From an uncultured bacterium (GTDB lineage: Bacteria; Armatimonadota; UBA5829): a stretch of 64,000 bases of DNA. This document shows, piece by piece, positions 1 to 64,000 of the stretch (positions within the stretch are counted from its first letter, which is position 1; the number at the start of each line of letters is the position of its first letter). The DNA lies in the NCBI GenBank assembly GCA_938074205.1, contig CALJES010000004.1:62001-126000 (forward strand), in the 5' to 3' direction. The position numbers and the translations under genes were made by a program. Below the pieces are notes generated by a model. That model was given only the letters and a program-made list of their open reading frames with translations, had not been told where the DNA came from and searched no databases.

Positions 1-29
1 GCCAAACAAGCTACCGTAGAAAAGGCGAA

Positions 30-1202
30 ATGATGTTGCAAGATAGAGTAGGCGAGGTAAGAGAGCAATTTGAAAGGATATTCGGCACCAGACCCCAGAC
101 TGTTGTCAGGGCACCGGGGCGTGTCGAGCTGCTAGGCAATCACACAGACTACAACGAGGGGTTTGTGCTTCCAGCTGCGATAAGCATGGACGTTCTTGCA
201 GCCGGCAGTCTTCGAGACGACGAAGTGGTAGCCGCATACTCGGCCAATTTCGATACCCTCGTTGCGTTTCCGCTTTCTTCCATTGAAAAAGACCAAGTTA
301 ATACGTGGTCGAACTATGTAAGGGGTGTTTTGCATTTCCTCAAGGAATCGGGCGTGCGGCTGCAGGGCGTTAACATGGCAATCAGCGGCAACGTGCCTGT
401 AGGGTCCGGTTTGTCTAGTTCTGCGGCTATTGAAATGGCAGTAGGCTTCTTAATGCAAACGCTTATCGGATTCGAGATGTCCGGACCAGATCTTGCCTTG
501 ATCGGCCAGCGGGCGGAAAACGAGTTTGTCGGCGTAAGCACCGGGATAATGGATCAGTTTGTCTCGCGGCTTGGCAGAAAGGATCACGCGCTTTTCCTGG
601 ATTGCCGTACACTTGGCTACGAGCAGGTGCCGCTCGAGACGAAAGCCATCAAGATAGTCGTATGCGACACAATGAAGCGTCGCGGGCTTGTCGACAGCGA
701 GTATGACCAGCGGCGCGCCCAGTGCGAGGAAGCTGCGAGGCTGCTTAGCCAATGGATACCAAATGTGCGGGCGCTGCGAGATGTGAGTAAAGAGGATTTT
801 GAGCTATACAAGGACAGATTGCCCGAAGTGATACGCAAGCGTGCGCAGCACGTCATATATGAAAATGAGCGGGTGCTCAAGAGTCGCGAGGTCCTTAATG
901 TTGGCGATTATGACGCATTTGCCCGGCTTTTGGATGAATGCCACGAATCGGCGCGCGACCTCTACGAGGTGAGCTGTGCCGAGCTGGACACTATGGTAGA
1001 AGTGTCCCGTCAGGCTCCGGGCGCGATGTGCGCCAGGCTTACCGGTGCAGGGTTCGGCGGCTGCACTGTCAGCCTCGTCCGAGATGAACAGGTAGATGCT
1101 TTTGTGGACACCGTAAGGGCTGGCTACGCAGAACGCACGGGCGTTACACCTTCTATTTACGTATGTACTGCCGAAGATGGCGCGAGCGTTGTGCAGCAGT
1201 AG
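30..1202 (+). CDS. galK: Galactokinase
   Basis: Cytoplasmic GHMP kinase that phosphorylates galactose at C1 with ATP, the entry step of the Leloir pathway. Three family signatures are visible: GRVELLGNHTDYN (residues 30-42, sugar binding), GNVPVGSGLSSSAAI (120-134, phosphate loop) and LTGAGFGG (337-344). GIMDQFVS carries the likely catalytic Asp. At 390 aa the length is normal and the gene is complete. Two ATGs stand in tandem at 30 and 33; AAAGG at 21-25 is better spaced for the second, so the start is uncertain by one codon. No galT or galE is seen downstream; they could lie upstream of the window. The gene fits the sugar-catabolic theme of the region. Confidence 0.95.
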   Translation: MMLQDRVGEVREQFERIFGTRPQTVVRAPGRVELLGNHTDYNEGFVLPAAISMDVLAAGSLRDDEVVAAYSANFDTLVAFPLSSIEKDQVNTWSNYVRGVLHFLKESGVRLQGVNMAISGNVPVGSGLSSSAAIEMAVGFLMQTLIGFEMSGPDLALIGQRAENEFVGVSTGIMDQFVSRLGRKDHALFLDCRTLGYEQVPLETKAIKIVVCDTMKRRGLVDSEYDQRRAQCEEAARLLSQWIPNVRALRDVSKEDFELYKDRLPEVIRKRAQHVIYENERVLKSREVLNVGDYDAFARLLDECHESARDLYEVSCAELDTMVEVSRQAPGAMCARLTGAGFGGCTVSLVRDEQVDAFVDTVRAGYAERTGVTPSIYVCTAEDGASVVQQ

Positions 1203-1253
1203 GGGCTGGCAGTCATGCTTTGTCCGCAGGGTCAAAATGAGAGGTGAGCGGTC

Positions 1254-1784
1254 GTGAAATGCAGAAAGTGCGGAGCTGAGCTTCACCCGGAACAGAAGGT
1301 CTGTATTCAGTGTGGCGAGGTCACGCCTGCCGGCGGGAAGTTCGATGTCGAAGAGGAGCGCATCTGGCGTCCGAACGCTCGTCAGCTGCAGATAGCCGGA
1401 GGGCTGGTTGCGCTTTTGATCCTGGGGTTTGTGCTATACAAAGTGTTCCATGTCGTGCCGCCGGAAGTTGTAGCTAAGAAGTGGTTCGAAACTATGCTAT
1501 CACGAGCCTACGCCACCGCAGATGATCACATTACTTCAAACTTCGAGCAGGACTTAAGCTCCAGAATGATGGATATGCGCGCACTTGCCGAAACGTGGAT
1601 CGAAGACATAACAGCCAACAACGCAAACTACAGTTTTAGCGCTCCTGCCTTCGACAACATAAGCAACCCGCAAAAGGCTCGGATCACTATCACCATTCAA
1701 TCCCCAGAGGGGCAGATTGTTCGGCAGATCCTGCTGGATATGGTCAAGGTCGGTCGCAGGTGGAAGGTAGACAGGGCGTTGTAG
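1254..1784 (+). CDS. Zinc-ribbon single-pass membrane protein
   Basis: The N-terminus holds a zinc ribbon of the zinc_ribbon_2 kind, with CRKC at residues 3-6 and CIQC at about 17-20. A charged linker and one hydrophobic segment (about residues 47-67) follow. The remaining roughly 105 residues resemble a small extracytoplasmic domain of the DUF4878/lumazine-binding-like type (inference; the family is not firmly recognised). The predicted topology is cytoplasmic zinc ribbon, one helix, outside domain. The start is a GTG with GAGAGGTGAG just upstream. The gene sits 51 bp after galK and could be co-transcribed. Function unknown. Confidence 0.75.
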   Translation: MKCRKCGAELHPEQKVCIQCGEVTPAGGKFDVEEERIWRPNARQLQIAGGLVALLILGFVLYKVFHVVPPEVVAKKWFETMLSRAYATADDHITSNFEQDLSSRMMDMRALAETWIEDITANNANYSFSAPAFDNISNPQKARITITIQSPEGQIVRQILLDMVKVGRRWKVDRAL

Positions 1785-1934
1785 GCCGTATCTTTCCTGT
1801 TACGCTTTTCGCCATCGATGTGTCGCGATTATCTTGTGGTGTGGAATCACAATGTGTCCTCTGCTACAAGCTTAGTTACCAGGCGAAACCCATTGCAGGA
1901 CGCTCGGTACGACTTGCCGAATAGTGTTGGCAGT

Positions 1935-2768
1935 ATGAAAGGCGTATACGACTGCAAAGTAGCGGCACACACATATGAGGCGCCTGATGTTTATCGGTTG
2001 ATCCTTTCGTGTTCCGAGATAGCTTGTCAGGCTCAGCCAGGCCAGTTCGTAAACGTGAGAGTTTCATCCACAACCGACCCTTTGCTGCGAAGACCGTTTT
2101 CAATTCAAGCTGCGCATCCGGATGAGGGCACGTTCTCGCTGCTTTATGTAGTCAGGGGAAGAGCTACCAAGTTACTTGCCGGTGTCGGACCCGGTGAAAC
2201 CTTGAGTGTTGTGGGACCGCTCGGCAGACCATTCAACGTAGATTGCCCAAACGACGCGGTGCACATTCTCGTCGCAGGAGGCTGCGGGGTTGCACCGCTG
2301 CATTTCTTGTGCGCGTCGCTTATCAGCAGATTCGGACCTGACAGAGTGATTGTTCTAGCCGGCGCTCAAACGAAGGAATCTGTACTGTGCGAAGGTGACT
2401 TTCGATCTCTTGGAGCCAATATCCGCGTGTGTACTGACGACGGCACCTATGGCACTAAAGGTGTCGTAACCGATTTGCTTTGGGACATCTTGTCTGACAC
2501 ACCATCAGATGTGAAATCCTCTAGGGTGCGGGTGTACGCCTGCGGACCACGGGAGATGCTGAGGGAAGTTGCTCGAATCTGCCGGGAAGCACGAGTTGAA
2601 AGTTGCCAGGTCTCGCTGGAAAACTTCATGGCCTGTGGGTTGGGGGTGTGCCTCGGCTGTGTACAGAAGTTGAGGCGACAAACTTGCCCTGGCACTGACG
2701 ATTGGCACTACGAGCGTGTATGTACCGAAGGCCCCGTGTTCGAAGCTAGCGAGGTTATATGGGATTAA
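1935..2768 (+). CDS. pyrK: Dihydroorotate dehydrogenase electron transfer subunit
   Basis: FAD- and [2Fe-2S]-containing partner of type 1B dihydroorotate dehydrogenase; it passes electrons from PyrD to NAD+ in pyrimidine synthesis. A ferredoxin-reductase-like FAD domain (RRPFSI, about residue 52) precedes an NAD domain (AGGCGVAPL). Four cysteines near the C-terminus (C234, C239, C242, C263) match the cluster-binding pattern. The ATG at 1935 is preferred because PyrK proteins typically begin at this point (MKGVYDCKV); the open frame extends upstream to 1818 but that part has no family character. No good ribosome-binding site is seen at 1935. The last 10 bp overlap pyrD, which argues for translational coupling. 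Confidence 0.93.
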   Translation: MKGVYDCKVAAHTYEAPDVYRLILSCSEIACQAQPGQFVNVRVSSTTDPLLRRPFSIQAAHPDEGTFSLLYVVRGRATKLLAGVGPGETLSVVGPLGRPFNVDCPNDAVHILVAGGCGVAPLHFLCASLISRFGPDRVIVLAGAQTKESVLCEGDFRSLGANIRVCTDDGTYGTKGVVTDLLWDILSDTPSDVKSSRVRVYACGPREMLREVARICREARVESCQVSLENFMACGLGVCLGCVQKLRRQTCPGTDDWHYERVCTEGPVFEASEVIWD

Positions 2769-3724
2769 ACGGACGGAACAATTTGGCTCGGTCCGAACCG
2801 GTTTCCGGTTCTTCAACACCGCGTCTAGCAGTGCGCATAGGTCGCATCGAAATGAAGAACCCGGTAACTGTAGCCTCGGGCACGTTCGGCTTCGGCCAAG
2901 AGATGGCCGAGTTTTATGACCTTTCTAGGCTTGGCGCTATCACTGTAAAGGGCACTTCGCTTTTTCCATGGCGCGGCAACGAATACCCTCGCACGGTAGA
3001 GACGCCTTCAGGTCTTCTCAACGCCATTGGACTCCAAAACGACGGAGTCGATTCCCTGATCAAAGACAAGATTCCCTATCTCAGACAATTCGATGTGCCC
3101 ATTATTGTCAACGTGGTAGGGCACAGCGTGGAGGAATATGCAGAAGTTGCCGATCGCCTAAATGACGTGGAAGGTGTGCACGGTCTAGAACTAAACATTT
3201 CCTGTCCTAACGTTCGGGAGGGTTGCTTGGCATTCGGATCCACACCCCAGGCAACGGCTGAGGTTGTAAGTGCTGTTCGCAAAAGAACTAAGCTGACCCT
3301 GATCACAAAACTCTCACCAAACGTCGGCAACATCGTAGAAATTGCCAGGGCTGCAGTAGAGGCTGGCAGCGACGCGCTTTCGCTGATTAACACCCTGCTT
3401 GGGACAGCAATAGATCCCTGGAGCAGGACTTTTATACTGGCGAACAAAACCGGCGGACTGTCAGGACCCGCGATAAAGCCGGTGGCGCTCAGAATGGTTT
3501 GGGAAGTGGCTCAGAACCTAGATGTCCCGATCATAGGGATGGGCGGGATAATGAGCGCCTTAGATGCTGTTGAGTTCCTGCTTGCAGGCGCTAGGGCAGT
3601 GGCGGTTGGAACTGCCAACTTCGTAAATCCGATGGCTGCCATCGGGGTAATTGACGGTATCGCGGAGTATTTGGAAACTATAGGCGTCTCCGACGTAAAC
3701 GACATAGTCGGAACCGTTTCGTAG
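2759..3724 (+). CDS. pyrD: Dihydroorotate dehydrogenase, class 1B catalytic subunit
   Basis: FMN enzyme that oxidises dihydroorotate to orotate, fourth step of de novo pyrimidine synthesis, working as a PyrD2-PyrK2 complex. The FMN/substrate motifs ASGTFGFG (about 39-46) and LNISCPN (144-150, Cys149 as catalytic base) and the glycine-rich phosphate site GMGGI are present. A class 1B type is supported by Cys as the base and by the adjacent pyrK. The ATG at 2759 follows GAGG at 2750-2753 and lies inside the end of pyrK. About 20 N-terminal residues precede the usual family start, so a slightly later start is possible. The next gene, 120 bp away, has its own strong ribosome-binding site. Confidence 0.95.
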   Translation: MGLNGRNNLARSEPVSGSSTPRLAVRIGRIEMKNPVTVASGTFGFGQEMAEFYDLSRLGAITVKGTSLFPWRGNEYPRTVETPSGLLNAIGLQNDGVDSLIKDKIPYLRQFDVPIIVNVVGHSVEEYAEVADRLNDVEGVHGLELNISCPNVREGCLAFGSTPQATAEVVSAVRKRTKLTLITKLSPNVGNIVEIARAAVEAGSDALSLINTLLGTAIDPWSRTFILANKTGGLSGPAIKPVALRMVWEVAQNLDVPIIGMGGIMSALDAVEFLLAGARAVAVGTANFVNPMAAIGVIDGIAEYLETIGVSDVNDIVGTVS

Positions 3725-3844
3725 AGGTCCCAGTTTCACTGCTTTGTGTTTTGAGAAGAAGCTTTAGAGGGTAACTAAGACTCTGAGCAACGGCACAGCC
3801 GTGGCCAGGGCAAAGATAACAATAAAAGGAGGATAAGAAAGGCA

Positions 3845-4249
3845 ATGCCCGCATTTTCAGATCCGTTTTACGGAAATGTGCCGCCTAAGAAACTGAGCCT
3901 GGGGGAATTGATTAGAGCTATCAGGTTGAATATCGCTGCTGAAGAGGAAGCGGCGGCGATATATGAGGCTCACGCTGACGCAACTGACAATCCTCTGGCG
4001 CGCAAAGTTCTGCTGGATATAGCGAACGAGGAGAGGGTTCACGTAGGCGAGTTCGTTGAACTCCTGGATATCCTTACAAAGCAAGAGGAAAAAGCTTGGA
4101 TGCAGCAGGGCTACGACGAAGTGAAAGAACTCGCTGAAGAAGTTGCAAGGGGAGACCTGGAGCCCGCAAGCCCTGCGGAAAAGGCTGGCGAGGCAGCCAG
4201 CGCTGAATCTGGCGAACAGGTCACAATTGGGTCTCTAAAGGAGGATTAG
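3845..4249 (+). CDS. Encapsulated ferritin-like cargo protein
   Basis: Small ferritin-like iron oxidase predicted to be packed inside the encapsulin shell encoded next. The two-helix core resembles the Flp domain fused to encapsulin in Pyrococcus furiosus: an EEE cluster (33-35), Tyr40-Glu41, then a NEERVHVGEF stretch with a likely Glu62/63...His66 metal site. After an Ala/Glu-rich linker (about 101-125), the C-terminus carries a classic encapsulin targeting peptide, VTIGSL (126-131). A two-helix chain of this length must oligomerise to build four-helix ferroxidase sites (known for the family). The start ATG follows AAAGGAGG at 3825-3832. Iron storage or detoxification is the likely role; the stop codon is 2 bp before the shell gene. 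Confidence 0.92.
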   Translation: MPAFSDPFYGNVPPKKLSLGELIRAIRLNIAAEEEAAAIYEAHADATDNPLARKVLLDIANEERVHVGEFVELLDILTKQEEKAWMQQGYDEVKELAEEVARGDLEPASPAEKAGEAASAESGEQVTIGSLKED

Positions 4250-4251
4250 AC

Positions 4252-5058
4252 ATGGCAAGCAAGTTTCTTGGGCGTGAAGACGCCCCATTCGAAGAAAAGA
4301 CCTGGAAAGCCCTGGACGAGACGATCATAAGCACCGTGAAAGCCCATCTGTCTGGCAGAAGGCTTCTGGATATTGAGGGTCCGTTTGGTCTGCATACGAA
4401 AACTATCCCTTTGGAAGATGTTGTTGTGGCTGAGGACAAGGTGGGCTTATACTCAAGCCGGGTTCTTCCGGTCCCTTTGATAGGGACAACGTTTACGCTC
4501 TCAGCCCGCGATCTGGCCACCTTTGAGAAGACAGGGTTTTCGCTTTATTGCAAGGAGATAGCAGATGCCGCAGTGTCGATCGCTCAGGCAGAGGACTCTT
4601 TAGTATTCGAGGGCAACAAGGACCTCGGCATAGAGGGTTTGCTAACTGCGAAGGGCGCAATTTCGGTTAAGCTCAGCAACTGGCAAGAAGTAGGTGCGGC
4701 AGCTCAGGACATTATTAAGGCTTTGACTGCTTTAGACGAAGCTGGCTTCCACGGACCATACGCTCTTGCACTGGCGCCGAGCCTTTACAATATGCTTCAA
4801 CGGGTTTATCCTAATGGGAACCTTACTGAAGCCCAGCACATACAGAACATGGTAGGCAGCAAGATTGTCAAAGCGCCAAGCATCAAGCAGGGCGGTGTGC
4901 TGCTTGCATCGGGCAAGCAGTATGCATCTTTGGTTATAGGCCAGGATTTGATGGTTGGGTTTGTTGGGCCGACAGGTTCCGGCTTCGAGTTCCAGGTATC
5001 AGAAAGCTTGGTGCCGAGGATAAAGGTTCCGTCATCCATTTGTGTGCTGAAATCTTAG
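4252..5058 (+). CDS. Encapsulin shell protein (family 1, HK97 fold)
   Basis: Capsid-like protein that self-assembles into a nanocompartment around the ferritin-like cargo. It reads co-linearly with Thermotoga maritima encapsulin: an N-terminal FLGREDAPF segment that would bind the cargo peptide, the LLDIEGPFG strand (about 39-47), an ATFTL-like strand (TTFTLSA), a GPYALAL P-domain motif and VIGQDLMVGF near the end. At 268 aa it is the usual length. The ribosome-binding site AAAGGAGG (4237-4244) lies within the last codons of the cargo gene, so the two are probably coupled and made in a fixed ratio. The Trp that stacks on flavin in the T. maritima shell does not seem to be conserved (inference from alignment by eye). 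Confidence 0.95.
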   Translation: MASKFLGREDAPFEEKTWKALDETIISTVKAHLSGRRLLDIEGPFGLHTKTIPLEDVVVAEDKVGLYSSRVLPVPLIGTTFTLSARDLATFEKTGFSLYCKEIADAAVSIAQAEDSLVFEGNKDLGIEGLLTAKGAISVKLSNWQEVGAAAQDIIKALTALDEAGFHGPYALALAPSLYNMLQRVYPNGNLTEAQHIQNMVGSKIVKAPSIKQGGVLLASGKQYASLVIGQDLMVGFVGPTGSGFEFQVSESLVPRIKVPSSICVLKS

Positions 5059-5071
5059 CCAGTCCCCTGTT

Positions 5072-5122
5072 TCGCCGGCAGACATAGCTGTATCAACTTA
5101 CTAGGTGGGGGTGTCTGCCGGC
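5072..5122 (+). terminator. Long perfect hairpin ending the encapsulin operon
   Basis: GCCGGCAGACA at 5072-5082 pairs perfectly with TGTCTGCCGGC at 5112-5122 (11 bp, GC-rich), with a 29-nt loop. TTTGCGTTTG follows. It begins 13 bp after the encapsulin stop codon and is most simply a transcription terminator or an mRNA 3'-end stabiliser. Confidence 0.7.
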
Positions 5123-5153
5123 TTTGCGTTTGCCGTAGGTTAGATGGAGCGCC

Positions 5154-6311
5154 GTGAATAGTTATCCGACACACTCGTCCTTGGCCGTCAAAATACGTCC
5201 AGAAGTCCGCCGCGAGGAATATATAGACTACATGACCTTCCAATCCAATCGGCGGCCTCTTTTTACCGAGCTTTTTGGGCCTCTGGTTGGCCTCAAAGAG
5301 GAGTGGCAAGCCCAGGGTGCATCTCCTGAAGAGCTCGATCTATCGGCGTTCCGATATCGCGCACCGATGCGCGCAAGAATCTCGGTGAATACTGGGTGGA
5401 TAGGCGGAGGGGAAGAGGTTGTCCTGGAGGAAACTGAGGACTATATCATCATCCGAGATCGAATGGGCAGACGTGTGAAGCTTGTCAAAGGCTGCGCTAC
5501 TATCCCACTGCCTTTGGACTACCCTGTGCGAGATTTTAACGACTGGATGAGGATAAAGCATCACTACGAGTACTGCGATGAGCGCTTTCCTGAGGGATGG
5601 GAGCAGGCGGCGTCGGCGCTTATTGCTCAGGGATGGGCGTCGGTTGTCAGTATTCCAGGCGGATTTGATGAGATTCGACAACTGATGGGTGAGGAAAATG
5701 CTTGCCTCGCCTTCTATGACCAGCCGGAACTGGTGCGGGACATATTAGAGACTATGGCAGAGACCTCACTTCGCGTGTTAGATAGGGTTTCCTGCATTGT
5801 TCCAGTAGACGAATTGACCGTACACGAGGATCTCGCGGGCAAGAGCGGTCCACTGATAGGCCCCAAGCAGTTTGACGAGTTCGTGGCGCCTTATTATCGC
5901 CGGGTTTGGGATATGGTTTTCCGGCGGGGTACCAGACTTTTCAGCGTGGATTCGGACGGCAACATTGAACCACTGCTACGTTCGTTTGTTGAAGCCGGGG
6001 TCAACGTAGTCTATCCAATGGAGCCTGCAGCCGGTATGGACGTAGTCAAGGTAAGACGCGAGTTCGGAACACGGCTGGCATTTATGGGAGGTATAGACAA
6101 ACACGTTTTGCGGCGCAGTTGCAGGGAGATAGAGCGCGAGCTCGAATACAAGATACCACCGATGGTGCACACCGGGGGCTGTGTGATTTCCTTGGATCAC
6201 CGCATTCCCAACGGTACTCCTCTAGACAATTACAGATTCTACATAGACAAAGTGTGGGAAATAATCGACCGCGAATCCGTTGCAATACGCAGAAACAACC
6301 CGCCAAGCTGA
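5154..6311 (+). CDS. Uroporphyrinogen decarboxylase (URO-D) family protein
   Basis: TIM-barrel protein of the URO-D/cobamide-methyltransferase superfamily, 385 aa. The C-terminal half has the family's layout: VDELTVHEDLAGKSGPLIGP, a FSVDSDGNIEPLL strand, AFMGGIDKHVL and an MVHTGGCVISLDH segment. These divergent paralogues, common in plant-polymer-degrading bacteria, are usually not haem enzymes; some act as corrinoid methyltransferases and most are unassigned, so no reaction is claimed. The start is GTG at 5154 with GGAG 5 bp upstream. It lies after the encapsulin terminator and converges with the GH2 gene. No other haem gene is nearby. Confidence 0.82.
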   Translation: MNSYPTHSSLAVKIRPEVRREEYIDYMTFQSNRRPLFTELFGPLVGLKEEWQAQGASPEELDLSAFRYRAPMRARISVNTGWIGGGEEVVLEETEDYIIIRDRMGRRVKLVKGCATIPLPLDYPVRDFNDWMRIKHHYEYCDERFPEGWEQAASALIAQGWASVVSIPGGFDEIRQLMGEENACLAFYDQPELVRDILETMAETSLRVLDRVSCIVPVDELTVHEDLAGKSGPLIGPKQFDEFVAPYYRRVWDMVFRRGTRLFSVDSDGNIEPLLRSFVEAGVNVVYPMEPAAGMDVVKVRREFGTRLAFMGGIDKHVLRRSCREIERELEYKIPPMVHTGGCVISLDHRIPNGTPLDNYRFYIDKVWEIIDRESVAIRRNNPPS

Positions 6312-6339
6312 AAGCCAATAGCTCGCCTTGGGATCTTTT

Positions 6340-8838
6340 TCATCTGCCCCATACCTGGATTCTGAGCTGGTTCGCTTGCTCAACGGTCAAGTTGTCTATG
6401 GTTACCTCGTACACTTCTCCAGGGAGCAGGTCGAAATAGTTATCCGACGGTCGAGCTTCCGCAGGCAGGTTGGATAGGGCAACGTTCCTGGCAAAGCCGT
6501 TAGCCGCAATTCTCATCCTGTGGCGTCTTTCATCGACTTGCTCGCGCTCCACAAGCAGCCTTGGCCTTGGAAACTGCATTTCGGCGAAGACAAGAGGAAA
6601 GTAGAAGCTCCGCGCCACAAGCTGTCCTTTCGATTCCAAAACGGCGACTAAGCACTGCCGAGCAGGATTTGAGAATACCTCCGACAGGTCTTCGCTTTCC
6701 CAAAAAGATGCCGATTCGTTCGCAGGCAGTCTTATGCTCAACTCTTGCAGCTTCAGCTCGTTCGTATCGAAGTCAAGAACGCCCACACGCAGTATACCGT
6801 TTACATCTTCAGTTCTGTCGTCGGAAGTCACGTAAACCTGAACAGTGCGCTCGAGCTGTTTGAATGATACGCAAACTGGCGCGCAAGCTCTCTTGGCGTA
6901 GTAATACGCAGGTTTCGGGCGCAAGTAGTAGTCCACCAGGCTCCAACCTATTGCGGGCCAGCAATCGTTGAACATCCAGTAGATTGCGCCTGATATTGCC
7001 CACTTCTCACGCCTAAAATGCTCAATCTCAGACTTTACGAACTCGCCCTGGAGAATGCCGGAGTACGCTGCAAACTCCTCAGCAGATTTGAAATCGCCCA
7101 TCATTCGACGCGTAAGATCGACAAGTATCTGCTGATGCGTCAGTCCATCCGTGCGGCCCGAATGCGGGTTATCCTTGTTATGAAACTCCCAATACTCACC
7201 AGTTGGCGGATACAGCTTATCTTCGGGTATGAACTCCCTGAGCGATTGTATATCGGGCGAACCCTGAGCGTAGAACTCACAGACGAACGGTGCGCGGTCC
7301 TGTTCTATATAATGCCTCCAATTTTTATGGTCGCCGAGGTAAATTCTAAACCAGCTGCCGCCGTGCCAGGTGCCTTCCGATGGATCATTACCGATTCTTC
7401 CGCCGTAAGGAGTAGATGGGCGGTAGGGACGGTCGTGGTCGAGTTTTTTCAAAGCGTTGGGTATAACTTCGTAAAACAAGCGTTTACCGGACCATACATC
7501 ATCCGGTGAATAGTTCATCTCACACTCATTGTTGCCGCACCAGACGGCAATGCAGGGGTGGTTGCGCAGTCTTCTCACAACTGATTCGACTTCTTTGGCA
7601 ACTTGGGCGGCAAATTCGTCTGTGTCAGGATACGTTGCGCACGCAAACATAAAATCCTGCCACACGAGGATGCCCATCTCGTCGCATGCTTTGTAGAACT
7701 CAGGGTGTTCGTATATGCCGCCTCCCCAAACTCGAAGCATGTTGAAGCCAGCGTTTTTTGCTAAACCAACCAGCTCGCGATACCGCTCAGGGGTAACTCG
7801 CGAAACGAAATGGTCGGATGGCACCCAGTTGGCACCCTTGCAGAAAACTTCCTCGCCGTTAACTATCATAGTGAACCGGTTGGAGCCGTCGATGTCGCGC
7901 TCAATGAAGCCGATGTTACGAATACCGAAAGTAGTCTCGGCGACATCCTGAACCTCGCCTTCGTGGCGAACACCAACCAAGCATTTGTATACAGGTTGCT
8001 CGCCGAACCCATTGGGCCACCACAACTGAGGCTGATCGATGCATGCCAAGATCTCTACCACCTCGCCTTCTGGTGGAATTGTCTCAGTAAGCTCAATTCG
8101 CTCAAGTTCTTCACCGAGCGAGATCACAATGTGCAACTCTGCGTTGATAATGCGGCCGGTGTGGTTTGCAAGCTCCACGCTTACCCAGACGCTTGCCGCG
8201 CCTCCTTGCAGCTCAGGCTCAACGTGTACGTCCCTAATGGCAAGCTTGTCCTCCGAGATCAACCTGACGTCACGCCATATGCCTGCTCCCACAAATCGGT
8301 GGGTCCAGTCCCAGCCAAAAGCGCACTGCATCTTTCTTGCATTGACACGCGGAGTATCAAAGCAGCCAGAAAGCTTCCCGTGGTCCATTTTTGCAAGAAC
8401 CCTGACTGCGGGGTCAAACTTGACTGCCAAGAAGTTGATGCCGGCGCGGACGTGTTCCGTAACATCAAATCGGTGAGGGATGAACATGTTATTCGCGCGG
8501 CCTATCGCCTGTCCGTTCAGGAAGATTGTTGCGAATGTATCTAACCCTTCGAACTCTAGGAATGTCTTGGAACGCAGGAAATCCCTTTCGACTTCGAAAC
8601 TTCGGGTGTACCACCACTCTTTTTCCTCGATCCATTGTATGCTGGCTGCGTTGATACCGTAGAAAGGGTCTGGGATTAAGCCCGCGCGATATAATTCAAC
8701 ATGGACCTCGCTGGGAACCTGAGCATCGACGACTATAGCTTCGCATGGCGGAGTTTGGTCTTCAGCGTGTAGCTCCAGACTGCCTGGGTTGCCACCTGTA
8801 AGACTCCAATTTCCGTTCAAAGAAAATATCTGCTTCAT
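6340..8838 (-). CDS. Beta-mannosidase, glycoside hydrolase family 2
   Basis: Predicted exo-acting beta-mannosidase (832 aa) releasing mannose from manno-oligosaccharides or N-glycan cores. Domain order fits GH2: N-terminal jelly roll (LNGNWSLTG, then LEFEGLDTFATIFLNG), immunoglobulin-like domain, TIM barrel, C-terminal beta domains. The acid/base Glu438 is in CGNNECE and the nucleophile Glu521 in VCEFYAQG. No signal peptide is seen, so it is probably cytoplasmic and acts on imported oligosaccharides. The start at 8838 is chosen because CGAGGAGG (8848-8854 region) is correctly placed; the open frame runs 19 codons further upstream without support. A TATAAT at 8966-8961 may be its own -10 box. 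Confidence 0.9.
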   Translation of the reverse strand: MKQIFSLNGNWSLTGGNPGSLELHAEDQTPPCEAIVVDAQVPSEVHVELYRAGLIPDPFYGINAASIQWIEEKEWWYTRSFEVERDFLRSKTFLEFEGLDTFATIFLNGQAIGRANNMFIPHRFDVTEHVRAGINFLAVKFDPAVRVLAKMDHGKLSGCFDTPRVNARKMQCAFGWDWTHRFVGAGIWRDVRLISEDKLAIRDVHVEPELQGGAASVWVSVELANHTGRIINAELHIVISLGEELERIELTETIPPEGEVVEILACIDQPQLWWPNGFGEQPVYKCLVGVRHEGEVQDVAETTFGIRNIGFIERDIDGSNRFTMIVNGEEVFCKGANWVPSDHFVSRVTPERYRELVGLAKNAGFNMLRVWGGGIYEHPEFYKACDEMGILVWQDFMFACATYPDTDEFAAQVAKEVESVVRRLRNHPCIAVWCGNNECEMNYSPDDVWSGKRLFYEVIPNALKKLDHDRPYRPSTPYGGRIGNDPSEGTWHGGSWFRIYLGDHKNWRHYIEQDRAPFVCEFYAQGSPDIQSLREFIPEDKLYPPTGEYWEFHNKDNPHSGRTDGLTHQQILVDLTRRMMGDFKSAEEFAAYSGILQGEFVKSEIEHFRREKWAISGAIYWMFNDCWPAIGWSLVDYYLRPKPAYYYAKRACAPVCVSFKQLERTVQVYVTSDDRTEDVNGILRVGVLDFDTNELKLQELSIRLPANESASFWESEDLSEVFSNPARQCLVAVLESKGQLVARSFYFPLVFAEMQFPRPRLLVEREQVDERRHRMRIAANGFARNVALSNLPAEARPSDNYFDLLPGEVYEVTIDNLTVEQANQLRIQVWGR

Positions 8839-8960
8839 AGCGATTGCCTCCTCGTGCCAACGCAGTAGTATACCTTGCAACCAATCAGACGGCAATCGCG
8901 GCTGGCCTCGTCATAGCGATCGTTCCGATGGTGCTATTCTTTGTCATTTTGCAGAGGCAT

Positions 8961-8966
8961 ATTATA
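8961..8966 (-). promoter_or_regulatory. Candidate -10 box upstream of the beta-mannosidase
   Basis: TATAAT on the minus strand, 123-128 bp before the GH2 start codon, in the 222-bp space between the GH2 and DUF4838 genes. No convincing -35 hexamer is seen at 16-18 bp, so this is a weak prediction. Nothing else recognisable lies in this gap. Confidence 0.4.
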
Positions 8967-9060
8967 CGAGGTCTGACAGCAGGCAGTTTGGTAGGTTAGC
9001 TTCCCGACGAGATGGCGCCCATAACAAGCACGTTTCTCGCCAGCGCAGCTTTTGCCCAAG

Positions 9061-11487
9061 CTAATCGGGCCTTATCGGTAGCCAGTCCTCGCCTGTTGCG
9101 ATCAAGTAAACAGGTCCATGAATACCGCCAGGTCCTAAAGTACTGTTTGCGCGCACGGCGATCGTGTTTTCCTCGCCATATTTGATCCAGGGTTCGCCTG
9201 GAGACTCGAACCCAGGAAACCCCAGCAGCGGATGACGATTGTTCTCGTACCTCGTTCTGCCCGTAGCGTCGAAATAAAATGGCCTGCTCTTGAGATCCAT
9301 TCTGGGCATAGCCGTGGTTCGCACGGATTGTTCCCACACTGGCTTGCCGTTAATATAGATCAGCGCTTCTTCGGACACACCGGAAAACCAAACATAAACG
9401 TGCTTGTAGTTCCGCCAGTCCTGAGGCACAACGAAACGCTGCCTATACCAAGCCACCCCTTTATCGGATTTGGAACCGAGAGCCCAAGCCGAATCATCTA
9501 AGCCTACAGCATACCACTGTTGCGTGGTGCCCAGATCCGACGGGTCGGCCTTGACACGCCAAGCGCTGTCTTCGAGCCTTATTGTTTGCAGGGCATTCTG
9601 AGGAAACGAGAGGGCGTGCTTGAGTTCACTAATCCGTTCAGCGAAATCCGGGCGACCTTCTCGGATGTGTGTCACTTTTTCGATGGTTGCTATGCGTTCG
9701 AACTCTTCTACGAGTGCGCGCAGTCTTTCCCGGTCTGAATTCGCGCGCAGCCGGGGTTGGAAGGCGCCGTAGTAGTCTACGAAACCTATCTCTTGGCTAA
9801 TCTGGGAGTAAAGAACAGGCAATCGGGCAAGATCTACCCTACGTGCGGTCACGGGATCTTTAGCCAGACGCCTTGCTTCCTCCATAAGGCGCAGTGCTTG
9901 GTCCAGATACTGCTGTTTCTGGAGGAAAATGATGTCGGGGTAATAGCGTATCCCGCACATAAGCTGGTTTTGATCGGCTGGCTTCTTATGATTTTGCTCC
10001 CAGATATCCCAGAGCATCATTTGATACTTCCACATAGGTTCCGCTGCCTCGCGGAAGTAACCGAAGACGAAGTCTCGCATCAGATCCTTGGTTTTAAGCG
10101 ACGGATCCCACAGCTTCTTTGCCCAAACCCAGCTCCGCATCGCGGCATTTTCTCCGCCAGGACTTTGATATGCACCCTGGAGCATAATGCCCTTGGCTCC
10201 GTGCTGGATGAGTATCTCAATGTCGCGGTCTACTACCTGCCAGTTTGGCATCGGAACAGGATAATGGTGGAAATTGACCGTGTAATGCCAAATTGTGGTG
10301 TTGGCTCCTATGGCATGCCAACCCTTCATCGCTGATTTGAACTGGTCGGTTTCCAAGACTGTCAGGAACGGGCGCTTCCACGCGTGACGATCGGTGCACA
10401 GCTGCACAACCACGCGTTCGCTGGGTCGAATGTTCTTCGGCGGTTTAACCGTGCCCATATACGCCAGCGTAGATACCTTCACATGCGGAAACTCGTCCTT
10501 TATCGCTTCGGCGACCTTGTTGCAGAAAAGTATCAAGCTAGCAGCTGGCGTACCCTCCGGCAGGTCTATCTTCTTACAGTTCGCGCACTCACAGTAGCCT
10601 GTGCAGTCGTTCTGTGAGATACTTATCAGTTCACAATTCGGGAAGTCGCGAAGCCTAGCCTTTACTTTGTCGATGGTGATTTTGAGAACATCGGGGTTCG
10701 TTAGACAAAGCTGGGTGGCTTTGCGTCGGCCGCCTACAAGTGAGAAGTACTCCGGGTGGTCCTTGAAGTACTGATCTTCCGGAACTAGCCAGTCGAATGA
10801 GTGTCCAAACCATGCGTAGTCTGTGACTCCGCCCCATTCTTCAGGAATCTTCACCAGCGGGGCGTTGGTTCTGTTTCGAAGTGCCCAGTCCGGGTCGAAC
10901 GCGTCCCAGTAAAACGGGTCTCGTATGTCGAGGACAGGCTTGTAAGTCCGCGGCACTATTGCAACCCTCAGGTTTCTCACATGCGGAATGTCCGGATCGT
11001 ACCGGTCGTACCACCTGCAGCCCAGGTCTTCTTCGAGCAGGGCATAGACCGCGTTTATCGGTCCTCGCCGCCTGCCGCCGACCAGAAATAAGTTGACGTT
11101 CTCCTGGAGAATGGCGTAGCCTTCGTCGCCCAGGTCAGGCAGGTTCCTAGAGCCGAGCAGTTTCGTGTGACCTATGCTGATGAATGGCGTGCCGGGCCTT
11201 AGCTGACTTTCTCGAACTATAGGTAACTCAGCGGAAGTCATTTCGTGAAGCCACTGAGCCAGCTCCTCAGCCGCCTTCGTCTCCTGCGATGAGGGCTGGT
11301 TCGGTACGACTATCACATACTCAGTCTGCCCATCATGCGCAAGCGTGATTACAGGTCCCGGCTTGCCCTTGGGTTTGAGAGCATTCCGCCAGCTTGATCC
11401 CGCGAGCGCAGAGGCAATAGAGTTCTGCTGGGACAAAGCTAAAGTTACAACAATAAAGTGTACGAATGCGACAGGTCGATTAGCCAA
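9061..11487 (-). CDS. Exported DUF4838 family glycan-acting protein
   Basis: Protein of 808 aa with an N-terminal hydrophobic signal segment (about residues 7-25). An alpha-glucuronidase N-terminal-like domain follows (AAEELAQWLHEMTSAELPIV, then ISIGHTKLL), then the DUF4838 barrel with WFGHSFDWLVP and a CTGYCECANC cluster. The C-terminus is a GH2-like jelly roll (YRQRFVVPQDW, then LIYINGKPVWEQ). DUF4838 proteins are relatives of retaining hexosaminidase/glucuronidase barrels, but the substrate is unknown. The start is TTG at 11487 behind GGAGGTGA. It lies 58 bp after the sulfatase gene on the same strand, so the two are likely co-transcribed and act on the same sulfated or acidic glycan. Confidence 0.83.
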   Translation of the reverse strand: MANRPVAFVHFIVVTLALSQQNSIASALAGSSWRNALKPKGKPGPVITLAHDGQTEYVIVVPNQPSSQETKAAEELAQWLHEMTSAELPIVRESQLRPGTPFISIGHTKLLGSRNLPDLGDEGYAILQENVNLFLVGGRRRGPINAVYALLEEDLGCRWYDRYDPDIPHVRNLRVAIVPRTYKPVLDIRDPFYWDAFDPDWALRNRTNAPLVKIPEEWGGVTDYAWFGHSFDWLVPEDQYFKDHPEYFSLVGGRRKATQLCLTNPDVLKITIDKVKARLRDFPNCELISISQNDCTGYCECANCKKIDLPEGTPAASLILFCNKVAEAIKDEFPHVKVSTLAYMGTVKPPKNIRPSERVVVQLCTDRHAWKRPFLTVLETDQFKSAMKGWHAIGANTTIWHYTVNFHHYPVPMPNWQVVDRDIEILIQHGAKGIMLQGAYQSPGGENAAMRSWVWAKKLWDPSLKTKDLMRDFVFGYFREAAEPMWKYQMMLWDIWEQNHKKPADQNQLMCGIRYYPDIIFLQKQQYLDQALRLMEEARRLAKDPVTARRVDLARLPVLYSQISQEIGFVDYYGAFQPRLRANSDRERLRALVEEFERIATIEKVTHIREGRPDFAERISELKHALSFPQNALQTIRLEDSAWRVKADPSDLGTTQQWYAVGLDDSAWALGSKSDKGVAWYRQRFVVPQDWRNYKHVYVWFSGVSEEALIYINGKPVWEQSVRTTAMPRMDLKSRPFYFDATGRTRYENNRHPLLGFPGFESPGEPWIKYGEENTIAVRANSTLGPGGIHGPVYLIATGEDWLPIRPD

Positions 11488-11545
11488 AATTAGGTCACCT
11501 CCGCCTCGTGGGTTATTCGTAATTCGGATAAGCAGTCAACGCAGG

Positions 11546-13084
11546 CTATTCCGTCCGTACGTTCAACGCATTGGGGTATGCGCGACGTACCAGCGCCAGT
11601 TGTGCTCTGATCACTCTTTCGGCGCGGGCATTCTCCTCCTCAGGCGAGCAGATGTTCCGCAAGTGCCTTTCCATTTCTCGGAACTTATCAGGATACTTAT
11701 CAGTCAGGTTGACGAGTTCATTAGGGTCATTCTCTAGGTCGAAGAGTTGATGAGGCGCGTCAATGTAGTAGATAAGTTTCCAATTGTCTTTCCTGATCAT
11801 ATAGTGGCTTGCTCTCTTGCCATGCCCATGATATTCCGCGAAAACTATTCGGTTCGGATCGTCGCGCTTGATTTCCTGGAGCGGCGTACCCTTCCAAGAC
11901 CGCGGTCTCACGGCATCTAGTCCGAGAACTCGGAACATAGTCGCGTTCAAGTCAAGAAGGTCGACGGGCGTTCGAACCCTGGTTCCGGGCTTGAACCCCG
12001 GACCAGCCACTATCAGCGGTACTGACACTGCATCCTCATAGAGCGTGCATTTTCGCCACATCCCGAACTTGCCCAACATTTCGCCATGGTCGGACGTGTA
12101 GACCACTAACGTCCTGCTGCTTAGACCGGTCTTATTGAGTGTGGACAGCAGCTTGCCTAGCATTCGGTCGACGAACGTTACCTTGCCGAAGTACCCCCGC
12201 CTGTTGCCAGCGATATTTTCTAGAGTCCAGTCCGGGTGATCCTCTTCAAAATGCAGGTGGTGATCCATCACGAACGGGTGTTTAGCCGATTCCTGTTCCC
12301 TTGCATATCGGGGCATATCTGTCTTCGGATACAAAGCCCAGTCTTCGAGAAGACACGTATGTGGAAAGTGGGGGCTTCCGACGTTAACTGTCAGAGTCCA
12401 CGCTGTACCGTGGGCGTTCAGGCGCCGTCCCGTGGTGGTAATCCAGTTTACGGCCTTGTCTATAAGGTGGGCGTCATGGACGCAAGCATCTTCCCGCGGG
12501 CCGTATTCGGTTGCCACATAATGCGCCCCTACGCGGATTGCTACAGGCTTGCGTTGGATATTGCAGTCGCCAGGAGGTCGCCTGTTTCCCGGAGAGATTA
12601 TCTCGCGGAACCCAGACCGATCAGAATGACAATACGTGTCCATCTTACCTATATAAGCCGTGTACACGCCTGCGTCTGCCAGCACCCGACCGTAGGTCGG
12701 GAATATCCAGCCTGGATACTCCGGGTTGTTGTAGCGTTCTTGGTATACGCTGCAATTTGAGTACGCCTGGACCTCATGGTTTCTGAGCCCGCTCATAAAG
12801 CTCGACCGGCTCGGCATACACAAGGGCGACGGGCAATACGCGTGTTCGAATACTACTCCTCGCCTTGCCATCTCTTGCATGTTAGGTGTATGCAGAAAGT
12901 CCGGGTAGCCGGGACAAGGATAAACGGATGAATAGCGCGGGTTGTGCTCGTCCGACATCAGAATCAGCACATTTCTAGGGGGCTCCGCACTTTCTGCAGC
13001 AGCCATTGGCTCAGATAGCACATAGGCCGCGGTTCCTATGGCAGTGCCGGCTTTCTTTAGGAACTCTCGTCGTGTAATGCGCAT
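11546..13084 (-). CDS. Tat-exported sulfatase
   Basis: Type I sulfatase (alkaline-phosphatase superfamily), 512 aa, removing sulfate esters from a glycan. The cysteine-type signature CMPSR starts at Cys89, the residue to be converted to formylglycine. Metal ligands are seen in MSDEH (43-47) and TSDHGEMLG, and the C-terminal LFDLENDPNELVNL motif is typical. The N-terminus MRITRREFLKKAG is a twin-arginine signal, which decides the start at 13084; the frame is open 52 codons further upstream. The protein would be exported folded, after maturation in the cytoplasm. No functional formylglycine-generating enzyme is found in this window. It is divergent from the GH4 gene across 144 bp and upstream of the DUF4838 gene. 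Confidence 0.92.
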   Translation of the reverse strand: MRITRREFLKKAGTAIGTAAYVLSEPMAAAESAEPPRNVLILMSDEHNPRYSSVYPCPGYPDFLHTPNMQEMARRGVVFEHAYCPSPLCMPSRSSFMSGLRNHEVQAYSNCSVYQERYNNPEYPGWIFPTYGRVLADAGVYTAYIGKMDTYCHSDRSGFREIISPGNRRPPGDCNIQRKPVAIRVGAHYVATEYGPREDACVHDAHLIDKAVNWITTTGRRLNAHGTAWTLTVNVGSPHFPHTCLLEDWALYPKTDMPRYAREQESAKHPFVMDHHLHFEEDHPDWTLENIAGNRRGYFGKVTFVDRMLGKLLSTLNKTGLSSRTLVVYTSDHGEMLGKFGMWRKCTLYEDAVSVPLIVAGPGFKPGTRVRTPVDLLDLNATMFRVLGLDAVRPRSWKGTPLQEIKRDDPNRIVFAEYHGHGKRASHYMIRKDNWKLIYYIDAPHQLFDLENDPNELVNLTDKYPDKFREMERHLRNICSPEEENARAERVIRAQLALVRRAYPNALNVRTE

Positions 13085-13228
13085 ATTGCGATTCACCACT
13101 CGCCTTTGCATTGGACGTGCGCACGAGTAAATCCTGCAACCAAGGCCAGTTGGGTGCAGGAACGGGGCGGTCAACCTGCTAACAAAACCTTGGCTAAGAT
13201 ACCTGTGCAGCAGGAAAGGAGTACAACC

Positions 13229-14539
13229 GTGGCAGGTCAATCTGTAAAGATCGTCTCCATAGGCGCCGCCAGCATATTTGGGCGCGGCATCCTGGCGGAC
13301 GTATTCGGTTCCCCGGAGTTCAACCAGCTCGATACCACGCTCGTGCTGGTCGACATCAATCCAGAAGCTCTGGACCGAATATACAGACTAGGCCTTCTGA
13401 TGAAGGAGCATCTCGGTTCCAAGGTAAAACTTGAGGCAACAACCGATCGATTAGAGGCGCTACCTGGAGCAGACTACGTTATAACCTCGGTCGCCATTCT
13501 TCGCTACGAGTTATGGGAGCAAGACTTCCGGGTACCGCTTGCATTTGGATTTAAGCACGTCCTTGGCGAAAACGGCGGGCCGGGCGCCATATTCCACGCG
13601 CTGCGCAACTACGAGCTAGTGCTTCCTATTGCGCGCGACATGGAGCGGTTGTGCCCCGATGCGCTGCTTCTCAACTTTACTAATCCTGAACCGAGGATAG
13701 TCAAGGCGATTTCGGAGCTGACAGACATTAGGTGCGTCGGGTTGTGCCATGGGGTGCAGAGTTCCAGAGAGGGTGTCTCAGAGATCCTAAACAGGCCCAT
13801 AGACGAGCTCGAGATAATCGCAGGCGGTCATAACCATTTCTTCTGGGTCACCAAAATCACAGACAGGAAAACCGGCGAAGACCTCTATCCTGCTCTTCGC
13901 AAACGCATCCTTGAAGATCCGGATTGCCCTCAGGCTCCCCCGCTTGTGAGGAAGATGGTGGAGATCTTCGGACTATACACCTACCCCTCCGATGACCACA
14001 TCGGCGAATATCTACAATTCGCAAGCGAGTTTACAGGGGTGCTTTGGCACTATGGGTTGGAAACAAAACATGTGCCGCGTGAGGGGCTGAAGCCTGAGCC
14101 GTGGCCTTATGAGGACTATATCGCGGGTCGAAGGCCGGTTGATGATGAACTCACTCGTAAGACTGGTGAAATCGCTATACCGATCATTCTCGACATAGAG
14201 CTCGATCGCAAACAGTGGGAATGTGCGGTCAACGTCCCCAACGATGGTCTCTACATCGAGAACTTGCCGGACTACATGGTCGTAGAGGTGCCGGCTGTTG
14301 TTGACCGTAAAGGTGTCCACCCGGAAAAGATAGGTCCGCTGCCGGACGCTTTGGCTACCTATTGCAGCCGTCAGGGCGTCATACAGAAGCTGTTGGTGGA
14401 AGCATACGCAAAGCGCTCCAAGAATCTACTGCTTCAATGTTTGCTCTTGGATCCTGTGGTGGACAGTGTCTCAAGGGCAGAGAAGATGCTTGACTACATG
14501 CTTGACCTTCAGCGGGACTTTCTGCCGGAGTTTAAGTAG
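13229..14539 (+). CDS. Glycoside hydrolase family 4 (alpha-galactosidase/alpha-glucosidase type)
   Basis: NAD+- and Mn2+-dependent cytoplasmic glycosidase, 436 aa. The N-terminal Rossmann fold (SIGAASIFGRG), a LVDINPEALDR acidic strand end, NFTNPEP, the metal-binding GLCHGVQ with Cys and His, and GGHNHFFW match GH4. The family hydrolyses alpha- or beta-glycosides through transient oxidation at C3; the exact substrate cannot be read here, and galacturonidase is also possible. The start is GTG at 13229 with AAAGGAG at 13215-13221; the frame continues upstream to 13106 without family character. It is divergent from the sulfatase and probably shares its regulation. Confidence 0.9.
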   Translation: MAGQSVKIVSIGAASIFGRGILADVFGSPEFNQLDTTLVLVDINPEALDRIYRLGLLMKEHLGSKVKLEATTDRLEALPGADYVITSVAILRYELWEQDFRVPLAFGFKHVLGENGGPGAIFHALRNYELVLPIARDMERLCPDALLLNFTNPEPRIVKAISELTDIRCVGLCHGVQSSREGVSEILNRPIDELEIIAGGHNHFFWVTKITDRKTGEDLYPALRKRILEDPDCPQAPPLVRKMVEIFGLYTYPSDDHIGEYLQFASEFTGVLWHYGLETKHVPREGLKPEPWPYEDYIAGRRPVDDELTRKTGEIAIPIILDIELDRKQWECAVNVPNDGLYIENLPDYMVVEVPAVVDRKGVHPEKIGPLPDALATYCSRQGVIQKLLVEAYAKRSKNLLLQCLLLDPVVDSVSRAEKMLDYMLDLQRDFLPEFK

Positions 14540-14574
14540 AGAGCTACGACCAAGAACTGCAGAACGTAGAATTG

Positions 14575-14622
14575 CCGGGGCTCCGCACGGCCTATGGCTG
14601 GAGTGGTTGCTCGGAGCTCCGG
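14575..14622. terminator. Hairpin between convergent GH4 and comM genes
   Basis: CCGGGGCTCCG (14575-14585) pairs with CGGAGCTCCGG (14612-14622) over 11 bp with one G-U pair; the loop is 26 nt. It abuts the comM stop codon and could stop transcription from both sides, though neither strand has a long T run. Confidence 0.55.
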
Positions 14623-16158
14623 TCAACCCCAGTACTTACGGTCTAGGCTGCGATACTGAAGTGCTTCAGCCAAGTGCTCAATGCGAATGCGTTCAGAACC
14701 GCTCAGATCAGCAATTGTCCGGCTGAGCTTGAGAATACGATCGAACGCCCTCGCCGAAAGCCTAAGCTGTTCCACGCCCTGTTTAAGCATGGCTTCGGCG
14801 TCCGCGTCGAGCTTGCAGAATGTTTTCAGGTGCCGACTGGTCATTTGTGCGTTGCAGTAAATCTTGGTTCCAGCAAATCTTGCCTGCTGTGTCTCCCGCG
14901 CCTGGCACACTCTTTGTCTTATCTTGTCGGATGGCTCCCCGGGCGTCTTGCCCATCAATTCATCTTGTCGTAAGCGCGGCACCTCTATGTGTATGTCAAT
15001 ACGATCCAGCAGGGGACCCGAGATCTTTTGTACGTATTTGTGGATCATATTGGGTGTACAGGTGCACGGCTTCAGATGATCGTTGAAAAACCCGCAAGGA
15101 CAAGGGTTCATCGCAGCGACAAGCATAAAACAAGCCGGGTAGGTGAGCGATGCCTGGGCTCTGGCTATGGTTACCTTTCCGTCCTCTAACGGCTGACGCA
15201 TAACTTCGAGAACGTCCCTCTTGAACTCCGGTAGCTCATCGAGAAACAGAACGCCGTGATGCGCCAAACTCACCTCCCCAGGTCGTGGATACGTGCCGCC
15301 GCCTGTCAGACCGGCGTTGGATATGCTGTGATGAGGAGAGCGAAACGGGCGGCGCGTTATCAAAGCTTCATTCGGGCTCAGCAAGCCACAAACGCTGTAG
15401 AGTTTGGTAACTTCCAACGCCTCATCCATACTCAGCGGCGGAAGAATTGTGGGCAGGCGGCGTGCAAGCATCGTCTTACCGCTTCCGGGCGGACCTATCA
15501 TCAGCAAGTTGTGACCACCTGCCGCCGCCACTTCCAGAGCTCTCTTAGCCGTTTCCTGACCCTTTACGTCGGCAAAGTCAACATCGTAAGCGGGATCGGC
15601 CAAGCCTTCCAGCTCGTTAGGGTCAAATACTGCTGGCAACATGTGTTCCGGCTCGTTCAAAAGCTCAACTACCTCAGTCAAGTTCTGCACAGGATATACG
15701 TCGATTCCCCCGACAATAGCCGCTTCCTTCACGTTGCACGCTGGCACTATGATCCTTTTGAAATTCTGCTCCTTGGCGCTTAAAGCTATCGGCAGGACCC
15801 CGCTCACGCCACGCACCGACCCATCCAGACTAAGTTCGCCTAGTATTATCGTGTCCTCCAGCGAATTTCCGACTATCTGACCTGAGGCGGCTAATATGCC
15901 TACTGCAATAGGCAAGTCAAAGGACGGCCCTTCCTTGCGGATATCAGCAGGAGCTAAGTTTATGGTGATCTTTCGCGAGGGGAACTGCAGGCCGCTGTTT
16001 TTAATAGCTGTACGGACGCGGTCAATGGATTCGCGAACAGCAGCGTCGGGCAAACCGACAATAGTAAAGCCCGGCAGCGCGGCTGCGAGATCGACCTCTA
16101 CGTCCACCGGGTATGCATCTATGCCGTTTAAGGCGCTGGAGTTAACGTGTGCAAGCAT
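14623..16158 (-). CDS. comM: YifB/ComM family Mg-chelatase-like AAA+ ATPase
   Basis: Hexameric helicase of the ComM group, which promotes branch migration during integration of incoming DNA in natural transformation. The N-terminal ChlI-like domain (GLPDAAVRESIDRVR, then INLAPADIRKEGPSFDLPIA) precedes an AAA+ core with Walker A GPPGSGKTMLA and a LFLDELPEF Walker B. A four-cysteine zinc-like insert (NPCPCGFFND...CTC) and a C-terminal Mg_chelatase_C domain complete it. 511 aa is typical. The ATG at 16158 is chosen over a GTG six codons upstream because GGGAAGGAT sits correctly in front of it. Convergent with GH4. Confidence 0.95.
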   Translation of the reverse strand: MLAHVNSSALNGIDAYPVDVEVDLAAALPGFTIVGLPDAAVRESIDRVRTAIKNSGLQFPSRKITINLAPADIRKEGPSFDLPIAVGILAASGQIVGNSLEDTIILGELSLDGSVRGVSGVLPIALSAKEQNFKRIIVPACNVKEAAIVGGIDVYPVQNLTEVVELLNEPEHMLPAVFDPNELEGLADPAYDVDFADVKGQETAKRALEVAAAGGHNLLMIGPPGSGKTMLARRLPTILPPLSMDEALEVTKLYSVCGLLSPNEALITRRPFRSPHHSISNAGLTGGGTYPRPGEVSLAHHGVLFLDELPEFKRDVLEVMRQPLEDGKVTIARAQASLTYPACFMLVAAMNPCPCGFFNDHLKPCTCTPNMIHKYVQKISGPLLDRIDIHIEVPRLRQDELMGKTPGEPSDKIRQRVCQARETQQARFAGTKIYCNAQMTSRHLKTFCKLDADAEAMLKQGVEQLRLSARAFDRILKLSRTIADLSGSERIRIEHLAEALQYRSLDRKYWG

Positions 16159-16375
16159 CGAACCGATCCTTCCCACCTATTTTGGCCATTATAGGAATGG
16201 GTGTGTTGGGATGTCAACGAACTAGTACAACAGGGTTTTGTTGCTTGCCCCGATTTGAGCGCGCCGCAATCAAGCCTCGACTCAGCTGCTTGACTCACGC
16301 TTAAAGACTAACTTACAATGCTTTGGTTTTAGCAGTAGCGGGAGGTTTGGTGCTATCTTTAGAATAGTCCTTGCT

Positions 16376-18094
16376 TTGCTTATCTTGGTGCTAATTATCC
16401 CCAGTTTTTCGAATGCCGGCGAGGATATCTTTCTTAGAGATCGCCTCGGCAGGCCGCTTGCACCTGCACAGATCGACAGGGTGAGCATTCGACAGACCTG
16501 TGGAGACTGCCACGACGTAGACCAGTCAGCGCGATCTCTGCATTTCAATAAATCTGAACCAGCTCCAGATCCAGAAGCTAGCGATTGCCTCTCTTGCCAC
16601 CTTCCGAAAAAGAACGCTTTCGCACCTAATGGAATGCTCACGAAGACCGTCGCTCTGAAATCGGCCCAGAGCTGCATAGATTGTCACTCCGACGTGGCTG
16701 ACGAAGTTGCCCAAAGCCCCCACGGACGCCCGGACAAACGCGCAGGTGATCATCCTACGTGTGTCACTTGTCACGGTGGCAACCCTCACGATATCCAGCC
16801 GATTTCGGCCCTTAGTCGTAAGTCCAAGGTTGAGCTGTGCAGCTCTTGTCACTCGCGGCTGGAGCTGATGAGCAGATATCAGTTGAGTTCAGATGCAGTT
16901 TCCTCATACGAGCAGAGTTTCCACGGCAAAGCTTTCATTCGGTTCGGAAAGCAGAACTCGGCCGTGTGTACAGACTGCCACGAATACCACGGCGTGCTGG
17001 ATCTGAGAAAACAAGACGCTGGGCGATTAGTTAAGGTGTGTACGCAGTGCCACCCCAGAGCGGGAGAGAGCTTTGCGGTCTCGGGAGCGAGTCATTTGCG
17101 CCTTAGGATTGAGAGGTCTCTCTTACTTAGGCTTGAAGACCTCTTTTTCAAGGCGCTTACGCTGGGAGTGATGTTACTTCTTTTGGGAATAGTGGCTTTA
17201 GATCTGAGAAGAAAAGCTCTCAGCAGAAACTATATTCCGAAATCTGGACGGGCAATTGCTCTGCTCGTGGCGGCAAGCTTCTGTTGCATGGTCGCCGGGA
17301 TAGCTATGGCAATCTTTGGTATCAGGGGAGCTGAATGGGCTTGGTTGGCAGCCGTTGGTCTGATAATATCTGCATTCGTTTCTTGGGTTGCTCAGCGGGA
17401 ACCGACAAAGAAGCAAGAACGGGTCTATCAACGGTTCAACCTTACATTCCGCGCTCAGCACTTCTGCCTGATGATAAGCTTCACGGTGCTCGTTCTGACG
17501 GGAATGCCGCTAAAGTTCGCGCACGTGGGATGGTCGCACTATCTTCACATACTCTTCGGCGGATTTGACGGCGCGCGCATTGCTCACAGGGTTGCAGCGG
17601 TCATACTAACGTGTACATGGGTATGGCACGGATTTTATCTTCTCTATCTTTGGTGGAAAGCAGGATTTAGCTTTAAGTCTTGGACTATGTGGCCTACTAA
17701 ACAGGACTTTATCGATTTTTTCCAGACTATCAAGTTCGGCTTTGGTTTATGCCCTGAACCGCCCAAATACGGCCGCTTTAACTGGAAAGAAAAGTTCGAC
17801 TACTTTGCAGTTTACTGGGGAATGCCGATAATGGTTGTTTCCGGATTGGTACTGTGGTTCCCCGTGTACTTCGGAAACCGTCTAACCGATCTCGGAATCG
17901 CCGTGGCCTACATTGCGCACAGCGACGAAGCCCTGTTGGCATTCTTGGCCATCCTAATGTGGCACCTTTATAATACTCACTTTGATCCGGATCACTTCCC
18001 GATGAGCTCCGTGTGGTATTCAGGAGTGCTGACCGAATCCGAGATGGAGCGTGAACATCCGCTAGAGAAAGCGCAGATTGACGGAAGTAGCTGA
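16376..18094 (+). CDS. Seven-haem cytochrome c fused to a membrane cytochrome b
   Basis: Respiratory electron carrier. After a signal sequence come seven CxxCH sites (CGDCH, CLSCH, CIDCH, CVTCH, CSSCH, CTDCH, CTQCH), spread over about 200 residues with extra His residues (SLHF, SPHG, SFHG) that can be distal ligands. The second half has about seven hydrophobic helices like cytochrome b561 or formate dehydrogenase gamma subunits, with likely haem ligands in RAQHF, AHRV, VWHGF and MWHLYNTHF. It probably moves electrons between quinol and periplasmic acceptors. No partner reductase is adjacent. The first standard start is TTG at 16376, but this leaves a signal peptide without basic residues; an AUC at 16355 behind GGGAGGT (16340-16346) fits better. 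See findings. Confidence 0.85.
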   Translation: MLILVLIIPSFSNAGEDIFLRDRLGRPLAPAQIDRVSIRQTCGDCHDVDQSARSLHFNKSEPAPDPEASDCLSCHLPKKNAFAPNGMLTKTVALKSAQSCIDCHSDVADEVAQSPHGRPDKRAGDHPTCVTCHGGNPHDIQPISALSRKSKVELCSSCHSRLELMSRYQLSSDAVSSYEQSFHGKAFIRFGKQNSAVCTDCHEYHGVLDLRKQDAGRLVKVCTQCHPRAGESFAVSGASHLRLRIERSLLLRLEDLFFKALTLGVMLLLLGIVALDLRRKALSRNYIPKSGRAIALLVAASFCCMVAGIAMAIFGIRGAEWAWLAAVGLIISAFVSWVAQREPTKKQERVYQRFNLTFRAQHFCLMISFTVLVLTGMPLKFAHVGWSHYLHILFGGFDGARIAHRVAAVILTCTWVWHGFYLLYLWWKAGFSFKSWTMWPTKQDFIDFFQTIKFGFGLCPEPPKYGRFNWKEKFDYFAVYWGMPIMVVSGLVLWFPVYFGNRLTDLGIAVAYIAHSDEALLAFLAILMWHLYNTHFDPDHFPMSSVWYSGVLTESEMEREHPLEKAQIDGSS

Positions 18095-18154
18095 CGTTCG
18101 AAGCATAGTTATAGTTAGTGTTACGCCCCCGACGTCGAGGAGAACACAAACCGA

Positions 18155-18181
18155 GCTGGCGGGAGCAATTTCTCCGCCAGC
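18155..18181. terminator. Hairpin between convergent cytochrome and GH172 genes
   Basis: GCTGGCGG starting at 18155 pairs with CCGCCAGC ending at 18181; with one bulged G the stem extends by two more pairs around a CAATTT loop. It lies between two convergent stop codons. On the minus strand it is followed by TCGGTTTGTGTT, a weak T-rich tail. Confidence 0.55.
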
Positions 18182-18215
18182 CCGGCACTTATGAGGCCTC
18201 GCAAAATATTTCGCC

Positions 18216-19265
18216 CTATCTGGGCCACCTGAGATGAACGGGAAGCATCTCAGGAAACGCAGTGTGTGGCTCAATTTGGTACCAATATGCCACAGATGCT
18301 ATGTCGTCCTGAAGCGGCTGAAACTTGCCGTTTGGCCACCATCCGAGTGCTTGTATAGTTACCTTGATATCTTTCTCGAAGCGGATTGGATCGAGGATGT
18401 GCCATCTGTAGAGGCCGTGCTTCGGCACCTCGCCCTCGTTCTTTACCCATAGCGGATAGCCTAGGAAAGCTGTGGAATAAGTATCTCCAAAACCCCATGC
18501 CCCGCAGAAATAGTCTTCGGTGCCGGTACCGCATATGGTGGGATATTCGTCGTCGCCATCCAGGAAGAACTTGATCTCACCTTCGCCCCACCAGCCGTTA
18601 GACAGCTGAGTCCACGCTAGGTAGGTTCCAACATAGTGTCCTCTTCCTTTGACTCCGTCCAAAATAACGTGCTCAGGGCGTTCGATCTTCGTAACAGCTC
18701 GGCGCCATTGGGCATGGAAATATGCAAGTCCTTCGGGCACGTCGTCGAGTTCGTAGTCGATCTGGTAGAAGAAACCGTGAATGTCCTGGTGCCACTGATT
18801 TTCGATCTCTATGCGTGCGGACTTCAAAAATGGCATGGGCCAATACGAATTGAATCCTCCGGATGGGTTAACTGCTATTGGGATCGAATTTACTTTTGTT
18901 CTGAGAGCGTGTCCGCAACAGAAGAAATCGCCAAGAGGAACCTCTACCGAAGGGGCCTTCTCGCCATCCCAATACATTCGTAAAATGCAGTTTCTGTAGG
19001 CGACCTCAGCTACAGTGATCCAGATATGCCTAATGGTGCCAGGGCCCTCGATCTCAGCAAGCGTAGTATTGGAATTCGCGGGCAGGGTGATACAGGGTCG
19101 TATTTTCCAACCTTTCCCCAGCATAGATCCGGGGTTATGCTCGTCCGGCTCGGCTTGCGCGCCCGCGCCTTTTTCTCCTTTAGGATTCTCCGCTGAAATG
19201 CTCCGAGTCTTGCCGCTAGTGACCTTTGCCACGTTTGAAAGAAATCCGGTGTCAAAGAAACCCAT
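18216..19265 (-). CDS. DUF2961 / glycoside hydrolase family 172 protein
   Basis: Protein of 349 aa in the family that includes difructose-anhydride-forming and alpha-arabinofuranosidase/fructofuranosidase enzymes. Family landmarks are ITLPANSNTTLAEIEGPGTIRHIWIT (broken here by short gaps), EVPLGDFFCCGH and the TGTEDYFCGAWGF catalytic-region motif. There is no signal peptide, so it is probably cytoplasmic. GGGAGGT lies 8 bp before the ATG at 19265. It stands divergent from the PadR gene and convergent with the cytochrome, alone in its transcription unit. The sugar specificity cannot be deduced. Confidence 0.87.
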   Translation of the reverse strand: MGFFDTGFLSNVAKVTSGKTRSISAENPKGEKGAGAQAEPDEHNPGSMLGKGWKIRPCITLPANSNTTLAEIEGPGTIRHIWITVAEVAYRNCILRMYWDGEKAPSVEVPLGDFFCCGHALRTKVNSIPIAVNPSGGFNSYWPMPFLKSARIEIENQWHQDIHGFFYQIDYELDDVPEGLAYFHAQWRRAVTKIERPEHVILDGVKGRGHYVGTYLAWTQLSNGWWGEGEIKFFLDGDDEYPTICGTGTEDYFCGAWGFGDTYSTAFLGYPLWVKNEGEVPKHGLYRWHILDPIRFEKDIKVTIQALGWWPNGKFQPLQDDIASVAYWYQIEPHTAFPEMLPVHLRWPR

Positions 19266-19417
19266 TACAAACTACCTCCCAGAATCGCATTACGTTTTTT
19301 CGCTGAACGGACGTGGGTTCAATGTACCACTGGCCACGTGCGAAGTCAACGCCTTTTTCGCTGGCAAGTTACTGCGCAAATATTTTTTGCATGTTTGAAA
19401 TGCTGAATAATATGTGG

Positions 19418-19444
19418 TATATATATAAGTGTAAGAAACACTTA
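19418..19444 (+). promoter_or_regulatory. Promoter -10 and palindromic operator of the PadR gene
   Basis: TGGTATATA (19415-19423) reads as an extended -10 element. Immediately after it, TAAGTGT (19426-19432) and ACACTTA (19438-19444) form a perfect 7-bp inverted repeat with a 5-bp spacer, ending at the AGGAG ribosome-binding site. Such a site over the transcription start is the usual position for PadR autorepression (inference). Confidence 0.6.
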
Positions 19445-19452
19445 GGAGCACT

Positions 19453-19848
19453 GTGGAATTGACCAGGCGATATTGTCACCGGCATGGCTATGGCGGGATC
19501 CCGTGCTCATGCAGCATGGGAAAGCTCTCTCGCCTAATTGAGCCGGTTGTGTTGTTGGCAATAAGAGATAACCCGGACATACACGGTTATCAGCTGGCAA
19601 GCGAGATAGAAAAACTCGCGATGACGGATTCCGAAATGGAGCCTGGAGCTATATACAGGACTCTGAGACAGCTGGAAGACGCTGGGATGGTTTCTTCTCG
19701 TTGGGACACGACCGCTAACGGTCCCGCGCGCAGGTGTTATCGTCTGACTGAGGAAGGCCTGCGGCACCTTGATGATTGGGCTGCGTTGATAGAAAAGCGT
19801 CGCTCCGAAATGGAGAGGTTTCTCAGGGCCTATAGGGGCGAGGAATAA
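19453..19848 (+). CDS. PadR-family transcriptional regulator with Cys/His N-terminus
   Basis: Winged-helix repressor, 131 aa. The PadR core runs from about residue 24 (LIEPVVLLAI) through HGYQLASEI, GAIYRTLRQLEDAGMV and the wing ARRCYRLTEEG; the short C-terminal helix should dimerise. Ahead of it is an unusual CHRHGYGGIPCSC stretch (residues 8-20) that could bind a metal or Fe-S cluster. The start is GTG at 19453 behind AGGAG (19444-19448). The inverted repeat at 19426-19444 and a matching half-site in front of the next gene suggest it controls itself and the DUF5320-NifX pair. A redox or metal sensor role is an inference. Confidence 0.88.
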   Translation: MELTRRYCHRHGYGGIPCSCSMGKLSRLIEPVVLLAIRDNPDIHGYQLASEIEKLAMTDSEMEPGAIYRTLRQLEDAGMVSSRWDTTANGPARRCYRLTEEGLRHLDDWAALIEKRRSEMERFLRAYRGEE

Positions 19849-19925
19849 TAGAGCACCGCAACAGACAGATAGTAAAGTGTTCCAGTACGGGCATTAATTA
19901 TATGCAACTAGCACTTATCAGTAGA

Positions 19926-19934
19926 AAACACTAA
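19926..19934 (+). promoter_or_regulatory. Second PadR-like half-site before the DUF5320 gene
   Basis: AAACACTAA at 19926-19934 matches the right arm AAACACTTA of the PadR-gene operator in eight of nine bases and likewise sits just before the ribosome-binding site. An opposing AGTGTT (19876-19881) pairs with AACACT (19927-19932) across 45 bp. This could be a looped or two-site operator. Confidence 0.45.
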
Positions 19935-19948
19935 ATGGAGGTGAGCGT

Positions 19949-20254
19949 ATGAGATGCAGAAACATGTGTCACCTTACTGGACTCCCGGGCTGGATGAGGT
20001 TTGGCTACAGTCCGGGATGGGTAGGACTGACTCCCAGCGGACTAGGTCCTTGCGCGCAGTATTTGCTGACCGGCCAATGGCCGTTCGCCCAAGGTCAGTT
20101 TCTGACTAGCCCGTGGCCAGCTAGCGCCGGCGTGTGGCCCGGTGATGATCCAAAAACTAGGCTGGAATTCTTGAAGAGGCAGGCTGAGTTTCTTAAGCAA
20201 CAACTGGAAGCTGTCAAGGCTCAGATTGCAAGCCTTGAGGAGAAAGAACAGTGA
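19949..20254 (+). CDS. DUF5320-like small protein
   Basis: 101 aa. The N-terminal half is rich in Gly, Pro and Trp and has Cys at positions 3, 7 and about 35. The C-terminal half (about 68-101) is a heptad-type coiled coil (LEFLKRQAEFLKQQLEAVK) followed by charged residues. Proteins of this design (DUF5320) are found next to NifX/NifB-type metal-cluster proteins in anaerobes; their role is unknown. The ATG follows a strong TGGAGGTGAG. Its TGA overlaps the GTG of the next gene by 4 bp, so the two are translationally coupled. Confidence 0.75.
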   Translation: MRCRNMCHLTGLPGWMRFGYSPGWVGLTPSGLGPCAQYLLTGQWPFAQGQFLTSPWPASAGVWPGDDPKTRLEFLKRQAEFLKQQLEAVKAQIASLEEKEQ

Positions 20255-20718
20255 AGATAGCATTGTGTTCTTCGGGAGCAACATTGGATTCGCCGATGGA
20301 CCCCGGGCTTGGCGGGTGTCGATACTTTGTGTTGGTTGACACGGATACGCTCGACACTGCTGCTGAGCCGAATCTTTCTGCCCAAGCGGACCGGGGAGCT
20401 GGCGTTGTGGCAGCGCAGCATCTAGCTACTAAGGGGGTACAAGCCGTCTTGACCGGCAACATAGGACCTAACGCGTTCCGAGTGCTTGACGCGGCGGGCA
20501 TTGCAGTGTACACGTGCGCTGCCCAAACAGTGCGTGATGCAGTGGAGCAGTTCAAATCGGGGGAACTTACCCAGATCAACGCTGCCACAGCGGGACCGCA
20601 TTTCGGAACAACTGTGACCGGATTGGGTCGCGGTATAAGTCTGAGTGGAGGCCGTGGAAGGAGACGTGGCCTCAGGAGGGGCGGCGGATGCCGCGGCGCG
20701 GGGAGCTCTGGCGGCTAA
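20251..20718 (+). CDS. NifX/NifB-type dinitrogenase iron-molybdenum cofactor-binding domain protein
   Basis: 155 aa of the MTH1175/NifX-like fold, which binds Fe-S or Fe-Mo-S precursor clusters. The domain covers roughly residues 1-115: MKIALCSSGATLDSPMDP, a central GAGVVAAQHLATKGVQAVLTG strand-helix and AAGIAVYTC. The C-terminal 40 residues are Gly/Arg-rich (GGRGRRRGLRRGGG) and end GCRGAGSSGG, a low-complexity tail common in this group. No nif structural genes are in the window, so nitrogen fixation is not implied. The start is GTG at 20251. It probably works with the DUF5320 protein under PadR control. Confidence 0.85.
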   Translation: MKIALCSSGATLDSPMDPGLGGCRYFVLVDTDTLDTAAEPNLSAQADRGAGVVAAQHLATKGVQAVLTGNIGPNAFRVLDAAGIAVYTCAAQTVRDAVEQFKSGELTQINAATAGPHFGTTVTGLGRGISLSGGRGRRRGLRRGGGCRGAGSSGG

Positions 20719-21092
20719 TAGAGGCCGTTGGGGGTAAAACACACTAGGCATATATATGCGACTGGCCCACTGGACAGTGAGCGATAACACGTCCTCGAAT
20801 GGACGGCGCAGTTTCCCAGGGATTTCCCAGGATGGATCATCGGACTCGGGTGCTACCGAGAACGACGCAAAACACCGAACAGGCAAGGGCCAGCGCTTCC
20901 TCAATAGCTGAACACGCGTGGCGTTAACCTCGTTATTGCCGAGTATTAGACCACGTGTGGCGCAGTAGGAATCCCAACACGTCGAACAGTCCGGCTCCGG
21001 ATATATTACCCTCAGCCTTGTCTTGACTTACCTGCACGGCATGTATAGGATTATGCTGTTCTGTAATCTGTTCTTCGTTAGGCCCCGTAGTT
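20719..21092. other. Intergenic region, 374 bp, no gene seen
   Basis: No supported coding sequence. It contains a 12-bp palindrome GCATATATATGC (20748-20759), a 5-bp inverted repeat CACTGGACAGTG (20768-20779), a short tandem duplication of TTTCCCAGGGA (20812-20833) and, near the end, a good promoter for the next gene. A 160-codon minus-strand open frame here is mostly antisense to the NifX gene and was not accepted. Confidence 0.6.
21023..21051 (+). promoter_or_regulatory. Sigma-70-type promoter of the spermidine synthase gene
   Basis: TTGACT at 21023-21028, a 17-bp spacer and TAGGAT at 21046-21051. The start codon lies 42 bp downstream. Spacing and the -35 match are good; the -10 differs from consensus at two positions. 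Confidence 0.6.
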
Positions 21093-22775
21093 ATGGAAAT
21101 GGGAGTTAGGCATCGGTCTTCTTGGTCGGCTAATATCGTTCTCCTGTGGGTCTTGGCGTTTTTCACCGGTTGGTTCGTGATGCAGACTGAGCTTGTAGGA
21201 GCCAGGGCCCTAACGCCCTATTTTGGGAACTCGATTTTCGTGTGGGGCAGCGTGATTGCGGTATTTCTGCTTGCCCTGGCGCTGGGTTATGGTGCTGGGG
21301 GAAGACTAACACGTCGCTACTCATCGCACTGGGTGCCCACCCTAGTTCTTGCTGCGGCGGGAGGTCTGGTAGCAGCAACGGTTGCGTATGAAGGCAAACT
21401 AAACACCTTCCTTGCGTCGACTCAAATCGACGTGCGTTGGGGAACGCTGTTAGCTTCCATACTTCTTTACGCGCCGGCAATGGTTCTGTCGGGAATGATA
21501 GCACCGTATCTCGTACATCTGGCCACATCGGCGCGTTCTGAAGCGGGCAGTCGAGCCGGAACATTGTATGCGGTGTCGACCGTAGGTAGTTTTGCCGGAA
21601 GTCTGGTCACCGCATTTGTGCTCATTCCAGCTTACTCTCTCAGCGGCGTCGCGCTTGGAGGAGGCCTTGTTGCGGCTGCTGCGGGCGTGGTATGCGCCAT
21701 TGCCTCGTCACTGCAACAAACGAGGGGCGCGTTTGTCAGCATCGCTTTTGCCGCATTGTGTCTTGTGCTCGTGTTACACACGCCTCAAAGATTTGTTTCG
21801 AGCCAACAGGATGTCTACCAACAGACTTTGATCGGTAAGCGTTTGAGCAACGATCCTACCTCCACCCTGGCACAGTGTCTGGCTGAGGGTCAGCGGCTGG
21901 CAAAATCCGAACTCAAAAAGTACGCGGGCAAGCCCGGAAACCACATTTTGCTTAACATCGAAACGCCCTACCAGCGTGTGCAGGTGGCTCAGGAAGGCGA
22001 TATTCGCTTGCTTACATTCGGAGAGGCTGGGCACAAGATGCCGCAGACTTCCATGAATCTGCGCGACATCACACATCATTCAACGGAATACACTGGCTTG
22101 TTGTTGGCGCCGATTCTATATAAACCCAATGCAAAGCGCATGTTGATAATCGGCCTGGGTGGAGGTGATGTGGCACGCGGTATTGAAACGTGCTATCCTG
22201 AAATCAGCATGGATGTTGTAGAAATCGATCCGGCCGTAGTTTCCATCGCGCAGAAGTACTTTTTCTGGAGGCCGAGTCTAAACGTGGTAGTATATACAAT
22301 GGACGGCAGATCGTTTGTGAATACTCAGATTGCACGCAAACAGCCGCCCTACGATTGGATAATACTGGATGCTTTCGATGATCAATTCGTGCCTTTCTAC
22401 ATGACTAAGCTCGAGTTTTACTCAGTACTTCAGCGCGCACTTACCTCGGACGGCGTGCTTGCGGTGAACACGTGGATAAATCATGATCTTTACAGCTATC
22501 AAGCACGCACTCTACAAAAAGTGTTTCCGCACGTCGATGCTTACTTCGGGCACAGGTCGGGCAACGTTATTTTGGTTGCTCAAAACAACACCAAAGCGCC
22601 TATGACTCCGGTGCGTGCACTGCAGGCTCGCAAGAGTGTCAAGCTTCCGCCGGGAGCCGCTGTCGACTTGAAATACATCACGTCGTGCCTGCTCAGGAGC
22701 CCTAACTGGAATCCCAAGGTAGACATCCTTACGGATACCTGGGCCCCGGTTGAGAGGCTTCTGACCATAAGCTAG
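21093..22775 (+). CDS. Membrane-fused spermidine synthase family protein
   Basis: Protein of 560 aa with a multi-helix membrane half (about 15-235, some seven segments, beginning ANIVLLWVLAFFTGWFV and with the MQTELVGARALTPYFG motif of fused MFS/spermidine synthases). A soluble aminopropyltransferase-like domain (about 290-510) follows. The methyltransferase-type motif LIIGLGGGD (about 351-359), VVEIDP and LDAFDDQF are visible; the last replaces the usual catalytic DAFxxxxxP region in modified form. Whether it makes polyamine or modifies another substrate is unknown. A promoter is seen at 21023-21051. It is followed 34 bp later by a deacetylase and a GT4, so a cell-envelope role is possible. 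Confidence 0.85.
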   Translation: MEMGVRHRSSWSANIVLLWVLAFFTGWFVMQTELVGARALTPYFGNSIFVWGSVIAVFLLALALGYGAGGRLTRRYSSHWVPTLVLAAAGGLVAATVAYEGKLNTFLASTQIDVRWGTLLASILLYAPAMVLSGMIAPYLVHLATSARSEAGSRAGTLYAVSTVGSFAGSLVTAFVLIPAYSLSGVALGGGLVAAAAGVVCAIASSLQQTRGAFVSIAFAALCLVLVLHTPQRFVSSQQDVYQQTLIGKRLSNDPTSTLAQCLAEGQRLAKSELKKYAGKPGNHILLNIETPYQRVQVAQEGDIRLLTFGEAGHKMPQTSMNLRDITHHSTEYTGLLLAPILYKPNAKRMLIIGLGGGDVARGIETCYPEISMDVVEIDPAVVSIAQKYFFWRPSLNVVVYTMDGRSFVNTQIARKQPPYDWIILDAFDDQFVPFYMTKLEFYSVLQRALTSDGVLAVNTWINHDLYSYQARTLQKVFPHVDAYFGHRSGNVILVAQNNTKAPMTPVRALQARKSVKLPPGAAVDLKYITSCLLRSPNWNPKVDILTDTWAPVERLLTIS

Positions 22776-22809
22776 CACTTTGTAAAACCCAGGAGACGCA
22801 ATCGGGTAT

Positions 22810-23580
22810 ATGTGGTCACTCAGAAAAGTACACGGTGAGGCGAAAAGACCGTGTAGCACCGTCGTGCTTCTTTATCATAGGATTGGAATGCCGAGGCTAT
22901 CTTCACTGGTGACGGGTCAGTATGTTCTTCCTCGCTTCTTTCGGGCGCAATTGGACTACCTTGTGTATCGCGGCTGGAATTCAACTACCCTGTCGGCGGT
23001 GGTAGAGCAGCTGGCAAAAGCGCACCATTTGGATTGCAATAATTTCGCGGTTACTTTTGACGACGCGTACCTTGGCGTGTACGACCACGCTTGCCCTGCC
23101 TTGGCCGATCGAGGTATGACCGCTACTGTGTTCGTTGTGGTGGACCGAATCGGAGGGGTGAACGAGTGGGACAGTGCTGTAGGCGACGTGCGGGAGCCCA
23201 TAATGAGTGAGGGCCAAATAAAAGAGATCGCCGAGTTGGGCTTTGAGATAGGCTCTCATAGCTTAACCCATCCGCATCTGGTAGCGCTTAGTGACAGCGA
23301 TCTTCGGCAAGAGGTGTCTGATTCCAAGAAGAAGCTGGAAGACATCATAGGCAAGCAGGTCTCAGCATTTTCGTACCCCTACGGCGAATACGATAGACGA
23401 GTGCTGGACGCTGTAGCGGAAGCAGGGTACGAGTATGCCGTTGTAACAAAGCTGGGAACAGTGCGAAACGACACCAGCCCCTTCGAAATTCCTCGAGTCA
23501 ACATTCGCTGGAACACTGTCGGCAGGCTTCTGATGCGCAAGATACGACGAGCCGAAAGAACACGGCGAATACGCAAATGA
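22810..23580 (+). CDS. Polysaccharide deacetylase (NodB domain)
   Basis: Zn-dependent CE4-type deacetylase, 256 aa. The NodB motifs are visible as TFDDAY (motif 1, with the Asp pair), SHSLTHPHL (motif 2, zinc His residues) and a YPYGEYD segment (motif 3-like); an N-terminal VVLLYHRIG strand is typical of the XynD/PgaB-like group. No signal peptide is present, so it may act on a lipid-linked or cytoplasmic sugar intermediate. The stop overlaps the next gene's start as ATGA, indicating coupling to the GT4 glycosyltransferase. Confidence 0.9.
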   Translation: MWSLRKVHGEAKRPCSTVVLLYHRIGMPRLSSLVTGQYVLPRFFRAQLDYLVYRGWNSTTLSAVVEQLAKAHHLDCNNFAVTFDDAYLGVYDHACPALADRGMTATVFVVVDRIGGVNEWDSAVGDVREPIMSEGQIKEIAELGFEIGSHSLTHPHLVALSDSDLRQEVSDSKKKLEDIIGKQVSAFSYPYGEYDRRVLDAVAEAGYEYAVVTKLGTVRNDTSPFEIPRVNIRWNTVGRLLMRKIRRAERTRRIRK

Positions 23581-24653
23581 GTCCTCCCAAGGTACTGGAA
23601 GCGATCACCCCGTCGCGAATCGGCGGCGCAGAAGTGTTAGTTGCAAATCTCTGTGCGCAGTTTGCTAGGCTGGGAGTGCGCGTAGAGCTCTGGTGCCCGA
23701 AGGGTCGCCCTTTTGAAGCCTACGCCCGTGCGAGAGGGCTAGCTTGCCGAACATGGAGGACGTTTGGTAAGTTGGACCCGCTCACTGTAGTGCGTTTGGC
23801 AAGGCTAGTTAAGCGAGGTAGCTTTAACGTATTGCACACACATCTCTCAACTGCCAGTCTTCTCGGCGCCTTGGCTGCGCGGCTGGCTGCGAAAACATCG
23901 GTCTCGCACGTACACGGGCTCAACACCGCTACTTGTTTTAAGTATTCCTCGCGAATTATTGCTGTTTCGGATGCTGTCCGCAGGCACTTGGAGTCTCAAG
24001 GCATATCGGCGCAAAAGATACAGGTGGTTCACAACGGAGTGGATGTCACGGAATACCAACCAATCGATTCGGACATAGCTAAGAGCAGCTTCGGATACAT
24101 GCCTTCTGTGCCTCTTTTTGGAGTTTTCGGACGCCTTGCCCCTGAGAAGGGTCAAAGGGTGGCCATCGAAGCAATGTTCTTGGTGCAGGAGGATTTTCCG
24201 GAAGCTCGTCTGGTGATAGCAGGAGACGGTCCTGAGCGCGAGAGCCTGGAGGCGTGCGCCAGGGTGCTAGGCGTGGCTGACCGTGTTGACTTCGCCGGCT
24301 TTGTAGCAGATGTTCGCGGGCTCATGTGTGCGTGCGACGTTGTTATCGTGCCCTCTCTGAAAGAGGGCTTTGGTCTTGCAGCCGTCGAAGCTATGGCACT
24401 TAAGCGACCGGTGGTGGCAAGCGCCACCGGTGGCTTGCCAGAGGTAGTTGTGCAGGGCGAGACGGGAATCCTAGTTGCGCCTGAGGATCCGAAAGCGCTC
24501 GCTCAAGCCCTTCTTGACCTTGCTCGAGACAGCGACATGCGCGCCCGCCTGGGAAATAACGGCCGCCACCGAGTGGAGGAACACTTTAACCTCTCGAGGC
24601 AAAGCGAGAGGATTTTGGAGATACTCACTGGAACTCCCATCGGAGGCGGCTAG
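23577..24653 (+). CDS. Glycosyltransferase family 4
   Basis: Retaining GT-B glycosyltransferase, 358 aa. The N-terminal acceptor domain contains GGAEVLVANLC; the C-terminal nucleotide-sugar domain has FGRLAPEKGQ, VIAGDGPER and the EX7E motif in EGFGLAAVEAM. It resembles the GT4 enzymes of capsule and lipopolysaccharide assembly. It overlaps the deacetylase gene by 4 bp and is the last gene of this unit; the next gene is convergent and begins 18 bp after its stop. The sugar donor and acceptor cannot be predicted. Confidence 0.92.
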   Translation: MSPPKVLEAITPSRIGGAEVLVANLCAQFARLGVRVELWCPKGRPFEAYARARGLACRTWRTFGKLDPLTVVRLARLVKRGSFNVLHTHLSTASLLGALAARLAAKTSVSHVHGLNTATCFKYSSRIIAVSDAVRRHLESQGISAQKIQVVHNGVDVTEYQPIDSDIAKSSFGYMPSVPLFGVFGRLAPEKGQRVAIEAMFLVQEDFPEARLVIAGDGPERESLEACARVLGVADRVDFAGFVADVRGLMCACDVVIVPSLKEGFGLAAVEAMALKRPVVASATGGLPEVVVQGETGILVAPEDPKALAQALLDLARDSDMRARLGNNGRHRVEEHFNLSRQSERILEILTGTPIGGG

Positions 24654-24671
24654 GTATTTTAAGCCGTTCTA

Positions 24672-25838
24672 TCAGCGCTTTCTTGCTGCTTCGGCGATGA
24701 GACCTCGTCCTATTTCGTCGCGCTGAATCTGATTCGTTCCCTCGTAGATTTGGGTAATCTTGGCATCACGCATCATTTTTTCGACTGGGTACTCCTTCAT
24801 ATATCCGTACCCGCCGAACACCTGAACGGCGTCTGTTGTTACCTGCATTGCTACGTCTGAGGCGTAGCATTTAGCCATTGCTGAGTACGCGGTTATCTTT
24901 TCGTCGGGATTCGAATCTATCCAACGGGCAACCGAGTAAACTAGTGCGCGCGCCGACTCCACCTTCATCGCCATGTCCGCAAGCATAAATCGCAGGCCCT
25001 GATGTGCTGAAATGGGCTGACCGAACTGTACTCTTTCCCTGGAATAGTTCACAGCAAGCTCCAAAGCGCCTGCAGCTATGCCGACGGCTTGTGCAGCCAC
25101 TCCGGGTCGAGAAAGGTCGAACGTCTTCATAGCAGTGATGAACCCGGTGCCGCGCTTGCCAAGCATGTTTTCTTTGGGTACCCGGCAGTCCTGGAAGATG
25201 AGCTCGCGTGTTGCTGAGGCTCGAATGCCCATCTTGTTTTCCTTCTTGCCGAATGTGAAGCCTTCTGTGCCTTTTTCAACCACAAAACAGGAGAATCCGC
25301 GCGGACCGCGCTCCGGATCTGTTAACGTAAACACCGTATAGATCTCTGCTTCGCCGCCGTTAGTTATCCATTGCTTAGTGCCATTAATTACGAAGTAGTC
25401 GCCGTCTTCCACCGCTCGGGTTTGCACCGCCGCCGCGTCCGAACCGGCGTTCGGCTCAGTTAGGGCAAACGCGGCAAGCGAGGCTCCGTCGGCAATTCGC
25501 GGAAGCCAACGTTGTTTTTGTTCCTCCGTACCCGCTATCAAGATCGGGAATGCCCCCAACCCTGTCGCCGCGAATGCCAATGCAATCCCTGCATCGACTT
25601 TCGACAACTCCTCGGTGACCACACACATATTCATAATTGGAGTGCCATTGTCCATGCCGCCGTACTGCTCAGGGATGAATACGCGGAAAAGGTCAGCCTC
25701 TGCCATGGCTTGCACTTCCGGCCATGGGAACTCACCAGTTTCATCGTAATATGCGCTTACGGGTCGGAAGCGCTTTTCAGCTAGCTCATGTGCGACTTCC
25801 TTCATAAACTGCTGTTCTTCGGTAAGGAAGTAATCCAT
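24672..25838 (-). CDS. Acyl-CoA dehydrogenase
   Basis: FAD enzyme introducing a trans-2 double bond into acyl-CoA, 388 aa, the usual length for the soluble tetrameric group. Signatures seen: AALTEPNAGSD-type FAD/substrate motif (FALTEPNAGSDAA), QWITNGG, the QVFGGYGYMKEYPVEKMMRD region and IYEGTNQIQR with the catalytic Glu366. It could be a short-chain (butyryl-CoA type) enzyme, but chain length is not readable. AGGAGGCAT precedes the ATG at 25838. No electron-transfer flavoprotein or other beta-oxidation gene is adjacent. Confidence 0.94.
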   Translation of the reverse strand: MDYFLTEEQQFMKEVAHELAEKRFRPVSAYYDETGEFPWPEVQAMAEADLFRVFIPEQYGGMDNGTPIMNMCVVTEELSKVDAGIALAFAATGLGAFPILIAGTEEQKQRWLPRIADGASLAAFALTEPNAGSDAAAVQTRAVEDGDYFVINGTKQWITNGGEAEIYTVFTLTDPERGPRGFSCFVVEKGTEGFTFGKKENKMGIRASATRELIFQDCRVPKENMLGKRGTGFITAMKTFDLSRPGVAAQAVGIAAGALELAVNYSRERVQFGQPISAHQGLRFMLADMAMKVESARALVYSVARWIDSNPDEKITAYSAMAKCYASDVAMQVTTDAVQVFGGYGYMKEYPVEKMMRDAKITQIYEGTNQIQRDEIGRGLIAEAARKR

Positions 25839-26003
25839 TTACTATGCCTCCTGTTATCAGGTTTGTCTCAATGTACTTGCAAATTCCCTATTATTCCCGT
25901 GCGCACTATCTTCCTTCGCATGTCGTGACGCAGATGCTACGCGATGGTATCCTATGTTTCAGGATTCGTGCTGGGGATCACAAGAAGCGGAGGTGAACAT
26001 TCT

Positions 26004-26492
26004 GTGAGTCGTCTATGGTTTGTTTCATTTCCACACTGGGAATTTGTAGTCAGAGCGGTTATTGTCTACTGCTGGGTGCTTTTTCTGCTGCGGCTCGGCG
26101 GGAAACGGCAGGTTGGGCAAATGGGAGTTGGAGAGTTTGTTGCGATTCTTCTTATCAGCAACGCTGTTCAGAACGCGATGAACGGCGGGGATAATTCCAT
26201 CACCGGCGGATTGATTCTGGCAACTGTGCTGATTGCCCTGAGCATTGCGGTAGAATATGCCACATACAAATCGAAGAGAGCCGAGGCCATAATACAGGGC
26301 CGACCAACCGTGTTAGTTCGGAATGGGCATATACTGCACAGGAATCTGGAAAAGGAGCGTCTAAGCGTCCACGAGTTGAAGGTGCTGCTCAGGAAGCAAG
26401 GAATTCACAATCTGGGCGAAGTAGAGGAAGCCGTTCTCGAAAGCGACGGGTTTGTGAGCATAACCAGGAAGGCCGAGGCAACGTCGGCGTAG
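26004..26492 (+). CDS. DUF421 (YetF/YcaP-like) membrane protein
   Basis: 162 aa. Three N-terminal hydrophobic helices (FVVRAVIVYCWVLFLLRL; GEFVAILLISNAVQNAM; LILATVLIALSIAVEYA) are followed by a cytoplasmic alpha/beta domain containing GRPTVLVRNGHI and ERLSVHELKVLLRKQGI. The RLGGKRQ motif after helix 1 is typical of the family, whose role is unknown although spore-germination and envelope-stress links exist for Bacillus members. The start is GTG at 26004 with CGGAGGTGA at 25988-25996; the frame is open back to 25944 but without a ribosome-binding site. Confidence 0.87.
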   Translation: MSRLWFVSFPHWEFVVRAVIVYCWVLFLLRLGGKRQVGQMGVGEFVAILLISNAVQNAMNGGDNSITGGLILATVLIALSIAVEYATYKSKRAEAIIQGRPTVLVRNGHILHRNLEKERLSVHELKVLLRKQGIHNLGEVEEAVLESDGFVSITRKAEATSA

Positions 26493-26601
26493 CAACAAAA
26501 AAAACCAACCACAAGGCTCGGATAACCAGTCGAAAAGACCGCGGGGCGAGAGTGTAAGTGGTCTTTCATTCTAGAGAGAAATGTGCTAAAATATGGGGCA
26601 A

Positions 26602-26632
26602 ACCCTGCCAGTATGTGGTAGGGTCGTTTTTT
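26602..26632 (+). terminator. Intrinsic terminator hairpin in front of greA
   Basis: ACCCTGCCA (26602-26610) pairs with TGGTAGGGT (26616-26624) over 9 bp including one G-U, with a 5-nt loop, followed by CG and six T. It can end the DUF421 transcript. However, TGTGCTAAAAT (26582-26592) just upstream resembles a -10 element, so the hairpin may lie in the greA leader and act as an attenuator. Confidence 0.65.
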
Positions 26633-26649
26633 ACAGAAGGAGCAGATAG

Positions 26650-27126
26650 GTGGAACTGACAGATGATGCGTTCGTGCTGACTAGACAAGGCTACGAGCAA
26701 ATACAGCGCGAACTTCAGGAAATACTTACGGTGAAGCGCCCAGAGGTTATCGAGAGCATACGCGAAGCCAGGCAGCTAGGCACGCTCAACGAAAACTCCG
26801 ATTATGAAGACGCAAAACGTCTGCAGGCTATGCTCGAAGCTCGAATAAAGGAACTGAAGGCGATACTTGCAAATGCCAAAGTGATCGATGCGCCCTCCAA
26901 CCAGGGCATTGTCGGGATAGGTTCTCGCGTGGTCGTGAAGTGCCTGGAAGACGGTGGGGAAGAGGAGTATGTTATCGTCGGTCCGGCGGAATCAAGTCCT
27001 TCCGAAGGCAGAATATCTCACGAGTCGTGCGTCGGCAGAGAGCTGCTCGGTAAGAAAGCCGGGGACGAAGTAAAAGTCGAAGTCCCGAGCGGTATTATAA
27101 CTTTCAGGATACTATCGGTCAGCTAA
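26650..27126 (+). CDS. greA: Transcription elongation factor GreA
   Basis: Secondary-channel factor that stimulates RNA cleavage by backtracked RNA polymerase. 158 aa, with the N-terminal coiled coil (LTRQGYEQIQRELQEI to LKAILANAKVID) and the C-terminal FKBP-like domain (GSRVVV, then GRELLGKKAGDEV). The start is GTG at 26650 with GAAGGAGC upstream. The hairpin tip reads GTLNENSDYEDAK: Glu48 is kept, but the tip Asp (position 41 in E. coli) is Thr45 here, which could weaken Mg2+ coordination and cleavage. It is preceded by a terminator-like hairpin and is convergent with the RAM-domain gene 4 bp away. Confidence 0.95.
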   Translation: MELTDDAFVLTRQGYEQIQRELQEILTVKRPEVIESIREARQLGTLNENSDYEDAKRLQAMLEARIKELKAILANAKVIDAPSNQGIVGIGSRVVVKCLEDGGEEEYVIVGPAESSPSEGRISHESCVGRELLGKKAGDEVKVEVPSGIITFRILSVS

Positions 27127-27130
27127 AAGG

Positions 27131-27421
27131 CTACTGCTTGGGTTCCTCGAGCCCGATTTCCCACATCCGTTCCAGATCGCGGCGCGAGTAACTCTTGAAA
27201 GCGATCAGCGTGTTGGTGCGGGCAATGCCTTCCATCTTTAGCAGCTTTTTGGTTACTATGTCTGCCAGCTCTTCGTGTTCTTTCACGCGGATTATCGCCA
27301 CCAAGTCGTATTGTCCCGCAACTGAATAGACTTCGGCGACGCCCGGGACATCGGCCAATGCTTCAGCGGTTTCAGGAAGTTTATCTCGCTCGCCTTCTAT
27401 CAAGACAATAGCTGTGACCAA
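27131..27421 (-). CDS. Stand-alone Lrp/AsnC ligand-binding (RAM) domain protein
   Basis: 96-aa protein made only of the regulation-of-amino-acid-metabolism domain; the helix-turn-helix half of Lrp is absent. The core reads VTAIVLIEGE, then GVAEVYSVAGQYDLVAIIRVK and IARTNTLIAFKSY, as in short RAM proteins that form decamers and bind small molecules. The start is placed at TTG 27421, where GGAGG (27434-27430) is 8 bp upstream; a TTG five codons earlier overlaps that ribosome-binding site. It may modulate a full-length Lrp protein elsewhere (inference). Confidence 0.88.
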   Translation of the reverse strand: MVTAIVLIEGERDKLPETAEALADVPGVAEVYSVAGQYDLVAIIRVKEHEELADIVTKKLLKMEGIARTNTLIAFKSYSRRDLERMWEIGLEEPKQ

Positions 27422-27532
27422 TTGTGTTTCCTCCAATTTGTTAATCTGAACCAGGCAATGTGCCCTTTACCTTTCAAGTTGCTTCGGTTTTTGCACTTGC
27501 AGGCTGCCTTCTGCGGGGTAGGATAAAGGGGA

Positions 27533-27609
27533 TGGTCGGGGTGGGCGGATTTGAACCGCCGACCTCTCAGTCCCGAACCGAGCGCTCTACCAAGCTGAGC
27601 CACACCCCG
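27533..27609 (-). tRNA. tRNA-Pro (anticodon CGG)
   Basis: A full cloverleaf can be folded on the minus strand. The acceptor CGGGGTG pairs with CACCCCG, the D arm has GCTC/GAGC, and the anticodon stem CTCGG/CTGAG (one G-U) holds the loop TTCGGGA, giving anticodon CGG. The T arm GGCGG-TTCAAAT-CCGCC is perfect. The discriminator A and a genomically encoded CCA end (27535-27533) are present. Confidence 0.97.
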
Positions 27610-27620
27610 TCGACGCTTCC

Positions 27621-27626
27621 ATTATA
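27621..27626 (-). promoter_or_regulatory. Extended -10 promoter of tRNA-Pro
   Basis: On the minus strand, TGGTATAAT ends about 11 bp before the mature tRNA 5' end, giving a perfect extended -10 (TGn plus TATAAT). No clear -35 box is seen at the usual distance. Confidence 0.65.
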
Positions 27627-27709
27627 CCACAAGACGGCACAAACAGCGAGGACGTTTTTCAAGAAAATATAAGTGTTCAGTGTATTAGGAGTCTGGCTTG
27701 TCAGCTCAT

Positions 27710-30157
27710 TCATTCCGTCCGAAACGCATGCTCCTTCCCGTCGGTTTTAAACAAGAACACCCAGCCGTACTTGCCATCCTCTTGTGCGAACACCTGGTAG
27801 CCGTCTCGCGCCCCTTTCTGCGCGTGGTCGATTAGGGATTTATTTTCTCCATCGATAGAATACAATCGCTGGCAAATATAACCGCTGGTCCCTTCGACTA
27901 TTATAGGTATCACGTCGAACCCGCCTGCGATTCTAAATTCTGCGACTCCGTTTTCGTCTACTCTGATTCGAGTTGGGAAATCCGATAACTTTGTGCCAAC
28001 CGTCACCTCGGTCACCCTTGGCGCGTTGGGTCCGTAATCGAATGCTGCCTTCTGAGCGGGTTCCCAATCCTGGGTGCCTCCGCCGTAGGGCATTAGAAAA
28101 AGGTCAATCTCCAACCAATCTCCGGCAGATATCTCTGAGGCATTCGTTATCGGCACCAGCATCAGAATGGTGTCTCCGTTTTTCTGACCTATCACCGACA
28201 CCCCCGGTTCAACGGTCTTACCGCCAATTCTCCCCTCGAAGCGCCGGACGATGAACGCATTTGCACCTCGCTTTTCCGGATATATAGTTGCGAAACCGCC
28301 CTCTGAGGGAATCGGGGTGCCTACAAGCGTGAAATCGTCGTTCAACCTGATGGGCACTACAGTCGGTTCGCCTTCGGGACCTCCGTAGGAAACGTGGGTG
28401 TAGCGAAGACGCTGGACCCAACTTGCTATGTTGAGGAGCCGCATGTAGCGCGAGAAGTCACCGTCCTTGATCTTAATGGGGCCCAGGAAGTCTATGCGCA
28501 TGTGAATGAAATTGCGAAGCTCGTCGGTTTGAGGAAGCTCAAATATGTCGAGCGTGACCTTAGCTTTGCCGTCGTCTGATAGGTATGAAAGTGTCACATC
28601 AGCCCAGTTGGGGCCTGTCGATCGAAACGTTGTCCCTAGGTATTCAATGAAATGCCATAGGCCGTCTGAGTCGCAGTAGCGCAAGAAGCTATGGCCCGCA
28701 ACATTATCGTGCTGGGGTTGAGATTTCCACATAGGCTGGCTCATGGGCCGAAGGTCGGCTATGCACACCCCGTCTAGTCCTCCAAATAGAAATGGTACGT
28801 AGCAGGTTGTCTCGGTTACCCCAGTCGACATATGGTAGTAGTCCATCCAAGCTCCCAGCGACGAAAACTGCTTCAAAGGATGCGAACCCCAGTTCTGATA
28901 AAGGTGAAGGCTTGTAACCTTGCGCTCTTCGTTTGGTTCCAGATACAGCGGGAATATAGTTTCCGAAAATGGGGTATCTTGAGGGTTGTAGAACGGTTCT
29001 TCCTTCTCGCCCGAGAAGTTTTTAGATATCTGCACGGTGATCGGCAGCGTGTTACCGGCTTCGTCAAGGATCACCCCGCACTCTACAAAGCCGGGGTTTC
29101 GCCTAGTTTTGTGCAAGATGTAGACCTTACGTCTTAGATATCCGTTTCGAATCGTAAACGTGGCTTTTTCGTAGTCGTTTGGATGATGGTAGTGATATGT
29201 GAAATCGCCGGGGTTGTCCGTTTCGACAACGTAGCATCCGCGCACAGGATCGTAGCCCAGCCAGCGTCCCTCTGAAGCGGCGGCGTTGACGGACATAATG
29301 GGCTGGATTTCACCTTCCATCTCCTCAGTCACTACAGGGCTTTCAAGCGGGAAGAGCTCGAAATATGCCGCTGGTTTGTCGTCTGCTTTCCAAATTGCTA
29401 CTGTTTGTTCGCGAGCATCTTGGCTGTATACGAGGTTGCAGACCCGCACAAGATTGTCTTCTTTTTCCAGCACGACGTCGTCAACGCCGTTCGGAACCGG
29501 ATAGATAAGTGCACACGTCGGCTTGTTCTCAGATCTTTTTATCAGCACGAATTGGTTTAGCGGAGGGGTTTGGCCAGACATATGTGTTGCTGGGGTGGAG
29601 CAGCCTTCTGCCTGAAACTCGCATACAAACTGCGCGTTTTTAACCTGGATGTCGCCTGTGACGTGCAGAATGACACCTATGTGCAGCTTTTCCGGGTATG
29701 CGAAGAATGTGATCTCGCCTTTGATGGGTGCTTGTTCGCCCGAATTGCTAGTGAGGGCTACATCGAGCCAGTGCGTTTCTATGTAGTAGGGCCCTCGGCG
29801 GTAGATGTTAATCCGAGATTGTCCTGTGGAATGCAGGGATGTATACTGCGTTCCGTTTGCGTCGACAACGGTTAGGTACGCTCCTCTTCCTGCGGTAACC
29901 TCTTCGAATCCGTTACGTCCCTTAATTGCTATGTTTGTTATTCGGTGGCCAGAGTTGGATTTCAAGTTTGCGACCAGGCGGTATCTGTCAGCTTCGATTG
30001 TGAACTCGGTGCGCCTTGCAGATGTGTATCTGGTTTCCAGGCGCGGTCTGGCGGAGAGGGTCTGGTTACGAATATCGGTCTGCCACGCCATGGCTCCTGG
30101 AGGTATCACAAATGCTAGCGCTACAGCAATTGAGGTTGAGATTTGCAAGTTCTGCAA
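27710..30157 (-). CDS. Large secreted protein of unknown function
   Basis: 815 aa. A signal peptide is seen at the N-terminus (STSIAVALAFVIPPGAMAWQ, cleavage likely after AMA). The mature part is rich in beta strands and in aromatic residues, with no cysteine pattern and no membrane segment; parts such as RRGPYYIETHWLDVAL and GGLDGVCIADLRPMSQP look like a carbohydrate-active or polysaccharide-lyase-like beta sandwich, but no family is recognised. The start is TTG at 30157 with GGAGGTGG upstream, chosen because the signal peptide begins directly there; about 140 further codons are open upstream but cover the divergent promoter region. It stands alone, divergent from the exopolysaccharide cluster. 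Confidence 0.75.
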   Translation of the reverse strand: MQNLQISTSIAVALAFVIPPGAMAWQTDIRNQTLSARPRLETRYTSARRTEFTIEADRYRLVANLKSNSGHRITNIAIKGRNGFEEVTAGRGAYLTVVDANGTQYTSLHSTGQSRINIYRRGPYYIETHWLDVALTSNSGEQAPIKGEITFFAYPEKLHIGVILHVTGDIQVKNAQFVCEFQAEGCSTPATHMSGQTPPLNQFVLIKRSENKPTCALIYPVPNGVDDVVLEKEDNLVRVCNLVYSQDAREQTVAIWKADDKPAAYFELFPLESPVVTEEMEGEIQPIMSVNAAASEGRWLGYDPVRGCYVVETDNPGDFTYHYHHPNDYEKATFTIRNGYLRRKVYILHKTRRNPGFVECGVILDEAGNTLPITVQISKNFSGEKEEPFYNPQDTPFSETIFPLYLEPNEERKVTSLHLYQNWGSHPLKQFSSLGAWMDYYHMSTGVTETTCYVPFLFGGLDGVCIADLRPMSQPMWKSQPQHDNVAGHSFLRYCDSDGLWHFIEYLGTTFRSTGPNWADVTLSYLSDDGKAKVTLDIFELPQTDELRNFIHMRIDFLGPIKIKDGDFSRYMRLLNIASWVQRLRYTHVSYGGPEGEPTVVPIRLNDDFTLVGTPIPSEGGFATIYPEKRGANAFIVRRFEGRIGGKTVEPGVSVIGQKNGDTILMLVPITNASEISAGDWLEIDLFLMPYGGGTQDWEPAQKAAFDYGPNAPRVTEVTVGTKLSDFPTRIRVDENGVAEFRIAGGFDVIPIIVEGTSGYICQRLYSIDGENKSLIDHAQKGARDGYQVFAQEDGKYGWVFLFKTDGKEHAFRTE

Positions 30158-30541
30158 TGGGGCTCCACCTCCGATATTGTCATCACTTCCTTCTATCGCA
30201 CGGCTATCGATACCTGCCGGCAGTGCCGAAAATAGAGTGTGGCGTTGCCAAGGGGAAACTTGGAACCGTGCAAACTTCAAAGTGCGTATAAAGGTGCAGG
30301 CGCAACCATAGCTCGTTCTGTACTTCTTTTGGCGTATCCGCAGAACACGCGGTGCGCCAGAGCCTCCACAGGATGTTCCGAACCTGCATAGGATGCGGGA
30401 TATTTGACGAAGGTGTGCCTGTTTGGATAACTGCTTGGCCCGAAAGCCGTGGGGAGAATACCATAAGCTGTGGTATAATTCACACGTACGTGAAGAACTA
30501 ATAAGTGTATTGAAAGATCGATCGCACAGAAACTTAGGCCT
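30158..30541. other. Divergent control region, 384 bp
   Basis: Space between the minus-strand secreted-protein gene and the first gene of the exopolysaccharide cluster. Minus-strand codons are open through it but carry no domain. The right part holds the promoter and palindromes described separately; nothing else was recognised. Confidence 0.6.
30458..30494 (+). promoter_or_regulatory. Promoter and palindromes before the exopolysaccharide cluster
   Basis: TGGTATAAT (30471-30479) is a perfect extended -10. It is flanked by two symmetric elements: ATACCA (30458-30463) opposite TGGTAT (30471-30476), and the 10-bp perfect palindrome CACGTACGTG (30483-30492), enlarged by an outer TTCAC/GTGAA. Both positions suit an operator for a repressor. 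The first gene starts 62 bp after the -10. Confidence 0.6.
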
Positions 30542-32875
30542 ATGAGATTCTGGCATTTCGTAAGAGTAGTAAAACAACGGTTCCTGATGATCCTCGGACT
30601 GGTGGCTGTTACGCTGCTTGTAATACTGGTGGCTGTGCCAACTCCGAAAGTAGTCTACCCCGCGTCTGCATTCTTGTCTCCGACACCTCAGGTCATGCAG
30701 GGAGGCTTACCGACAACCACCACCTCGACAACAGAAACCCTCGCCAGGCCCGATCGCTCGGTCATATTGAGCAACTTAATTATCATGGCCCAGGGCGGCG
30801 AGGTATTTCTGCGTGCGCTAGACTTTCTGGCGCAGCCTGTTGAGGTTCAGCGGAAAATCAGGCCGGACCTTCCGAGCTACAGACAAATTACGCGAATAGA
30901 GGTTAGCCGCGGCAAGGTACTTTCTCTTCGCGAATGGCCTGACGTTCTCGAAGTTGCCCCCGTTCAGATGCCTGCTATTGGGGAGAAGGGTACGACAACG
31001 GACATAATCCGGATCACGGTCAAGCTGCAGGACCCGACTATATCTCCGTACCTTGCTAATGCGGTAGGCCACGCGTTTGCCGAAGTATATCAGGAGAAGA
31101 GCCGTGAGGATGCGCGCAAGTACGCAAAGTTCTTAGAGGCCAGTCTTGCCGAGGCTCGCGAGAAACTTAACGACCTTCAGACTCGGATCGCGCAATATAA
31201 AGGTAAGCGTCAGATCGTAGCAGTGGATGCGGAATCGCAGAACGCTTTGTCGTCGATCGCTGGCTTGGAGCAGGCGCGCAGTTCAGCGGAAGCGGCTGTG
31301 AGAGAAGCGGAGGCGGCCGTCAGAAACGTAGATGCTCAACTTAGGGAGCAGCCAACTGTAGTCCGTGAACGGCTACCGGGCGAGCTCAACCCAACAGTGC
31401 AGAAGTTAAACGAGGAGCTGGCCCAAGCTGAGGCGCAGTTGCGGCTGCTATCCCAGAGATACACGCCTGAGCATGAGGCGTACAAAGCTCTCCAGGGCCA
31501 AATAGATGCGCTTAAGCTGCGAATCAGAATAGCCAGCGCCAACTACGCGCCGGCAAAAGTTAACGAAATCCGCCAAGAGCTGCTGAAAAAACGCTCCGAG
31601 GCGATGTATATGTTGGCCACTGCCAGGGCACGGCTTTCTGCGATCAACGCAAGCCTTGCTCGAGCGCAAGCTAAGGTCACGAACCTAACGAACGCCGAGC
31701 CAGAGCTGGCCTCTCTTATTAGAGAACATCAGCAAGCTGAGAACACCTATAAACTCATTTCTGAGAAGCTTGCTCAGGTCAGGATTGCTGAGAAGGAATT
31801 CACCAGGACGGGCTCTATAGTTCCCTACGACTGGGCTCGTGCTGCTGGCAAGAAAATGGTGCTCGGGCCTACGAGAGCAGCGGTTTTGGGATATGGGTTA
31901 GTTCTCGCGCTCATTGTCGGTGTAGCGGTTGCGATATGGCTGGATTCCATCGACACTCGTATGCGCAACGCTGCAGACGTCGAGGAGCTTCTGCAATTGC
32001 CAGTACTTGGGCTTACGCCTCAGCTAACGGGTCGGGACGGCGTGCTGCCTAAGCTCACTCACTTGTATCCACTGTCGGCGATGGCCGAATCTTACCGTAT
32101 ATTGCGCACTAACATTCTGTTTGCGCTGCGGGACCAGCCGTTTAAAACTCTCATGGTGGCAACTGGCAGACCGGGGCAAGGCGCAACAACGACAATCTGC
32201 AACTTAGCCATAGCGCTTGCCCAGATTGGCAAACGGGTCATTTTAATTGATGCGGACATGCGCAAGCCCAGCTTGCACAAGTTTTTCGGGGTTTCCAACG
32301 ACATCGGTCTTTCCACTCTGTTGCAGGGCAAGTGCAAGCTCACAGATGTTCTTCGCAAGACCGATATCGAGAACCTGGTTGTAATCCCAGGTGGTCCTCA
32401 GCCGATGAATCCTTCGGAGCTCCTGGGTTCGGAGCGGATGCGCGAGCTTGTGGAGATGCTGGAAGAGCACTGCGATTTGGTTCTCTTTGATACTCCGAGT
32501 ACCATTGTGTTCAGCGATGGTCCGATGCTTGCGAGTTGGATCGACGCGGTGATCATGGTTGTTTCTGCGAACCAGGCGCCTCGGGGCACAGAAACTCAAA
32601 CGCGTGATCTGTTGCGCAAGGCGAAGGCGAATATACTCGGGGTTGTCGTGAACAGGATGCAACCCGATGCCGTAGATAGCTGCTACTACTATTCGCATTA
32701 CTATGCTGAGGCATTGCCGCCGGAAGGTCCGGTGGGGGCTTTGGGCGCAGGCGAGGAAGCGGACAAAGAATCGGAAAAGCCTGCTGGTCCCGAAGAGCCA
32801 CGAAAAGCCATTCCTGCGCCCGAAACCGCGCCTTCATCTGAATTGGCCGAAGAAGAGAATCCGTTTCCGGACTAG
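30542..32875 (+). CDS. Wzz/BY-kinase-like polysaccharide co-polymerase with altered P-loop
   Basis: 777 aa. Wzz-type chain-length domain with helix 1 (about 13-33), a long periplasmic coiled-coil region (about 185-425) and helix 2 (about 440-465), fused to a CpsD/BY-kinase-like ATPase domain (from about 500). Walker A' LIDADMRKPSLH and Walker B LVLFDTP are present, but Walker A reads GRPGQGATTT: the essential Lys is Ala548. A small Tyr cluster (YYYSHYY, 715-721) is followed by a Pro/Glu-rich tail. Normal homologues autophosphorylate and control export and length of the polymer; this one may bind nucleotide poorly and act structurally. First gene of the cluster, with a promoter at 30471-30479. 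Confidence 0.9.
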   Translation: MRFWHFVRVVKQRFLMILGLVAVTLLVILVAVPTPKVVYPASAFLSPTPQVMQGGLPTTTTSTTETLARPDRSVILSNLIIMAQGGEVFLRALDFLAQPVEVQRKIRPDLPSYRQITRIEVSRGKVLSLREWPDVLEVAPVQMPAIGEKGTTTDIIRITVKLQDPTISPYLANAVGHAFAEVYQEKSREDARKYAKFLEASLAEAREKLNDLQTRIAQYKGKRQIVAVDAESQNALSSIAGLEQARSSAEAAVREAEAAVRNVDAQLREQPTVVRERLPGELNPTVQKLNEELAQAEAQLRLLSQRYTPEHEAYKALQGQIDALKLRIRIASANYAPAKVNEIRQELLKKRSEAMYMLATARARLSAINASLARAQAKVTNLTNAEPELASLIREHQQAENTYKLISEKLAQVRIAEKEFTRTGSIVPYDWARAAGKKMVLGPTRAAVLGYGLVLALIVGVAVAIWLDSIDTRMRNAADVEELLQLPVLGLTPQLTGRDGVLPKLTHLYPLSAMAESYRILRTNILFALRDQPFKTLMVATGRPGQGATTTICNLAIALAQIGKRVILIDADMRKPSLHKFFGVSNDIGLSTLLQGKCKLTDVLRKTDIENLVVIPGGPQPMNPSELLGSERMRELVEMLEEHCDLVLFDTPSTIVFSDGPMLASWIDAVIMVVSANQAPRGTETQTRDLLRKAKANILGVVVNRMQPDAVDSCYYYSHYYAEALPPEGPVGALGAGEEADKESEKPAGPEEPRKAIPAPETAPSSELAEEENPFPD

Positions 32876-32896
32876 CCTGAACTTTGGGAGTTGCCT

Positions 32897-34435
32897 TTGT
32901 CAGAGCGTGTGACCGAATTTAGCGCTGACCATCATTCCCCTGCACTCACTGAGCCCGAGACTTCCGAGACTGAAAAGCCGCTTGACGTCGGAAAGGCAGC
33001 TCGCCAGGGCGGATTCTGGGCGATCGTTTCATACTCCTTTGCCAAGGCAACCGGTTTTGCTTCGTCGATAGTCCTCGCTCGTTTGTTGCTGCCCCGTGAC
33101 TATGGCCTTAGTGGGATGGTCAATACGGTACTGGGCGCGGCTGCAGTCGTTGGCAACCTCGGCATAGGGGCGGCGCTGGTTCATCAGCGCGAAGACGTCG
33201 AAGAGCACGCAAATACTATGTGGTGGCTGGATATGCTCTTCGGAGTCTTTCTATTTGCTCTTGCGAACATACTCAGCCCTCTAGCTTGCATTCATTACCA
33301 TGAGCCTAAGCTACGCTGGTTAATTCTCGCCGCAAGTGCGAACTTCCTGATTAATCCGATTGGAGGGGCGATGGGAGCTTTGCTGCGGCGGGACCTGCGG
33401 TTCAGAACGGTGCAGGGCATTGCTATGATTCAGACCCTTACCTGCAGCCTGATGGCAATTGTCTTCGCAGTTTTGGGTGCAGGCGTGTGGAGCTTCATTT
33501 ATCCTTATATATTGGGCAATACGCTTCAAGTTGTCTTGCTGTGGAACGTATGCCCATTTCGGCCAAAACTGAAGGTTCGTTGGGATCTTGCACGCAGGCT
33601 CATTTCTTTCGGTAAGAATCTTGCTGGCGCCAGCGTGTTTCTGTATGTCAACGAGAACGTGGCTTATATACTTCTTGGCTCACTTATGGGTGGGGTGAAG
33701 CTGGGTTTCTACGTGTTCGCGTATCGCTTGGGAGTTTGGGTAGTGGACAACGTGTGGGGTGCTATTTCGGGAATAGTGTTTCCCACCTTTTCGGCAGTTC
33801 AGAAGGAGCCTGACAGGGCACGTGCGATGTTCTTGAAAATGCTTACTATGGTCGCCGTGATCGGCCTACCGATCGTATGTGCACAGTGGGCGCTCGCGCC
33901 GATATATATTGGATCGATATATGGTAGCAAGTGGTTACCGGTTGTGACCGCTTTTCGGTATATCGCGCTGTATGGTATGGTGAAGGCTATTTGTTCGCCT
34001 GCTCTGAGTCTGATTGCGGCAATGGGAAGGCCAGATGTGAATTTCAAATTGAATGCGGCGGCAAGTCCCGTGATAGTAATGGCTGTAGTCTTGGGAAGCA
34101 AGTATGGCATCAATGGTGTGGCAGCAGCGACGGCCGCAGCTCACGGCACTTTTGCGCTTCTGTGGCTGGTGATCCCTTTTCGGATACTCAAATGGAGTAT
34201 TCTCGATGCTGCGGTTTCGGTATTGCCCGCAGCGGTCTGCTCAGTGATGGCTGCCAGCATAGCGTATGCGATATATTTTGCTGCTGGTGATGGAAGCAGT
34301 TCGCTGCTGTTGCTGATCCAGCTTGTTATCCTGGGAGCTCTTGTTTACATCGGACTAGGCATAACGCTGTTTCGGCGAACATACTCTGCAGTTTGGAGCA
34401 CAATAAAAGATGTCTTACGAGATGTGCGGGCATAG
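32897..34435 (+). CDS. Wzx-type polysaccharide flippase
   Basis: Integral membrane protein of the MATE/MOP superfamily, 512 aa, with about 12-14 hydrophobic helices. The GGFWAIVSYSFAKATGFASS start of helix 1 and the LLPRDYGLSGMV motif are typical of lipopolysaccharide-biosynthesis flippases (RfbX/WzxC-like). It would flip the undecaprenyl-linked repeat unit across the inner membrane for polymerisation. The start is placed at TTG 32897, 6 bp after GGGAG; a TTG two codons earlier touches the ribosome-binding site. It lies 21 bp after the co-polymerase gene and 2 bp before the nitroreductase-like gene. Confidence 0.93.
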   Translation: MSERVTEFSADHHSPALTEPETSETEKPLDVGKAARQGGFWAIVSYSFAKATGFASSIVLARLLLPRDYGLSGMVNTVLGAAAVVGNLGIGAALVHQREDVEEHANTMWWLDMLFGVFLFALANILSPLACIHYHEPKLRWLILAASANFLINPIGGAMGALLRRDLRFRTVQGIAMIQTLTCSLMAIVFAVLGAGVWSFIYPYILGNTLQVVLLWNVCPFRPKLKVRWDLARRLISFGKNLAGASVFLYVNENVAYILLGSLMGGVKLGFYVFAYRLGVWVVDNVWGAISGIVFPTFSAVQKEPDRARAMFLKMLTMVAVIGLPIVCAQWALAPIYIGSIYGSKWLPVVTAFRYIALYGMVKAICSPALSLIAAMGRPDVNFKLNAAASPVIVMAVVLGSKYGINGVAAATAAAHGTFALLWLVIPFRILKWSILDAAVSVLPAAVCSVMAASIAYAIYFAAGDGSSSLLLLIQLVILGALVYIGLGITLFRRTYSAVWSTIKDVLRDVRA

Positions 34436-34437
34436 GC

Positions 34438-35505
34438 ATGAAAGTGTTGGTCGATTTAACTAAGGGCTTCTGCAAGCTGGGAAGGAGAATTGCACGACGT
34501 TTCCTGAGGTTGATTCGAGGAAATCCGTGGAATCAGGGATACCGCCGTGAGCAGCAGCTGTTTGTATATACGCATTGGGATCGTTATTGGCTTGACACGA
34601 ACAGGCAGCAACGGAAACCTAGTCCGAAAGACGTCGATGTTATCGAGTATGATCTTTTGCGCTTCACACACGCCATTGATAAAGGGCTTCAGCTTCCCAA
34701 CCGCAGAGCGGGGTTCGGAAGGTTTAAGGTGGAATGCGTTCTCAACATGGTAAAGTTGCTTGAGAATTCTTCTCAAGGGCGGGAACAAGTGATCCGATGG
34801 GCTTACACGGTGCTTAACGATTACGCAAAGGTTTTAGCGGACGATCTTGACAACCGAGGGCTTACTTCGGAAGAGAGAACTGACCTTTCGGCTTGGCTAG
34901 AAAAGCTGAACCAGGAAATAGCCACACTTCCTAGTTTGTCAGATTCAGGGGAAGCCCCCAGTCCAGTGGAGGGTATTTCACCTGTGTATTTTGAGCGTCG
35001 ATCTGTCAGACAGTGGGCAGACAAACCTGTTGAAGACGTTACACTGGAGAAACTAGTCAAAGTGGCCCTGTGGGCACCTTCAAGTTGTAACCGTCAGCCT
35101 TATAAGTTTCTATTTGTCCGAAGCGAGGAAAGCAAGCGACTAGTCCTAGAAGTTGCTCAAGGGGGCAAGAGCTTTGCAGAAAAGGCGCCGGTGCTACTTG
35201 TGCTTCTCGCAGACGTTCGTGCGTATTGTGCTCCGAGTGAGCGTCATCTTGCCTACATCGATGCCGCTCTAGCTTCCCAAAACCTAGCGCTTGCCGCCTG
35301 CGAGCTAGGGTTGGGAGCGGTGTGGCTAAACTGCAGTGTTGAGGACTTCTCTGCTGAAGACCAGCTCCGTTTGGCGCTTAAAATCCCTCCTTGGTACGCA
35401 ATCGTCGGCGCAATGGCTATCGGGTACCAGCGGGATGAGGAACCGCGGAATCCGTCCGCAAGAAGATCTGTGCAGAGCGTAGTAGTGTACGAGAGGTTTG
35501 TGTAA
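34438..35505 (+). CDS. Nitroreductase-family protein of the polysaccharide cluster
   Basis: 355 aa. Residues from about 185 on form an FMN-dependent nitroreductase fold: RRSVRQWADKPVEDVTLE, ALWAPSSCNRQPYKF (FMN-binding start), then YIDAALASQNLALAACELGLG and IVGAMAIGYQRDE. The N-terminal 180 residues are basic at the start and helical, and match no family I recognise. In this cluster it may reduce or dehydrogenate a sugar or partner the pyruvyl transferase; nitroreductase and pyruvyl-transferase genes are seen together elsewhere. The ATG at 34438 is 2 bp after the flippase stop. The stop overlaps the next start (TAATG). Confidence 0.85.
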   Translation: MKVLVDLTKGFCKLGRRIARRFLRLIRGNPWNQGYRREQQLFVYTHWDRYWLDTNRQQRKPSPKDVDVIEYDLLRFTHAIDKGLQLPNRRAGFGRFKVECVLNMVKLLENSSQGREQVIRWAYTVLNDYAKVLADDLDNRGLTSEERTDLSAWLEKLNQEIATLPSLSDSGEAPSPVEGISPVYFERRSVRQWADKPVEDVTLEKLVKVALWAPSSCNRQPYKFLFVRSEESKRLVLEVAQGGKSFAEKAPVLLVLLADVRAYCAPSERHLAYIDAALASQNLALAACELGLGAVWLNCSVEDFSAEDQLRLALKIPPWYAIVGAMAIGYQRDEEPRNPSARRSVQSVVVYERFV

Positions 35506-36752
35506 TGGAGATGTCGGGCGTTCAATACTCTACCCCGTTCCTATTTGTAGGCAACGGCTCATATTGTAACCGCGGTTGCGAAGCGATTTCGAAGTGCACT
35601 ATTCGGTTAGTCAGGGAACATTATCCGGGTGTGCCGATTATCAATGGCAACCAGATGAGCGATTACGATCAGGTGGACGAGACTGAGCCAAACGTTACAC
35701 ACTTGCCATGCCGATGTATGCCTGGGCAGTTTTCGCGACTGGGCATTAGCGATTGGCTGTACGGGCATGCCAGGATACTGATGGACTTTACCAGCGCGGG
35801 TAAGTTTGTTAGGACTTGGGCTCCAAAATGTCGCGCTGTGCTGAGTATGGGCGGGGATCTCTACGGTCTAAGTATGGGTAGGGCAATTCTGATTCAGTAC
35901 TTGTTTTTGGGAGAGGCTGCACTATCCTGTCGAAAACCTTTTGTGATCTGGTGTGCGACTATAGGTCGGATGGAATCAGTGCCTCATCTTAAGAAACGGG
36001 TGATGAATCATTTCCGGCGTTGCTCGCTCATACTTGTAAGGGAATATGCAAGCCTCGAGTATTTAGCTGCGAATGGCGTTCGAGATAACGTGCGTCTTGT
36101 CGCCGATCCAGCATTCTTGCTGGAACCAGCTCCTCCGTCTGGACACGTGCCACTTCCAGAACCACTCAACGAGACCATAGGCATAAACATTGCGGGAGCC
36201 TACGCTGCCAGCGGACGCCTAGGGACATATAGGGATACAGTGGTCCTTGCCGCGGACTGCGTTCAGCGCGTGATGGAAGAGACAATGAGGCCGGTGTTGT
36301 TAGTTCCCCACGTTGTGGCTAGTCCGTCATCATTGAGCGACAACGACACAATATTCCATTGTCTAGTAAGAGAAGCGTTGATTGCCAGAGGAATCGAAGT
36401 TCCGGTTTTGCCGTCGTGGTTGAGGTCCTGGGAGATCAAGTGGGTATTGAGTCAACTGAAAGCTTACGTCGGTTCCCGTTTTCATTCGACTATATCGTCG
36501 TTGGGTGCCGGGACGCCTACGATTTCGCTGACATTCAGCGAGAAAGGCCCTGCTCTGAACGAGCTGATATTTGGCCATTGTAGATATGCGATGGATTACA
36601 CGTCTTTAACGCCGGAAAGTCTCATGGCTAAGCTGAACATATTACTATCTGATGAAAGTGCTATCCGCGAGACGTTGAAAAGACGCATCCCTGAGATTCA
36701 GCAGCTGGCTCGGTCTGCCGGCACTCATCTCGCTGAAGTCTTAGGTAAGTGA
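35505..36752 (+). CDS. Polysaccharide pyruvyl transferase family protein
   Basis: 415 aa, GT-B-like fold of the CsaB/WcaK superfamily that places ketal pyruvate on sugars of exopolysaccharides using phosphoenolpyruvate. Typical landmarks are NRGCEAI near the start, LSMGGDLYGL, SLILVREYASLEYL (the RE-S pattern), VADPAFLL, and VGSRFHSTISSLGAGTP near the end with the conserved Arg-x-His. The start ATG overlaps the TAA of the preceding gene by one base. Its product would give the polymer negative charge. Confidence 0.9.
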   Translation: MEMSGVQYSTPFLFVGNGSYCNRGCEAISKCTIRLVREHYPGVPIINGNQMSDYDQVDETEPNVTHLPCRCMPGQFSRLGISDWLYGHARILMDFTSAGKFVRTWAPKCRAVLSMGGDLYGLSMGRAILIQYLFLGEAALSCRKPFVIWCATIGRMESVPHLKKRVMNHFRRCSLILVREYASLEYLAANGVRDNVRLVADPAFLLEPAPPSGHVPLPEPLNETIGINIAGAYAASGRLGTYRDTVVLAADCVQRVMEETMRPVLLVPHVVASPSSLSDNDTIFHCLVREALIARGIEVPVLPSWLRSWEIKWVLSQLKAYVGSRFHSTISSLGAGTPTISLTFSEKGPALNELIFGHCRYAMDYTSLTPESLMAKLNILLSDESAIRETLKRRIPEIQQLARSAGTHLAEVLGK

Positions 36753-36753
36753 A

Positions 36754-37848
36754 ATGGCATTGCGCGTGTTGATGCAAAACAGGCCGGATTCCTTTGAGTT
36801 TCCCGGCGGCGATACCATACAGATGCTCGAGACAAAGAAAGAGCTTGAATGTCTCGGCGTAGAAATCTCGATTGATCTTTCGGAAACCCTCGATGTTTCA
36901 GAATACGACCTGGTACACGTGTTTAATACTCTGGCTATGCCCAGTTCGTATTACCAGGTTATGAATGCTAAATCACAGAACAAGCCGGTGGTTCTTTCCA
37001 CTATCTTCTGGGATGTTGAGGCGATGGATAAGGGCAATATGCCGTTGCTTCGGAAGCTTAAGAATTATATTAATTGTATGCTCCGAGCTATCGTGGGACG
37101 CGAGATAGTCGCAAGAGATTGTTTTGAGAGACGGGTTATCTATCGGCAGCAGCAGGAAGCTGCGCTATTGGCGTCGGATTGCCTGCTTCCAAATGCAAAA
37201 ACCGAACTTGATCAGATTCGTCGAGCATTTCCAAGGGTGAGGAATAAGGCGCATATTGTTCCTAACGGGATCGACCCAAACATTACCCGCGGCGATGCAG
37301 AAAGATTCCGTAGCCAATGGGACGTTTGGGAGGACTTCGTCCTGTGCTTGGCCAATGTGAGTCCCCGCAAGAATCAACTAAGGCTAGCAAGAGCGTGTCG
37401 AATGTGTGGGTACTTTCTGGTGCTATTGGGCGGCTGCCTGGATTTGAATCGAAACTATCTTGACGCATGCCTCAAAGCAGGGGGTGATAGGGTCAAGTAT
37501 GTGGGACCAGCATCCCGTGATGTTGTCGCCGACGCGCTCGCTGCTTGCCGAGTGCATGCCCTCCCAAGTTCGGTCGAAACACCGGGTTTGGCTACCCTTG
37601 AAGCGGCTGCATGCGCCAAGAACGTAATAGTTTGCGACCGTGGGTCAGTGAGGGAGTATCTCGGAGATGAAGCATTCTATTGCGATTATTATTCCGTTAC
37701 ATCAATAGCCGATGCGCTCACAAGAGCTTGGAACGCAAAGCACCCTGAAGCACTCGCCTCAAGAATTCTACGGGAGTATACCTGGCAGCGTGCTGCTGAA
37801 GAGACTCTAAAGGCGTACCAGATAGTCGCTCATTGCTTTTCACGGTAA
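36754..37848 (+). CDS. Glycosyltransferase family 4
   Basis: 364 aa, GT-B fold. The N-terminal half carries DLVHVFNTLAMP; the C-terminal half carries IVPNGIDP, CLANVSPRKNQ and the EX7E motif in ETPGLATLEAA. The residue pattern AACAKNVIVCDRGSVREYLGD fits GT4 enzymes. It starts 1 bp after the pyruvyl transferase stop and is transcribed with it. Donor sugar unknown. Confidence 0.9.
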   Translation: MALRVLMQNRPDSFEFPGGDTIQMLETKKELECLGVEISIDLSETLDVSEYDLVHVFNTLAMPSSYYQVMNAKSQNKPVVLSTIFWDVEAMDKGNMPLLRKLKNYINCMLRAIVGREIVARDCFERRVIYRQQQEAALLASDCLLPNAKTELDQIRRAFPRVRNKAHIVPNGIDPNITRGDAERFRSQWDVWEDFVLCLANVSPRKNQLRLARACRMCGYFLVLLGGCLDLNRNYLDACLKAGGDRVKYVGPASRDVVADALAACRVHALPSSVETPGLATLEAAACAKNVIVCDRGSVREYLGDEAFYCDYYSVTSIADALTRAWNAKHPEALASRILREYTWQRAAEETLKAYQIVAHCFSR

Positions 37849-37900
37849 TGTTGTTGAAACTCTGGGAGCTCTATGATCGTGAACGAAGGGAGCAATCGGG

Positions 37901-38830
37901 TTGACCACTCGCGATAGGTCTGTGGATGTAATTGTGCCTTCGTATAACGGTCGGGTGCATCTAGCGCGTCTAATCTCGAACTTGCGAAAAGCGGGAGTTG
38001 ACAAGTCGCTGGTAGTTGTAGACGACGGCAGTACAGACGGCAGCGTTGAGTTTGTGCGATCAGAGTTTCCGGATGTAAAGCTAATCGCTAGAAGCGAGAA
38101 CGGCGGGTTCTCAGCTGCGGTGAACGACGGGATACGAGCCACAGATGCAGATTTCGTATTGGTTCTCAATAACGATGTGGAAGTAACAGAGGGCTTTTTG
38201 GAACCCCTCCTGGCGCTTTTCGAGGACCCGAACGTGTTCGCCGTGACTCCTCGGATTCTGCTTGGTGGTTGGGAAGGGATAGACGACGGTGCCAAAACTG
38301 CAGTGTGGCATCACGGGATGTTGTATGCTGATCACATCCAGGGCGTTACAGAGCTAAAACCCGTTTTTTTTGCAAGTGGGTGTGCAGTAGTGTATCGGAG
38401 ATCCAAGCTGGAGGCTCTAGGCGGATTCGACGAAATTTTTGCTCCGTTCTATTGGGAAGACGTCGACCTAAGCTATCGGGCTTGGAAGAGAGGCTGGAAA
38501 ACCTTATATCAGCCGGCCAGCAAAGTTGCACACCTGCACTCTGCTACTATCTCTAAAATGCCGAAGCGTCGAGTTGACGAGATCAAGGCGCGCAATAGTC
38601 TGCTTTTCATCTGGCGAAACCTGGAGGATAATTCTATTTTAAGAGAGCACCGGTTTTGGATGCCTTTGGTTCTAGTTAAGCGTGTCTTTTGCGGAGATCG
38701 TGCTTTCGTGAGGGGTTTCTTAAAAGCTTGGCGCAGTAGAAGCCAAGCACTCAGGTTCCGAGAAACCGATTCGCATCATCGTGTGCTTAGCGATAACGAA
38801 ATATTTCGCATCACGGGGGTCAAGCTGTAG
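37901..38830 (+). CDS. Glycosyltransferase family 2 (rhamnosyltransferase-like)
   Basis: 309 aa inverting GT-A enzyme. The motifs DVIVPSYNG, VVVDDGSTDGS and LNNDVEVTEGFLEPL (the DxD position is NDV, as in the WbbL/rhamnosyl group), then GGFDEIFAPFYWEDVDLSYRA (broken here as GGFDE and EDVDLSYR) are seen. The start is TTG at 37901 with AAGGGAG at 37886-37892. It is a cytoplasmic-face enzyme with no membrane segment. It probably adds one sugar of the repeat unit. Confidence 0.9.
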   Translation: MTTRDRSVDVIVPSYNGRVHLARLISNLRKAGVDKSLVVVDDGSTDGSVEFVRSEFPDVKLIARSENGGFSAAVNDGIRATDADFVLVLNNDVEVTEGFLEPLLALFEDPNVFAVTPRILLGGWEGIDDGAKTAVWHHGMLYADHIQGVTELKPVFFASGCAVVYRRSKLEALGGFDEIFAPFYWEDVDLSYRAWKRGWKTLYQPASKVAHLHSATISKMPKRRVDEIKARNSLLFIWRNLEDNSILREHRFWMPLVLVKRVFCGDRAFVRGFLKAWRSRSQALRFRETDSHHRVLSDNEIFRITGVKL

Positions 38831-38843
38831 GCGATCTACTCAG

Positions 38844-39776
38844 ATGCTAATTTCGTGCGTTATACCCACCTATAAGCGGGAATCACTGCTTCGGGAAGCT
38901 GTGTGGAGTGTGCTGAATCAAGACGCCACAGGTGTAAATGTAGAGGTTATAGTTGTCAATGATGCTGGTGAGCATATCGCCGCTGCGGATTGGCAGCGTG
39001 ACGGCAGGGTAAAAATTTATGATACCTACAGAACGGAAAGATCGGTCGCTCGTAACACTGGTGCGGCGCTTTCGCGAGGAGAGTATTTACACTTTCTCGA
39101 CGATGACGACATACTTCTTCCTGGGGCGTATGATGCTTTAGCGTCTGCAGCTAGGGCGAATTCGCAGGCCGTCTTGATAACTGGTCGGTATGAAGCCCTG
39201 ATTAGCGGCGAAGAGCGAGTTATCACAATTGCGCCTATATTGGACAAGAGGCTTTTCGCGAGGCTGGTTGCCGGAATCGGTATTCCGCTGGGGTGTTGCC
39301 TCGTTGAAAGGAGGGCGTTTTTTCGAGTCGGCGGCTTCGATACGACACTTAATGTGATGGAAGACCTGGAGTTGCTACAAAGGCTGGTGCTGGAGGGGCC
39401 GGTGGCGGCTGCAGACAGCGTAGTGGCACGGTTTAGAATGGGCAGGCACCAGTTCTCAACAACCGACTGGAAAATATCATCGGACGCTTGTCGATTACAG
39501 CGCGAGAAAGCTTTTGGGATGCGGGGGGTTGCCTACGCGCTCAGAAACAGTCTGTGTCATCCTGGCAGTGCGTATACAAGGGGCAGGTTGGTAAGATTTT
39601 GCATTGGTTCGGCGCTTCGCAATATTCGTGAACTTGCGCTGGCCACTTCGTGTCAAAGGTTGGCGATGGGTTTGAGTCTTTGCTTTGGTGGCCTTGTGCG
39701 AGCCGATTTCTGGCGCGGATTGGCCTCCATTGGTGATACCGAGGCTGATCTTGGAGAGCAACTTGAAAGGAGTTAG
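38844..39776 (+). CDS. Glycosyltransferase family 2
   Basis: 310 aa GT-A enzyme. MLISCVIPTYKRE opens the domain, followed by EVIVVNDAGEH, RSVARNTGAALSRGEYLHFLDDDD (DDD as metal-binding DxD) and GGFDTTLNVMEDLELL. The ATG at 38844 is chosen because the family starts there; 21 upstream codons are non-homologous. It is a close paralogue of the gene at 42024 (same N-terminal and C-terminal architecture, including RGRLVRFCIGSALRN-like ends). The end overlaps the next gene by 14 bp. Confidence 0.9.
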   Translation: MLISCVIPTYKRESLLREAVWSVLNQDATGVNVEVIVVNDAGEHIAAADWQRDGRVKIYDTYRTERSVARNTGAALSRGEYLHFLDDDDILLPGAYDALASAARANSQAVLITGRYEALISGEERVITIAPILDKRLFARLVAGIGIPLGCCLVERRAFFRVGGFDTTLNVMEDLELLQRLVLEGPVAAADSVVARFRMGRHQFSTTDWKISSDACRLQREKAFGMRGVAYALRNSLCHPGSAYTRGRLVRFCIGSALRNIRELALATSCQRLAMGLSLCFGGLVRADFWRGLASIGDTEADLGEQLERS

Positions 39777-41211
39777 AACCTCACAGCGGTCCACATGGAC
39801 TCCGGAGCGAATAGCAGCACTTACTAGGGATGCAGCGATCGTCATAATCGGCGGCATCATCCTTGGGCTTTTCGCTGCAGCTGCAACCACCTACTACGTT
39901 GTTGCCGCGATGGCGGTGGCTGCGATAATCTCCCTGATCGTTTGGCAGTTTGAGATTGTGCTGGTGATATATGCTCTGGTAGCGTTTGTGCCGTGGGGAA
40001 GGACGCCGGACATTGCGGTGGGAGGTTCGGGAGTTGGTAAGGGGCTGTACGTTTCGGAAGCGCTTCTGGCCTTCCTGCTTGCGATCTGGTTTGTCAAATA
40101 CTTGTTCCGCGCGCTGCCCCCAAATCGCATTCGAAGCGGCTTTCATGTGCCTATAGCTTTGTATATTGCCTATGGCGTTTTGAACGTAATTCATTCATTC
40201 ATTTTTTGGGACCCGCACGTCAACCGAATGTATCAGTATCCGCACGTGAATGTAGTTGAGCTGGGTTTTCGGTTCCTCTCAGCCGGCGCATTCATCATGA
40301 TCGCCACCACTATCGAACACGAGAAGTGGCTGCGTTGGACAACCCTGATGCTGTGCCTGCCGGGGCTTTATAACCTCGCTAACGCGCTGGCAGGTGGGCT
40401 TGTGCCGCTTAGCGCTCCGTGGTGGCCACTTTTAACCCTTTTGCCGGTGTGTTACTGCTATGCAATTTTGTGGGATAGCTCAGCCAGCTTGCCGAAAAAG
40501 TTTGGATCGGCCGTGGTAATAGGAGCTGCCTTTTTCCAGATACTGGTGCGAAGTATCAGCTGGGTTTCGGGTTGGTTTGCACTGTTTACAGGTCTCGCCG
40601 CTGTGACTTACGGCAAGAGCAGGAAGGCGTTCCTAATTTTGGTCGGGCTGTCGGTGATTACGCTGATCATATTCTGGCCATTCTTCCACGAGCACGTTAT
40701 CGTGGCTTCCAAACAGGAAGGTGACTACGATCGCTTCGCTCTCATGAAAGGCGCATGGCTTTATGCTGTGCACTTTCCTCTGGGTGTTGGGATGGGCAAC
40801 TATCGAACATACAACTCCTTCCACTACGGCGTAGAATGGGGCACTACTGCTTACACTTCGGCACACGGAACGTATGCACAACACCTTTCTGAAATGGGGA
40901 TACCGGGTTTGGCCTTGTTTCTTGCCATATTGGTATCTGGCGGGCGCTGGATACTAAGAAAGTACCGCGAATTGGAACCTGGGCTATCTAAGACGTATCT
41001 GCTGGCGGCGTTCGGGCAACTTGTTGGGATATCGTTTGCGGCATTCATTGGAGACTACATAATCCCGACATACCATAATGGCGGACTCGTTACATTCTGC
41101 GCAACGGTCTATTCCTGGCTGATTTGGGGCTTGGCGGTAGCGCACGTCAGAATCTCACAGAAGACGTTGCCAGCTGGTACCACCGATGGACCTGTCGATA
41201 TCAATCGTTAG
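39763..41211 (+). CDS. O-antigen ligase / polymerase-like membrane protein
   Basis: 482 aa with about 12 hydrophobic helices and a large loop near GVGMGNYRTYNSFHYG and SAHGTYAQHLSEMGIPGL. The latter is the typical H-x-x-x-x-x-x-E-x-G-x-x-G motif of the WaaL/Wzy superfamily, so it would polymerise or ligate the polysaccharide at the periplasmic side. The start is set at TTG 39763, where TGGAGA (39752-39757) is 5 bp upstream. It overlaps the preceding gene by 14 bp and the next gene by 26 bp, pointing to tight coupling. Confidence 0.87.
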   Translation: MKGVRTSQRSTWTPERIAALTRDAAIVIIGGIILGLFAAAATTYYVVAAMAVAAIISLIVWQFEIVLVIYALVAFVPWGRTPDIAVGGSGVGKGLYVSEALLAFLLAIWFVKYLFRALPPNRIRSGFHVPIALYIAYGVLNVIHSFIFWDPHVNRMYQYPHVNVVELGFRFLSAGAFIMIATTIEHEKWLRWTTLMLCLPGLYNLANALAGGLVPLSAPWWPLLTLLPVCYCYAILWDSSASLPKKFGSAVVIGAAFFQILVRSISWVSGWFALFTGLAAVTYGKSRKAFLILVGLSVITLIIFWPFFHEHVIVASKQEGDYDRFALMKGAWLYAVHFPLGVGMGNYRTYNSFHYGVEWGTTAYTSAHGTYAQHLSEMGIPGLALFLAILVSGGRWILRKYRELEPGLSKTYLLAAFGQLVGISFAAFIGDYIIPTYHNGGLVTFCATVYSWLIWGLAVAHVRISQKTLPAGTTDGPVDINR

Positions 41212-42019
41212 TTGGAATACGCGAGATGTGTTAAACCAATGTCTGGCGTCGGTCTATGACACCATGGATGGGCTCGATTTTGAGGTGATTGTTGTAGACA
41301 ATGCCTCTACCGATGGCAGTGCAGATATGGTGCGGGCAAAATATCCACAAGCGAAAGTTATTGCAAACACTAAGAACATTGGCTTTGCCGCAGCAAACAA
41401 TCAGGCGCTCGAGATAGCTGGGGGTCGGTACTTTCTTCTTTTGAATCCTGATACTATCTGCAATCCTGGGGCTTTAGCAAAGCTGGTCGAGTTTATGGAT
41501 AACCATCCCAGGTGTGGTGCCGTGGGACCAATGGTTCTTAATGTGGATGGCTCGCTGCAATACTCCTGGGCAAAGTTTCCGACGTTCTGGAACGAAATCC
41601 GAGGAAAACTGGATCGGCGGATTGAGGGCGTGCCTGTGGTGCCAGCAAATCCGTCGGAAGTTCGCGCCCTTGGCGCTTTTAGGGTCGATTGGGTAGGTGG
41701 TTGCTGTCTGATGGCAAGGCGCGATGCGATTGAGCAGGTTGGCCCCATGGACGAATCGCTTTTTATGTATTGCGAGGAGACGGATTGGTGCAAGCGACTG
41801 TCTGATATGGGTTGGGAGGTCTGGGTCGAACCGTCGGCTGAGATAGTTCACCTAGGTGGACAGAGTAGCTGTCAAATTCCGAGCGAAGCCGCCGCGCGAT
41901 TAAGGATTAGCAAGAGAAGATATTTTGAGAAGCATTGCTGTAAGTATTTGGGCTGGATGTTGTGGGTGGCCCTGGGTGTGCGACGTTCATTGAAGAACAT
42001 TACGAAGTTGCAAGGGTGA
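41186..42019 (+). CDS. Glycosyltransferase family 2 (rhamnosyltransferase-like)
   Basis: 277 aa. SISIVSWNTRDVL, VVDNASTDGSADMV, NIGFAAANNQAL, LLNPDTICNPGALAKL and the MYCEETDWCKRL segment identify the WbbL-like rhamnosyltransferase branch of GT2. The ATG at 41186 lies inside the end of the polymerase gene. A C-terminal hydrophobic stretch (YLGWMLWVALGV) may anchor it to the membrane. Confidence 0.92.
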   Translation: MDLSISIVSWNTRDVLNQCLASVYDTMDGLDFEVIVVDNASTDGSADMVRAKYPQAKVIANTKNIGFAAANNQALEIAGGRYFLLLNPDTICNPGALAKLVEFMDNHPRCGAVGPMVLNVDGSLQYSWAKFPTFWNEIRGKLDRRIEGVPVVPANPSEVRALGAFRVDWVGGCCLMARRDAIEQVGPMDESLFMYCEETDWCKRLSDMGWEVWVEPSAEIVHLGGQSSCQIPSEAAARLRISKRRYFEKHCCKYLGWMLWVALGVRRSLKNITKLQG

Positions 42020-42023
42020 ATGT

Positions 42024-42921
42024 ATGCTGATATCTACGATAATTGCTACTTACAAAACGCGAACACTTGGTGGGGAGAGCCGTCGATAGTGCACTTTGCC
42101 AGGAGTTCCCTGGGGAAGTCGAGGTTATCGTAGTTAACGATTTTGGAGAGCCTCTGAAACCGGCAGCTTGGCAAGAGGATCCCAGGGTCATGGTGCTCAC
42201 AACGCAGAGAGTTAACCGTTGTTTTGCGTGGAACACCGCTTTTAGTGTTTGTAGGGGAGATTATATTAACATTATCGGCGATGACGATATGCTGCTGTCG
42301 GGTGCCTATGCTGCACTAAGCGAGGCTGCACAGTCGTCAGGTGCGGCCTGGGTGTACGGATGGCACGAGTGCGTAGACGATTACGGCAATCTCCTGTATA
42401 CAATTGAACCCACCGACAGGGGAGACTTGTTTGCCTTGGCCGTGGCAGGTGGAAATATACCTTTGCAGGCTTCCATCATCAAACGAGAAGCATTCCTTGC
42501 GGTGGGCGGCTTGGATCCCCGTTTTATGGCAGCTGAGGATGCTGAACTTTTTCAGCGCATAACAATGTCTTACCGGGTAGAGTATGTGGAGCACTTTGTA
42601 GCTCGTATACGTGTAGGTCCACAGGGTGCAACTACAACAAAGTGGCACCTGGCAAAGGAAATGAACCGCCTAGGGCGGGAACTCCGTTTTTGCTATCCGC
42701 GGTGTTTGAGGCTGCTTATAAGGAGTCTTCGACAGAACAAGGGGCGCGACGATATACGCGGCAAGCTAGTACGCTACTATGTAGGCTCAGCCTGGCGACA
42801 CCTTCGGCAGGGCTGTTTGTTGACCTTTCTTAGCAGATTGGGAGCAGCGGGTGTAGTTGGTTCGCTGGGGTTGCCCAGCAAGGCATTCTTGCAAGCGCTT
42901 CGCGCTGACGGCAATGAATAG
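42024..42921 (+). CDS. Glycosyltransferase family 2, frameshifted near its start
   Basis: From ATG 42024 the frame reads MLISTIIATYK, the normal GT2 opening, then leaves frame at an AAAA run (42054-42057) and stops at TAG within 40 bases. The next frame continues as REHLVGRAVDSAL, VEVIVVNDFGEP, IGDDDMLLSGAY and so on to 42921. Removing one A restores an intact protein of about 298 aa that matches the paralogue at 38844 (MLISCVIPTYKRE). Either the sequence has an error, or the gene is newly broken, or a late TTG start at 42043 is used. The catalytic DDD motif is intact downstream. Cytoplasmic, same role as its paralogue. Confidence 0.85.
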
Positions 42922-43091
42922 ATAATCATCTGTATCACAACCCGAAAGCGTGACTACGGAACTTTTTGCGTGTGTTGCAGTTTGAGAGGCAATGAGCTTG
43001 TTGCGCCGATATTTGCGGTGGATTGCTTCGGGTTTTGATAGGCTTTAGCCTAATAAAGAACCACTCGGTAAAAGTCGGCAAGGGTCTGTAG

Positions 43092-44189
43092 ATGTTGGTG
43101 GCTATAGATGCGAGAGAACTAACCTCAGGCCGTCCTGGCGGCTACAGGTCGTATGTGGCTGGCCTTCTTTGGGGATTTACCGAGGTCGACAACACGAATC
43201 ATTACGTCATTTACGTTGACAGCGCACAACTGCCGGAATCCGTGCGCCTGCCGCAAAACTCCCAGGTTAAGATTGTGCCCGGTAATCGCATTATCCAAGA
43301 TCTTGTTCGTCTTCGGAGGCAGATAAGTGTTGACTCTCCGGATCTCGTGCATTTTCCGTGTAACTACGGACTGCGTGGTCTAGGTGTGCCCACAGTGATC
43401 ACAGTCCATGACTGTTTTTTTATGGATGAGCCACTTCGAGGAGATCTGAAGAGACAGTTTCTTAACAGGTACACTGCATTCATGTGCAGGTGTTCGCTGC
43501 GAACCGCCAAAGCTGTGGTCACCGTTTCAGAGTATTCCCGCGCCGAAATTATTCGAAGGCTACGCCCTACTTCGAACATCGACGTCATATACCCAGCTTG
43601 CCCACCTGCGCTCAAAAGCGATGAAGTCGAAGGAAAAAGCGACGCTGGTAAGTATTTCCTTTTTATTGCGTCAACTGAGCCACGCAAAAACTCGTGCTTG
43701 GTCGTTAAAGCGTTTGCCAGGTCCCATGCTTCTCGTGACGGGTGCAAGCTCTGTGCGGTATGTTCTGGGCGCGCCGCAGCTAGAAGAGTTGCAAAAACTG
43801 CAAAAGAACGAGGAGTAGACGGAGCCGTCAAGATTCTTTTTAATGTTACTGATGCCGAACTTCGGGCGTTGTATAGGAGCGCGGCTGCATTTGTGTTTCC
43901 CAGTTTGAAAGAGGGTTTTGGATTACCGCCTCTTGAGGCGATGTCAAATGGTTGTCCTGTGTTAGCTTCTCGGGTTACGGCAATTCCTGAGGTGCTGGGA
44001 GATGCGGCTTTGTACTTTGATCCCGCAGACGAAGAGGACTTAGCACGCAAGCTTGATCAAGTATGGCAAAATATTGATGTAAGAGCGCAGCTGATCGATA
44101 AAGGCTATCGTCAGGCTGGAAAGTATAGTTGGAAAGAGACCGCCAGTCGGATTTTGGCACTATATGAGCGCACTGTAGAATCTGGTTAG
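43092..44189 (+). CDS. Glycosyltransferase family 4 (mannosyltransferase-like)
   Basis: 365 aa GT-B enzyme. AIDARELTSGRPGGYRSYV is the usual N-terminal acceptor loop; VITVHDCFFMD, VSEYSRAEI, ASTEPRKN and the EX7E motif in KEGFGLPPLEAM with SNGCPVLAS follow. This pattern is common in mannosyl- and glucosyltransferases. There are 170 bp between it and the preceding gene without recognisable features. The last glycosyltransferase of the cluster. Confidence 0.93.
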   Translation: MLVAIDARELTSGRPGGYRSYVAGLLWGFTEVDNTNHYVIYVDSAQLPESVRLPQNSQVKIVPGNRIIQDLVRLRRQISVDSPDLVHFPCNYGLRGLGVPTVITVHDCFFMDEPLRGDLKRQFLNRYTAFMCRCSLRTAKAVVTVSEYSRAEIIRRLRPTSNIDVIYPACPPALKSDEVEGKSDAGKYFLFIASTEPRKNSCLVVKAFARSHASRDGCKLCAVCSGRAAARRVAKTAKERGVDGAVKILFNVTDAELRALYRSAAAFVFPSLKEGFGLPPLEAMSNGCPVLASRVTAIPEVLGDAALYFDPADEEDLARKLDQVWQNIDVRAQLIDKGYRQAGKYSWKETASRILALYERTVESG

Positions 44190-44318
44190 GTAGAACTAGA
44201 TGCTGGTTGAGGGGTTTTGATTTCTTCCATTCACGTCGAAGGGCAGAATAAACATTACGTAGCACAGTCTGATCACAAGTCAACCTGCACACTAAGTGCT
44301 CGAGTTTGGATAATAAGA

Positions 44319-47300
44319 ATGATTTTTCGTAAAGGGACAGCTGCACAAATACCCCAATTGGTTGTGCGCAGTCTGATTGCTTTTCCAATAATTGTGTTAG
44401 CGGCCTGTCCACTGCAGTCCGCACCGTCAGTGGGCAGACTAGCGCTTTCCACGGACAGTATAGGCCAATACGAGATAATCGAACTCGGTGCTGATATATC
44501 CACCGTAGCCACAAACCTATTCTGGCCTTACGATCCACAGCCGCCACCCTCGATACCTCCGGGAGTTGGAGTTACGGTCGACGGACTATTCTCTGATGAT
44601 AACTGGCAGTCGACAATCGTTGTGCCAGGTTTCTTCTACCTCGACTATGAGCGCCGGGGGGACGCATTTATACCCATAGGTAAACCGGAGTGGCGTGTGA
44701 GATTCGCGCCTCCCAGAATCGGTACGTGGCAGGCCAAACTGCGAGTTACGGATGCGTCTGGCACGACAATGTATCCAGAAGGCGATGGTTTAGTTTTCCA
44801 ATGTGTTCGTTCACAGAATCACGGGTTTGTGAAAGTAAGTGCTCGAGATCCCAGGTACTTTGAGCTCTCCGATGGAACACCGCTGCTTAGTCCTGGAATA
44901 AACGCAAATATTCGCAGCGTTGCTGATGCAGAGGCGAAGTTCGCGACATGGGGTGAAAACGGAGTTCGAATAGTTCGGTGGTGGATGAACTATCGCGGTT
45001 GGCAGAATCCCTTTGGGGGTGGAGATGTTGCAACATCGGGAGGCCCGCAGTGGTCTTTCAGCCTCACGATGTCAACGGATGGCGGTTGTAAACCCGGGGA
45101 CCGATACAGCGCGAAACTCTTACCAGGGCGGGATACTAAGCAGTCGGTGTTCCTATTGGGTGGAAAGACCTATAGGTTTTCAGGTTGGATCAAGACCGAT
45201 TCAGTGATCGCGGGGCCCGATCAAGGAATAGTGCCGTATGTAGGCAGTCAAAGAGGCACTCCTTTGGCAGGATCGTCGGACTGGACAAAGTTCGATGTAT
45301 ATTACACCGCGCCATCTGACGGATGGGTGTCAGTAGGAGTTAGGCATACAGGTACGGCAGGCACAGGGTACTTTGACGACGTCGAGCTGCGTTATACAAC
45401 AGACGGTGGGGCTAGCTGGTCGGAAAACTGCCTTCTCAAGGGTGATATAGATTTCCAAAATTACATAGATCTTCAAGAAGCATATAAAGTAGATCTCATT
45501 TTTCAGATAGCCAAGCAACATGGAGTTTACCTAAAGACTGTTATAGCCGAAAAGCAAGACAAATCGCTGGGCTGTATTGCAGCTGATGGATCCACCGCCG
45601 AGAGATCTGACAACAATTTCTACGCATCAGAAAACCATCCGTCTCGATGGCTTCAGAAGGCTTTTTGGCGTTATATGACCGCAAGGTGGGGATGCTTCAC
45701 ATCTTTGCACTCTTGGGAACTTTGCAACGAAGGAGACCCATTTAATGGCAATCATTGGAATGCGGCAAGCGCCTTAGCGGATTATGTTCATTCTATAGAT
45801 CCAAACAAGGCGATGTGCACTACTTCATTTTGGCATTCGATACCCATGGATTTCTGGAAGACATCTGCCTGCGACTACATCGATCTCCACGAGTACATCG
45901 GCCCCAAGACACCGGATACCGGTAGCCATGGCCCACGGTTCTACGCCTGGTATGATCCGATTGTCAGCGATAACAACACAATGCTCATCCCATACACAGT
46001 CCCGGATCGAGGTGAGCTGTCTTTCGATAATATTGTTAAAGTAACCGGAAGTCGCTCCTTGAAACTCATCGCGTATGATGGTGCGACCGACGCTGGCAAC
46101 ACATGGTTGGGAACCAGGGCATATCACGTAGGTATCGATCCCACCCACACTTACCGGGTTCGCTGCTGGGCAAGGGGAAACAATATCTCTAATCCAGGAG
46201 GCGAACTTTGGTGGACGAAACCGCGTGTAGATGTCGTGTGGTCCAGGGCCTATCACGAGAACGATTACATTCCCGGCGGAATTACCCTAAGCCTTCCACT
46301 CGGTACATACGATTGGACTCTTTTCGAGTCGCAGTCCGTAACGCCCCTGGCGAACGCAAACACAGCTAACATTTACGTTCAATGTACCCGCGGACCCTCA
46401 GGCGCGGGAAGCGGGACTCTTTGGGTGGACAAACTAGAGTTTATCGATGAAACTACGGGCAGAAACTTGTTCGTCGACGGGGACTTTGAGAATGATAGAA
46501 TTGACTTTGATGTAGCATTGGCCGTCGAGAAGTATGGAGTGCTGCTCAATAGCTATGGTCTTCGCGTGAGCAAACCGGGTATGTGGGCAGAGACAGGCAT
46601 CCGAGAGGAGATACCCAGTGGTGGCAAGGCGCGATTGCTTGAGGACACAGAGGGCATTCATCTGAAAAAAATGATTTGGGCACACGCGGGACCGACTAAC
46701 CCAAATATGCTATATTGGGATTTGTATGGATATCTTTCCACAAAGAATGTTTGGCATCATTTTCGACATTTCCAGAGTTTCATGTCCGGAATTCCAGTCT
46801 CGAATGGGAACTACCGCGACGTTGAAGCTGAGGTCTCAAATGCTGCCATACGTGTAATGGGCCAGAAAGATACCGTCAACAATAGAGCACATTTGTGGAT
46901 AGATAATAGTAAGTACACTTGGAGAAATATAGTCGACGGTGTCACCGTGGAGCCGGTGAGTGGACAGATTACTATTGGAGGCCTCGCCGACGGTCTATAT
47001 CAGGTCGAATGGTGGGATACATCAACTGGCACGGTCACAAGCAAACAAGAGGTTCAGTGTGTACAGGGGAAGATTACGCTCACGGTCAATAACTTGGTGA
47101 GCGACATTGCGTGCAAAATCGCCCCTGCGCCGCCAGCGATCTCGCTGCGCCTTATGGTAATCGAAGGTAGTATAAAGCCTGGCAGCGAAGTTACCATAGC
47201 GGTGGATTATACTAACACTGGTACCACGGAAGCCCTCAACGCGATGGTTACTGCAAGGGTGCCGGCTGAGATGGACTACATCGAAGGAAGCGCCGAAGCA

Positions 47301-47405
47301 ACGGGCGGCACATACGATCCAGTGGAGAACAGTGTTACCTGGATAGTTGACAAGATCGCCCCAGGCGAAACTGGCAGGCGGGTCTTTAAGGCTAGAGTTC
47401 GCTAG
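44319..47405 (+). CDS. Secreted DUF5060 multidomain glycoside hydrolase
   Basis: 1028 aa. A signal peptide (LIAFPIIVLAACPLQSA) is followed by a DUF5060 beta sandwich (VRFAPPRIGTWQ, then RDPRYFELSDGTPLLSPGIN) and a GH-A clan TIM barrel with the acid/base Glu471 in WELCNEGD and a candidate nucleophile Glu758 in MWAETGI. Two galactose-binding-like modules (about 245-360 and 560-700) are inserted into or beside the barrel. The C-terminal 90 residues are a DUF11-like repeat (GSEVTIAVDYTNTGTTEAL). The ATG at 44319 begins the basic signal region. Inside the polymer cluster it probably trims or releases the exopolysaccharide, as PslG does for Psl (analogy). Confidence 0.85.
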   Translation: MIFRKGTAAQIPQLVVRSLIAFPIIVLAACPLQSAPSVGRLALSTDSIGQYEIIELGADISTVATNLFWPYDPQPPPSIPPGVGVTVDGLFSDDNWQSTIVVPGFFYLDYERRGDAFIPIGKPEWRVRFAPPRIGTWQAKLRVTDASGTTMYPEGDGLVFQCVRSQNHGFVKVSARDPRYFELSDGTPLLSPGINANIRSVADAEAKFATWGENGVRIVRWWMNYRGWQNPFGGGDVATSGGPQWSFSLTMSTDGGCKPGDRYSAKLLPGRDTKQSVFLLGGKTYRFSGWIKTDSVIAGPDQGIVPYVGSQRGTPLAGSSDWTKFDVYYTAPSDGWVSVGVRHTGTAGTGYFDDVELRYTTDGGASWSENCLLKGDIDFQNYIDLQEAYKVDLIFQIAKQHGVYLKTVIAEKQDKSLGCIAADGSTAERSDNNFYASENHPSRWLQKAFWRYMTARWGCFTSLHSWELCNEGDPFNGNHWNAASALADYVHSIDPNKAMCTTSFWHSIPMDFWKTSACDYIDLHEYIGPKTPDTGSHGPRFYAWYDPIVSDNNTMLIPYTVPDRGELSFDNIVKVTGSRSLKLIAYDGATDAGNTWLGTRAYHVGIDPTHTYRVRCWARGNNISNPGGELWWTKPRVDVVWSRAYHENDYIPGGITLSLPLGTYDWTLFESQSVTPLANANTANIYVQCTRGPSGAGSGTLWVDKLEFIDETTGRNLFVDGDFENDRIDFDVALAVEKYGVLLNSYGLRVSKPGMWAETGIREEIPSGGKARLLEDTEGIHLKKMIWAHAGPTNPNMLYWDLYGYLSTKNVWHHFRHFQSFMSGIPVSNGNYRDVEAEVSNAAIRVMGQKDTVNNRAHLWIDNSKYTWRNIVDGVTVEPVSGQITIGGLADGLYQVEWWDTSTGTVTSKQEVQCVQGKITLTVNNLVSDIACKIAPAPPAISLRLMVIEGSIKPGSEVTIAVDYTNTGTTEALNAMVTARVPAEMDYIEGSAEATGGTYDPVENSVTWIVDKIAPGETGRRVFKARVR

Positions 47406-47496
47406 AGACGGCCAGGGAAGTAAAGCACTTGCAGCGTGCACCAATGCTGTGTGAGCACTTCGACATACGGGCAATCAGCTCTGACCTAGATTAACC

Positions 47497-48363
47497 ATGA
47501 ATACAACTACGAGAGAGCTTGACAGCTTGAGAAATCGCGAGCGCCTGTGGCTGATTGCGGTCCTAGTAAGCGCGGCCATCTTATACGCTCCTACGATGGT
47601 ATACCTCGTTCAGCGCTGGCGGGCGGATGTGCAGTATTCCCTGGCGTTCGTTGTGCCGTTTGTGTCAGGGTACTTTGTCTGGAAAAAATGGTCTGAAGTC
47701 AAGGCACTCAAGCCGTCTCCATATGTGTTGGGGCTCGTCATTATCCTTTTTGCCCTTGCAATACACGTGGCTGGGGTCCTTCTTGACATATCGGGACCGT
47801 CCAGCGTGTCGATGCTCTTGTTCCTCCTGGGTGCATGTTTGTATTTCCACAGCGCAGCGCTAGTAAAAACACTCGCATTTCCCCTTGCATATACCGTTTT
47901 CATGATTCCAATTCCCGGCGGAGTGCTTGATCTAGTCGGATTTCCACTGCAGTTGTGGGCAAGCGGAGCAGCGGCTGCGTTGCTGCGTCTGATAGGGCTC
48001 GAGGTATATCGCAGCGGCGTCAATATGTCAGTGCCAGGCTTCGATTTCCAGGTGGCGCAGGCGTGCAGCGGATTGAGTTCACTAGTCGCACTTGTAGGGG
48101 TAACGGCAGTTTTCGCATACTTGACAAATCTGCCCACCGTTTTCAAATGGATCTTGTTCTTTCTCGCACTGCCTATAGCTCTCACTGCGAATGTGGTGCG
48201 CGTGACGATTATCGCGTTCGCCGGTTACCAGTGGGGGCACGACGTTGCTATGAGTATATTTCACGACTGGTCCAGCCCGATTCTGTTCGTCACGGCTGTT
48301 GTTCTTATGTTTATCATAAGCCTGGGGCTCGAATGGATAAGCAAGCGCCTAACTACAAACTAG
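47497..48363 (+). CDS. Exosortase
   Basis: 288 aa membrane protease/transpeptidase with about eight helices. The exosortase catalytic set is present: Cys190 in QACSGLSSL, Arg235 in NVVRVTII and His256 in IFHDWSS. Exosortases cut C-terminal PEP-CTERM-type anchors from exported proteins and usually sit with exopolysaccharide genes, as here. The ATG at 47497 is used; no strong ribosome-binding site is seen. The end overlaps the EpsI gene by 31 bp. No protein in the window ends with a recognisable PEP-CTERM segment, so the substrates lie elsewhere. Confidence 0.93.
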   Translation: MNTTTRELDSLRNRERLWLIAVLVSAAILYAPTMVYLVQRWRADVQYSLAFVVPFVSGYFVWKKWSEVKALKPSPYVLGLVIILFALAIHVAGVLLDISGPSSVSMLLFLLGACLYFHSAALVKTLAFPLAYTVFMIPIPGGVLDLVGFPLQLWASGAAAALLRLIGLEVYRSGVNMSVPGFDFQVAQACSGLSSLVALVGVTAVFAYLTNLPTVFKWILFFLALPIALTANVVRVTIIAFAGYQWGHDVAMSIFHDWSSPILFVTAVVLMFIISLGLEWISKRLTTN

Positions 48364-48998
48364 TCTTTGTATTGCTGCTTCTTGGCTGCGTGCTAACATA
48401 TTGGGCGCGTTTTAAGCCCGTGCGCGTTTTGTTTACGGCGCCGCTTGAGAAGCTTCCTAAAACGATCGGCAAGTGGCAGGGACACGACGAACCAATCGAA
48501 AAGTCTATCCGAGATGTAATGAACGCCGACAAGCTTCTCTCGCGCACGTACGTCGGCCCCAATCCGGATTATCCGATCGGCGTGTGGATCGTCTACCGCA
48601 AGTTCGGTCGGCGAGACTTCGCGCATCGCCCTGAGATGTGTTATCCGGCAGCCGGCTGGGAGATAACTAAGAAAAGCTACGTCAAGCTACCTTACGATGG
48701 GCAGGAAGTAGATGCTGTCGAAGTCGTAGCCACACGAGATTTTGATACCCAGGTCATTGTCTACTGGTTTGCTTCCGGCGAGCGCACCGAGGCTAACTTC
48801 GCTAAGCAGCAGATTATGATGGCTCTCGACCGACTGCGCACGCAGAAATATGGCTGGGCGTTCATCAGGCTCCACATACCGGTTATCGACACCGAAGAAA
48901 ACGCTTTGCGCGAGATCAGGGATTTTCTCAGAGCAGCTTCCACTCCTCTCGCACAAGTGCTTAAGGGTGCTGATGCCGTGTCAGCGTCCGCGCAGTGA
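48333..48998 (+). CDS. epsI: Exosortase-associated EpsI/DUF3485 protein
   Basis: 221 aa. One N-terminal helix (YKLVFVLLLLGCVLTYWAR) anchors a periplasmic domain with LPKTIGKWQG, VYRKFGRRDFAHRPEMCYPAAGW and VVYWF-type strands (VIVYWFASGERT). This is the DUF3485/EpsI family, found as a separate protein or as a C-terminal part of exosortases. HRPEMCYPAAGW, with its Cys, is the most conserved motif. It starts inside the exosortase gene (ATG 48333), so the two are made together and likely form one membrane unit. Confidence 0.9.
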   Translation: MDKQAPNYKLVFVLLLLGCVLTYWARFKPVRVLFTAPLEKLPKTIGKWQGHDEPIEKSIRDVMNADKLLSRTYVGPNPDYPIGVWIVYRKFGRRDFAHRPEMCYPAAGWEITKKSYVKLPYDGQEVDAVEVVATRDFDTQVIVYWFASGERTEANFAKQQIMMALDRLRTQKYGWAFIRLHIPVIDTEENALREIRDFLRAASTPLAQVLKGADAVSASAQ

Positions 48999-49085
48999 GA
49001 CCGCCACTATAACCAGTCGGACAATCCCCTCCGGGTTCTTACGCGTTATTTGTTATTCAGAGCGTTTTTCTGCAATAATTGGAGC

Positions 49086-51719
49086 ATGCTGTTCTCGTTT
49101 CTTTCCCGAACTCTTTGCGAAGCCAAAGTTTCTGCTCCGTATAAACGCGGGCGAAGCCGTTTCAACAAATCTTCCGGAGACGTGCTCGGCAATTGGATCT
49201 GGTTTTCTGACAACGTTTCAGACCCCAACTGCTACGCGTACTTCCGCAGAGCACTGAAACTGGATTCACGACCCAAGAGAGCCACCATATGCGTTGCAGC
49301 TTGCAGCAAGTACAAGCTCTATATAAACGGTGAGTATATCGGAAGGGGGCCCGCTCGTGCTCCGTTGGGTGTCCACTACTACGACATACATGACATAACG
49401 GGTGTTTGTGTTCAAGGCGAAAATCTGATAGCGCTAATAGTGCACTACTTCGGTGTCGATACCTACGCGGGACCTGTAGGCAAGCCTGGCCTGAACTGCA
49501 GAATCGAGGTCGAGCTCGAAAGCGGGAATATCCAAATCCCAACTGATGAGAGCTGGCTTGCCTGTCGAGCGGATGAATGGACCGATTGCGGCGAGCGCAT
49601 TAATGAAAGCCTGGGTTTCCAGGAAGTCTACGACTCTTCGCTCCGAATAGTTGACTGGAATAAGCTGACCTACTCAGATAAAGCGTTGCAGAATGCATCG
49701 GTGGTAAAAGTCGATGGTGTTTTGCTACCGAGACCGATCCCGCTTCTGGCAGAGACGGCGGTGCTTCCTGAATCGGTGCTGGGGCTTTTCAATTCGCCTC
49801 CCCGAGAAAGCAATATACCGCTCGGTGAACTGCCTCAAGCTATTGCCTGCTCACCATTGACTGAGTTGAAGTACGGCTCTGTCAATAATTGGGAATCGCT
49901 GCTGCGCAAGCGAGGTTCGATGTATGTGCGCACTCCGCGGAATAATGCGGGCGTCGCAGTGATCCTGGATTTCGGCCGCGAGGTGTTTGGCAATTTAGAG
50001 GTGAGAATTCCACGCTGCTCGCGCGGATACGTAGACATAGCTTATTCCGAAGTGCTCGAAGAGGGTCGTGTGCAGCCAGATCGCGGCAGTGCACGATATG
50101 TCGACCGGATTATTCTCAGTAAGGCGCCCATAGAGTGGCAAAGCTTCGAACCCAGAGCTTTTCGATATGTTCAACTTGAGTTCCGCGGGCTCGGCAGAGG
50201 GGCGGCTATCGATTACGTTCGGCTCAACAAGCTTTCGTACCCTGTTCGGCGCACCGGGAAATTCGAATGCAGCGACCCATTGCTAAATCGTATCTGGGAG
50301 ACCGCTGCGTATACTGGTGCACTGTGCATGGAAGATAGCTTTGTCGCTTCTCCTGCATTTGACCGGCGTCTGAACTGGGCTGACGTATACGTTCAGGCGC
50401 GAGCAGCCTATTACGCGTTTGGCGACACGGCACTTTTAGCAAAGGCACTTAAAGACGTTGCTCGGACCCAAGATGCCGACGGTCGCATTGCCGGTGTCGG
50501 ACCTGATGTCAACGGCAAATCACCGGTCGATTTGATGCTTCTGTGGGTTGCTTCACTGTTGGACTACTACGCGTTCTCGGGCGACAAGGATCTGGTGCAA
50601 GAACTTTACCCGTGCGTCAATCGACTCATACGGTGGTTTGACCGCTTTGCAGGGAGTGATTCACTGCTGCGGGGCGTACCTGGGTATTTGGCGCTTGACT
50701 CGTGCGACATATGCAAAGCCTTGGAGGGCGAATCTGCCTCGCTTAACTCGCTGTATTCTCATGCGCTGCGAATAGCTGGGATTCTTGCGGAGATTTGCGG
50801 TTGTCAGGAGGATGCCGAGGACTTCAGTTCCCGGGCGAATGAGCTAAAACTGGCGGTCAACCGATTATTCTACGTGTCGGAACGCGGATTATATGCATCT
50901 GGGCGCCTCGGCGGAAATTTGGTCGAGGAGTATGGCTTGTTAGAGAATGTGTTCGCGGTGCTGTTTGATGTGGCAGATCACTATCGCAAGTCCGCGATCT
51001 TGCGGCAGGTCGCAAGTGGGGCGTTCGCGGAATACAAGAGCCCGCTATTGGCCAGTTATGTTCTCCAAGCTTTGTATTCGCATGATATGCACAGCGCAGC
51101 TCTTGAGATAATTCGCCGGAAATGGGGCGATATGCTTGAGCAAGGTGCGACTGCATTTTGGGAATGCTTCGACGGCAGATCTCCCATGTGCCGGGGCTGG
51201 TCTGTTTGCCCTGCAAGCGATCTCATTTCGGAATACGTGGGAATAAAGCCTAGCCTAGGTGCCCACAGGTTCTCAATAGTTCCTCATGTTGCGGATCTAA
51301 AATGGGCTCGCGGTTCGGTGGATACCCCTAACGGGCCGCTCGTTGTGGAGTGGCGAGCCAAGATAACCCAGCTGGTAATTCGCGTAGACGTACCCTCGGG
51401 TGTGATTGCCGACCTGTTTTCTCCGGGAGGTGTTGGTTCGCGAGTGTGCTTGGATGGCAAACCGCAGCCAAGCCGACTGATGACGCTGGATTGCGGAACG
51501 CATGTCATCACGGTCACAAGCGAGCGTAAGTCAAGCCGAAGTAAATCTGACACAGGACCGCAGCCGCAACCTCAGCCTCACGTGGAGGTTCTAGGCGAGG
51601 CTTATCGGAGCCGCACCGAAAGGCGACGGTCAGCCAGACTACTTAAGCATGAAACTGTCGGGCACCGCTCTAGACAAAAAAGGACAAAGCGCATCACCTC
51701 CGAAGATACCAAGCCTTAG
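49086..51719 (+). CDS. GH78 alpha-L-rhamnosidase-like protein with basic tail
   Basis: About 877 aa. Beta-sandwich domains (WIWFSD, YAYFRRALKL, KYKLYINGEYIGRGPAR) precede an (alpha/alpha)6 barrel and a C-terminal beta domain (GAHRFSIVPHV), as in bacterial alpha-L-rhamnosidases. The usual catalytic DxxxRxExxxWxGD stretch is altered to ASPAFDRRLNWADV, so activity is uncertain. After a PQPQPQP linker come about 55 residues rich in Arg and Lys. No signal peptide is seen. The start is uncertain: ATG 49086 has GGAG too close, and TTG 49050 and GTG 49182 are alternatives. It lies 87 bp after epsI and may act on rhamnose-containing polymer. Confidence 0.75.
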   Translation: MLFSFLSRTLCEAKVSAPYKRGRSRFNKSSGDVLGNWIWFSDNVSDPNCYAYFRRALKLDSRPKRATICVAACSKYKLYINGEYIGRGPARAPLGVHYYDIHDITGVCVQGENLIALIVHYFGVDTYAGPVGKPGLNCRIEVELESGNIQIPTDESWLACRADEWTDCGERINESLGFQEVYDSSLRIVDWNKLTYSDKALQNASVVKVDGVLLPRPIPLLAETAVLPESVLGLFNSPPRESNIPLGELPQAIACSPLTELKYGSVNNWESLLRKRGSMYVRTPRNNAGVAVILDFGREVFGNLEVRIPRCSRGYVDIAYSEVLEEGRVQPDRGSARYVDRIILSKAPIEWQSFEPRAFRYVQLEFRGLGRGAAIDYVRLNKLSYPVRRTGKFECSDPLLNRIWETAAYTGALCMEDSFVASPAFDRRLNWADVYVQARAAYYAFGDTALLAKALKDVARTQDADGRIAGVGPDVNGKSPVDLMLLWVASLLDYYAFSGDKDLVQELYPCVNRLIRWFDRFAGSDSLLRGVPGYLALDSCDICKALEGESASLNSLYSHALRIAGILAEICGCQEDAEDFSSRANELKLAVNRLFYVSERGLYASGRLGGNLVEEYGLLENVFAVLFDVADHYRKSAILRQVASGAFAEYKSPLLASYVLQALYSHDMHSAALEIIRRKWGDMLEQGATAFWECFDGRSPMCRGWSVCPASDLISEYVGIKPSLGAHRFSIVPHVADLKWARGSVDTPNGPLVVEWRAKITQLVIRVDVPSGVIADLFSPGGVGSRVCLDGKPQPSRLMTLDCGTHVITVTSERKSSRSKSDTGPQPQPQPHVEVLGEAYRSRTERRRSARLLKHETVGHRSRQKRTKRITSEDTKP

Positions 51720-51928
51720 TTTTGCTCGCTTTGAGCTATTCAGGCGCTCGTTGGGTTGCTGTGTGTCCTTTGGTTTACTCTAATTTGATTTACGGTGACA
51801 CTACTTTTGCCTACTTCGGTGAAAATTTTGCATGCAGGAATCTTGGCCGAGAGCCAATAATTCTAGCATTGGGCGGCGTGCATCGTCGCTGAAATATGCG
51901 GGCTGTACTAAAGAGGGAGGTAACAAGG

Positions 51929-53896
51929 ATGGTTAGACACTCAATTCTGCTGCTTGCTTTTGTCATCGCTATAGGCCTTGCTGGCTGTGGCGGTGGAGGG
52001 GGTGGCGGAACCGGTGGCGGAGGCGGTGTAGCTCCCGGTGTGACATTGATAGTGGGAGCGGATGCATCGTACAGCACCGGCGGGCCCTCAGCCAAGTTGT
52101 TTGCGACTGCCGGTTCTAAAGTATTGAACGCGCCGCTAGACGACGGTGCCCTGGTGTCTGTGTATAACTTTGCCACGGGCGAGCTCATCAAGACCGGCAC
52201 GATCTCGAACGGTTGGTGCACTCTGGAGAACATTCCATCTGGTTTAAGCCTAGCTATAGTAGTAACGGGAAAACGAGGTGGAAAAAACTACAGGTTGTCT
52301 ACCCTTGTCCCTGTTGTTTTGGATACGCAGGCGGAGTACGTTGCGAACCCATTAACGTCCATAGCTGCCGAAGCGTTTAGCGCCGAACACTTCGCTAAGA
52401 ACAAGGTGTTTAGTGAGAGCGATCTGGCGCCGGTGCTTGAGAAAGCCAAGGAGTTTGTGCAGGACAATCTTAGCGCAGATTTCTCGATAGGTGGCGGTGT
52501 GTTTACTGATGCCGGCTTCGGTAAGCCGAACAGCCTGAACACTAGTGCGCCTGGCATCAATGAGGTAATCCAGGCAGTAAAACCGGTTAATGATAAATTG
52601 GCGCGCGGTAAGAACACCATTACGCTTCTCGAAGAGGCGGGTGTACCAATGCGCGAGATGCTCGACCCTGAGGCCCTTGATTTCCAGAACGTGTTTACCG
52701 AGGAGGTTTTGTCCAAGTACCAAGCTCTTGGCGAGACGATGGGTCGGCTTTTGGGTCCAGCGATAGTTACTGAGTTGCGGCTAAATGGCAACGAGGTGAA
52801 CATAACCGGGCTTACGGTCGGCCGGAAGTATGTGGTTACAAGCGTTGATCCGGACAGCGGCCACCTTATTCTGAGTGATCGCGGCACCGGAACTGCTGGC
52901 TACATAACAATTCAGCGCACCGTTCCGGACGAAGGCACCTATACTCTAGTTGCAAAACACGAAGGTTCTAACTGGGTCCTAACGCAGACTTGTTCCGGGG
53001 ATAGCCAGCAGCAATACAAGTTCACGGTGACGGATAAGATTCTCCAGGATGAGATGCCTGGTGCAAATCCGACCATCAGCGGTACACTCAGCGCTAGGGA
53101 TAAGAACTTTACAACGCCGGTTACAATGCAGGTTACAGCTGCTGCAACGGGCAGTGATCCAGATTCCTACACTGCAGTTACATTCAACGGTAGTTTCTCG
53201 ACTCCCGAAGTTTCAGTTACTGGGTCTATGAGCGCCCAGTTCGCAACGTCGAAACCCAGCGGCGCTGCAGAGTGGCAAAACCGATACGAGTTTGTGACCG
53301 CGTTCAACATGACAAATGGCCGAATAACCGTCAAGGTTGGGTCTAAGGCCATAACGCTTCAGGGGAACTTGTCCGCAAAGTCGCAGTTTGTAAAGTTGTC
53401 TGACATGGTTACCACTGTGCCTAGTGAGATACAGTTTACAGGTGGATACTCGAACACACACACAGGACTGACATTTACAGGCACGATGACTTTCAATGCA
53501 ACATGGGTGGAGGTCAATGACGGCGCCAAACCTTCGACCGGTAGCGCTACCATCACAGGTACGCTTGGAAAACCCGATCATCCAAAGTATGCCCTTGATC
53601 TGAGCCTGAACAAGACTACGCAGAAACTCACCGGTGCAATAGATTTAACCGCTGCCGTGATTAGCTTTAAGGGGTCCGCAACAGGTACTATCGACGGGAC
53701 CACTGGTGATCTCAAGACTATGTCTGTAGTGCTGAATGCCTCCACCGGCGCGGTGATCACCTATAGTCGCGATGCCACCGGTAAGGAATCAGGGCAGATT
53801 AAGGTCGACGACACCAAGGTAGCAGATATCACGTTCCCTCAAAACGCTATTCGCATAAACTTCACGGATGGTACATTCAAGGAGTTCGTGTTCTAA
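51929..53896 (+). CDS. Lipoprotein of unknown function
   Basis: 655 aa. The N-terminus MVRHSILLLAFVIAIGLAGC is a lipoprotein signal with lipobox LAGC, followed by a glycine-rich linker (CGGGGGGGTGGGGG). A carboxypeptidase-regulatory-like beta domain comes next (about 30-110: LDDGALVSVYNFATGELIKTG, split by short gaps), then a helical part, then a long region of regular beta strands rich in Thr, Gly and Ser (about 330-655) that could be a beta solenoid or barrel. No catalytic motif is recognised. The start ATG 51929 is behind GGGAGGT; the frame is open 11 codons further up. A strong hairpin follows at 53910-53941. Confidence 0.8.
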   Translation: MVRHSILLLAFVIAIGLAGCGGGGGGGTGGGGGVAPGVTLIVGADASYSTGGPSAKLFATAGSKVLNAPLDDGALVSVYNFATGELIKTGTISNGWCTLENIPSGLSLAIVVTGKRGGKNYRLSTLVPVVLDTQAEYVANPLTSIAAEAFSAEHFAKNKVFSESDLAPVLEKAKEFVQDNLSADFSIGGGVFTDAGFGKPNSLNTSAPGINEVIQAVKPVNDKLARGKNTITLLEEAGVPMREMLDPEALDFQNVFTEEVLSKYQALGETMGRLLGPAIVTELRLNGNEVNITGLTVGRKYVVTSVDPDSGHLILSDRGTGTAGYITIQRTVPDEGTYTLVAKHEGSNWVLTQTCSGDSQQQYKFTVTDKILQDEMPGANPTISGTLSARDKNFTTPVTMQVTAAATGSDPDSYTAVTFNGSFSTPEVSVTGSMSAQFATSKPSGAAEWQNRYEFVTAFNMTNGRITVKVGSKAITLQGNLSAKSQFVKLSDMVTTVPSEIQFTGGYSNTHTGLTFTGTMTFNATWVEVNDGAKPSTGSATITGTLGKPDHPKYALDLSLNKTTQKLTGAIDLTAAVISFKGSATGTIDGTTGDLKTMSVVLNASTGAVITYSRDATGKESGQIKVDDTKVADITFPQNAIRINFTDGTFKEFVF

Positions 53897-53909
53897 GCGT
53901 TGGTGAGAT

Positions 53910-53941
53910 GGGGACCGCCCCGAAGCGGTCCCCCCACATTT
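53910..53941 (+). terminator. Rho-independent terminator after the lipoprotein gene
   Basis: GGGGACCGC (53910-53918) pairs with GCGGTCCCC (53925-53933), 9 bp with a CCCGAA loop, and TTTT follows at 53938-53941. It begins 14 bp after the stop codon. Confidence 0.75.
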
Positions 53942-53975
53942 TATCCAACCTGCGCAAGGGTAGAAGAGGTTGTAT

Positions 53976-55118
53976 TTGACAAAGAGCTTCACAAGTAGCC
54001 GCTCGATGTGGGCGGCGTTTTTGTTTTTTGGAATAGCCATTGTCCCAAACACCCAGGGAGCCAGCTTCCACATTCCGGACGGATACGAAAACCCTGTTTT
54101 CCGTATTGCCGACGCAGCAGACAAGCAGGACTATACTACAGAGGCAACTGTCGGCGGCGCTGTGGCTGCGAGTAACAATCTGGATTCACTGTGGCAAGTT
54201 ACCGACTACGGTCGCTCAGCTTGCTTATTTCGAGGCGATATAGCATTTGCCCAGATAACCACATCGCGCTGGAGTTACGTGCGAACCAGAAACTGGTGGT
54301 TGGGGGTGGGTAGAGGCTGGATCGACAGTTACACCGGAAACCAAGATGCGGCGCAGCTGTGGCTCGACTTGCACTCCCGGGTCGCTGCAAAGGCGAATTA
54401 CTTACCTAGCGCAAGATTTCGAAGAATGAGTCTGGAATGGGTAGGCTTCGGCAAATCGTTTCCACTAAGACTCGGGGGTCGACACGGCATTATCGACATA
54501 GGTGTCAGACACCTACAATCGGAAGGCTACGAGGAACTAGCTCTCGAGGGATGGATCTCGGGGGACCAGTTCGCCGGGCCGGTCAGCCGTTTGTACTCAG
54601 ACTCAGCGAGAGGTTCGGTAGGGCGAGGGTGGTGTGTGGACGCAGCGGCAGAGCTACGGGCAAACACCTGGCGAGCACGAGTGCAGGTGGAAGGGCTTCT
54701 GGGTCGGATTTCCTGGGATAGTTTGACGCTGGACTCAGGCTACCTGAGCTCTCCCAGGGTATTCACCGATGCGGAAGGTTTCCTTAGGGATGCCGGCGGT
54801 GGCTTCACTGGTGTGACGTCGAGACGAAACCTAGCCGGACCGATAAATCCGAAGGTAAGACTCTCTCTCGCAGGTGCTTCGGGCAGGGCGCCGCTTCTGA
54901 GCGCGACATTCCGAAAAGGCGACAAGCCTTCCATATCTCTCGGCGTGATGCATAGCTGCGCAGACGGCCGTTTCCGTTACGTTTCTTATTACCCCGCCAC
55001 GAAGATGGGTGAGGTCGCATTTGCAAACAGTAGACTCAAGCTCCGTTTGTGCTCGGACTCGTGGCTATTTCAAAATCCCAAGCATGCGCTTGCGGAGTTG
55101 TCGCTTAATCTGCCGTGA
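53976..55118 (+). CDS. Exported protein, possible outer-membrane beta barrel
   Basis: 380 aa with a signal peptide (MWAAFLFFGIAIVPNTQGA). The mature chain alternates polar and hydrophobic residues with many aromatic strand ends (WSYVRTRNWWLGVGRGW, LSLEWVGFG-type strands, DIGVRHLQ), as in outer-membrane barrels, and ends in LSLNLP rather than the classical terminal Phe. The family is not recognised and the barrel call is an inference. The start is TTG 53976 with AAGAGG 6 bp upstream; ATG 54009 is an alternative. It sits 80 bp after the lipoprotein gene, past its terminator. Confidence 0.65.
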   Translation: MTKSFTSSRSMWAAFLFFGIAIVPNTQGASFHIPDGYENPVFRIADAADKQDYTTEATVGGAVAASNNLDSLWQVTDYGRSACLFRGDIAFAQITTSRWSYVRTRNWWLGVGRGWIDSYTGNQDAAQLWLDLHSRVAAKANYLPSARFRRMSLEWVGFGKSFPLRLGGRHGIIDIGVRHLQSEGYEELALEGWISGDQFAGPVSRLYSDSARGSVGRGWCVDAAAELRANTWRARVQVEGLLGRISWDSLTLDSGYLSSPRVFTDAEGFLRDAGGGFTGVTSRRNLAGPINPKVRLSLAGASGRAPLLSATFRKGDKPSISLGVMHSCADGRFRYVSYYPATKMGEVAFANSRLKLRLCSDSWLFQNPKHALAELSLNLP

Positions 55119-55322
55119 TTAAAAGTCCAACAACAGACTTTACAGCGGTTACGATACACAGATCGAGCGGTTCGCGTTCTTGACGGGCTTCTAGGCATTT
55201 AGTTAGCATGGCCACACTAGAGATTCCATCTACGGCTTGCCCAAGCAGGACAAATTAATGTGCAGTGCCCGAGCGCTTCCGCACTATCCTGACCATGTTT
55301 GAACCTGACAGAAGGAGGCAAG

Positions 55323-56153
55323 ATGAAACGTAGTTTGACCATTGTGTGCACTATTATGTGTACCGTTGTGGCGTGCAATTTGTTAGGAGTATCCGTAGCA
55401 GCGGCGGGACGGACTGGTGCGCACAAACCTCTGGCTTCATACACAGAGAAGATATCGGGGACGCTCGTGACCTTCGATATGGTCGCGGTGCCAGCAGGCG
55501 AAATCGAGGTTGCGGATCCCTCAAAGAAAGGTTCAAGGATTAAGGTCAAGGTGGGTCCGTTTTGGATTGGCAAGACTGAGGTAACCTGGGACGAGTATGA
55601 CGTATTCGTTCTTCGTCTGGACGAACCGGCTGGGATAGCGCGCGGCAGCGACGCTGTAGCCCATCCCAGCAAACCTTACGGCACTGCTGACCGCGGCTTC
55701 GGCCATAAGGGTTACCCGGCTATCAACGTCACCTTCTATGCGGCCGAAAACTACTGCAAATGGCTTTCTGCAAAGACAGGTCATAAGTATCGTCTTCCTA
55801 ACGAGGCTGAGTGGGAGTATGCGTGCCGCGCAGGCAGACCGGCTCCTACAGGTGATGAGCTCCAAAAGTACGCTTGGTTTTGGGAAGAGAAAACTCAGCC
55901 CGTGGGCAAGAAACTTCCCAACGCGTGGGGTATTTACGATATGCTAGGCAACGTCGCGGAATGGTGTGTAGGGCTGGATGGCAAACCTGTTGTGTGCGGC
56001 GGGTCGTGGGAAGATATGGCAAAAGATGTAACACCCAGTGCTCGTCGTTACCCAGATGAATCCTGGCAGGCAAACGATCCACAGAGCCCGAAAAGTAAAT
56101 GGTGGTTGTCCGACGGCCCATTTGTTGGATTCAGGGTTCTCAGAGAACCTTGA
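55323..56153 (+). CDS. Exported formylglycine-generating-enzyme-fold (SUMF1-like) protein
   Basis: 276 aa with a signal peptide (SLTIVCTIMCTVVACNLLG). The FGE-sulfatase domain is clear: VPAGEI, FWIGKTEVTWDEYDVF, YPAINVTFYAAENYCKWLS, YRLPNEAEWEYACRAG, NAWGIYDMLGNVAEWC and GGSWEDMAKDVTPSARR, and FVGFRVLR at the end. The two copper-binding catalytic cysteines of true FGE, located after the GGSW motif, are missing (EDMAKDVTPSARR). With export, this makes formylglycine formation on the sulfatase unlikely; many such domains are structural or sugar-binding. The start ATG follows AAGGAGG. It lies 55 bp before the Tat-exported oxidoreductase and may share its operon. Confidence 0.9.
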   Translation: MKRSLTIVCTIMCTVVACNLLGVSVAAAGRTGAHKPLASYTEKISGTLVTFDMVAVPAGEIEVADPSKKGSRIKVKVGPFWIGKTEVTWDEYDVFVLRLDEPAGIARGSDAVAHPSKPYGTADRGFGHKGYPAINVTFYAAENYCKWLSAKTGHKYRLPNEAEWEYACRAGRPAPTGDELQKYAWFWEEKTQPVGKKLPNAWGIYDMLGNVAEWCVGLDGKPVVCGGSWEDMAKDVTPSARRYPDESWQANDPQSPKSKWWLSDGPFVGFRVLREP

Positions 56154-56208
56154 GGTGGCACTTGAAAGAAGTCTGAACTCATTTGTTTATGAAAGGAGAC
56201 TGGGACAG

Positions 56209-57507
56209 ATGTCTGGCGAGATAAAAACAGACAGTAGCCTCGAAGTTACGCGTAGGGATTTTTTGAAGGCTTCTGTAGTTTCTGCGGCAGCACTGGTCGG
56301 AGCTGGGGCCTTCCCATTTGGCGTTGGTGCATGGGCAGCGGGTTCTGACGAGATACGAGTGGGTGTAATCGGTTGCGGCGGCCGAGGCACAGGTGCAGCC
56401 AAGGATTGCGTGAAAAGTGCGGAGGGTGTTCGTATCGTTGCGTTGGGTGACGTGTTCAAGGACAGACTCGAGGGCTGTCTTGCGAACTTGCAAAACGATG
56501 ATAGTGTGAAAGACAAGATCTCCGTGAAGCCTGAGCATTGCTTTGTGGGATTCGATGCCTACAGGGGCGTGATTGATTCGGGAATCGACCTTGTCATCCT
56601 TGCTACCCCGCCAGGGTTCAGGCCTATTCACTTCAAGTATGCTATCGAGGCCGGAAAGCACGTTTTTATGGAGAAGCCTGTTGCTGTTGATGGACCGGGA
56701 TATAGGGCGGTGGTCGAAGCAGGGAAGCTAGCTGCGCAGAAAAAACTGGGCGTTGTCGCTGGAACGCAGCGTAGGCATTCCTTTAACTATCAGGAGACCA
56801 TTAAGCGCATTCAGGATGGTGCCATCGGCGAAATACTTGCGGCGCAGTGCTACTGGAACCAAGGCGGTCTGTGGATGAACCCACGAAAGCCCGAGTGGAC
56901 CGACATGGAGTGGCAGCTTCGCAACTGGCTCTATTTTACTTGGCTTTCCGGAGATCACATTGTGGAGCAGCACGTTCACAATTTGGACGTAATCAATTGG
57001 GTGATGGGAACTCATCCAGTCAAGGCGCTCGGCATGGGTGGCAGACAGGCTCGCACGGATCCGGCTTATGGGCACATCTACGACCACTTCTGCGTGGAAT
57101 ATGAGTATCCGAACGGTGCAAGACTCATGAGCATGTGCAGACAGATCGATGGCTGTGCAAACAACGTTTCCGAGCGCGTCGTTGGCACCAAAGGCGTCTC
57201 GAATTGCGCTAATATGATACGGGGAGAGGTCGAGTGGAAGTATAATGGGCCCGGCTGCCATCCGTATGTTCAAGAGCACGCCGACTTGATCTCCGGTATT
57301 CGAGCAGGGCAACCGTTGAACGAAGCTCAGCAGGTTGCAGACAGCACGCTGACCGCTATAATGGGCAGGATGTCGGCGTATACGGGGCAAGAAGTTACGT
57401 GGGAACAAGCTGCAAACTCCCAAGAGAATCTGATGCCTGAAAAGCTAGAGTTTGGACCGCTGCCGGTGCCGCCGGTTGCCATTCCCGGAAAGACACCGCT
57501 GATATGA
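56209..57507 (+). CDS. Tat-exported Gfo/Idh/MocA family oxidoreductase
   Basis: 432 aa. VTRRDFLKASVVSAAALVGAG is a twin-arginine signal (broken here for length: RRDFLK, then a hydrophobic stretch ending in AWAA). The Rossmann domain reads VGVIGCGGRGTGAA and the family EKP motif is in VFMEKPVAVDG; the C-terminal domain contains DHIVEQHVHNLDVINW, with the conserved His. These proteins oxidise or epimerise sugars with NAD(P) that can be carried across the membrane in the folded enzyme. AAAGGAG (56192-56198) precedes the ATG at 56209. It is followed by a Tat-exported isomerase; both probably convert an extracytoplasmic sugar. Confidence 0.92.
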   Translation: MSGEIKTDSSLEVTRRDFLKASVVSAAALVGAGAFPFGVGAWAAGSDEIRVGVIGCGGRGTGAAKDCVKSAEGVRIVALGDVFKDRLEGCLANLQNDDSVKDKISVKPEHCFVGFDAYRGVIDSGIDLVILATPPGFRPIHFKYAIEAGKHVFMEKPVAVDGPGYRAVVEAGKLAAQKKLGVVAGTQRRHSFNYQETIKRIQDGAIGEILAAQCYWNQGGLWMNPRKPEWTDMEWQLRNWLYFTWLSGDHIVEQHVHNLDVINWVMGTHPVKALGMGGRQARTDPAYGHIYDHFCVEYEYPNGARLMSMCRQIDGCANNVSERVVGTKGVSNCANMIRGEVEWKYNGPGCHPYVQEHADLISGIRAGQPLNEAQQVADSTLTAIMGRMSAYTGQEVTWEQAANSQENLMPEKLEFGPLPVPPVAIPGKTPLI

Positions 57508-57564
57508 GTGCTTCGAAGTCTTTTGGTTCGAACATCCACGTGGCGAAAGGAGACCAGGAAGGCG

Positions 57565-58440
57565 ATGACTAGACGTGAGTTTCTTATGGCTGGTGGGGTA
57601 GTAGGGGCTGCTTTAGCAGTCGGTTTCGATGCTCAGGCAAAGAATCGGACCGATGCCGTGCTGCGCATTTCGAGCCAGGAGGGTATCATCCCCGGTGCCA
57701 ATCTCCAAGAGAAGTTAGCCAAGATGGAGAAATGGGGCATAGAGGGGCTCGAAGTCGGCGGACGGGGATTAAAGGACAGGGTAAAGGAACTCAAATCAGC
57801 ACTTGCTGGCACTAACGTGAAGATCAGCGCTATCTGTGCGGGGTTCGACGGAGCGTTGATCAGCGAGGAAGAATCTGAGCGAGCCAAATGCCGCGCGTCT
57901 ATGAAAGAGATTCTGATTGCAGCCGGTGAGCTTGGTTCGACGGGTCTCATATTTGTGCCAGCGTTCAATCACCAAAAGCCTCTGCCGTTTGTAGAGGCGC
58001 GAAAGGTTCTGATTGATCAACTTCACGAGTTAGCTGAATACGCGGTGAGCTGTGGAACCAGACTTCTCATGGAGCCACTTAATCGAAACGAGGCCTGGTT
58101 CTTGAGGCTGTTGGCTGATGCGGCGGCGATCTGCCGCGACGTCAATCACCCCGGCGCTTGCATGATGGGAGACTTCTACCATATGTTTATCGAAGAAACC
58201 TCAGATATGGGCGCGTTTCTTTCCGCAGGAAAGTATCTGCACCACGTCCATCTGGCGTCGCGCACACGAAAGCTGCCCGGACAGGACGACCGTGACTTCA
58301 CCGATGGGTTCCGTGGGCTCAAGATGATCGGTTACAAAGACTTCTGCAGCTTCGAGTGTGGAGTAGTTGGGGACAGGGAGGTGGAAATCCCCAAGTCCGT
58401 AAAGTTCCTGCGCGACCAGTGGAACAAAGCAACGATATGA
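57565..58440 (+). CDS. Tat-exported sugar isomerase/epimerase (xylose-isomerase-like TIM barrel)
   Basis: 291 aa. MTRREFLMAGGVVGAALAVG is a twin-arginine signal. The barrel has the AP-endonuclease-2/IolE-type metal site: the Glu of LMEPLNR, the Asp of MGDFYHM, the His of HHVHLAS and the Glu of FECGV. The pattern matches 3-keto-sugar epimerases and hydroxypyruvate isomerase relatives; the substrate is unknown. The start is ATG 57565 with AGGAAGG just upstream; 19 further codons are open but lack the signal. It lies 57 bp after the Gfo/Idh/MocA gene, likely the same operon, ending with a hairpin at 58502-58543. Confidence 0.9.
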   Translation: MTRREFLMAGGVVGAALAVGFDAQAKNRTDAVLRISSQEGIIPGANLQEKLAKMEKWGIEGLEVGGRGLKDRVKELKSALAGTNVKISAICAGFDGALISEEESERAKCRASMKEILIAAGELGSTGLIFVPAFNHQKPLPFVEARKVLIDQLHELAEYAVSCGTRLLMEPLNRNEAWFLRLLADAAAICRDVNHPGACMMGDFYHMFIEETSDMGAFLSAGKYLHHVHLASRTRKLPGQDDRDFTDGFRGLKMIGYKDFCSFECGVVGDREVEIPKSVKFLRDQWNKATI

Positions 58441-58501
58441 GATATGTGGAATCGAGCTAGACGCTCTCGCTATGACATAACCGGACTGGTTTTGAGTCGT
58501 T

Positions 58502-58543
58502 AGGGTGGGAAAGTTGCGAGAAAGCTCGCTCGGTTCCCACCCT
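58502..58543 (+). terminator. Two-part hairpin after the isomerase gene
   Basis: AGGGTGGGAA (58502-58511) pairs with TTCCCACCCT (58534-58543), and an inner GCGAG/CTCGC stem (58516-58529) with an AAAG loop stacks within it. No T run follows, so it may end transcription less efficiently or protect the 3' end. Confidence 0.6.
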
Positions 58544-58573
58544 TCAGCTTAATTGCTGCACATTGGCTCAAAG

Positions 58574-59566
58574 ATGCGTCCTCTCATCGTTCTGTGTTCT
58601 ATATTGATTACCTTCACATCCCGGCTCGCGTATTGTGGGGTATCATCTGAGCGGCTGGAGCGGTTCGAATACTCACAAGTGGCTATGGGTGTTCGGGCTC
58701 GAATAGTAGTGTATGCTGCTAGTCAGAAATCTGCCGAATTGGCGTGTACACGCGCGTTTGCAAGAATTGCCCAACTTGAAGATGTACTAAGCGACTACAG
58801 ACCTCACAGCGAACTCATTCGCCTGTGCGCCAAAGCAGGCGGTCCGGCAGTTAAGGTTAGCAGGGACTTGCTAAAAGTTCTACTGAAAGCTCAGCAGGTA
58901 GCACGAGTTTCCGACGGGGCTTTCGACATTACGGTTGGACCGTTAGTTAAGCTTTGGAGAGAAGCTCGGAGCACCCGCAGGATGCCCGATGAGTCCCAGC
59001 TATGTTCAGCGCGGAGGCTCGTTGGGTGGCGAAATATCGAAATTCATCCAACTAACTCGACTATTCGGCTGAAGAAGCCAGGCATGCTTCTGGATCTCGG
59101 CGGTATTGCAAAAGGGTATGCCTGCGACGAAGCCCTCAAAACCCTCAAGCTGTATGGGGTTCGCCGGGCTCTCGTCGAAATGGGAGGCGATATTGCGCTT
59201 GGAGATCCTCCGCCGGGCAAGGGCGGTTGGCTTATCGAAATCCCCTGCGCCCCGGTGGAAAAGCGCCGTCAGGAGCTTGCGAATTGCGGCGTCTCGACTT
59301 CAGGCGACGCTGAGCAGTTTGTTGAAATAGATGGGCGCAGGTACTCGCACATTGTAGATCCGCGCACTGGTGTAGGGGTGACTCACAGGGCTGAGGTTAC
59401 TGTAATAGCTTCTGATTGTACCACATCTGACAGTTTGGCTACCGCAGCGTCAGTCCTAGGCCCTGGCAAAGCGGCCGAATGGATACGAAGACACTATCCC
59501 CGCGCTCGGATATACGTGCGAGTCGCCGCGGGCGAAGAAGCTAGCTCATTGTCGCCGTCAAAGTAA
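58574..59566 (+). CDS. apbE: Exported FAD:protein FMN transferase (ApbE)
   Basis: 330 aa. A signal peptide (RPLIVLCSILITFTSRLAYC) is followed by the ApbE domain: SDYRPHSELIRL, DGAFDITVGPLVKLWRE, LLDLGGIAKGYACDEAL, ALVEMGGDI and SHIVDPRTGVGV, the Mg2+/FAD-binding set. It attaches FMN covalently to a Thr or Ser of exported flavoproteins such as NqrB/C, RnfG or NosR-like proteins. No target with the D-G-x-x-G-[AT]-[ST] motif was noticed in this window. The ATG 58574 is used because it starts the signal; a TTG seven codons upstream is possible. Confidence 0.93.
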   Translation: MRPLIVLCSILITFTSRLAYCGVSSERLERFEYSQVAMGVRARIVVYAASQKSAELACTRAFARIAQLEDVLSDYRPHSELIRLCAKAGGPAVKVSRDLLKVLLKAQQVARVSDGAFDITVGPLVKLWREARSTRRMPDESQLCSARRLVGWRNIEIHPTNSTIRLKKPGMLLDLGGIAKGYACDEALKTLKLYGVRRALVEMGGDIALGDPPPGKGGWLIEIPCAPVEKRRQELANCGVSTSGDAEQFVEIDGRRYSHIVDPRTGVGVTHRAEVTVIASDCTTSDSLATAASVLGPGKAAEWIRRHYPRARIYVRVAAGEEASSLSPSK

Positions 59567-59596
59567 CTGTAGAACGGTATCGCCTGCGCTTAGGGA

Positions 59597-60706
59597 TTAT
59601 ATTCGTTCCACCTTTGGATCGCCGTGTATCGGCGGTAGTGGAGCAGGTCTGACGACTGCACCGTCATTTTCATACGACTCAATAGCGGCCCAAATGTATT
59701 CCAATGTCGCTAGCGCATCTCGTCCTGACGCGCGCAGGTGTTCGTGTGGCACACCGTTTGTGACGTCTTCCAAAAAAGCATGAATCCGACTTGGGAACGT
59801 AGCCCCGAAATCCTTGATACCAGTATTCATCACCTCCGGCTGCTGATCCTCTCCTATGCCGAGGCTCGTTCCAGGCTTAGGTGCAGGCCAGTAGGTCAGC
59901 TTCTCTACGCAGTTTTCGATGCAGAATGTACCCTTGCTGCCCGCCACCTCAACGCTCCACCATCCGCCTAGACCCCATACCGCGTCTCCTCGATGGCTGA
60001 GCAGGTAACCGACGGCATCGTTTACAAACCGGACGTGAATGCTGTTGATAGATAACAGCAAATCCCCCTTGTTCTTTCGAAATCCGGGCTTTGTCGCGAA
60101 TGCCTGAACATCCCTTATGTCACCGCAGAAATACCTCATCACGCTGAACGGATGAGTGAGAAAGGCTTTCATGTGGGCGTAGGGCTGGTTGAATCTTGGC
60201 GATTTGTTGAGCGAGTAGGTGTCTTCGCCGCCGTGGAAGCCCATCTTGAACAAGCAATAGATCAGTTCGCCCACCATCCCGTCGTCGATATACTTCTTGG
60301 CACGCTCAGCTGTCAATGTAAAGTAGTGATTTAGGTTGCACCCAAGATACAACTTCTTTTCAGCGGCAAAGCGCACCATCTCCCGGGCCTCGTTGATGTC
60401 GTTCGACAAGGGCTTTTCGCAGAGAACATGCTTGCCTGCGTCAAGGGCTTCCATGGTCGGCTCGAAATGCCAGCTTCCGTTTTCATAACCGCCGGTCGAC
60501 ACGTCCACAATGTCCAACTCTTCATTGGCCAACATGTCCTTGAGGCTGTAATATGCCTTGACGCCGTGTTTCTCAGCCGCTGCATCTGCCTTTTCTTTTA
60601 CTACGTCGCATACCGCGACCAGTTCTGCCAAGGGATCCTTCTTGTAGCAATCGGCGTGGGTGTTGCCGATGCCTCCCATGCCCACAACTCCAACTTTGAG
60701 CGCCAT
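59597..60706 (-). CDS. Gfo/Idh/MocA family oxidoreductase, cytoplasmic
   Basis: 369 aa. Rossmann motif VGVVGMGGIGNTHA, the EKP motif in LCEKPLSNDIN, and the C-terminal GGYENGSWHFEP and FLTHPFSVMRYFCGDI segments are visible. No signal peptide, unlike the paralogue at 56209. Likely reaction: NAD(P)-linked oxidation or reduction of a sugar or inositol. The ATG 60706 has AGGAGAG 7 bp upstream; a GTG two codons earlier is less likely. It is convergent with apbE and lies downstream of the secreted glycosidase on the minus strand (132 bp apart). Confidence 0.92.
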   Translation of the reverse strand: MALKVGVVGMGGIGNTHADCYKKDPLAELVAVCDVVKEKADAAAEKHGVKAYYSLKDMLANEELDIVDVSTGGYENGSWHFEPTMEALDAGKHVLCEKPLSNDINEAREMVRFAAEKKLYLGCNLNHYFTLTAERAKKYIDDGMVGELIYCLFKMGFHGGEDTYSLNKSPRFNQPYAHMKAFLTHPFSVMRYFCGDIRDVQAFATKPGFRKNKGDLLLSINSIHVRFVNDAVGYLLSHRGDAVWGLGGWWSVEVAGSKGTFCIENCVEKLTYWPAPKPGTSLGIGEDQQPEVMNTGIKDFGATFPSRIHAFLEDVTNGVPHEHLRASGRDALATLEYIWAAIESYENDGAVVRPAPLPPIHGDPKVERI

Positions 60707-60838
60707 TTCCACACTCTCCTCGTTAGTTGTTTACCTAAGCGTGTTCCAGAGCAAAAATGCGCAACGAAACGTAGTCTACGACGCACAGAAGTTACAGTCA
60801 ATACCCCACCGTGCGGAGCTCGTGACCTTCGCACTTTC

Positions 60839-63463
60839 CTACTTCACGACGAACTCATAATCCAGCGACACTGAGTCGGGCAAGCCCTTTCTTCCGGACT
60901 TTACACAGAAGTGGTACTTCCCGGCAGGCAAGTTACTAAGCAGCACCCTATGTTCCGCAACCGGCCTTTCGTCTCTCGGACTGGAAGAACCATACGAAGG
61001 GGTTGGCCCATATAGCACTTGACTTGTTGCCGGAGCCGTAGTCTCCCAGATTATCTCTACTTCACCGGGTCCCGTCTGCTTGGCGTTTACATTTAGGATA
61101 TCTAGGGGTAGATTCTCCGCCAGCGAGATAGTAGACCACAGATCCGACTCTGACGGATAGGGTTCGTCGTTCATATAGTATCGTCCGTTCGGAACTGCAT
61201 CTGCCTTGGTGCGATATATTGCCGCAGGTTCGTTTAGTACCAGGTGCAGGTAGTAAGTCTTTCCAGCCTCTACTGGCACCTCACCAGCGCTCCAATTTGC
61301 CGTGCCTATCTCGTTGAAATAACAGGTCACCCTCTTCGCAGGTCCGACTTGTCTTCCATTCGGACCTCCTTCGTGGATGGAAAACTCAACGCTTCTGTAA
61401 TTGGGCGGCTCGCTGTTAGCTAAAACGCACGTGGCGCCGACTATGCTTCCCGATTTCGGCACGGTGAATGTTTGGCCATGGGTTCGCGCATTGTTTGCCC
61501 AATCCGGCTCGGCATTGGTGTCGTATATGGGCAGTGTTGCGCCTCCTGTGGGTACTCCTGGATGACGATCGTTGTTCTGCGATTCGGCGCCGTCCTTTAC
61601 AGCCCTGACCGTGTAGTAGTAGGTCTGGAAGTCTATAAGGTGCTCGTCGTAGAATGGGGAAGCCTGCACGTTGTCCGCCACGCACTCTCCCAAGGATGTT
61701 GGACTTGCCGATCTGTATACGCGGAAGCTTTCTGCTCCAGTTTCAGGGGGATCCCAGCTGATCTTCACCACTCCGCTAACGCCGACGGAGTGCACTTCAA
61801 CGTTCACAGGTGCTTGGGGCAACGTTGGTTCCAAATGTAGTCCCGCTATCGAGGTCCTTCCCGGCGCAACCACTACCTTGGATACCGTTTTCTTCGAGTA
61901 TCCTTCCGCCGTTGCAGTTAAATCATAAACCCCAGGGGCCAAGTTGGTTACTTCGAATCTTCCGGTTTCGTCCGTCTTCGCGGTTACTCCAGCAGGCGAG
62001 GTGACGACTGTCGCACCGGCTATTGCGGTGTTGTCTGGTTTTAGTACGTAGCCTTCTAAGGCGCCTGTGCCGACTACAGGTCCGACAGACACACTGCAGT
62101 CGTCAAACCAAGCCATGCCGCTAACTCCTCGCAAGTTACATTCTATTCGCATGCTTTCCGCGCCTGGCGGCGCAATCGCGCTGACCGTCAACTGCGTCCA
62201 GTTTTGGGTGGAATCCAATGCTTTGGACCAAGCTCCAGACCCCACAAAGGTGCCGTTTGCGTCCAAGAACCTGATCCTTAGTCTGGCACCTTGGAGTTTT
62301 CCTCGCACAACATCCTGCGTCTTAACCCAAGCGGCGAATGTGTAGGTTTGGTTGGGTTTCACGGAGCCTGTGACGGTATTCTGCGTTATAGATACTTCGT
62401 TTACGCCGTCTGCGAGCGACAATCGCTGCGACCGCAGACCTGCTTTTCTGATACTTGCGTCGACACCATAACACGAAACCGGCGTTTCGGGTTTCATCTG
62501 CCACCAAGAAGCTACTCCCTGGGACTGACCCGGATTAGCATACTCGAACCCACAGTTGGACACAGTCAACTGATCACCCGGGAACAGCAATAGGAGGTCA
62601 TCCTTGGGATTTCCCCAGAAGTCTATGAGACCGCCGTTGTAAAAGTGCGAATAATCAAATCCCCAGTTGTCGCTTAAAGTGAAGAACAAAACCCCATATA
62701 CCCACTCGGGGTTATAGTTCTCCCGCGGAGTGCAAATGTTTTTCCAGCCGTTTACGAGGAATTGGCGCATGAGCTCGATCTCGGCAACACTCGGTGGAAC
62801 ATAAGGCGAGATGCGTGGTACAGTGCGTAGTTCCCTTTTCGGTCCCCATCCCTCTCCAAGAAAGATGGGCTTATCTGCGTCGCCATACTTTTTCATTATG
62901 TCTCGCAGTGTGCCCACAGCCCATATGTTGATCCCGGTATCCGGCTCATCTGAATAACAGTGGAAACCCACCAGCTGACACGATTCCCTGAACCCACACT
63001 TCTGGTAGAGAGTTTCGTAAGGTCCGTGAGTAAAACAGTTACCGCCGATGAGTTTGGCCTCCGGCGTAGATGATTTAGCATAGTTGGCGATGCGCTGCAA
63101 GGTTCTGCCGTAAGGTTCTGGGTCGCCATCCGGTTCGTTGCCCACGACGAAAAGTCTAACTCCCTTACGATAGTAGTAATCGAGTTCCTTCTCCTCAGCG
63201 TGGACGTAACCCGCTATCTCGCGCCCGGAAGCGAGCAACACGTCTATCGCCGCTTCTCTGGGGACATTGCAGTAACCGAGTTGCGCTGCCGAGTGTTTCA
63301 GCGCCAACGCTTGAACCTGAGCTGGTGCGCCGTGGTCCGAATGGCCGAAGCCCGGCACCGCTCGGCCTATCACTGTTACAAAGCCGGGTTTAGGTGCTCC
63401 TATGGCTGTGCCCACTGTTATTACTCCTGAAATGAAGGTCAAACCAAGGATCCTCGCTTGCAA
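60839..63463 (-). CDS. Secreted multidomain glycosidase (GH-A clan barrel, sugar-binding and FN3-like modules)
   Basis: 874 aa with a signal peptide (LGLTFISGVITVGTAIG). A TIM barrel (about 40-290) carries a likely acid/base Glu110 in VVGNEPDG and nucleophile Glu204 in FLGEGWGP. Then come a galactose-binding-like module (about 300-460), a carboxypeptidase-regulatory-like domain (about 470-545: LEGYVLKPDNTAIAGATVV, split by gaps), a fibronectin-III-like domain, a jelly-roll-like region and a final FN3-like domain (about 795-874). The GH family is not certain; GH39- or GH5-like. The start is TTG 63463 behind GAGGGGG. It probably acts on plant or microbial polysaccharide outside the cell. Confidence 0.85.
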   Translation of the reverse strand: MQARILGLTFISGVITVGTAIGAPKPGFVTVIGRAVPGFGHSDHGAPAQVQALALKHSAAQLGYCNVPREAAIDVLLASGREIAGYVHAEEKELDYYYRKGVRLFVVGNEPDGDPEPYGRTLQRIANYAKSSTPEAKLIGGNCFTHGPYETLYQKCGFRESCQLVGFHCYSDEPDTGINIWAVGTLRDIMKKYGDADKPIFLGEGWGPKRELRTVPRISPYVPPSVAEIELMRQFLVNGWKNICTPRENYNPEWVYGVLFFTLSDNWGFDYSHFYNGGLIDFWGNPKDDLLLLFPGDQLTVSNCGFEYANPGQSQGVASWWQMKPETPVSCYGVDASIRKAGLRSQRLSLADGVNEVSITQNTVTGSVKPNQTYTFAAWVKTQDVVRGKLQGARLRIRFLDANGTFVGSGAWSKALDSTQNWTQLTVSAIAPPGAESMRIECNLRGVSGMAWFDDCSVSVGPVVGTGALEGYVLKPDNTAIAGATVVTSPAGVTAKTDETGRFEVTNLAPGVYDLTATAEGYSKKTVSKVVVAPGRTSIAGLHLEPTLPQAPVNVEVHSVGVSGVVKISWDPPETGAESFRVYRSASPTSLGECVADNVQASPFYDEHLIDFQTYYYTVRAVKDGAESQNNDRHPGVPTGGATLPIYDTNAEPDWANNARTHGQTFTVPKSGSIVGATCVLANSEPPNYRSVEFSIHEGGPNGRQVGPAKRVTCYFNEIGTANWSAGEVPVEAGKTYYLHLVLNEPAAIYRTKADAVPNGRYYMNDEPYPSESDLWSTISLAENLPLDILNVNAKQTGPGEVEIIWETTAPATSQVLYGPTPSYGSSSPRDERPVAEHRVLLSNLPAGKYHFCVKSGRKGLPDSVSLDYEFVVK

Positions 63464-63513
63464 GGTGCGTCATCCCCCTCCTCAAGAAAGCTTTCCCCTG
63501 TGTCGTGCAGAGT

Positions 63514-64000
63514 CTACAGCACACGCCGCCGCCATGTAACCAACCCCAATTCCCTGAGACGGCGCCGCATTGCCCAACGGGATACTCCGAACCGCCCCGC
63601 CATTATTGCAACGCGCTTTCCGGGGTTGGACTCCAACTCGTTAAAATAAGACCTAACAATTTCCTCAGGCATCAGAAGTACAGCGGCAAACCGATCACAG
63701 GCGCGCTCCAACAAGGTACGCCGCCTGCTTTCCGTGTCCAGAAAGAACAAGCGCTCAGTGCTAGATATTCTGCCGGCAAGCAGGTGATGTCCGATCTCGT
63801 GAGCGAGGGTGAACCTACGGCGTTCCAATGGTTTTAGATAGCTTGAGTTTATCGCGATTACCGGCGGAGCACCCGGCAGGCGAAGGTATAATCCATCTAT
63901 CTGGGGAACAAACTCGCGGTATTCAACGATCAAGTTGAGCTTGGCTGCTACCCTATCCAAATCTACAGGTGGTTCGAGCGCAAGAGTGCGCCAGGCCTTA
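63514..64000 (-). CDS. ImmA/IrrE family metallopeptidase, 5' end outside window
   Basis: Partial: the coding frame is open to the right edge, reading KAWRTLALEPPVDLDRVAAK before the domain, so the true start lies beyond 64000. The zinc motif HEIGHH (in FTLAHEIGHHLLAG) and ACDRFAAVLLMPEE, the family's second zinc region, are present. The C-terminal FGVSRWAMRRRLRELG is a helix-turn-helix-like segment, as in ImmA/IrrE proteins that cleave repressors of phage, mobile-element or stress genes. A paired XRE-type repressor would be expected just outside the window. Confidence 0.9.
   Translation of the reverse strand, partial: KAWRTLALEPPVDLDRVAAKLNLIVEYREFVPQIDGLYLRLPGAPPVIAINSSYLKPLERRRFTLAHEIGHHLLAGRISSTERLFFLDTESRRRTLLERACDRFAAVLLMPEEIVRSYFNELESNPGKRVAIMAGRFGVSRWAMRRRLRELGLVTWRRRVL

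What the first reader, a model, noticed from the sequence alone, without database searches (positions are those of the whole stretch)
3825..5122. Encapsulin nanocompartment operon with a ribosome-binding site inside the cargo-targeting codons
A 134-aa ferritin-like cargo with a C-terminal VTIGSL targeting peptide is followed 2 bp later by a 268-aa encapsulin. The AAAGGAGG that serves the shell gene (4237-4244) is made of the cargo's last codons (Lys-Glu-Asp region), so the targeting sequence and the shell translation signal overlap in the DNA. The unit has its own strong ribosome-binding site at the start and an 11-bp perfect hairpin at the end. The cargo is of the Pyrococcus Flp type but encoded separately.
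Basis: partly seen in the sequence, partly recalled or inferred. Interest (0 to 1): 0.8.

Follow-up and report, generated by a model that had tools for sequence, protein, structure and literature searches.

The report
Ordinary encapsulin iron-storage gene pair
This is a standard two-gene bacterial nanocompartment operon (a small iron-oxidising ferritin-like protein and the shell that packages it). The ribosome-binding site for the shell gene sits in the last codons of the cargo gene, as it does for many tightly spaced genes in the same genome.

Summary
The sequence facts are right. Cargo 3845-4249 (134 aa, tail VTIGSL-KED) is followed after 2 nt by shell 4252-5058 (268 aa). AAAGGAGG lies at 4237-4244, and an 11-bp perfect inverted repeat follows the shell. 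The cargo passes NCBIfam's encapsulin ferritin-like cargo model and the shell passes the family 1 encapsulin model. Predicted folds match P. furiosus, M. xanthus, H. ochraceum and R. rubrum EncFtn, and M. xanthus EncA. Ferroxidase residues are invariant in 75 cargos, and 79 of 80 named relatives carry a targeting-peptide cargo directly upstream. It is a Flp/EncFtn family 1 system from an Armatimonadota MAG lineage, of a kind already catalogued.

The claimed novelty is ordinary. The shell's ribosome-binding site uses the codons after the targeting core and covers one base of the core. The sister species shares this; the rest of the family does not. It recurs in 24 of 27 surveyed pairs spaced 10 nt or less (1 of 53 more widely spaced), and changed state at least 9 times on the shell tree. 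In 464 kb of this genome 18 gene pairs do the same. Coupling of encapsulin operons is already discussed in print. A separately encoded cargo is the bacterial norm. Low interest.

The parts
3825..3832 (+). AAAGGAGG, likely ribosome-binding site of the cargo gene (12 nt before ATG)
   Evidence: sequence; a purine-rich AAAAAGGAGGA stretch at the corresponding place in sister L059
3845..4249 (+). EncFtn/Flp cargo gene, 134 aa, ferritin-like ferroxidase with C-terminal targeting peptide
   Evidence: NF058679 109 bits, cut-off 90; PDB matches EncC 7s8t and P. furiosus 5n5e; E33, E35, Y40, E63, H66, E69 invariant in 75 cargos
4220..4237 (+). codons of the targeting-peptide core VTIGSL
   Evidence: sequence; a recognisable core in 80 of 81 surveyed loci, window included; published consensus in PMC11202242
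4237..4244 (+). AAAGGAGG, likely ribosome-binding site of the shell gene, within the post-core codons Lys-Glu-Asp
   Evidence: sequence; GGAGG kept in sister species
4252..5058 (+). family 1 encapsulin shell gene, 268 aa, HK97 fold
   Evidence: NF041155 255 bits, PF04454 258 bits; model pLDDT 91.5, Foldseek best M. xanthus EncA E 3e-30
5074..5122 (+). 3' hairpin (11-bp perfect stem, 27 nt between arms), possible terminator or 3' stabiliser, no U-run
   Evidence: equivalent hairpin with compensatory change at L059:3819-3891

Best explanation
A two-gene operon of an Armatimonadota bacterium encodes a family 1 encapsulin iron compartment. The cargo is an EncFtn/Flp two-helix ferritin-like protein. 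By homology it assembles into a decamer whose dimer interface forms the di-iron ferroxidase centre (E33, E63, H66). Its disordered C-terminal tail ends in VTIGSL, which docks in the shell protein's inner pocket so that the cargo is packed while the shell assembles. Fe(II) is oxidised inside and stored as mineral in the shell. Ribosomes finishing the cargo gene stop 2 nt before the shell start; the shell's Shine-Dalgarno sequence therefore has to lie in the last cargo codons, and translation of the two genes is probably coupled. Shown here: gene identities, order, spacing, fold prediction, invariance of catalytic residues and conservation of the targeting peptide, and the position of the Shine-Dalgarno sequence. 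Inferred: decamer, iron oxidation, encapsulation, coupling.
For: NCBIfam and Pfam models over cut-off for the shell (PF04454, NF041155) and NF058679 for the cargo. PDB sequence matches to EncC, P. furiosus EncFtn domain and EncA. AlphaFold models match EncFtn and encapsulin chains. Ferroxidase ligands and G129 invariant in 75 cargos. In 79 of 80 named relatives across Armatimonadota, Chloroflexota, methanogens, Planctomycetota, Thermotogota and others, a cargo with the peptide is directly upstream of the shell. Synteny conserved in the sister species. Baseline for Shine-Dalgarno sequences placed in the upstream gene in this genome. Coupling of encapsulin operons already proposed (PMC8229669, PMC7925596); coupling depends on very short spacing (PMC10666635).
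Against: No experiment on this organism. The genome also holds ferritin-family genes, so this need not be the main iron store. The capsid size (T number) cannot be told from sequence. The upstream Shine-Dalgarno spacing of 12 nt is long.
Confidence: 0.95

Rival explanations
1. The overlap is a purposeful device: the targeting-peptide tail and the shell's Shine-Dalgarno sequence are co-selected so that only ribosomes that have just made a complete, targetable cargo start the shell, fixing stoichiometry.
For: The overlap recurs in Armatimonadota, methanogens, Chloroflexota, Thermotogota and Fibrobacterota. With a Lys-Glu tail, AAG GAG is used in 11 of 14 pairs with gap 10 nt or less against 3 of 12 with wider gaps (Fisher p 0.016), although background codon use would give about 0.31.
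Against: Closest family members outside the genus lack it. Lys-Glu tails also occur with wide gaps, so the residues do not depend on it. Only 3 phylogenetically independent pairs, sign test p 0.5. The same layout is common for other gene pairs in this genome, so tight spacing alone explains it.
Confidence: 0.12
2. The cargo is a rubrerythrin- or manganese-catalase-like enzyme dealing with peroxide rather than iron storage.
For: Pfam's only above-cut-off match for the cargo is Rubrerythrin, with Mn_catalase and COQ7 below cut-off; genome has other ferritin-family genes.
Against: The encapsulin-specific NCBIfam model scores 109 bits against 28 for Rubrerythrin; best folds are EncFtn. The Pfam labels of encapsulin Flps are known to scatter over these families (PMC8346489).
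Confidence: 0.05

Closest known systems
Flp/EncFtn family 1 encapsulin operons (Rhodospirillum rubrum, Haliangium ochraceum, Thermotoga maritima)
   Same: Cargo gene upstream of shell gene, two-helix ferritin-like cargo with EXXH, C-terminal targeting peptide
   Different: Only ordinary sequence divergence noted; here the gap is 2 nt and the Shine-Dalgarno sequence falls in the post-core codons (gaps in those three organisms were not measured here)
Myxococcus xanthus EncA with EncB and EncC
   Same: Closest solved shell and closest cargo by sequence; LTVGSL-type targeting peptide
   Different: Shell here lacks about 13 residues present in EncA after residue 57; EncC is encoded apart from the shell in M. 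xanthus (PMC8229669)
Pyrococcus furiosus Flp-encapsulin fusion (5n5e, 2e0z)
   Same: Cargo domain fold is the best Foldseek match (E 5e-4, 41% identity)
   Different: Here the cargo is a separate protein with a targeting peptide, the usual bacterial layout

Membership tests
Family 1 encapsulin shell | HK97-fold shell protein matching PF04454/NF041155 over curated cut-off | tested here: met
   258 and 255 bits against cut-offs 24.3 and 100; Foldseek to EncA E 3e-30
Family 1 encapsulin shell | Self-assembly into an icosahedral compartment | not testable with these tools
   needs expression and electron microscopy
Flp/EncFtn cargo (FLP-TP class) | Match to encapsulin ferritin-like cargo model | tested here: met
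   NF058679 109 bits, cut-off 90; the stricter TIGR04535 is not passed (76.6 of 125)
Flp/EncFtn cargo (FLP-TP class) | Two long helices plus a short further one, EXXH and ferroxidase Glu conserved | tested here: met
   helices 19-46, 50-77, 81-101; E33, E63, H66 invariant in 75 sequences
Flp/EncFtn cargo (FLP-TP class) | Disordered C-terminal tail with targeting peptide of the L(F)xV(I)xxL(I) type | tested here: met
   VTIGSL at residues 126-131, V in place of L/F at the first position; mean pLDDT falls to 55-66 after residue 110; relatives LTIGSL, FTIGSL, TTIGSL
Flp/EncFtn cargo (FLP-TP class) | Decamer with ferroxidase activity, packaged in the shell | not testable with these tools
   needs purification and iron assay
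Archaeal Flp-fusion encapsulin | Flp domain fused to the shell N-terminus | tested here: not met
   separate ORFs with stop at 4247-4249
IMEF cargo | Four-helix monomer without EXXH | tested here: not met
   EXXH present; two main helices
Translationally coupled gene pair | Gap within about -8 to +10 nt with Shine-Dalgarno sequence in upstream gene | tested here: met
   gap 2 nt, AAAGGAGG wholly before the stop; range from PMC10666635
Translationally coupled gene pair | Downstream translation depends on upstream translation | not testable with these tools
   needs reporter experiment

The most novel reading that the evidence does not exclude
In compact encapsulin operons the codons just after the targeting core are repeatedly recruited as the shell gene's Shine-Dalgarno sequence, so their synonymous choice (AAG GAG) is under selection for shell translation and ties complete cargo synthesis to shell synthesis.
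Probability: 0.3. Interest if true: 0.3.

Novelty: new member of a known kind. Interest (0 to 1): 0.15.

Why it matters
It adds a well-supported Flp encapsulin operon in an Armatimonadota lineage; no paper in the searched library links encapsulins to that phylum under the name 'Armatimonadetes', though 'Armatimonadota' was not searched. The comparative set gives a clean, testable case for translational coupling setting the cargo-to-shell ratio, an idea already in the literature. Otherwise it is routine annotation.

Tried and rejected
Rfam had no match in 3600-5300. Folding of the junction showed no special structure hiding the shell start: z -0.7 in the window, +1.5 in the sister. A promoter scan of 3600-5300 found nothing above chance. 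Literature search for encapsulin with Armatimonadetes: none. The synonymous-codon test is suggestive but not phylogenetically independent. The plasmid collection holds only shells under 60% identity; the five listed are 30-32% identical. The idea that the encapsulin is the sole iron store was rejected, since ferritin-family genes exist elsewhere in the genome.

Full report
Observation. The two ORFs, their spacing and the sequences are as described. The cargo gene is 3845-4249 (134 aa) and the shell gene 4252-5058 (268 aa), 2 nt apart. The last cargo codons are GTC ACA ATT GGG TCT CTA AAG GAG GAT TAG (V T I G S L K E D stop), and AAAGGAGG is at 4237-4244, 7 nt before the shell ATG. It takes one base of the core's last Leu codon and otherwise lies in the Lys-Glu-Asp tail. 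The inverted repeat 5074-5084/5112-5122 is perfect and folds well on its own (z -3.8), but no U-run follows it and the terminator scan does not call it. Folded in a wider 87-nt window its z is only -1.7.

Identity. The shell passes PF04454 and NF041155 by a wide margin. Its closest solved relative is Myxococcus xanthus EncA, and its model has pLDDT 91.5. The cargo passes NF058679, encapsulin nanocompartment ferritin-like cargo (109 bits, cut-off 90). The stricter TIGR04535 is matched below its cut-off. PDB matches by sequence are M. xanthus EncC and EncB and the Pyrococcus furiosus domain. By predicted fold they are P. furiosus 5n5e, EncC, EncB, H. ochraceum and R. rubrum EncFtn; only the best of these is under E 0.001. 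In an alignment of 75 cargos, E33, E35, Y40, E63, H66, E69 and G129 of the targeting core are invariant. E63 and H66 form the EXXH motif and E33 is the aligned ferroxidase glutamate; assigning these roles rests on the published EncFtn family description (PMC11202242).

Where it comes from. The window's genome is a 3.0-Mb, 19-contig assembly with one shell gene. The nearest named relative is MAG Armatimonadota A05DMB-I-24 (81% identical shell). Its neighbourhood is the same: zinc-ribbon protein, the PyrK-like and PyrD dihydroorotate dehydrogenase pair, cargo, shell, URO-D-family protein, then a beta-mannosidase-like gene on the other strand. A genome-collection scan with the shell alignment gave 80 loci, from Armatimonadota, Chloroflexota, methanogens, Planctomycetota, Atribacterota, Thermotogota, Fibrobacterota and others. 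In 79 of the 80 a cargo with a recognisable targeting core lies directly upstream. In this family of the phylum 7 of 15 genomes hold the shell.

The overlap of targeting tail and ribosome-binding site. In the sister species the layout is the same (TTIGSL-KED, GGAGG, gap 2 nt). In the other family members the cargo ends at or soon after the core, most often TIGSLK-stop, the gap is 17-66 nt, and the Shine-Dalgarno sequence is in the spacer. Of 80 loci with a recognised core (window included), 24 of 27 with gap 10 nt or less have at least 4 nt of the Shine-Dalgarno sequence in the cargo gene, against 1 of 53 with a wider gap. It never covers more than one base of the core. On the shell tree the state changes at least 9 times, against about 22 when shuffled: clustered but labile. 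In 464 kb of this genome there are 47 co-directional pairs with gap -8 to 8; 29 have a Shine-Dalgarno sequence wholly within the upstream gene, 18 of them with 5 or more matching bases (this pair included), and AAAGGAGG itself occurs in two further pairs. So the overlap is what close spacing produces. Lys-Glu tails with short gaps use AAG GAG in 11 of 14 cases, against 3 of 12 with wide gaps (p 0.016). The cargo genes' own codon use would predict about 0.31 in the short-gap group. But only 3 phylogenetically independent comparisons exist, so this is a lead only.

Prior knowledge. [quoted passage not shown] FLP-TP, fusion, short and IMEF classes are reviewed in PMC11202242. [quoted passage not shown] PMC7925596 makes the same point about cargo loading. 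PMC10666635 shows that coupling requires overlaps or very short gaps and is enriched among complex subunits.

Mechanism. Shown here: gene identity, order, spacing, predicted folds, conserved catalytic and targeting residues, and position of the Shine-Dalgarno sequence. Inferred from the family: decameric ferroxidase, packaging by VTIGSL, mineral storage in the shell, and coupled translation. The genome also has two other ferritin-family genes, so the compartment is not the only candidate iron store.

3' hairpin. The sister species has an inverted repeat at the same place (L059:3819-3833/3877-3891, 14 of 15 paired). The core stem changed from GCAGAC/GTCTGC to GCGGAC/GTCCGC, that is, a compensated change, and the loop length differs (27 against 43 nt). 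This supports a real RNA element after the operon, but with two species and no U-run its role (termination or message stability) is undecided.

Verdict. A correct reading of an ordinary operon. New member of a known kind, interest 0.15.

Noticed in passing
L002, L003, L004, L005, L006, L013, L016, L029, L030, L031 (same-phylum genomes): Ferritin-like proteins matching the cargo model but ending before any targeting peptide, with no shell ORF detected in the short flanks held (at most about 1.5 kb); they resemble the short s-FLP class.
   Followed up: partly
L012, L018, L020, L022, L025, L027 (same-phylum genomes): Cargo homologues with clear LTVG[SD]L-type tails but no adjacent shell gene; 5 of the 6 genomes have a shell elsewhere (the sixth assembly is 78% complete), so these look like secondary cargos.
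   Followed up: partly
L119 (cargo 2609-3001) and L135 (cargo 2603-3001), Fibrobacterota: Cargo proteins continue for 14-15 residues, with several Cys, beyond the targeting core and overlap the shell start by 4 nt.
   Followed up: no
L121: Thermoleophilia shell whose ORF is preceded in frame by a long extension (ORF starts about 400 nt before the conserved shell start), with only a weak ferritin-like hit upstream; the one relative without a recognised targeting core.
   Followed up: no
window 5074-5122: 3' hairpin with a compensated base change in the sister species but no U-run.
   Followed up: partly
G000 C6:105060-105464 and C6:327306-327683: Two ferritin-family (PF00210) genes elsewhere in the window's genome.
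   Followed up: no

Follow-up and report, generated by a model that had tools for sequence, protein, structure and literature searches.

A PadR-family regulator with a cysteine/histidine N-terminus and recurrent predicted operators beside IssA-like genes in Armatimonadota

What might a PadR-family regulator with an N-terminal cysteine/histidine extension control, and to what might it respond, when its gene stands beside genes for a DUF5320-like protein and a putative NifX in a bacterium with no detectable nitrogenase? The locus in question lies within a 64,000-nucleotide stretch of DNA (the window) from an Armatimonadota genome of 3.02 Mb that is 97.9% complete (G000). Three genes are found here in tandem:

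padR, 19453–19848, plus strand: PadR-family winged-helix regulator with an N-terminal C8-x2-H11-x6-C18-x-C20 extension.
DUF5320-like gene, 19949–20254, plus strand: 101 amino acids, with an N-terminus of its own type and a C-terminal stretch matching DUF5320.
PF02579 gene, 20251–20718, plus strand: 155 amino acids, with an IssA/MTH1175-like domain and a 40-residue Gly/Arg-rich tail.

The start of padR is ambiguous (GTG at 19453, or TTG at 19459 as in the sister species). The second and third frames share the four bases GTGA (20251–20254), bearing out the coupling described in a first-pass annotation of this DNA. The cluster is flanked by a divergent DUF2961 gene (18216–19265) and by a fused MFS/spermidine-synthase-type gene (21093–22775); upstream of the former, positions 16376–18094 encode a multihaem cytochrome c region fused to a cytochrome b561-like domain. 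That annotation also held that nitrogenase is absent, and the PF00148 profile indeed has no matches in the genome, while matching in four of 14 control genomes. With no PF00148 component detected, the reading as a NifX belonging to a nitrogenase system was rejected.

The non-coding DNA around padR contains the following features, no strand being assigned to the palindromes:

Putative padR promoter, 19395–19423, plus strand: -35 TTGAAA (19395–19400), 17-nt spacer with TG, -10 TATATA (19418–19423).
Predicted operator O1, 19426–19444: TAAGTGTAAGAAACACTTA, adjoining the -10 and lying over the expected transcription start; leave-one-out score 22.6–22.7; kept upstream of padR in relatives.
Predicted operator O2, 19899–19917: TATATGCAACTAGCACTTA, between padR and the DUF5320-like gene; score 19.2–19.3.
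Half-site, 19926–19934, plus strand: AAACACTAA, flanking O2, its core ACACTAA (19928–19934) conserved in the sister species G002.

The perfect repeat TAAGTGT-N5-ACACTTA previously noted over the likely padR transcription start coincides with O1. It occurs once in the window and in none of 100 shuffles, and the genome holds no other perfect copy and none with one mismatch. When two mismatches are allowed the dyad is found at four places in all, compared with seven for the control, and the other three places are thus background. The sequence earlier said to recur before the DUF5320 gene, AAACACTAA, is present, but as a half-site only. It was rejected as the second operator in favour of the 19-bp palindrome O2, which fits better and is conserved, the sister species carrying TATGTGTGATTAGCACTTA at this position.

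The O1 dyad is a member of a wider palindrome, TANRTG-N7-CAYNTA, and dyads of like layout were recurrent upstream of padR when 30 loci were inspected. A symmetric matrix was built from 13 sites and applied with the scored locus always left out and a threshold of at least 15 bits. Matches were found in 33 of 35 PadR neighbourhoods (33 genomes), the total of 54 matches comparing with 0.8 expected from ten dinucleotide shuffles per locus; within the 64-kb window the matrix matches exactly twice, at O1 and O2. Among held-out loci, from 27 genomes unused before, 29 of 30 have a match. This set comprised ten new-genome loci and 20 others (all further new-genome matches down to 137.0 bits), and the test is not fully independent, as some genera are shared with the training or first set (for example, G118 with G070, and G289/G290 with G097). 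Conservation of the repeat in relatives had been chosen beforehand as a test capable of refuting the regulatory reading, and the repeat is conserved in both samplings. The half-site profile from 96 sites in 65 loci is T (94%), A (94%), T/G/A, A/G, T (99%), G (100%), T (74%), and the 83 sites outside the training set give a nearly identical one. In the window's own genome, the degenerate pattern TANRTGYN5RCAYNTA occurs at three places (O1, O2 and C13:2063), its reversed control at none.

The position of the sites is also recurrent. Of the 65 loci, 51 carry a site no more than 260 bp upstream of padR; a second one follows the padR stop by 30–58 bp in 21 of them, as it does in the window. One locus has the post-padR site only, ten have no site directly upstream of padR and carry one elsewhere (before a PF02579 or DUF5320 gene, for example), and three (L122, L126 and L161) have no site on the stretch that was fetched. 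Promoter-like sequences were scored in 20 padR-first loci; the first set has 23 with a site upstream, of which L103, L112 and L113 were omitted because their site is farther away. In 15 of the 20, the -10 of the best promoter-like pair begins 5–8 nt before the operator; the mean score is 10.15 versus 7.2 for shuffled sequence, and scores of at least 10 are seen in 14 loci versus 0.8% of shuffles. In the window this pair reads TTGAAA-17-TATATA, scores lower (9.5 in the same scoring) and was not listed by a stricter promoter scan; its counterpart at that position in the sister species is TTGACA-17-TATACA. An operator next to the -10 fits repression, which is the likely mode of action here, rather than activation.

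How closely is the regulator tied to its neighbours? A contig search with the single window PadR recovered nothing beyond the sister species and an ordinary PadR without an operator (L003). When 291 Armatimonadota genomes were searched with a profile, 86 gave a PadR match at E ≤ 1e-15, the survey being confined to this phylum. One PadR (L123, at locus L029) fell outside the automatic PadR cluster and was counted by hand. Across 101 genomes, a PF02579 gene lies within 6 kb of 26 of the 30 PadRs scoring at least 98 bits, of two of the five scoring 60–98 bits and of none of the 68 lower-scoring ones; a DUF5320 gene lies within the same distance of 14 of the 30 orthologues, one of the five intermediates and none of the 68 other PadRs. 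The four high-scoring exceptions are G019, which has no PF02579 in its genome and a DUF5320 gene 105 bp from padR, G011, where PF02579 is 11 kb away, and G062 and G094, where it is on other contigs. The L124 and L125 PadRs have the upstream site and no PF02579 gene on the contig.

The same operator is found at loci away from padR. In genomes with an orthologue, six of eight such trans PF02579/DUF5320 loci (L056, L065, L066, L069, L071 and L079, the exceptions being L053 and L076) have a site within 700 bp upstream, compared with none of eight in six genomes without an orthologue, three of which loci (L086, L088 and L089) are below the Pfam cut-off; the list was compiled once the motif was known. 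Three further loci on padR contigs (L035, L059 and L070) all have sites and were excluded from the trans count. The predicted operators, their position and the tie between regulator and target genes, like the Cys/His conservation described below, are established by comparative sequence analysis, and on this evidence the regulatory circuit by itself is very probably real.

Of the two presumed target proteins, the smaller matches DUF5320 over its C-terminal half (profile positions 50–99) at 25.9 bits, below the Pfam cut-off of 27, although a relative in G020 clears it at 32.2 bits; the N-terminus is of a different, conserved type (RxRNMxxxTGLPG..RFGYSPGW..GLGPCAQ), which qualifies the earlier DUF5320 assignment. 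This protein belongs to cluster 7, present in five loci. The larger protein contains a PF02579/IPR003731 domain (70.6 bits against a Pfam cut-off of 26.3) and its best solved-structure match is MTH1175 (E 1.9e-16), which is placed in the IssA clade in the portion of PMC5524996 available. It was first called 'NifX-like', but IssA/MTH1175-like is the better description given the structure match and the Gly/Arg-rich tail. This 40-residue tail contains eight K/R, no D/E and 15 G, and similar tails are found in several PF02579 proteins of related islands, others having no tail. Where its relatives have DPRFGRC the window protein has DPGLGGC, and it may thus have lost part of the usual site.

The islands of relatives also encode Mrp/NUBPL ATPases (PF10609, 305 bits), NifU_N (124 bits) and radical SAM proteins, together with metallo-beta-lactamase-fold (MBL) and ferredoxin-type ATPase proteins. 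We therefore read the operon as one for Fe–S or metal-sulfide handling; its exact activity, like the function of the PF02579 protein, is inferred, in the latter case from homology.

The best explanation of the locus, and a probable one, is that of an autoregulated PadR operon in which the regulator represses IssA-like Fe–S/metal-sulfide genes and perhaps answers to a metal-linked signal. According to this scheme a PadR dimer would bind the 19-bp palindrome (half-site TANRTGT) at O1, over its own transcription start, and again at O2, before the DUF5320-like/PF02579 pair, blocking RNA polymerase and so repressing both transcripts. The derepressing signal would most likely be Fe–S or another metal sulfide, read via the N-terminal C-x2-H-x(4-8)-C-x-C. 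Once released, the operon would supply the small DUF5320-like protein and the IssA-like protein, and the latter may bind or store anionic Fe–S/metal-sulfide material by means of its PF02579 domain and cationic Gly/Arg tail. The operator recurs beside relatives of this PadR throughout Armatimonadota, which suggests a control circuit not yet described. The use that bacteria without nitrogenase make of NifX/IssA-like proteins is poorly understood, and DUF5320 still lacks a function; a defined operator offers a handle, predicting members of the system that include genes on other contigs, and the ligand of the regulator would reveal what the system responds to.

Several known systems resemble parts of this arrangement. 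LmrR and the autoregulated PadR-s2 regulators are likewise small winged-helix proteins with a C-terminal helix; LmrR acts through inverted repeats to repress both itself and the neighbouring lmrCD operon, and published PadR operators are ATGT/ACAT inverted repeats 8–10 bp apart (PMC3506622 and PMC5428041, in the parts available). The half-sites described here, RTGT/ACAY, resemble these, although the spacer is 5 bp, and in comparison with LmrR as there described a PF02579/DUF5320 operon takes the place of the drug pump and the regulator carries a Cys/His extension. IssA of Pyrococcus furiosus (PF2025) and the IssX clade share the IPR003731/PF02579 domain and a cationic Gly-rich tail, and IssA expression follows sulfur in P. 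furiosus (PMC5524996, from the same portion); the tail here differs from that account in having about 40 rather than 70 residues and in being Arg/Gly-rich with almost no aromatics. The ORP complex and MrpORP of Desulfovibrio similarly link PF02579 proteins to Mrp/NBP35 and ferredoxin-type proteins, but their operons are under sigma-54 control (PMC6345978, in extract), whereas here there is a PadR with its own predicted operator, and the window itself lacks the ATPases. An Mrp/NBP35 ATPase–PF02579 fusion adjoining padR at L097:4471–5691 reproduces the MrpORP arrangement outside Desulfovibrio. In the open-licence PMC literature, as far as it could be searched, no paper came up that links a PadR with PF02579, DUF5320 or Fe–S genes.

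The best NCBIfam match of the window PadR is PhaQ, a PHB-responsive PadR repressor (TIGR02719), at 75.8 bits, but the family cut-off is 139.35 and membership was rejected. A plasmid search gave only distant PadRs, the best being of PhaQ type with 38% identity. As these matches begin at residue 23 or 27, the Cys/His extension falls outside the likeness. IscR, an autoregulated winged-helix repressor of Fe–S genes that belongs to the Rrf2 family, carries a 3Cys-1His cluster. Here the comparison is limited to how the two might work; the IscR ligands lie in another part of the protein, and a cluster in the window PadR is hypothetical.

What, then, of the extension itself? The PadR product matches PF03551 at 63.7 bits (Pfam cut-off 27) over residues 35–106, and the stretch CHRHGYGGIPCSC (residues 8–20) is N-terminal to the winged helix, as first reported. 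In an AlphaFold2 model built from two sequences, the winged helix spans residues 26–127, with helices and strands from residue 26 onwards, and residues 100–127 form a predicted dimerisation helix (pLDDT ~90 over most of its length); residues 1–27 have pLDDT below 50, leaving the N-terminus undefined and the model uninformative on a metal site. Conservation of the Cys/His residues was the other test fixed in advance as potentially refuting. In a scripted alignment of 29 PadR orthologues that includes the window protein, C8 is conserved in 24, H11 in 27, C18 in 26 and C20 in 25, and the surrounding segment is more variable in length and at its other positions.

Most lineages thus retain these residues, though some lack them. 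Among the 30 PadR matches of at least 98 bits, 23 have CxxH...CxC, three CxC only and four neither in full, and all five matches at 60–98 bits lack it; in the second sampling of 30 loci the full motif is present in 18, CxC only in four and neither in eight. Every one of the proteins without the full motif (seven of the 30 first-set orthologues and 12 of the 30 held-out loci) keeps its operator site. PadRs with no N-terminal Cys/His motif of any kind (L118 in G090, L119 in G049, and L178–L183) have very good upstream operators, and those of L118 and L119 also adjoin PF02579 islands. The motif is evidently unnecessary for DNA recognition, and it may not be the sensor. That the N-terminus senses the signal and that its ligand is a metal or Fe–S cluster is a weaker proposal than the circuit, plausible yet short of likely. 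Its boldest form, in which the PadR would bind an Fe–S cluster or iron via a new N-terminal 3Cys-1His site and govern a phylum-wide regulon for Fe–S/metal-sulfide storage and delivery, is doubtful, though it would imply an iron–sulfur sensor built independently of IscR and a new sensor type for the PadR family, perhaps one that reads the stored IssA-like material in the way that PhaQ reportedly senses the polymer PHB.

A competing reading, itself somewhat less than likely, keeps the circuit as proposed and makes the motif a structural zinc site or a thiol redox switch in a PadR that responds to redox state or a small molecule. The four candidate ligands (C, H, C, C) would serve for zinc as well as for a 3Cys-1His cluster, lineages without the motif retain the operator, and LmrR, a PadR, binds drugs (PMC5428041, again in part). 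The wealth of Fe–S handling genes in the target islands of relatives nevertheless favours a related signal, as supposed in the metal-linked reading.

The locus had also been described as a self-contained module. That description is not supported: the fuller form is a larger island with ferredoxin-ATPases, Mrp and IscU, of which the window has a cut-down set of three genes. One feature marks the difference from the sister species:

Junction with the extra DNA of G002, 20672–21143, no strand assigned: 3.26 kb in G002 versus 0.47 kb in the window.

On either side, window positions 19388–20671 and 21144–25555 align by blastn with 1309–2586 and 5844–10254 of the G002 locus (L093). The downstream flank is the same in both, but the interval that separates the PF02579 gene from the spermidine-synthase-type gene is about 2.8 kb longer in G002. 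The extra DNA contains two frames for ferredoxin-type ATPases, a second PF02579 gene, a small DUF5320 of canonical type and a broken radical-SAM/MBL frame. The last (L093:3947–4312) starts radical-SAM-like and ends MBL-like, apparently at a deletion junction, and contains no domain recognised by Pfam. The large island is also present in relatives farther removed, so that loss in the window lineage is likelier than gain in G002. An orthologue of the G002 ATPase is missing from the window's own genome (the best match, 25.7 bits, covers the ferredoxin motif only), which does encode IscU (173 bits) and Mrp-like proteins of modest score (best 56.6 bits). In a genome of the same genus (G001, 67% complete and with no PF02579 match), only a padR-like fragment with in-frame stops is seen (L131:6636–6755, on G001:C5).

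Could the locus then be a decaying remnant, its island enzymes gone and its regulator and operators persisting for a target that no longer works? The additional genes at the corresponding place in the sister species, the absence of an orthologue of its ATPase from the window's genome, the loss of DPRFGRC and the padR-like fragment of G001 all lean that way, but the three window frames are intact and conserved relative to the sister species, with dN/dS values of 0.03 (padR), 0.12 (DUF5320-like) and 0.18 (PF02579) beside 0.07 for the flanking gene (dS being near saturation), and the PF02579 tail is still cationic; we consider decay improbable. Least probable by far is that the palindrome is another regulator's site or a 5′ RNA hairpin with PadR a mere neighbour, for although it lies near the expected transcription start and a transcript could include part of it, the sites track the PadR orthologue (33/35 and 29/30 loci, and 6/8 versus 0/8 for trans genes), their half-sites resemble the published PadR motif, and the site adjoins the -10 in 15 of 20 loci, so that transcripts would often lack its first half.

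A few further matches were encountered. The third occurrence of the degenerate pattern in the window's own genome is at G000:C13:2063–2081, and G085, which has no PadR orthologue, contains two copies of TAAGTGTAATTGACATTTA (C378:9888 and 14975) that match the same pattern. A strong operator (score 18.4) at L098:7424–7442 precedes by 70 bp a gene whose product is probably a membrane protein (L098:6905–7372); a relative of this protein is also encoded near padR in L105, and the regulon may thus include a transporter.
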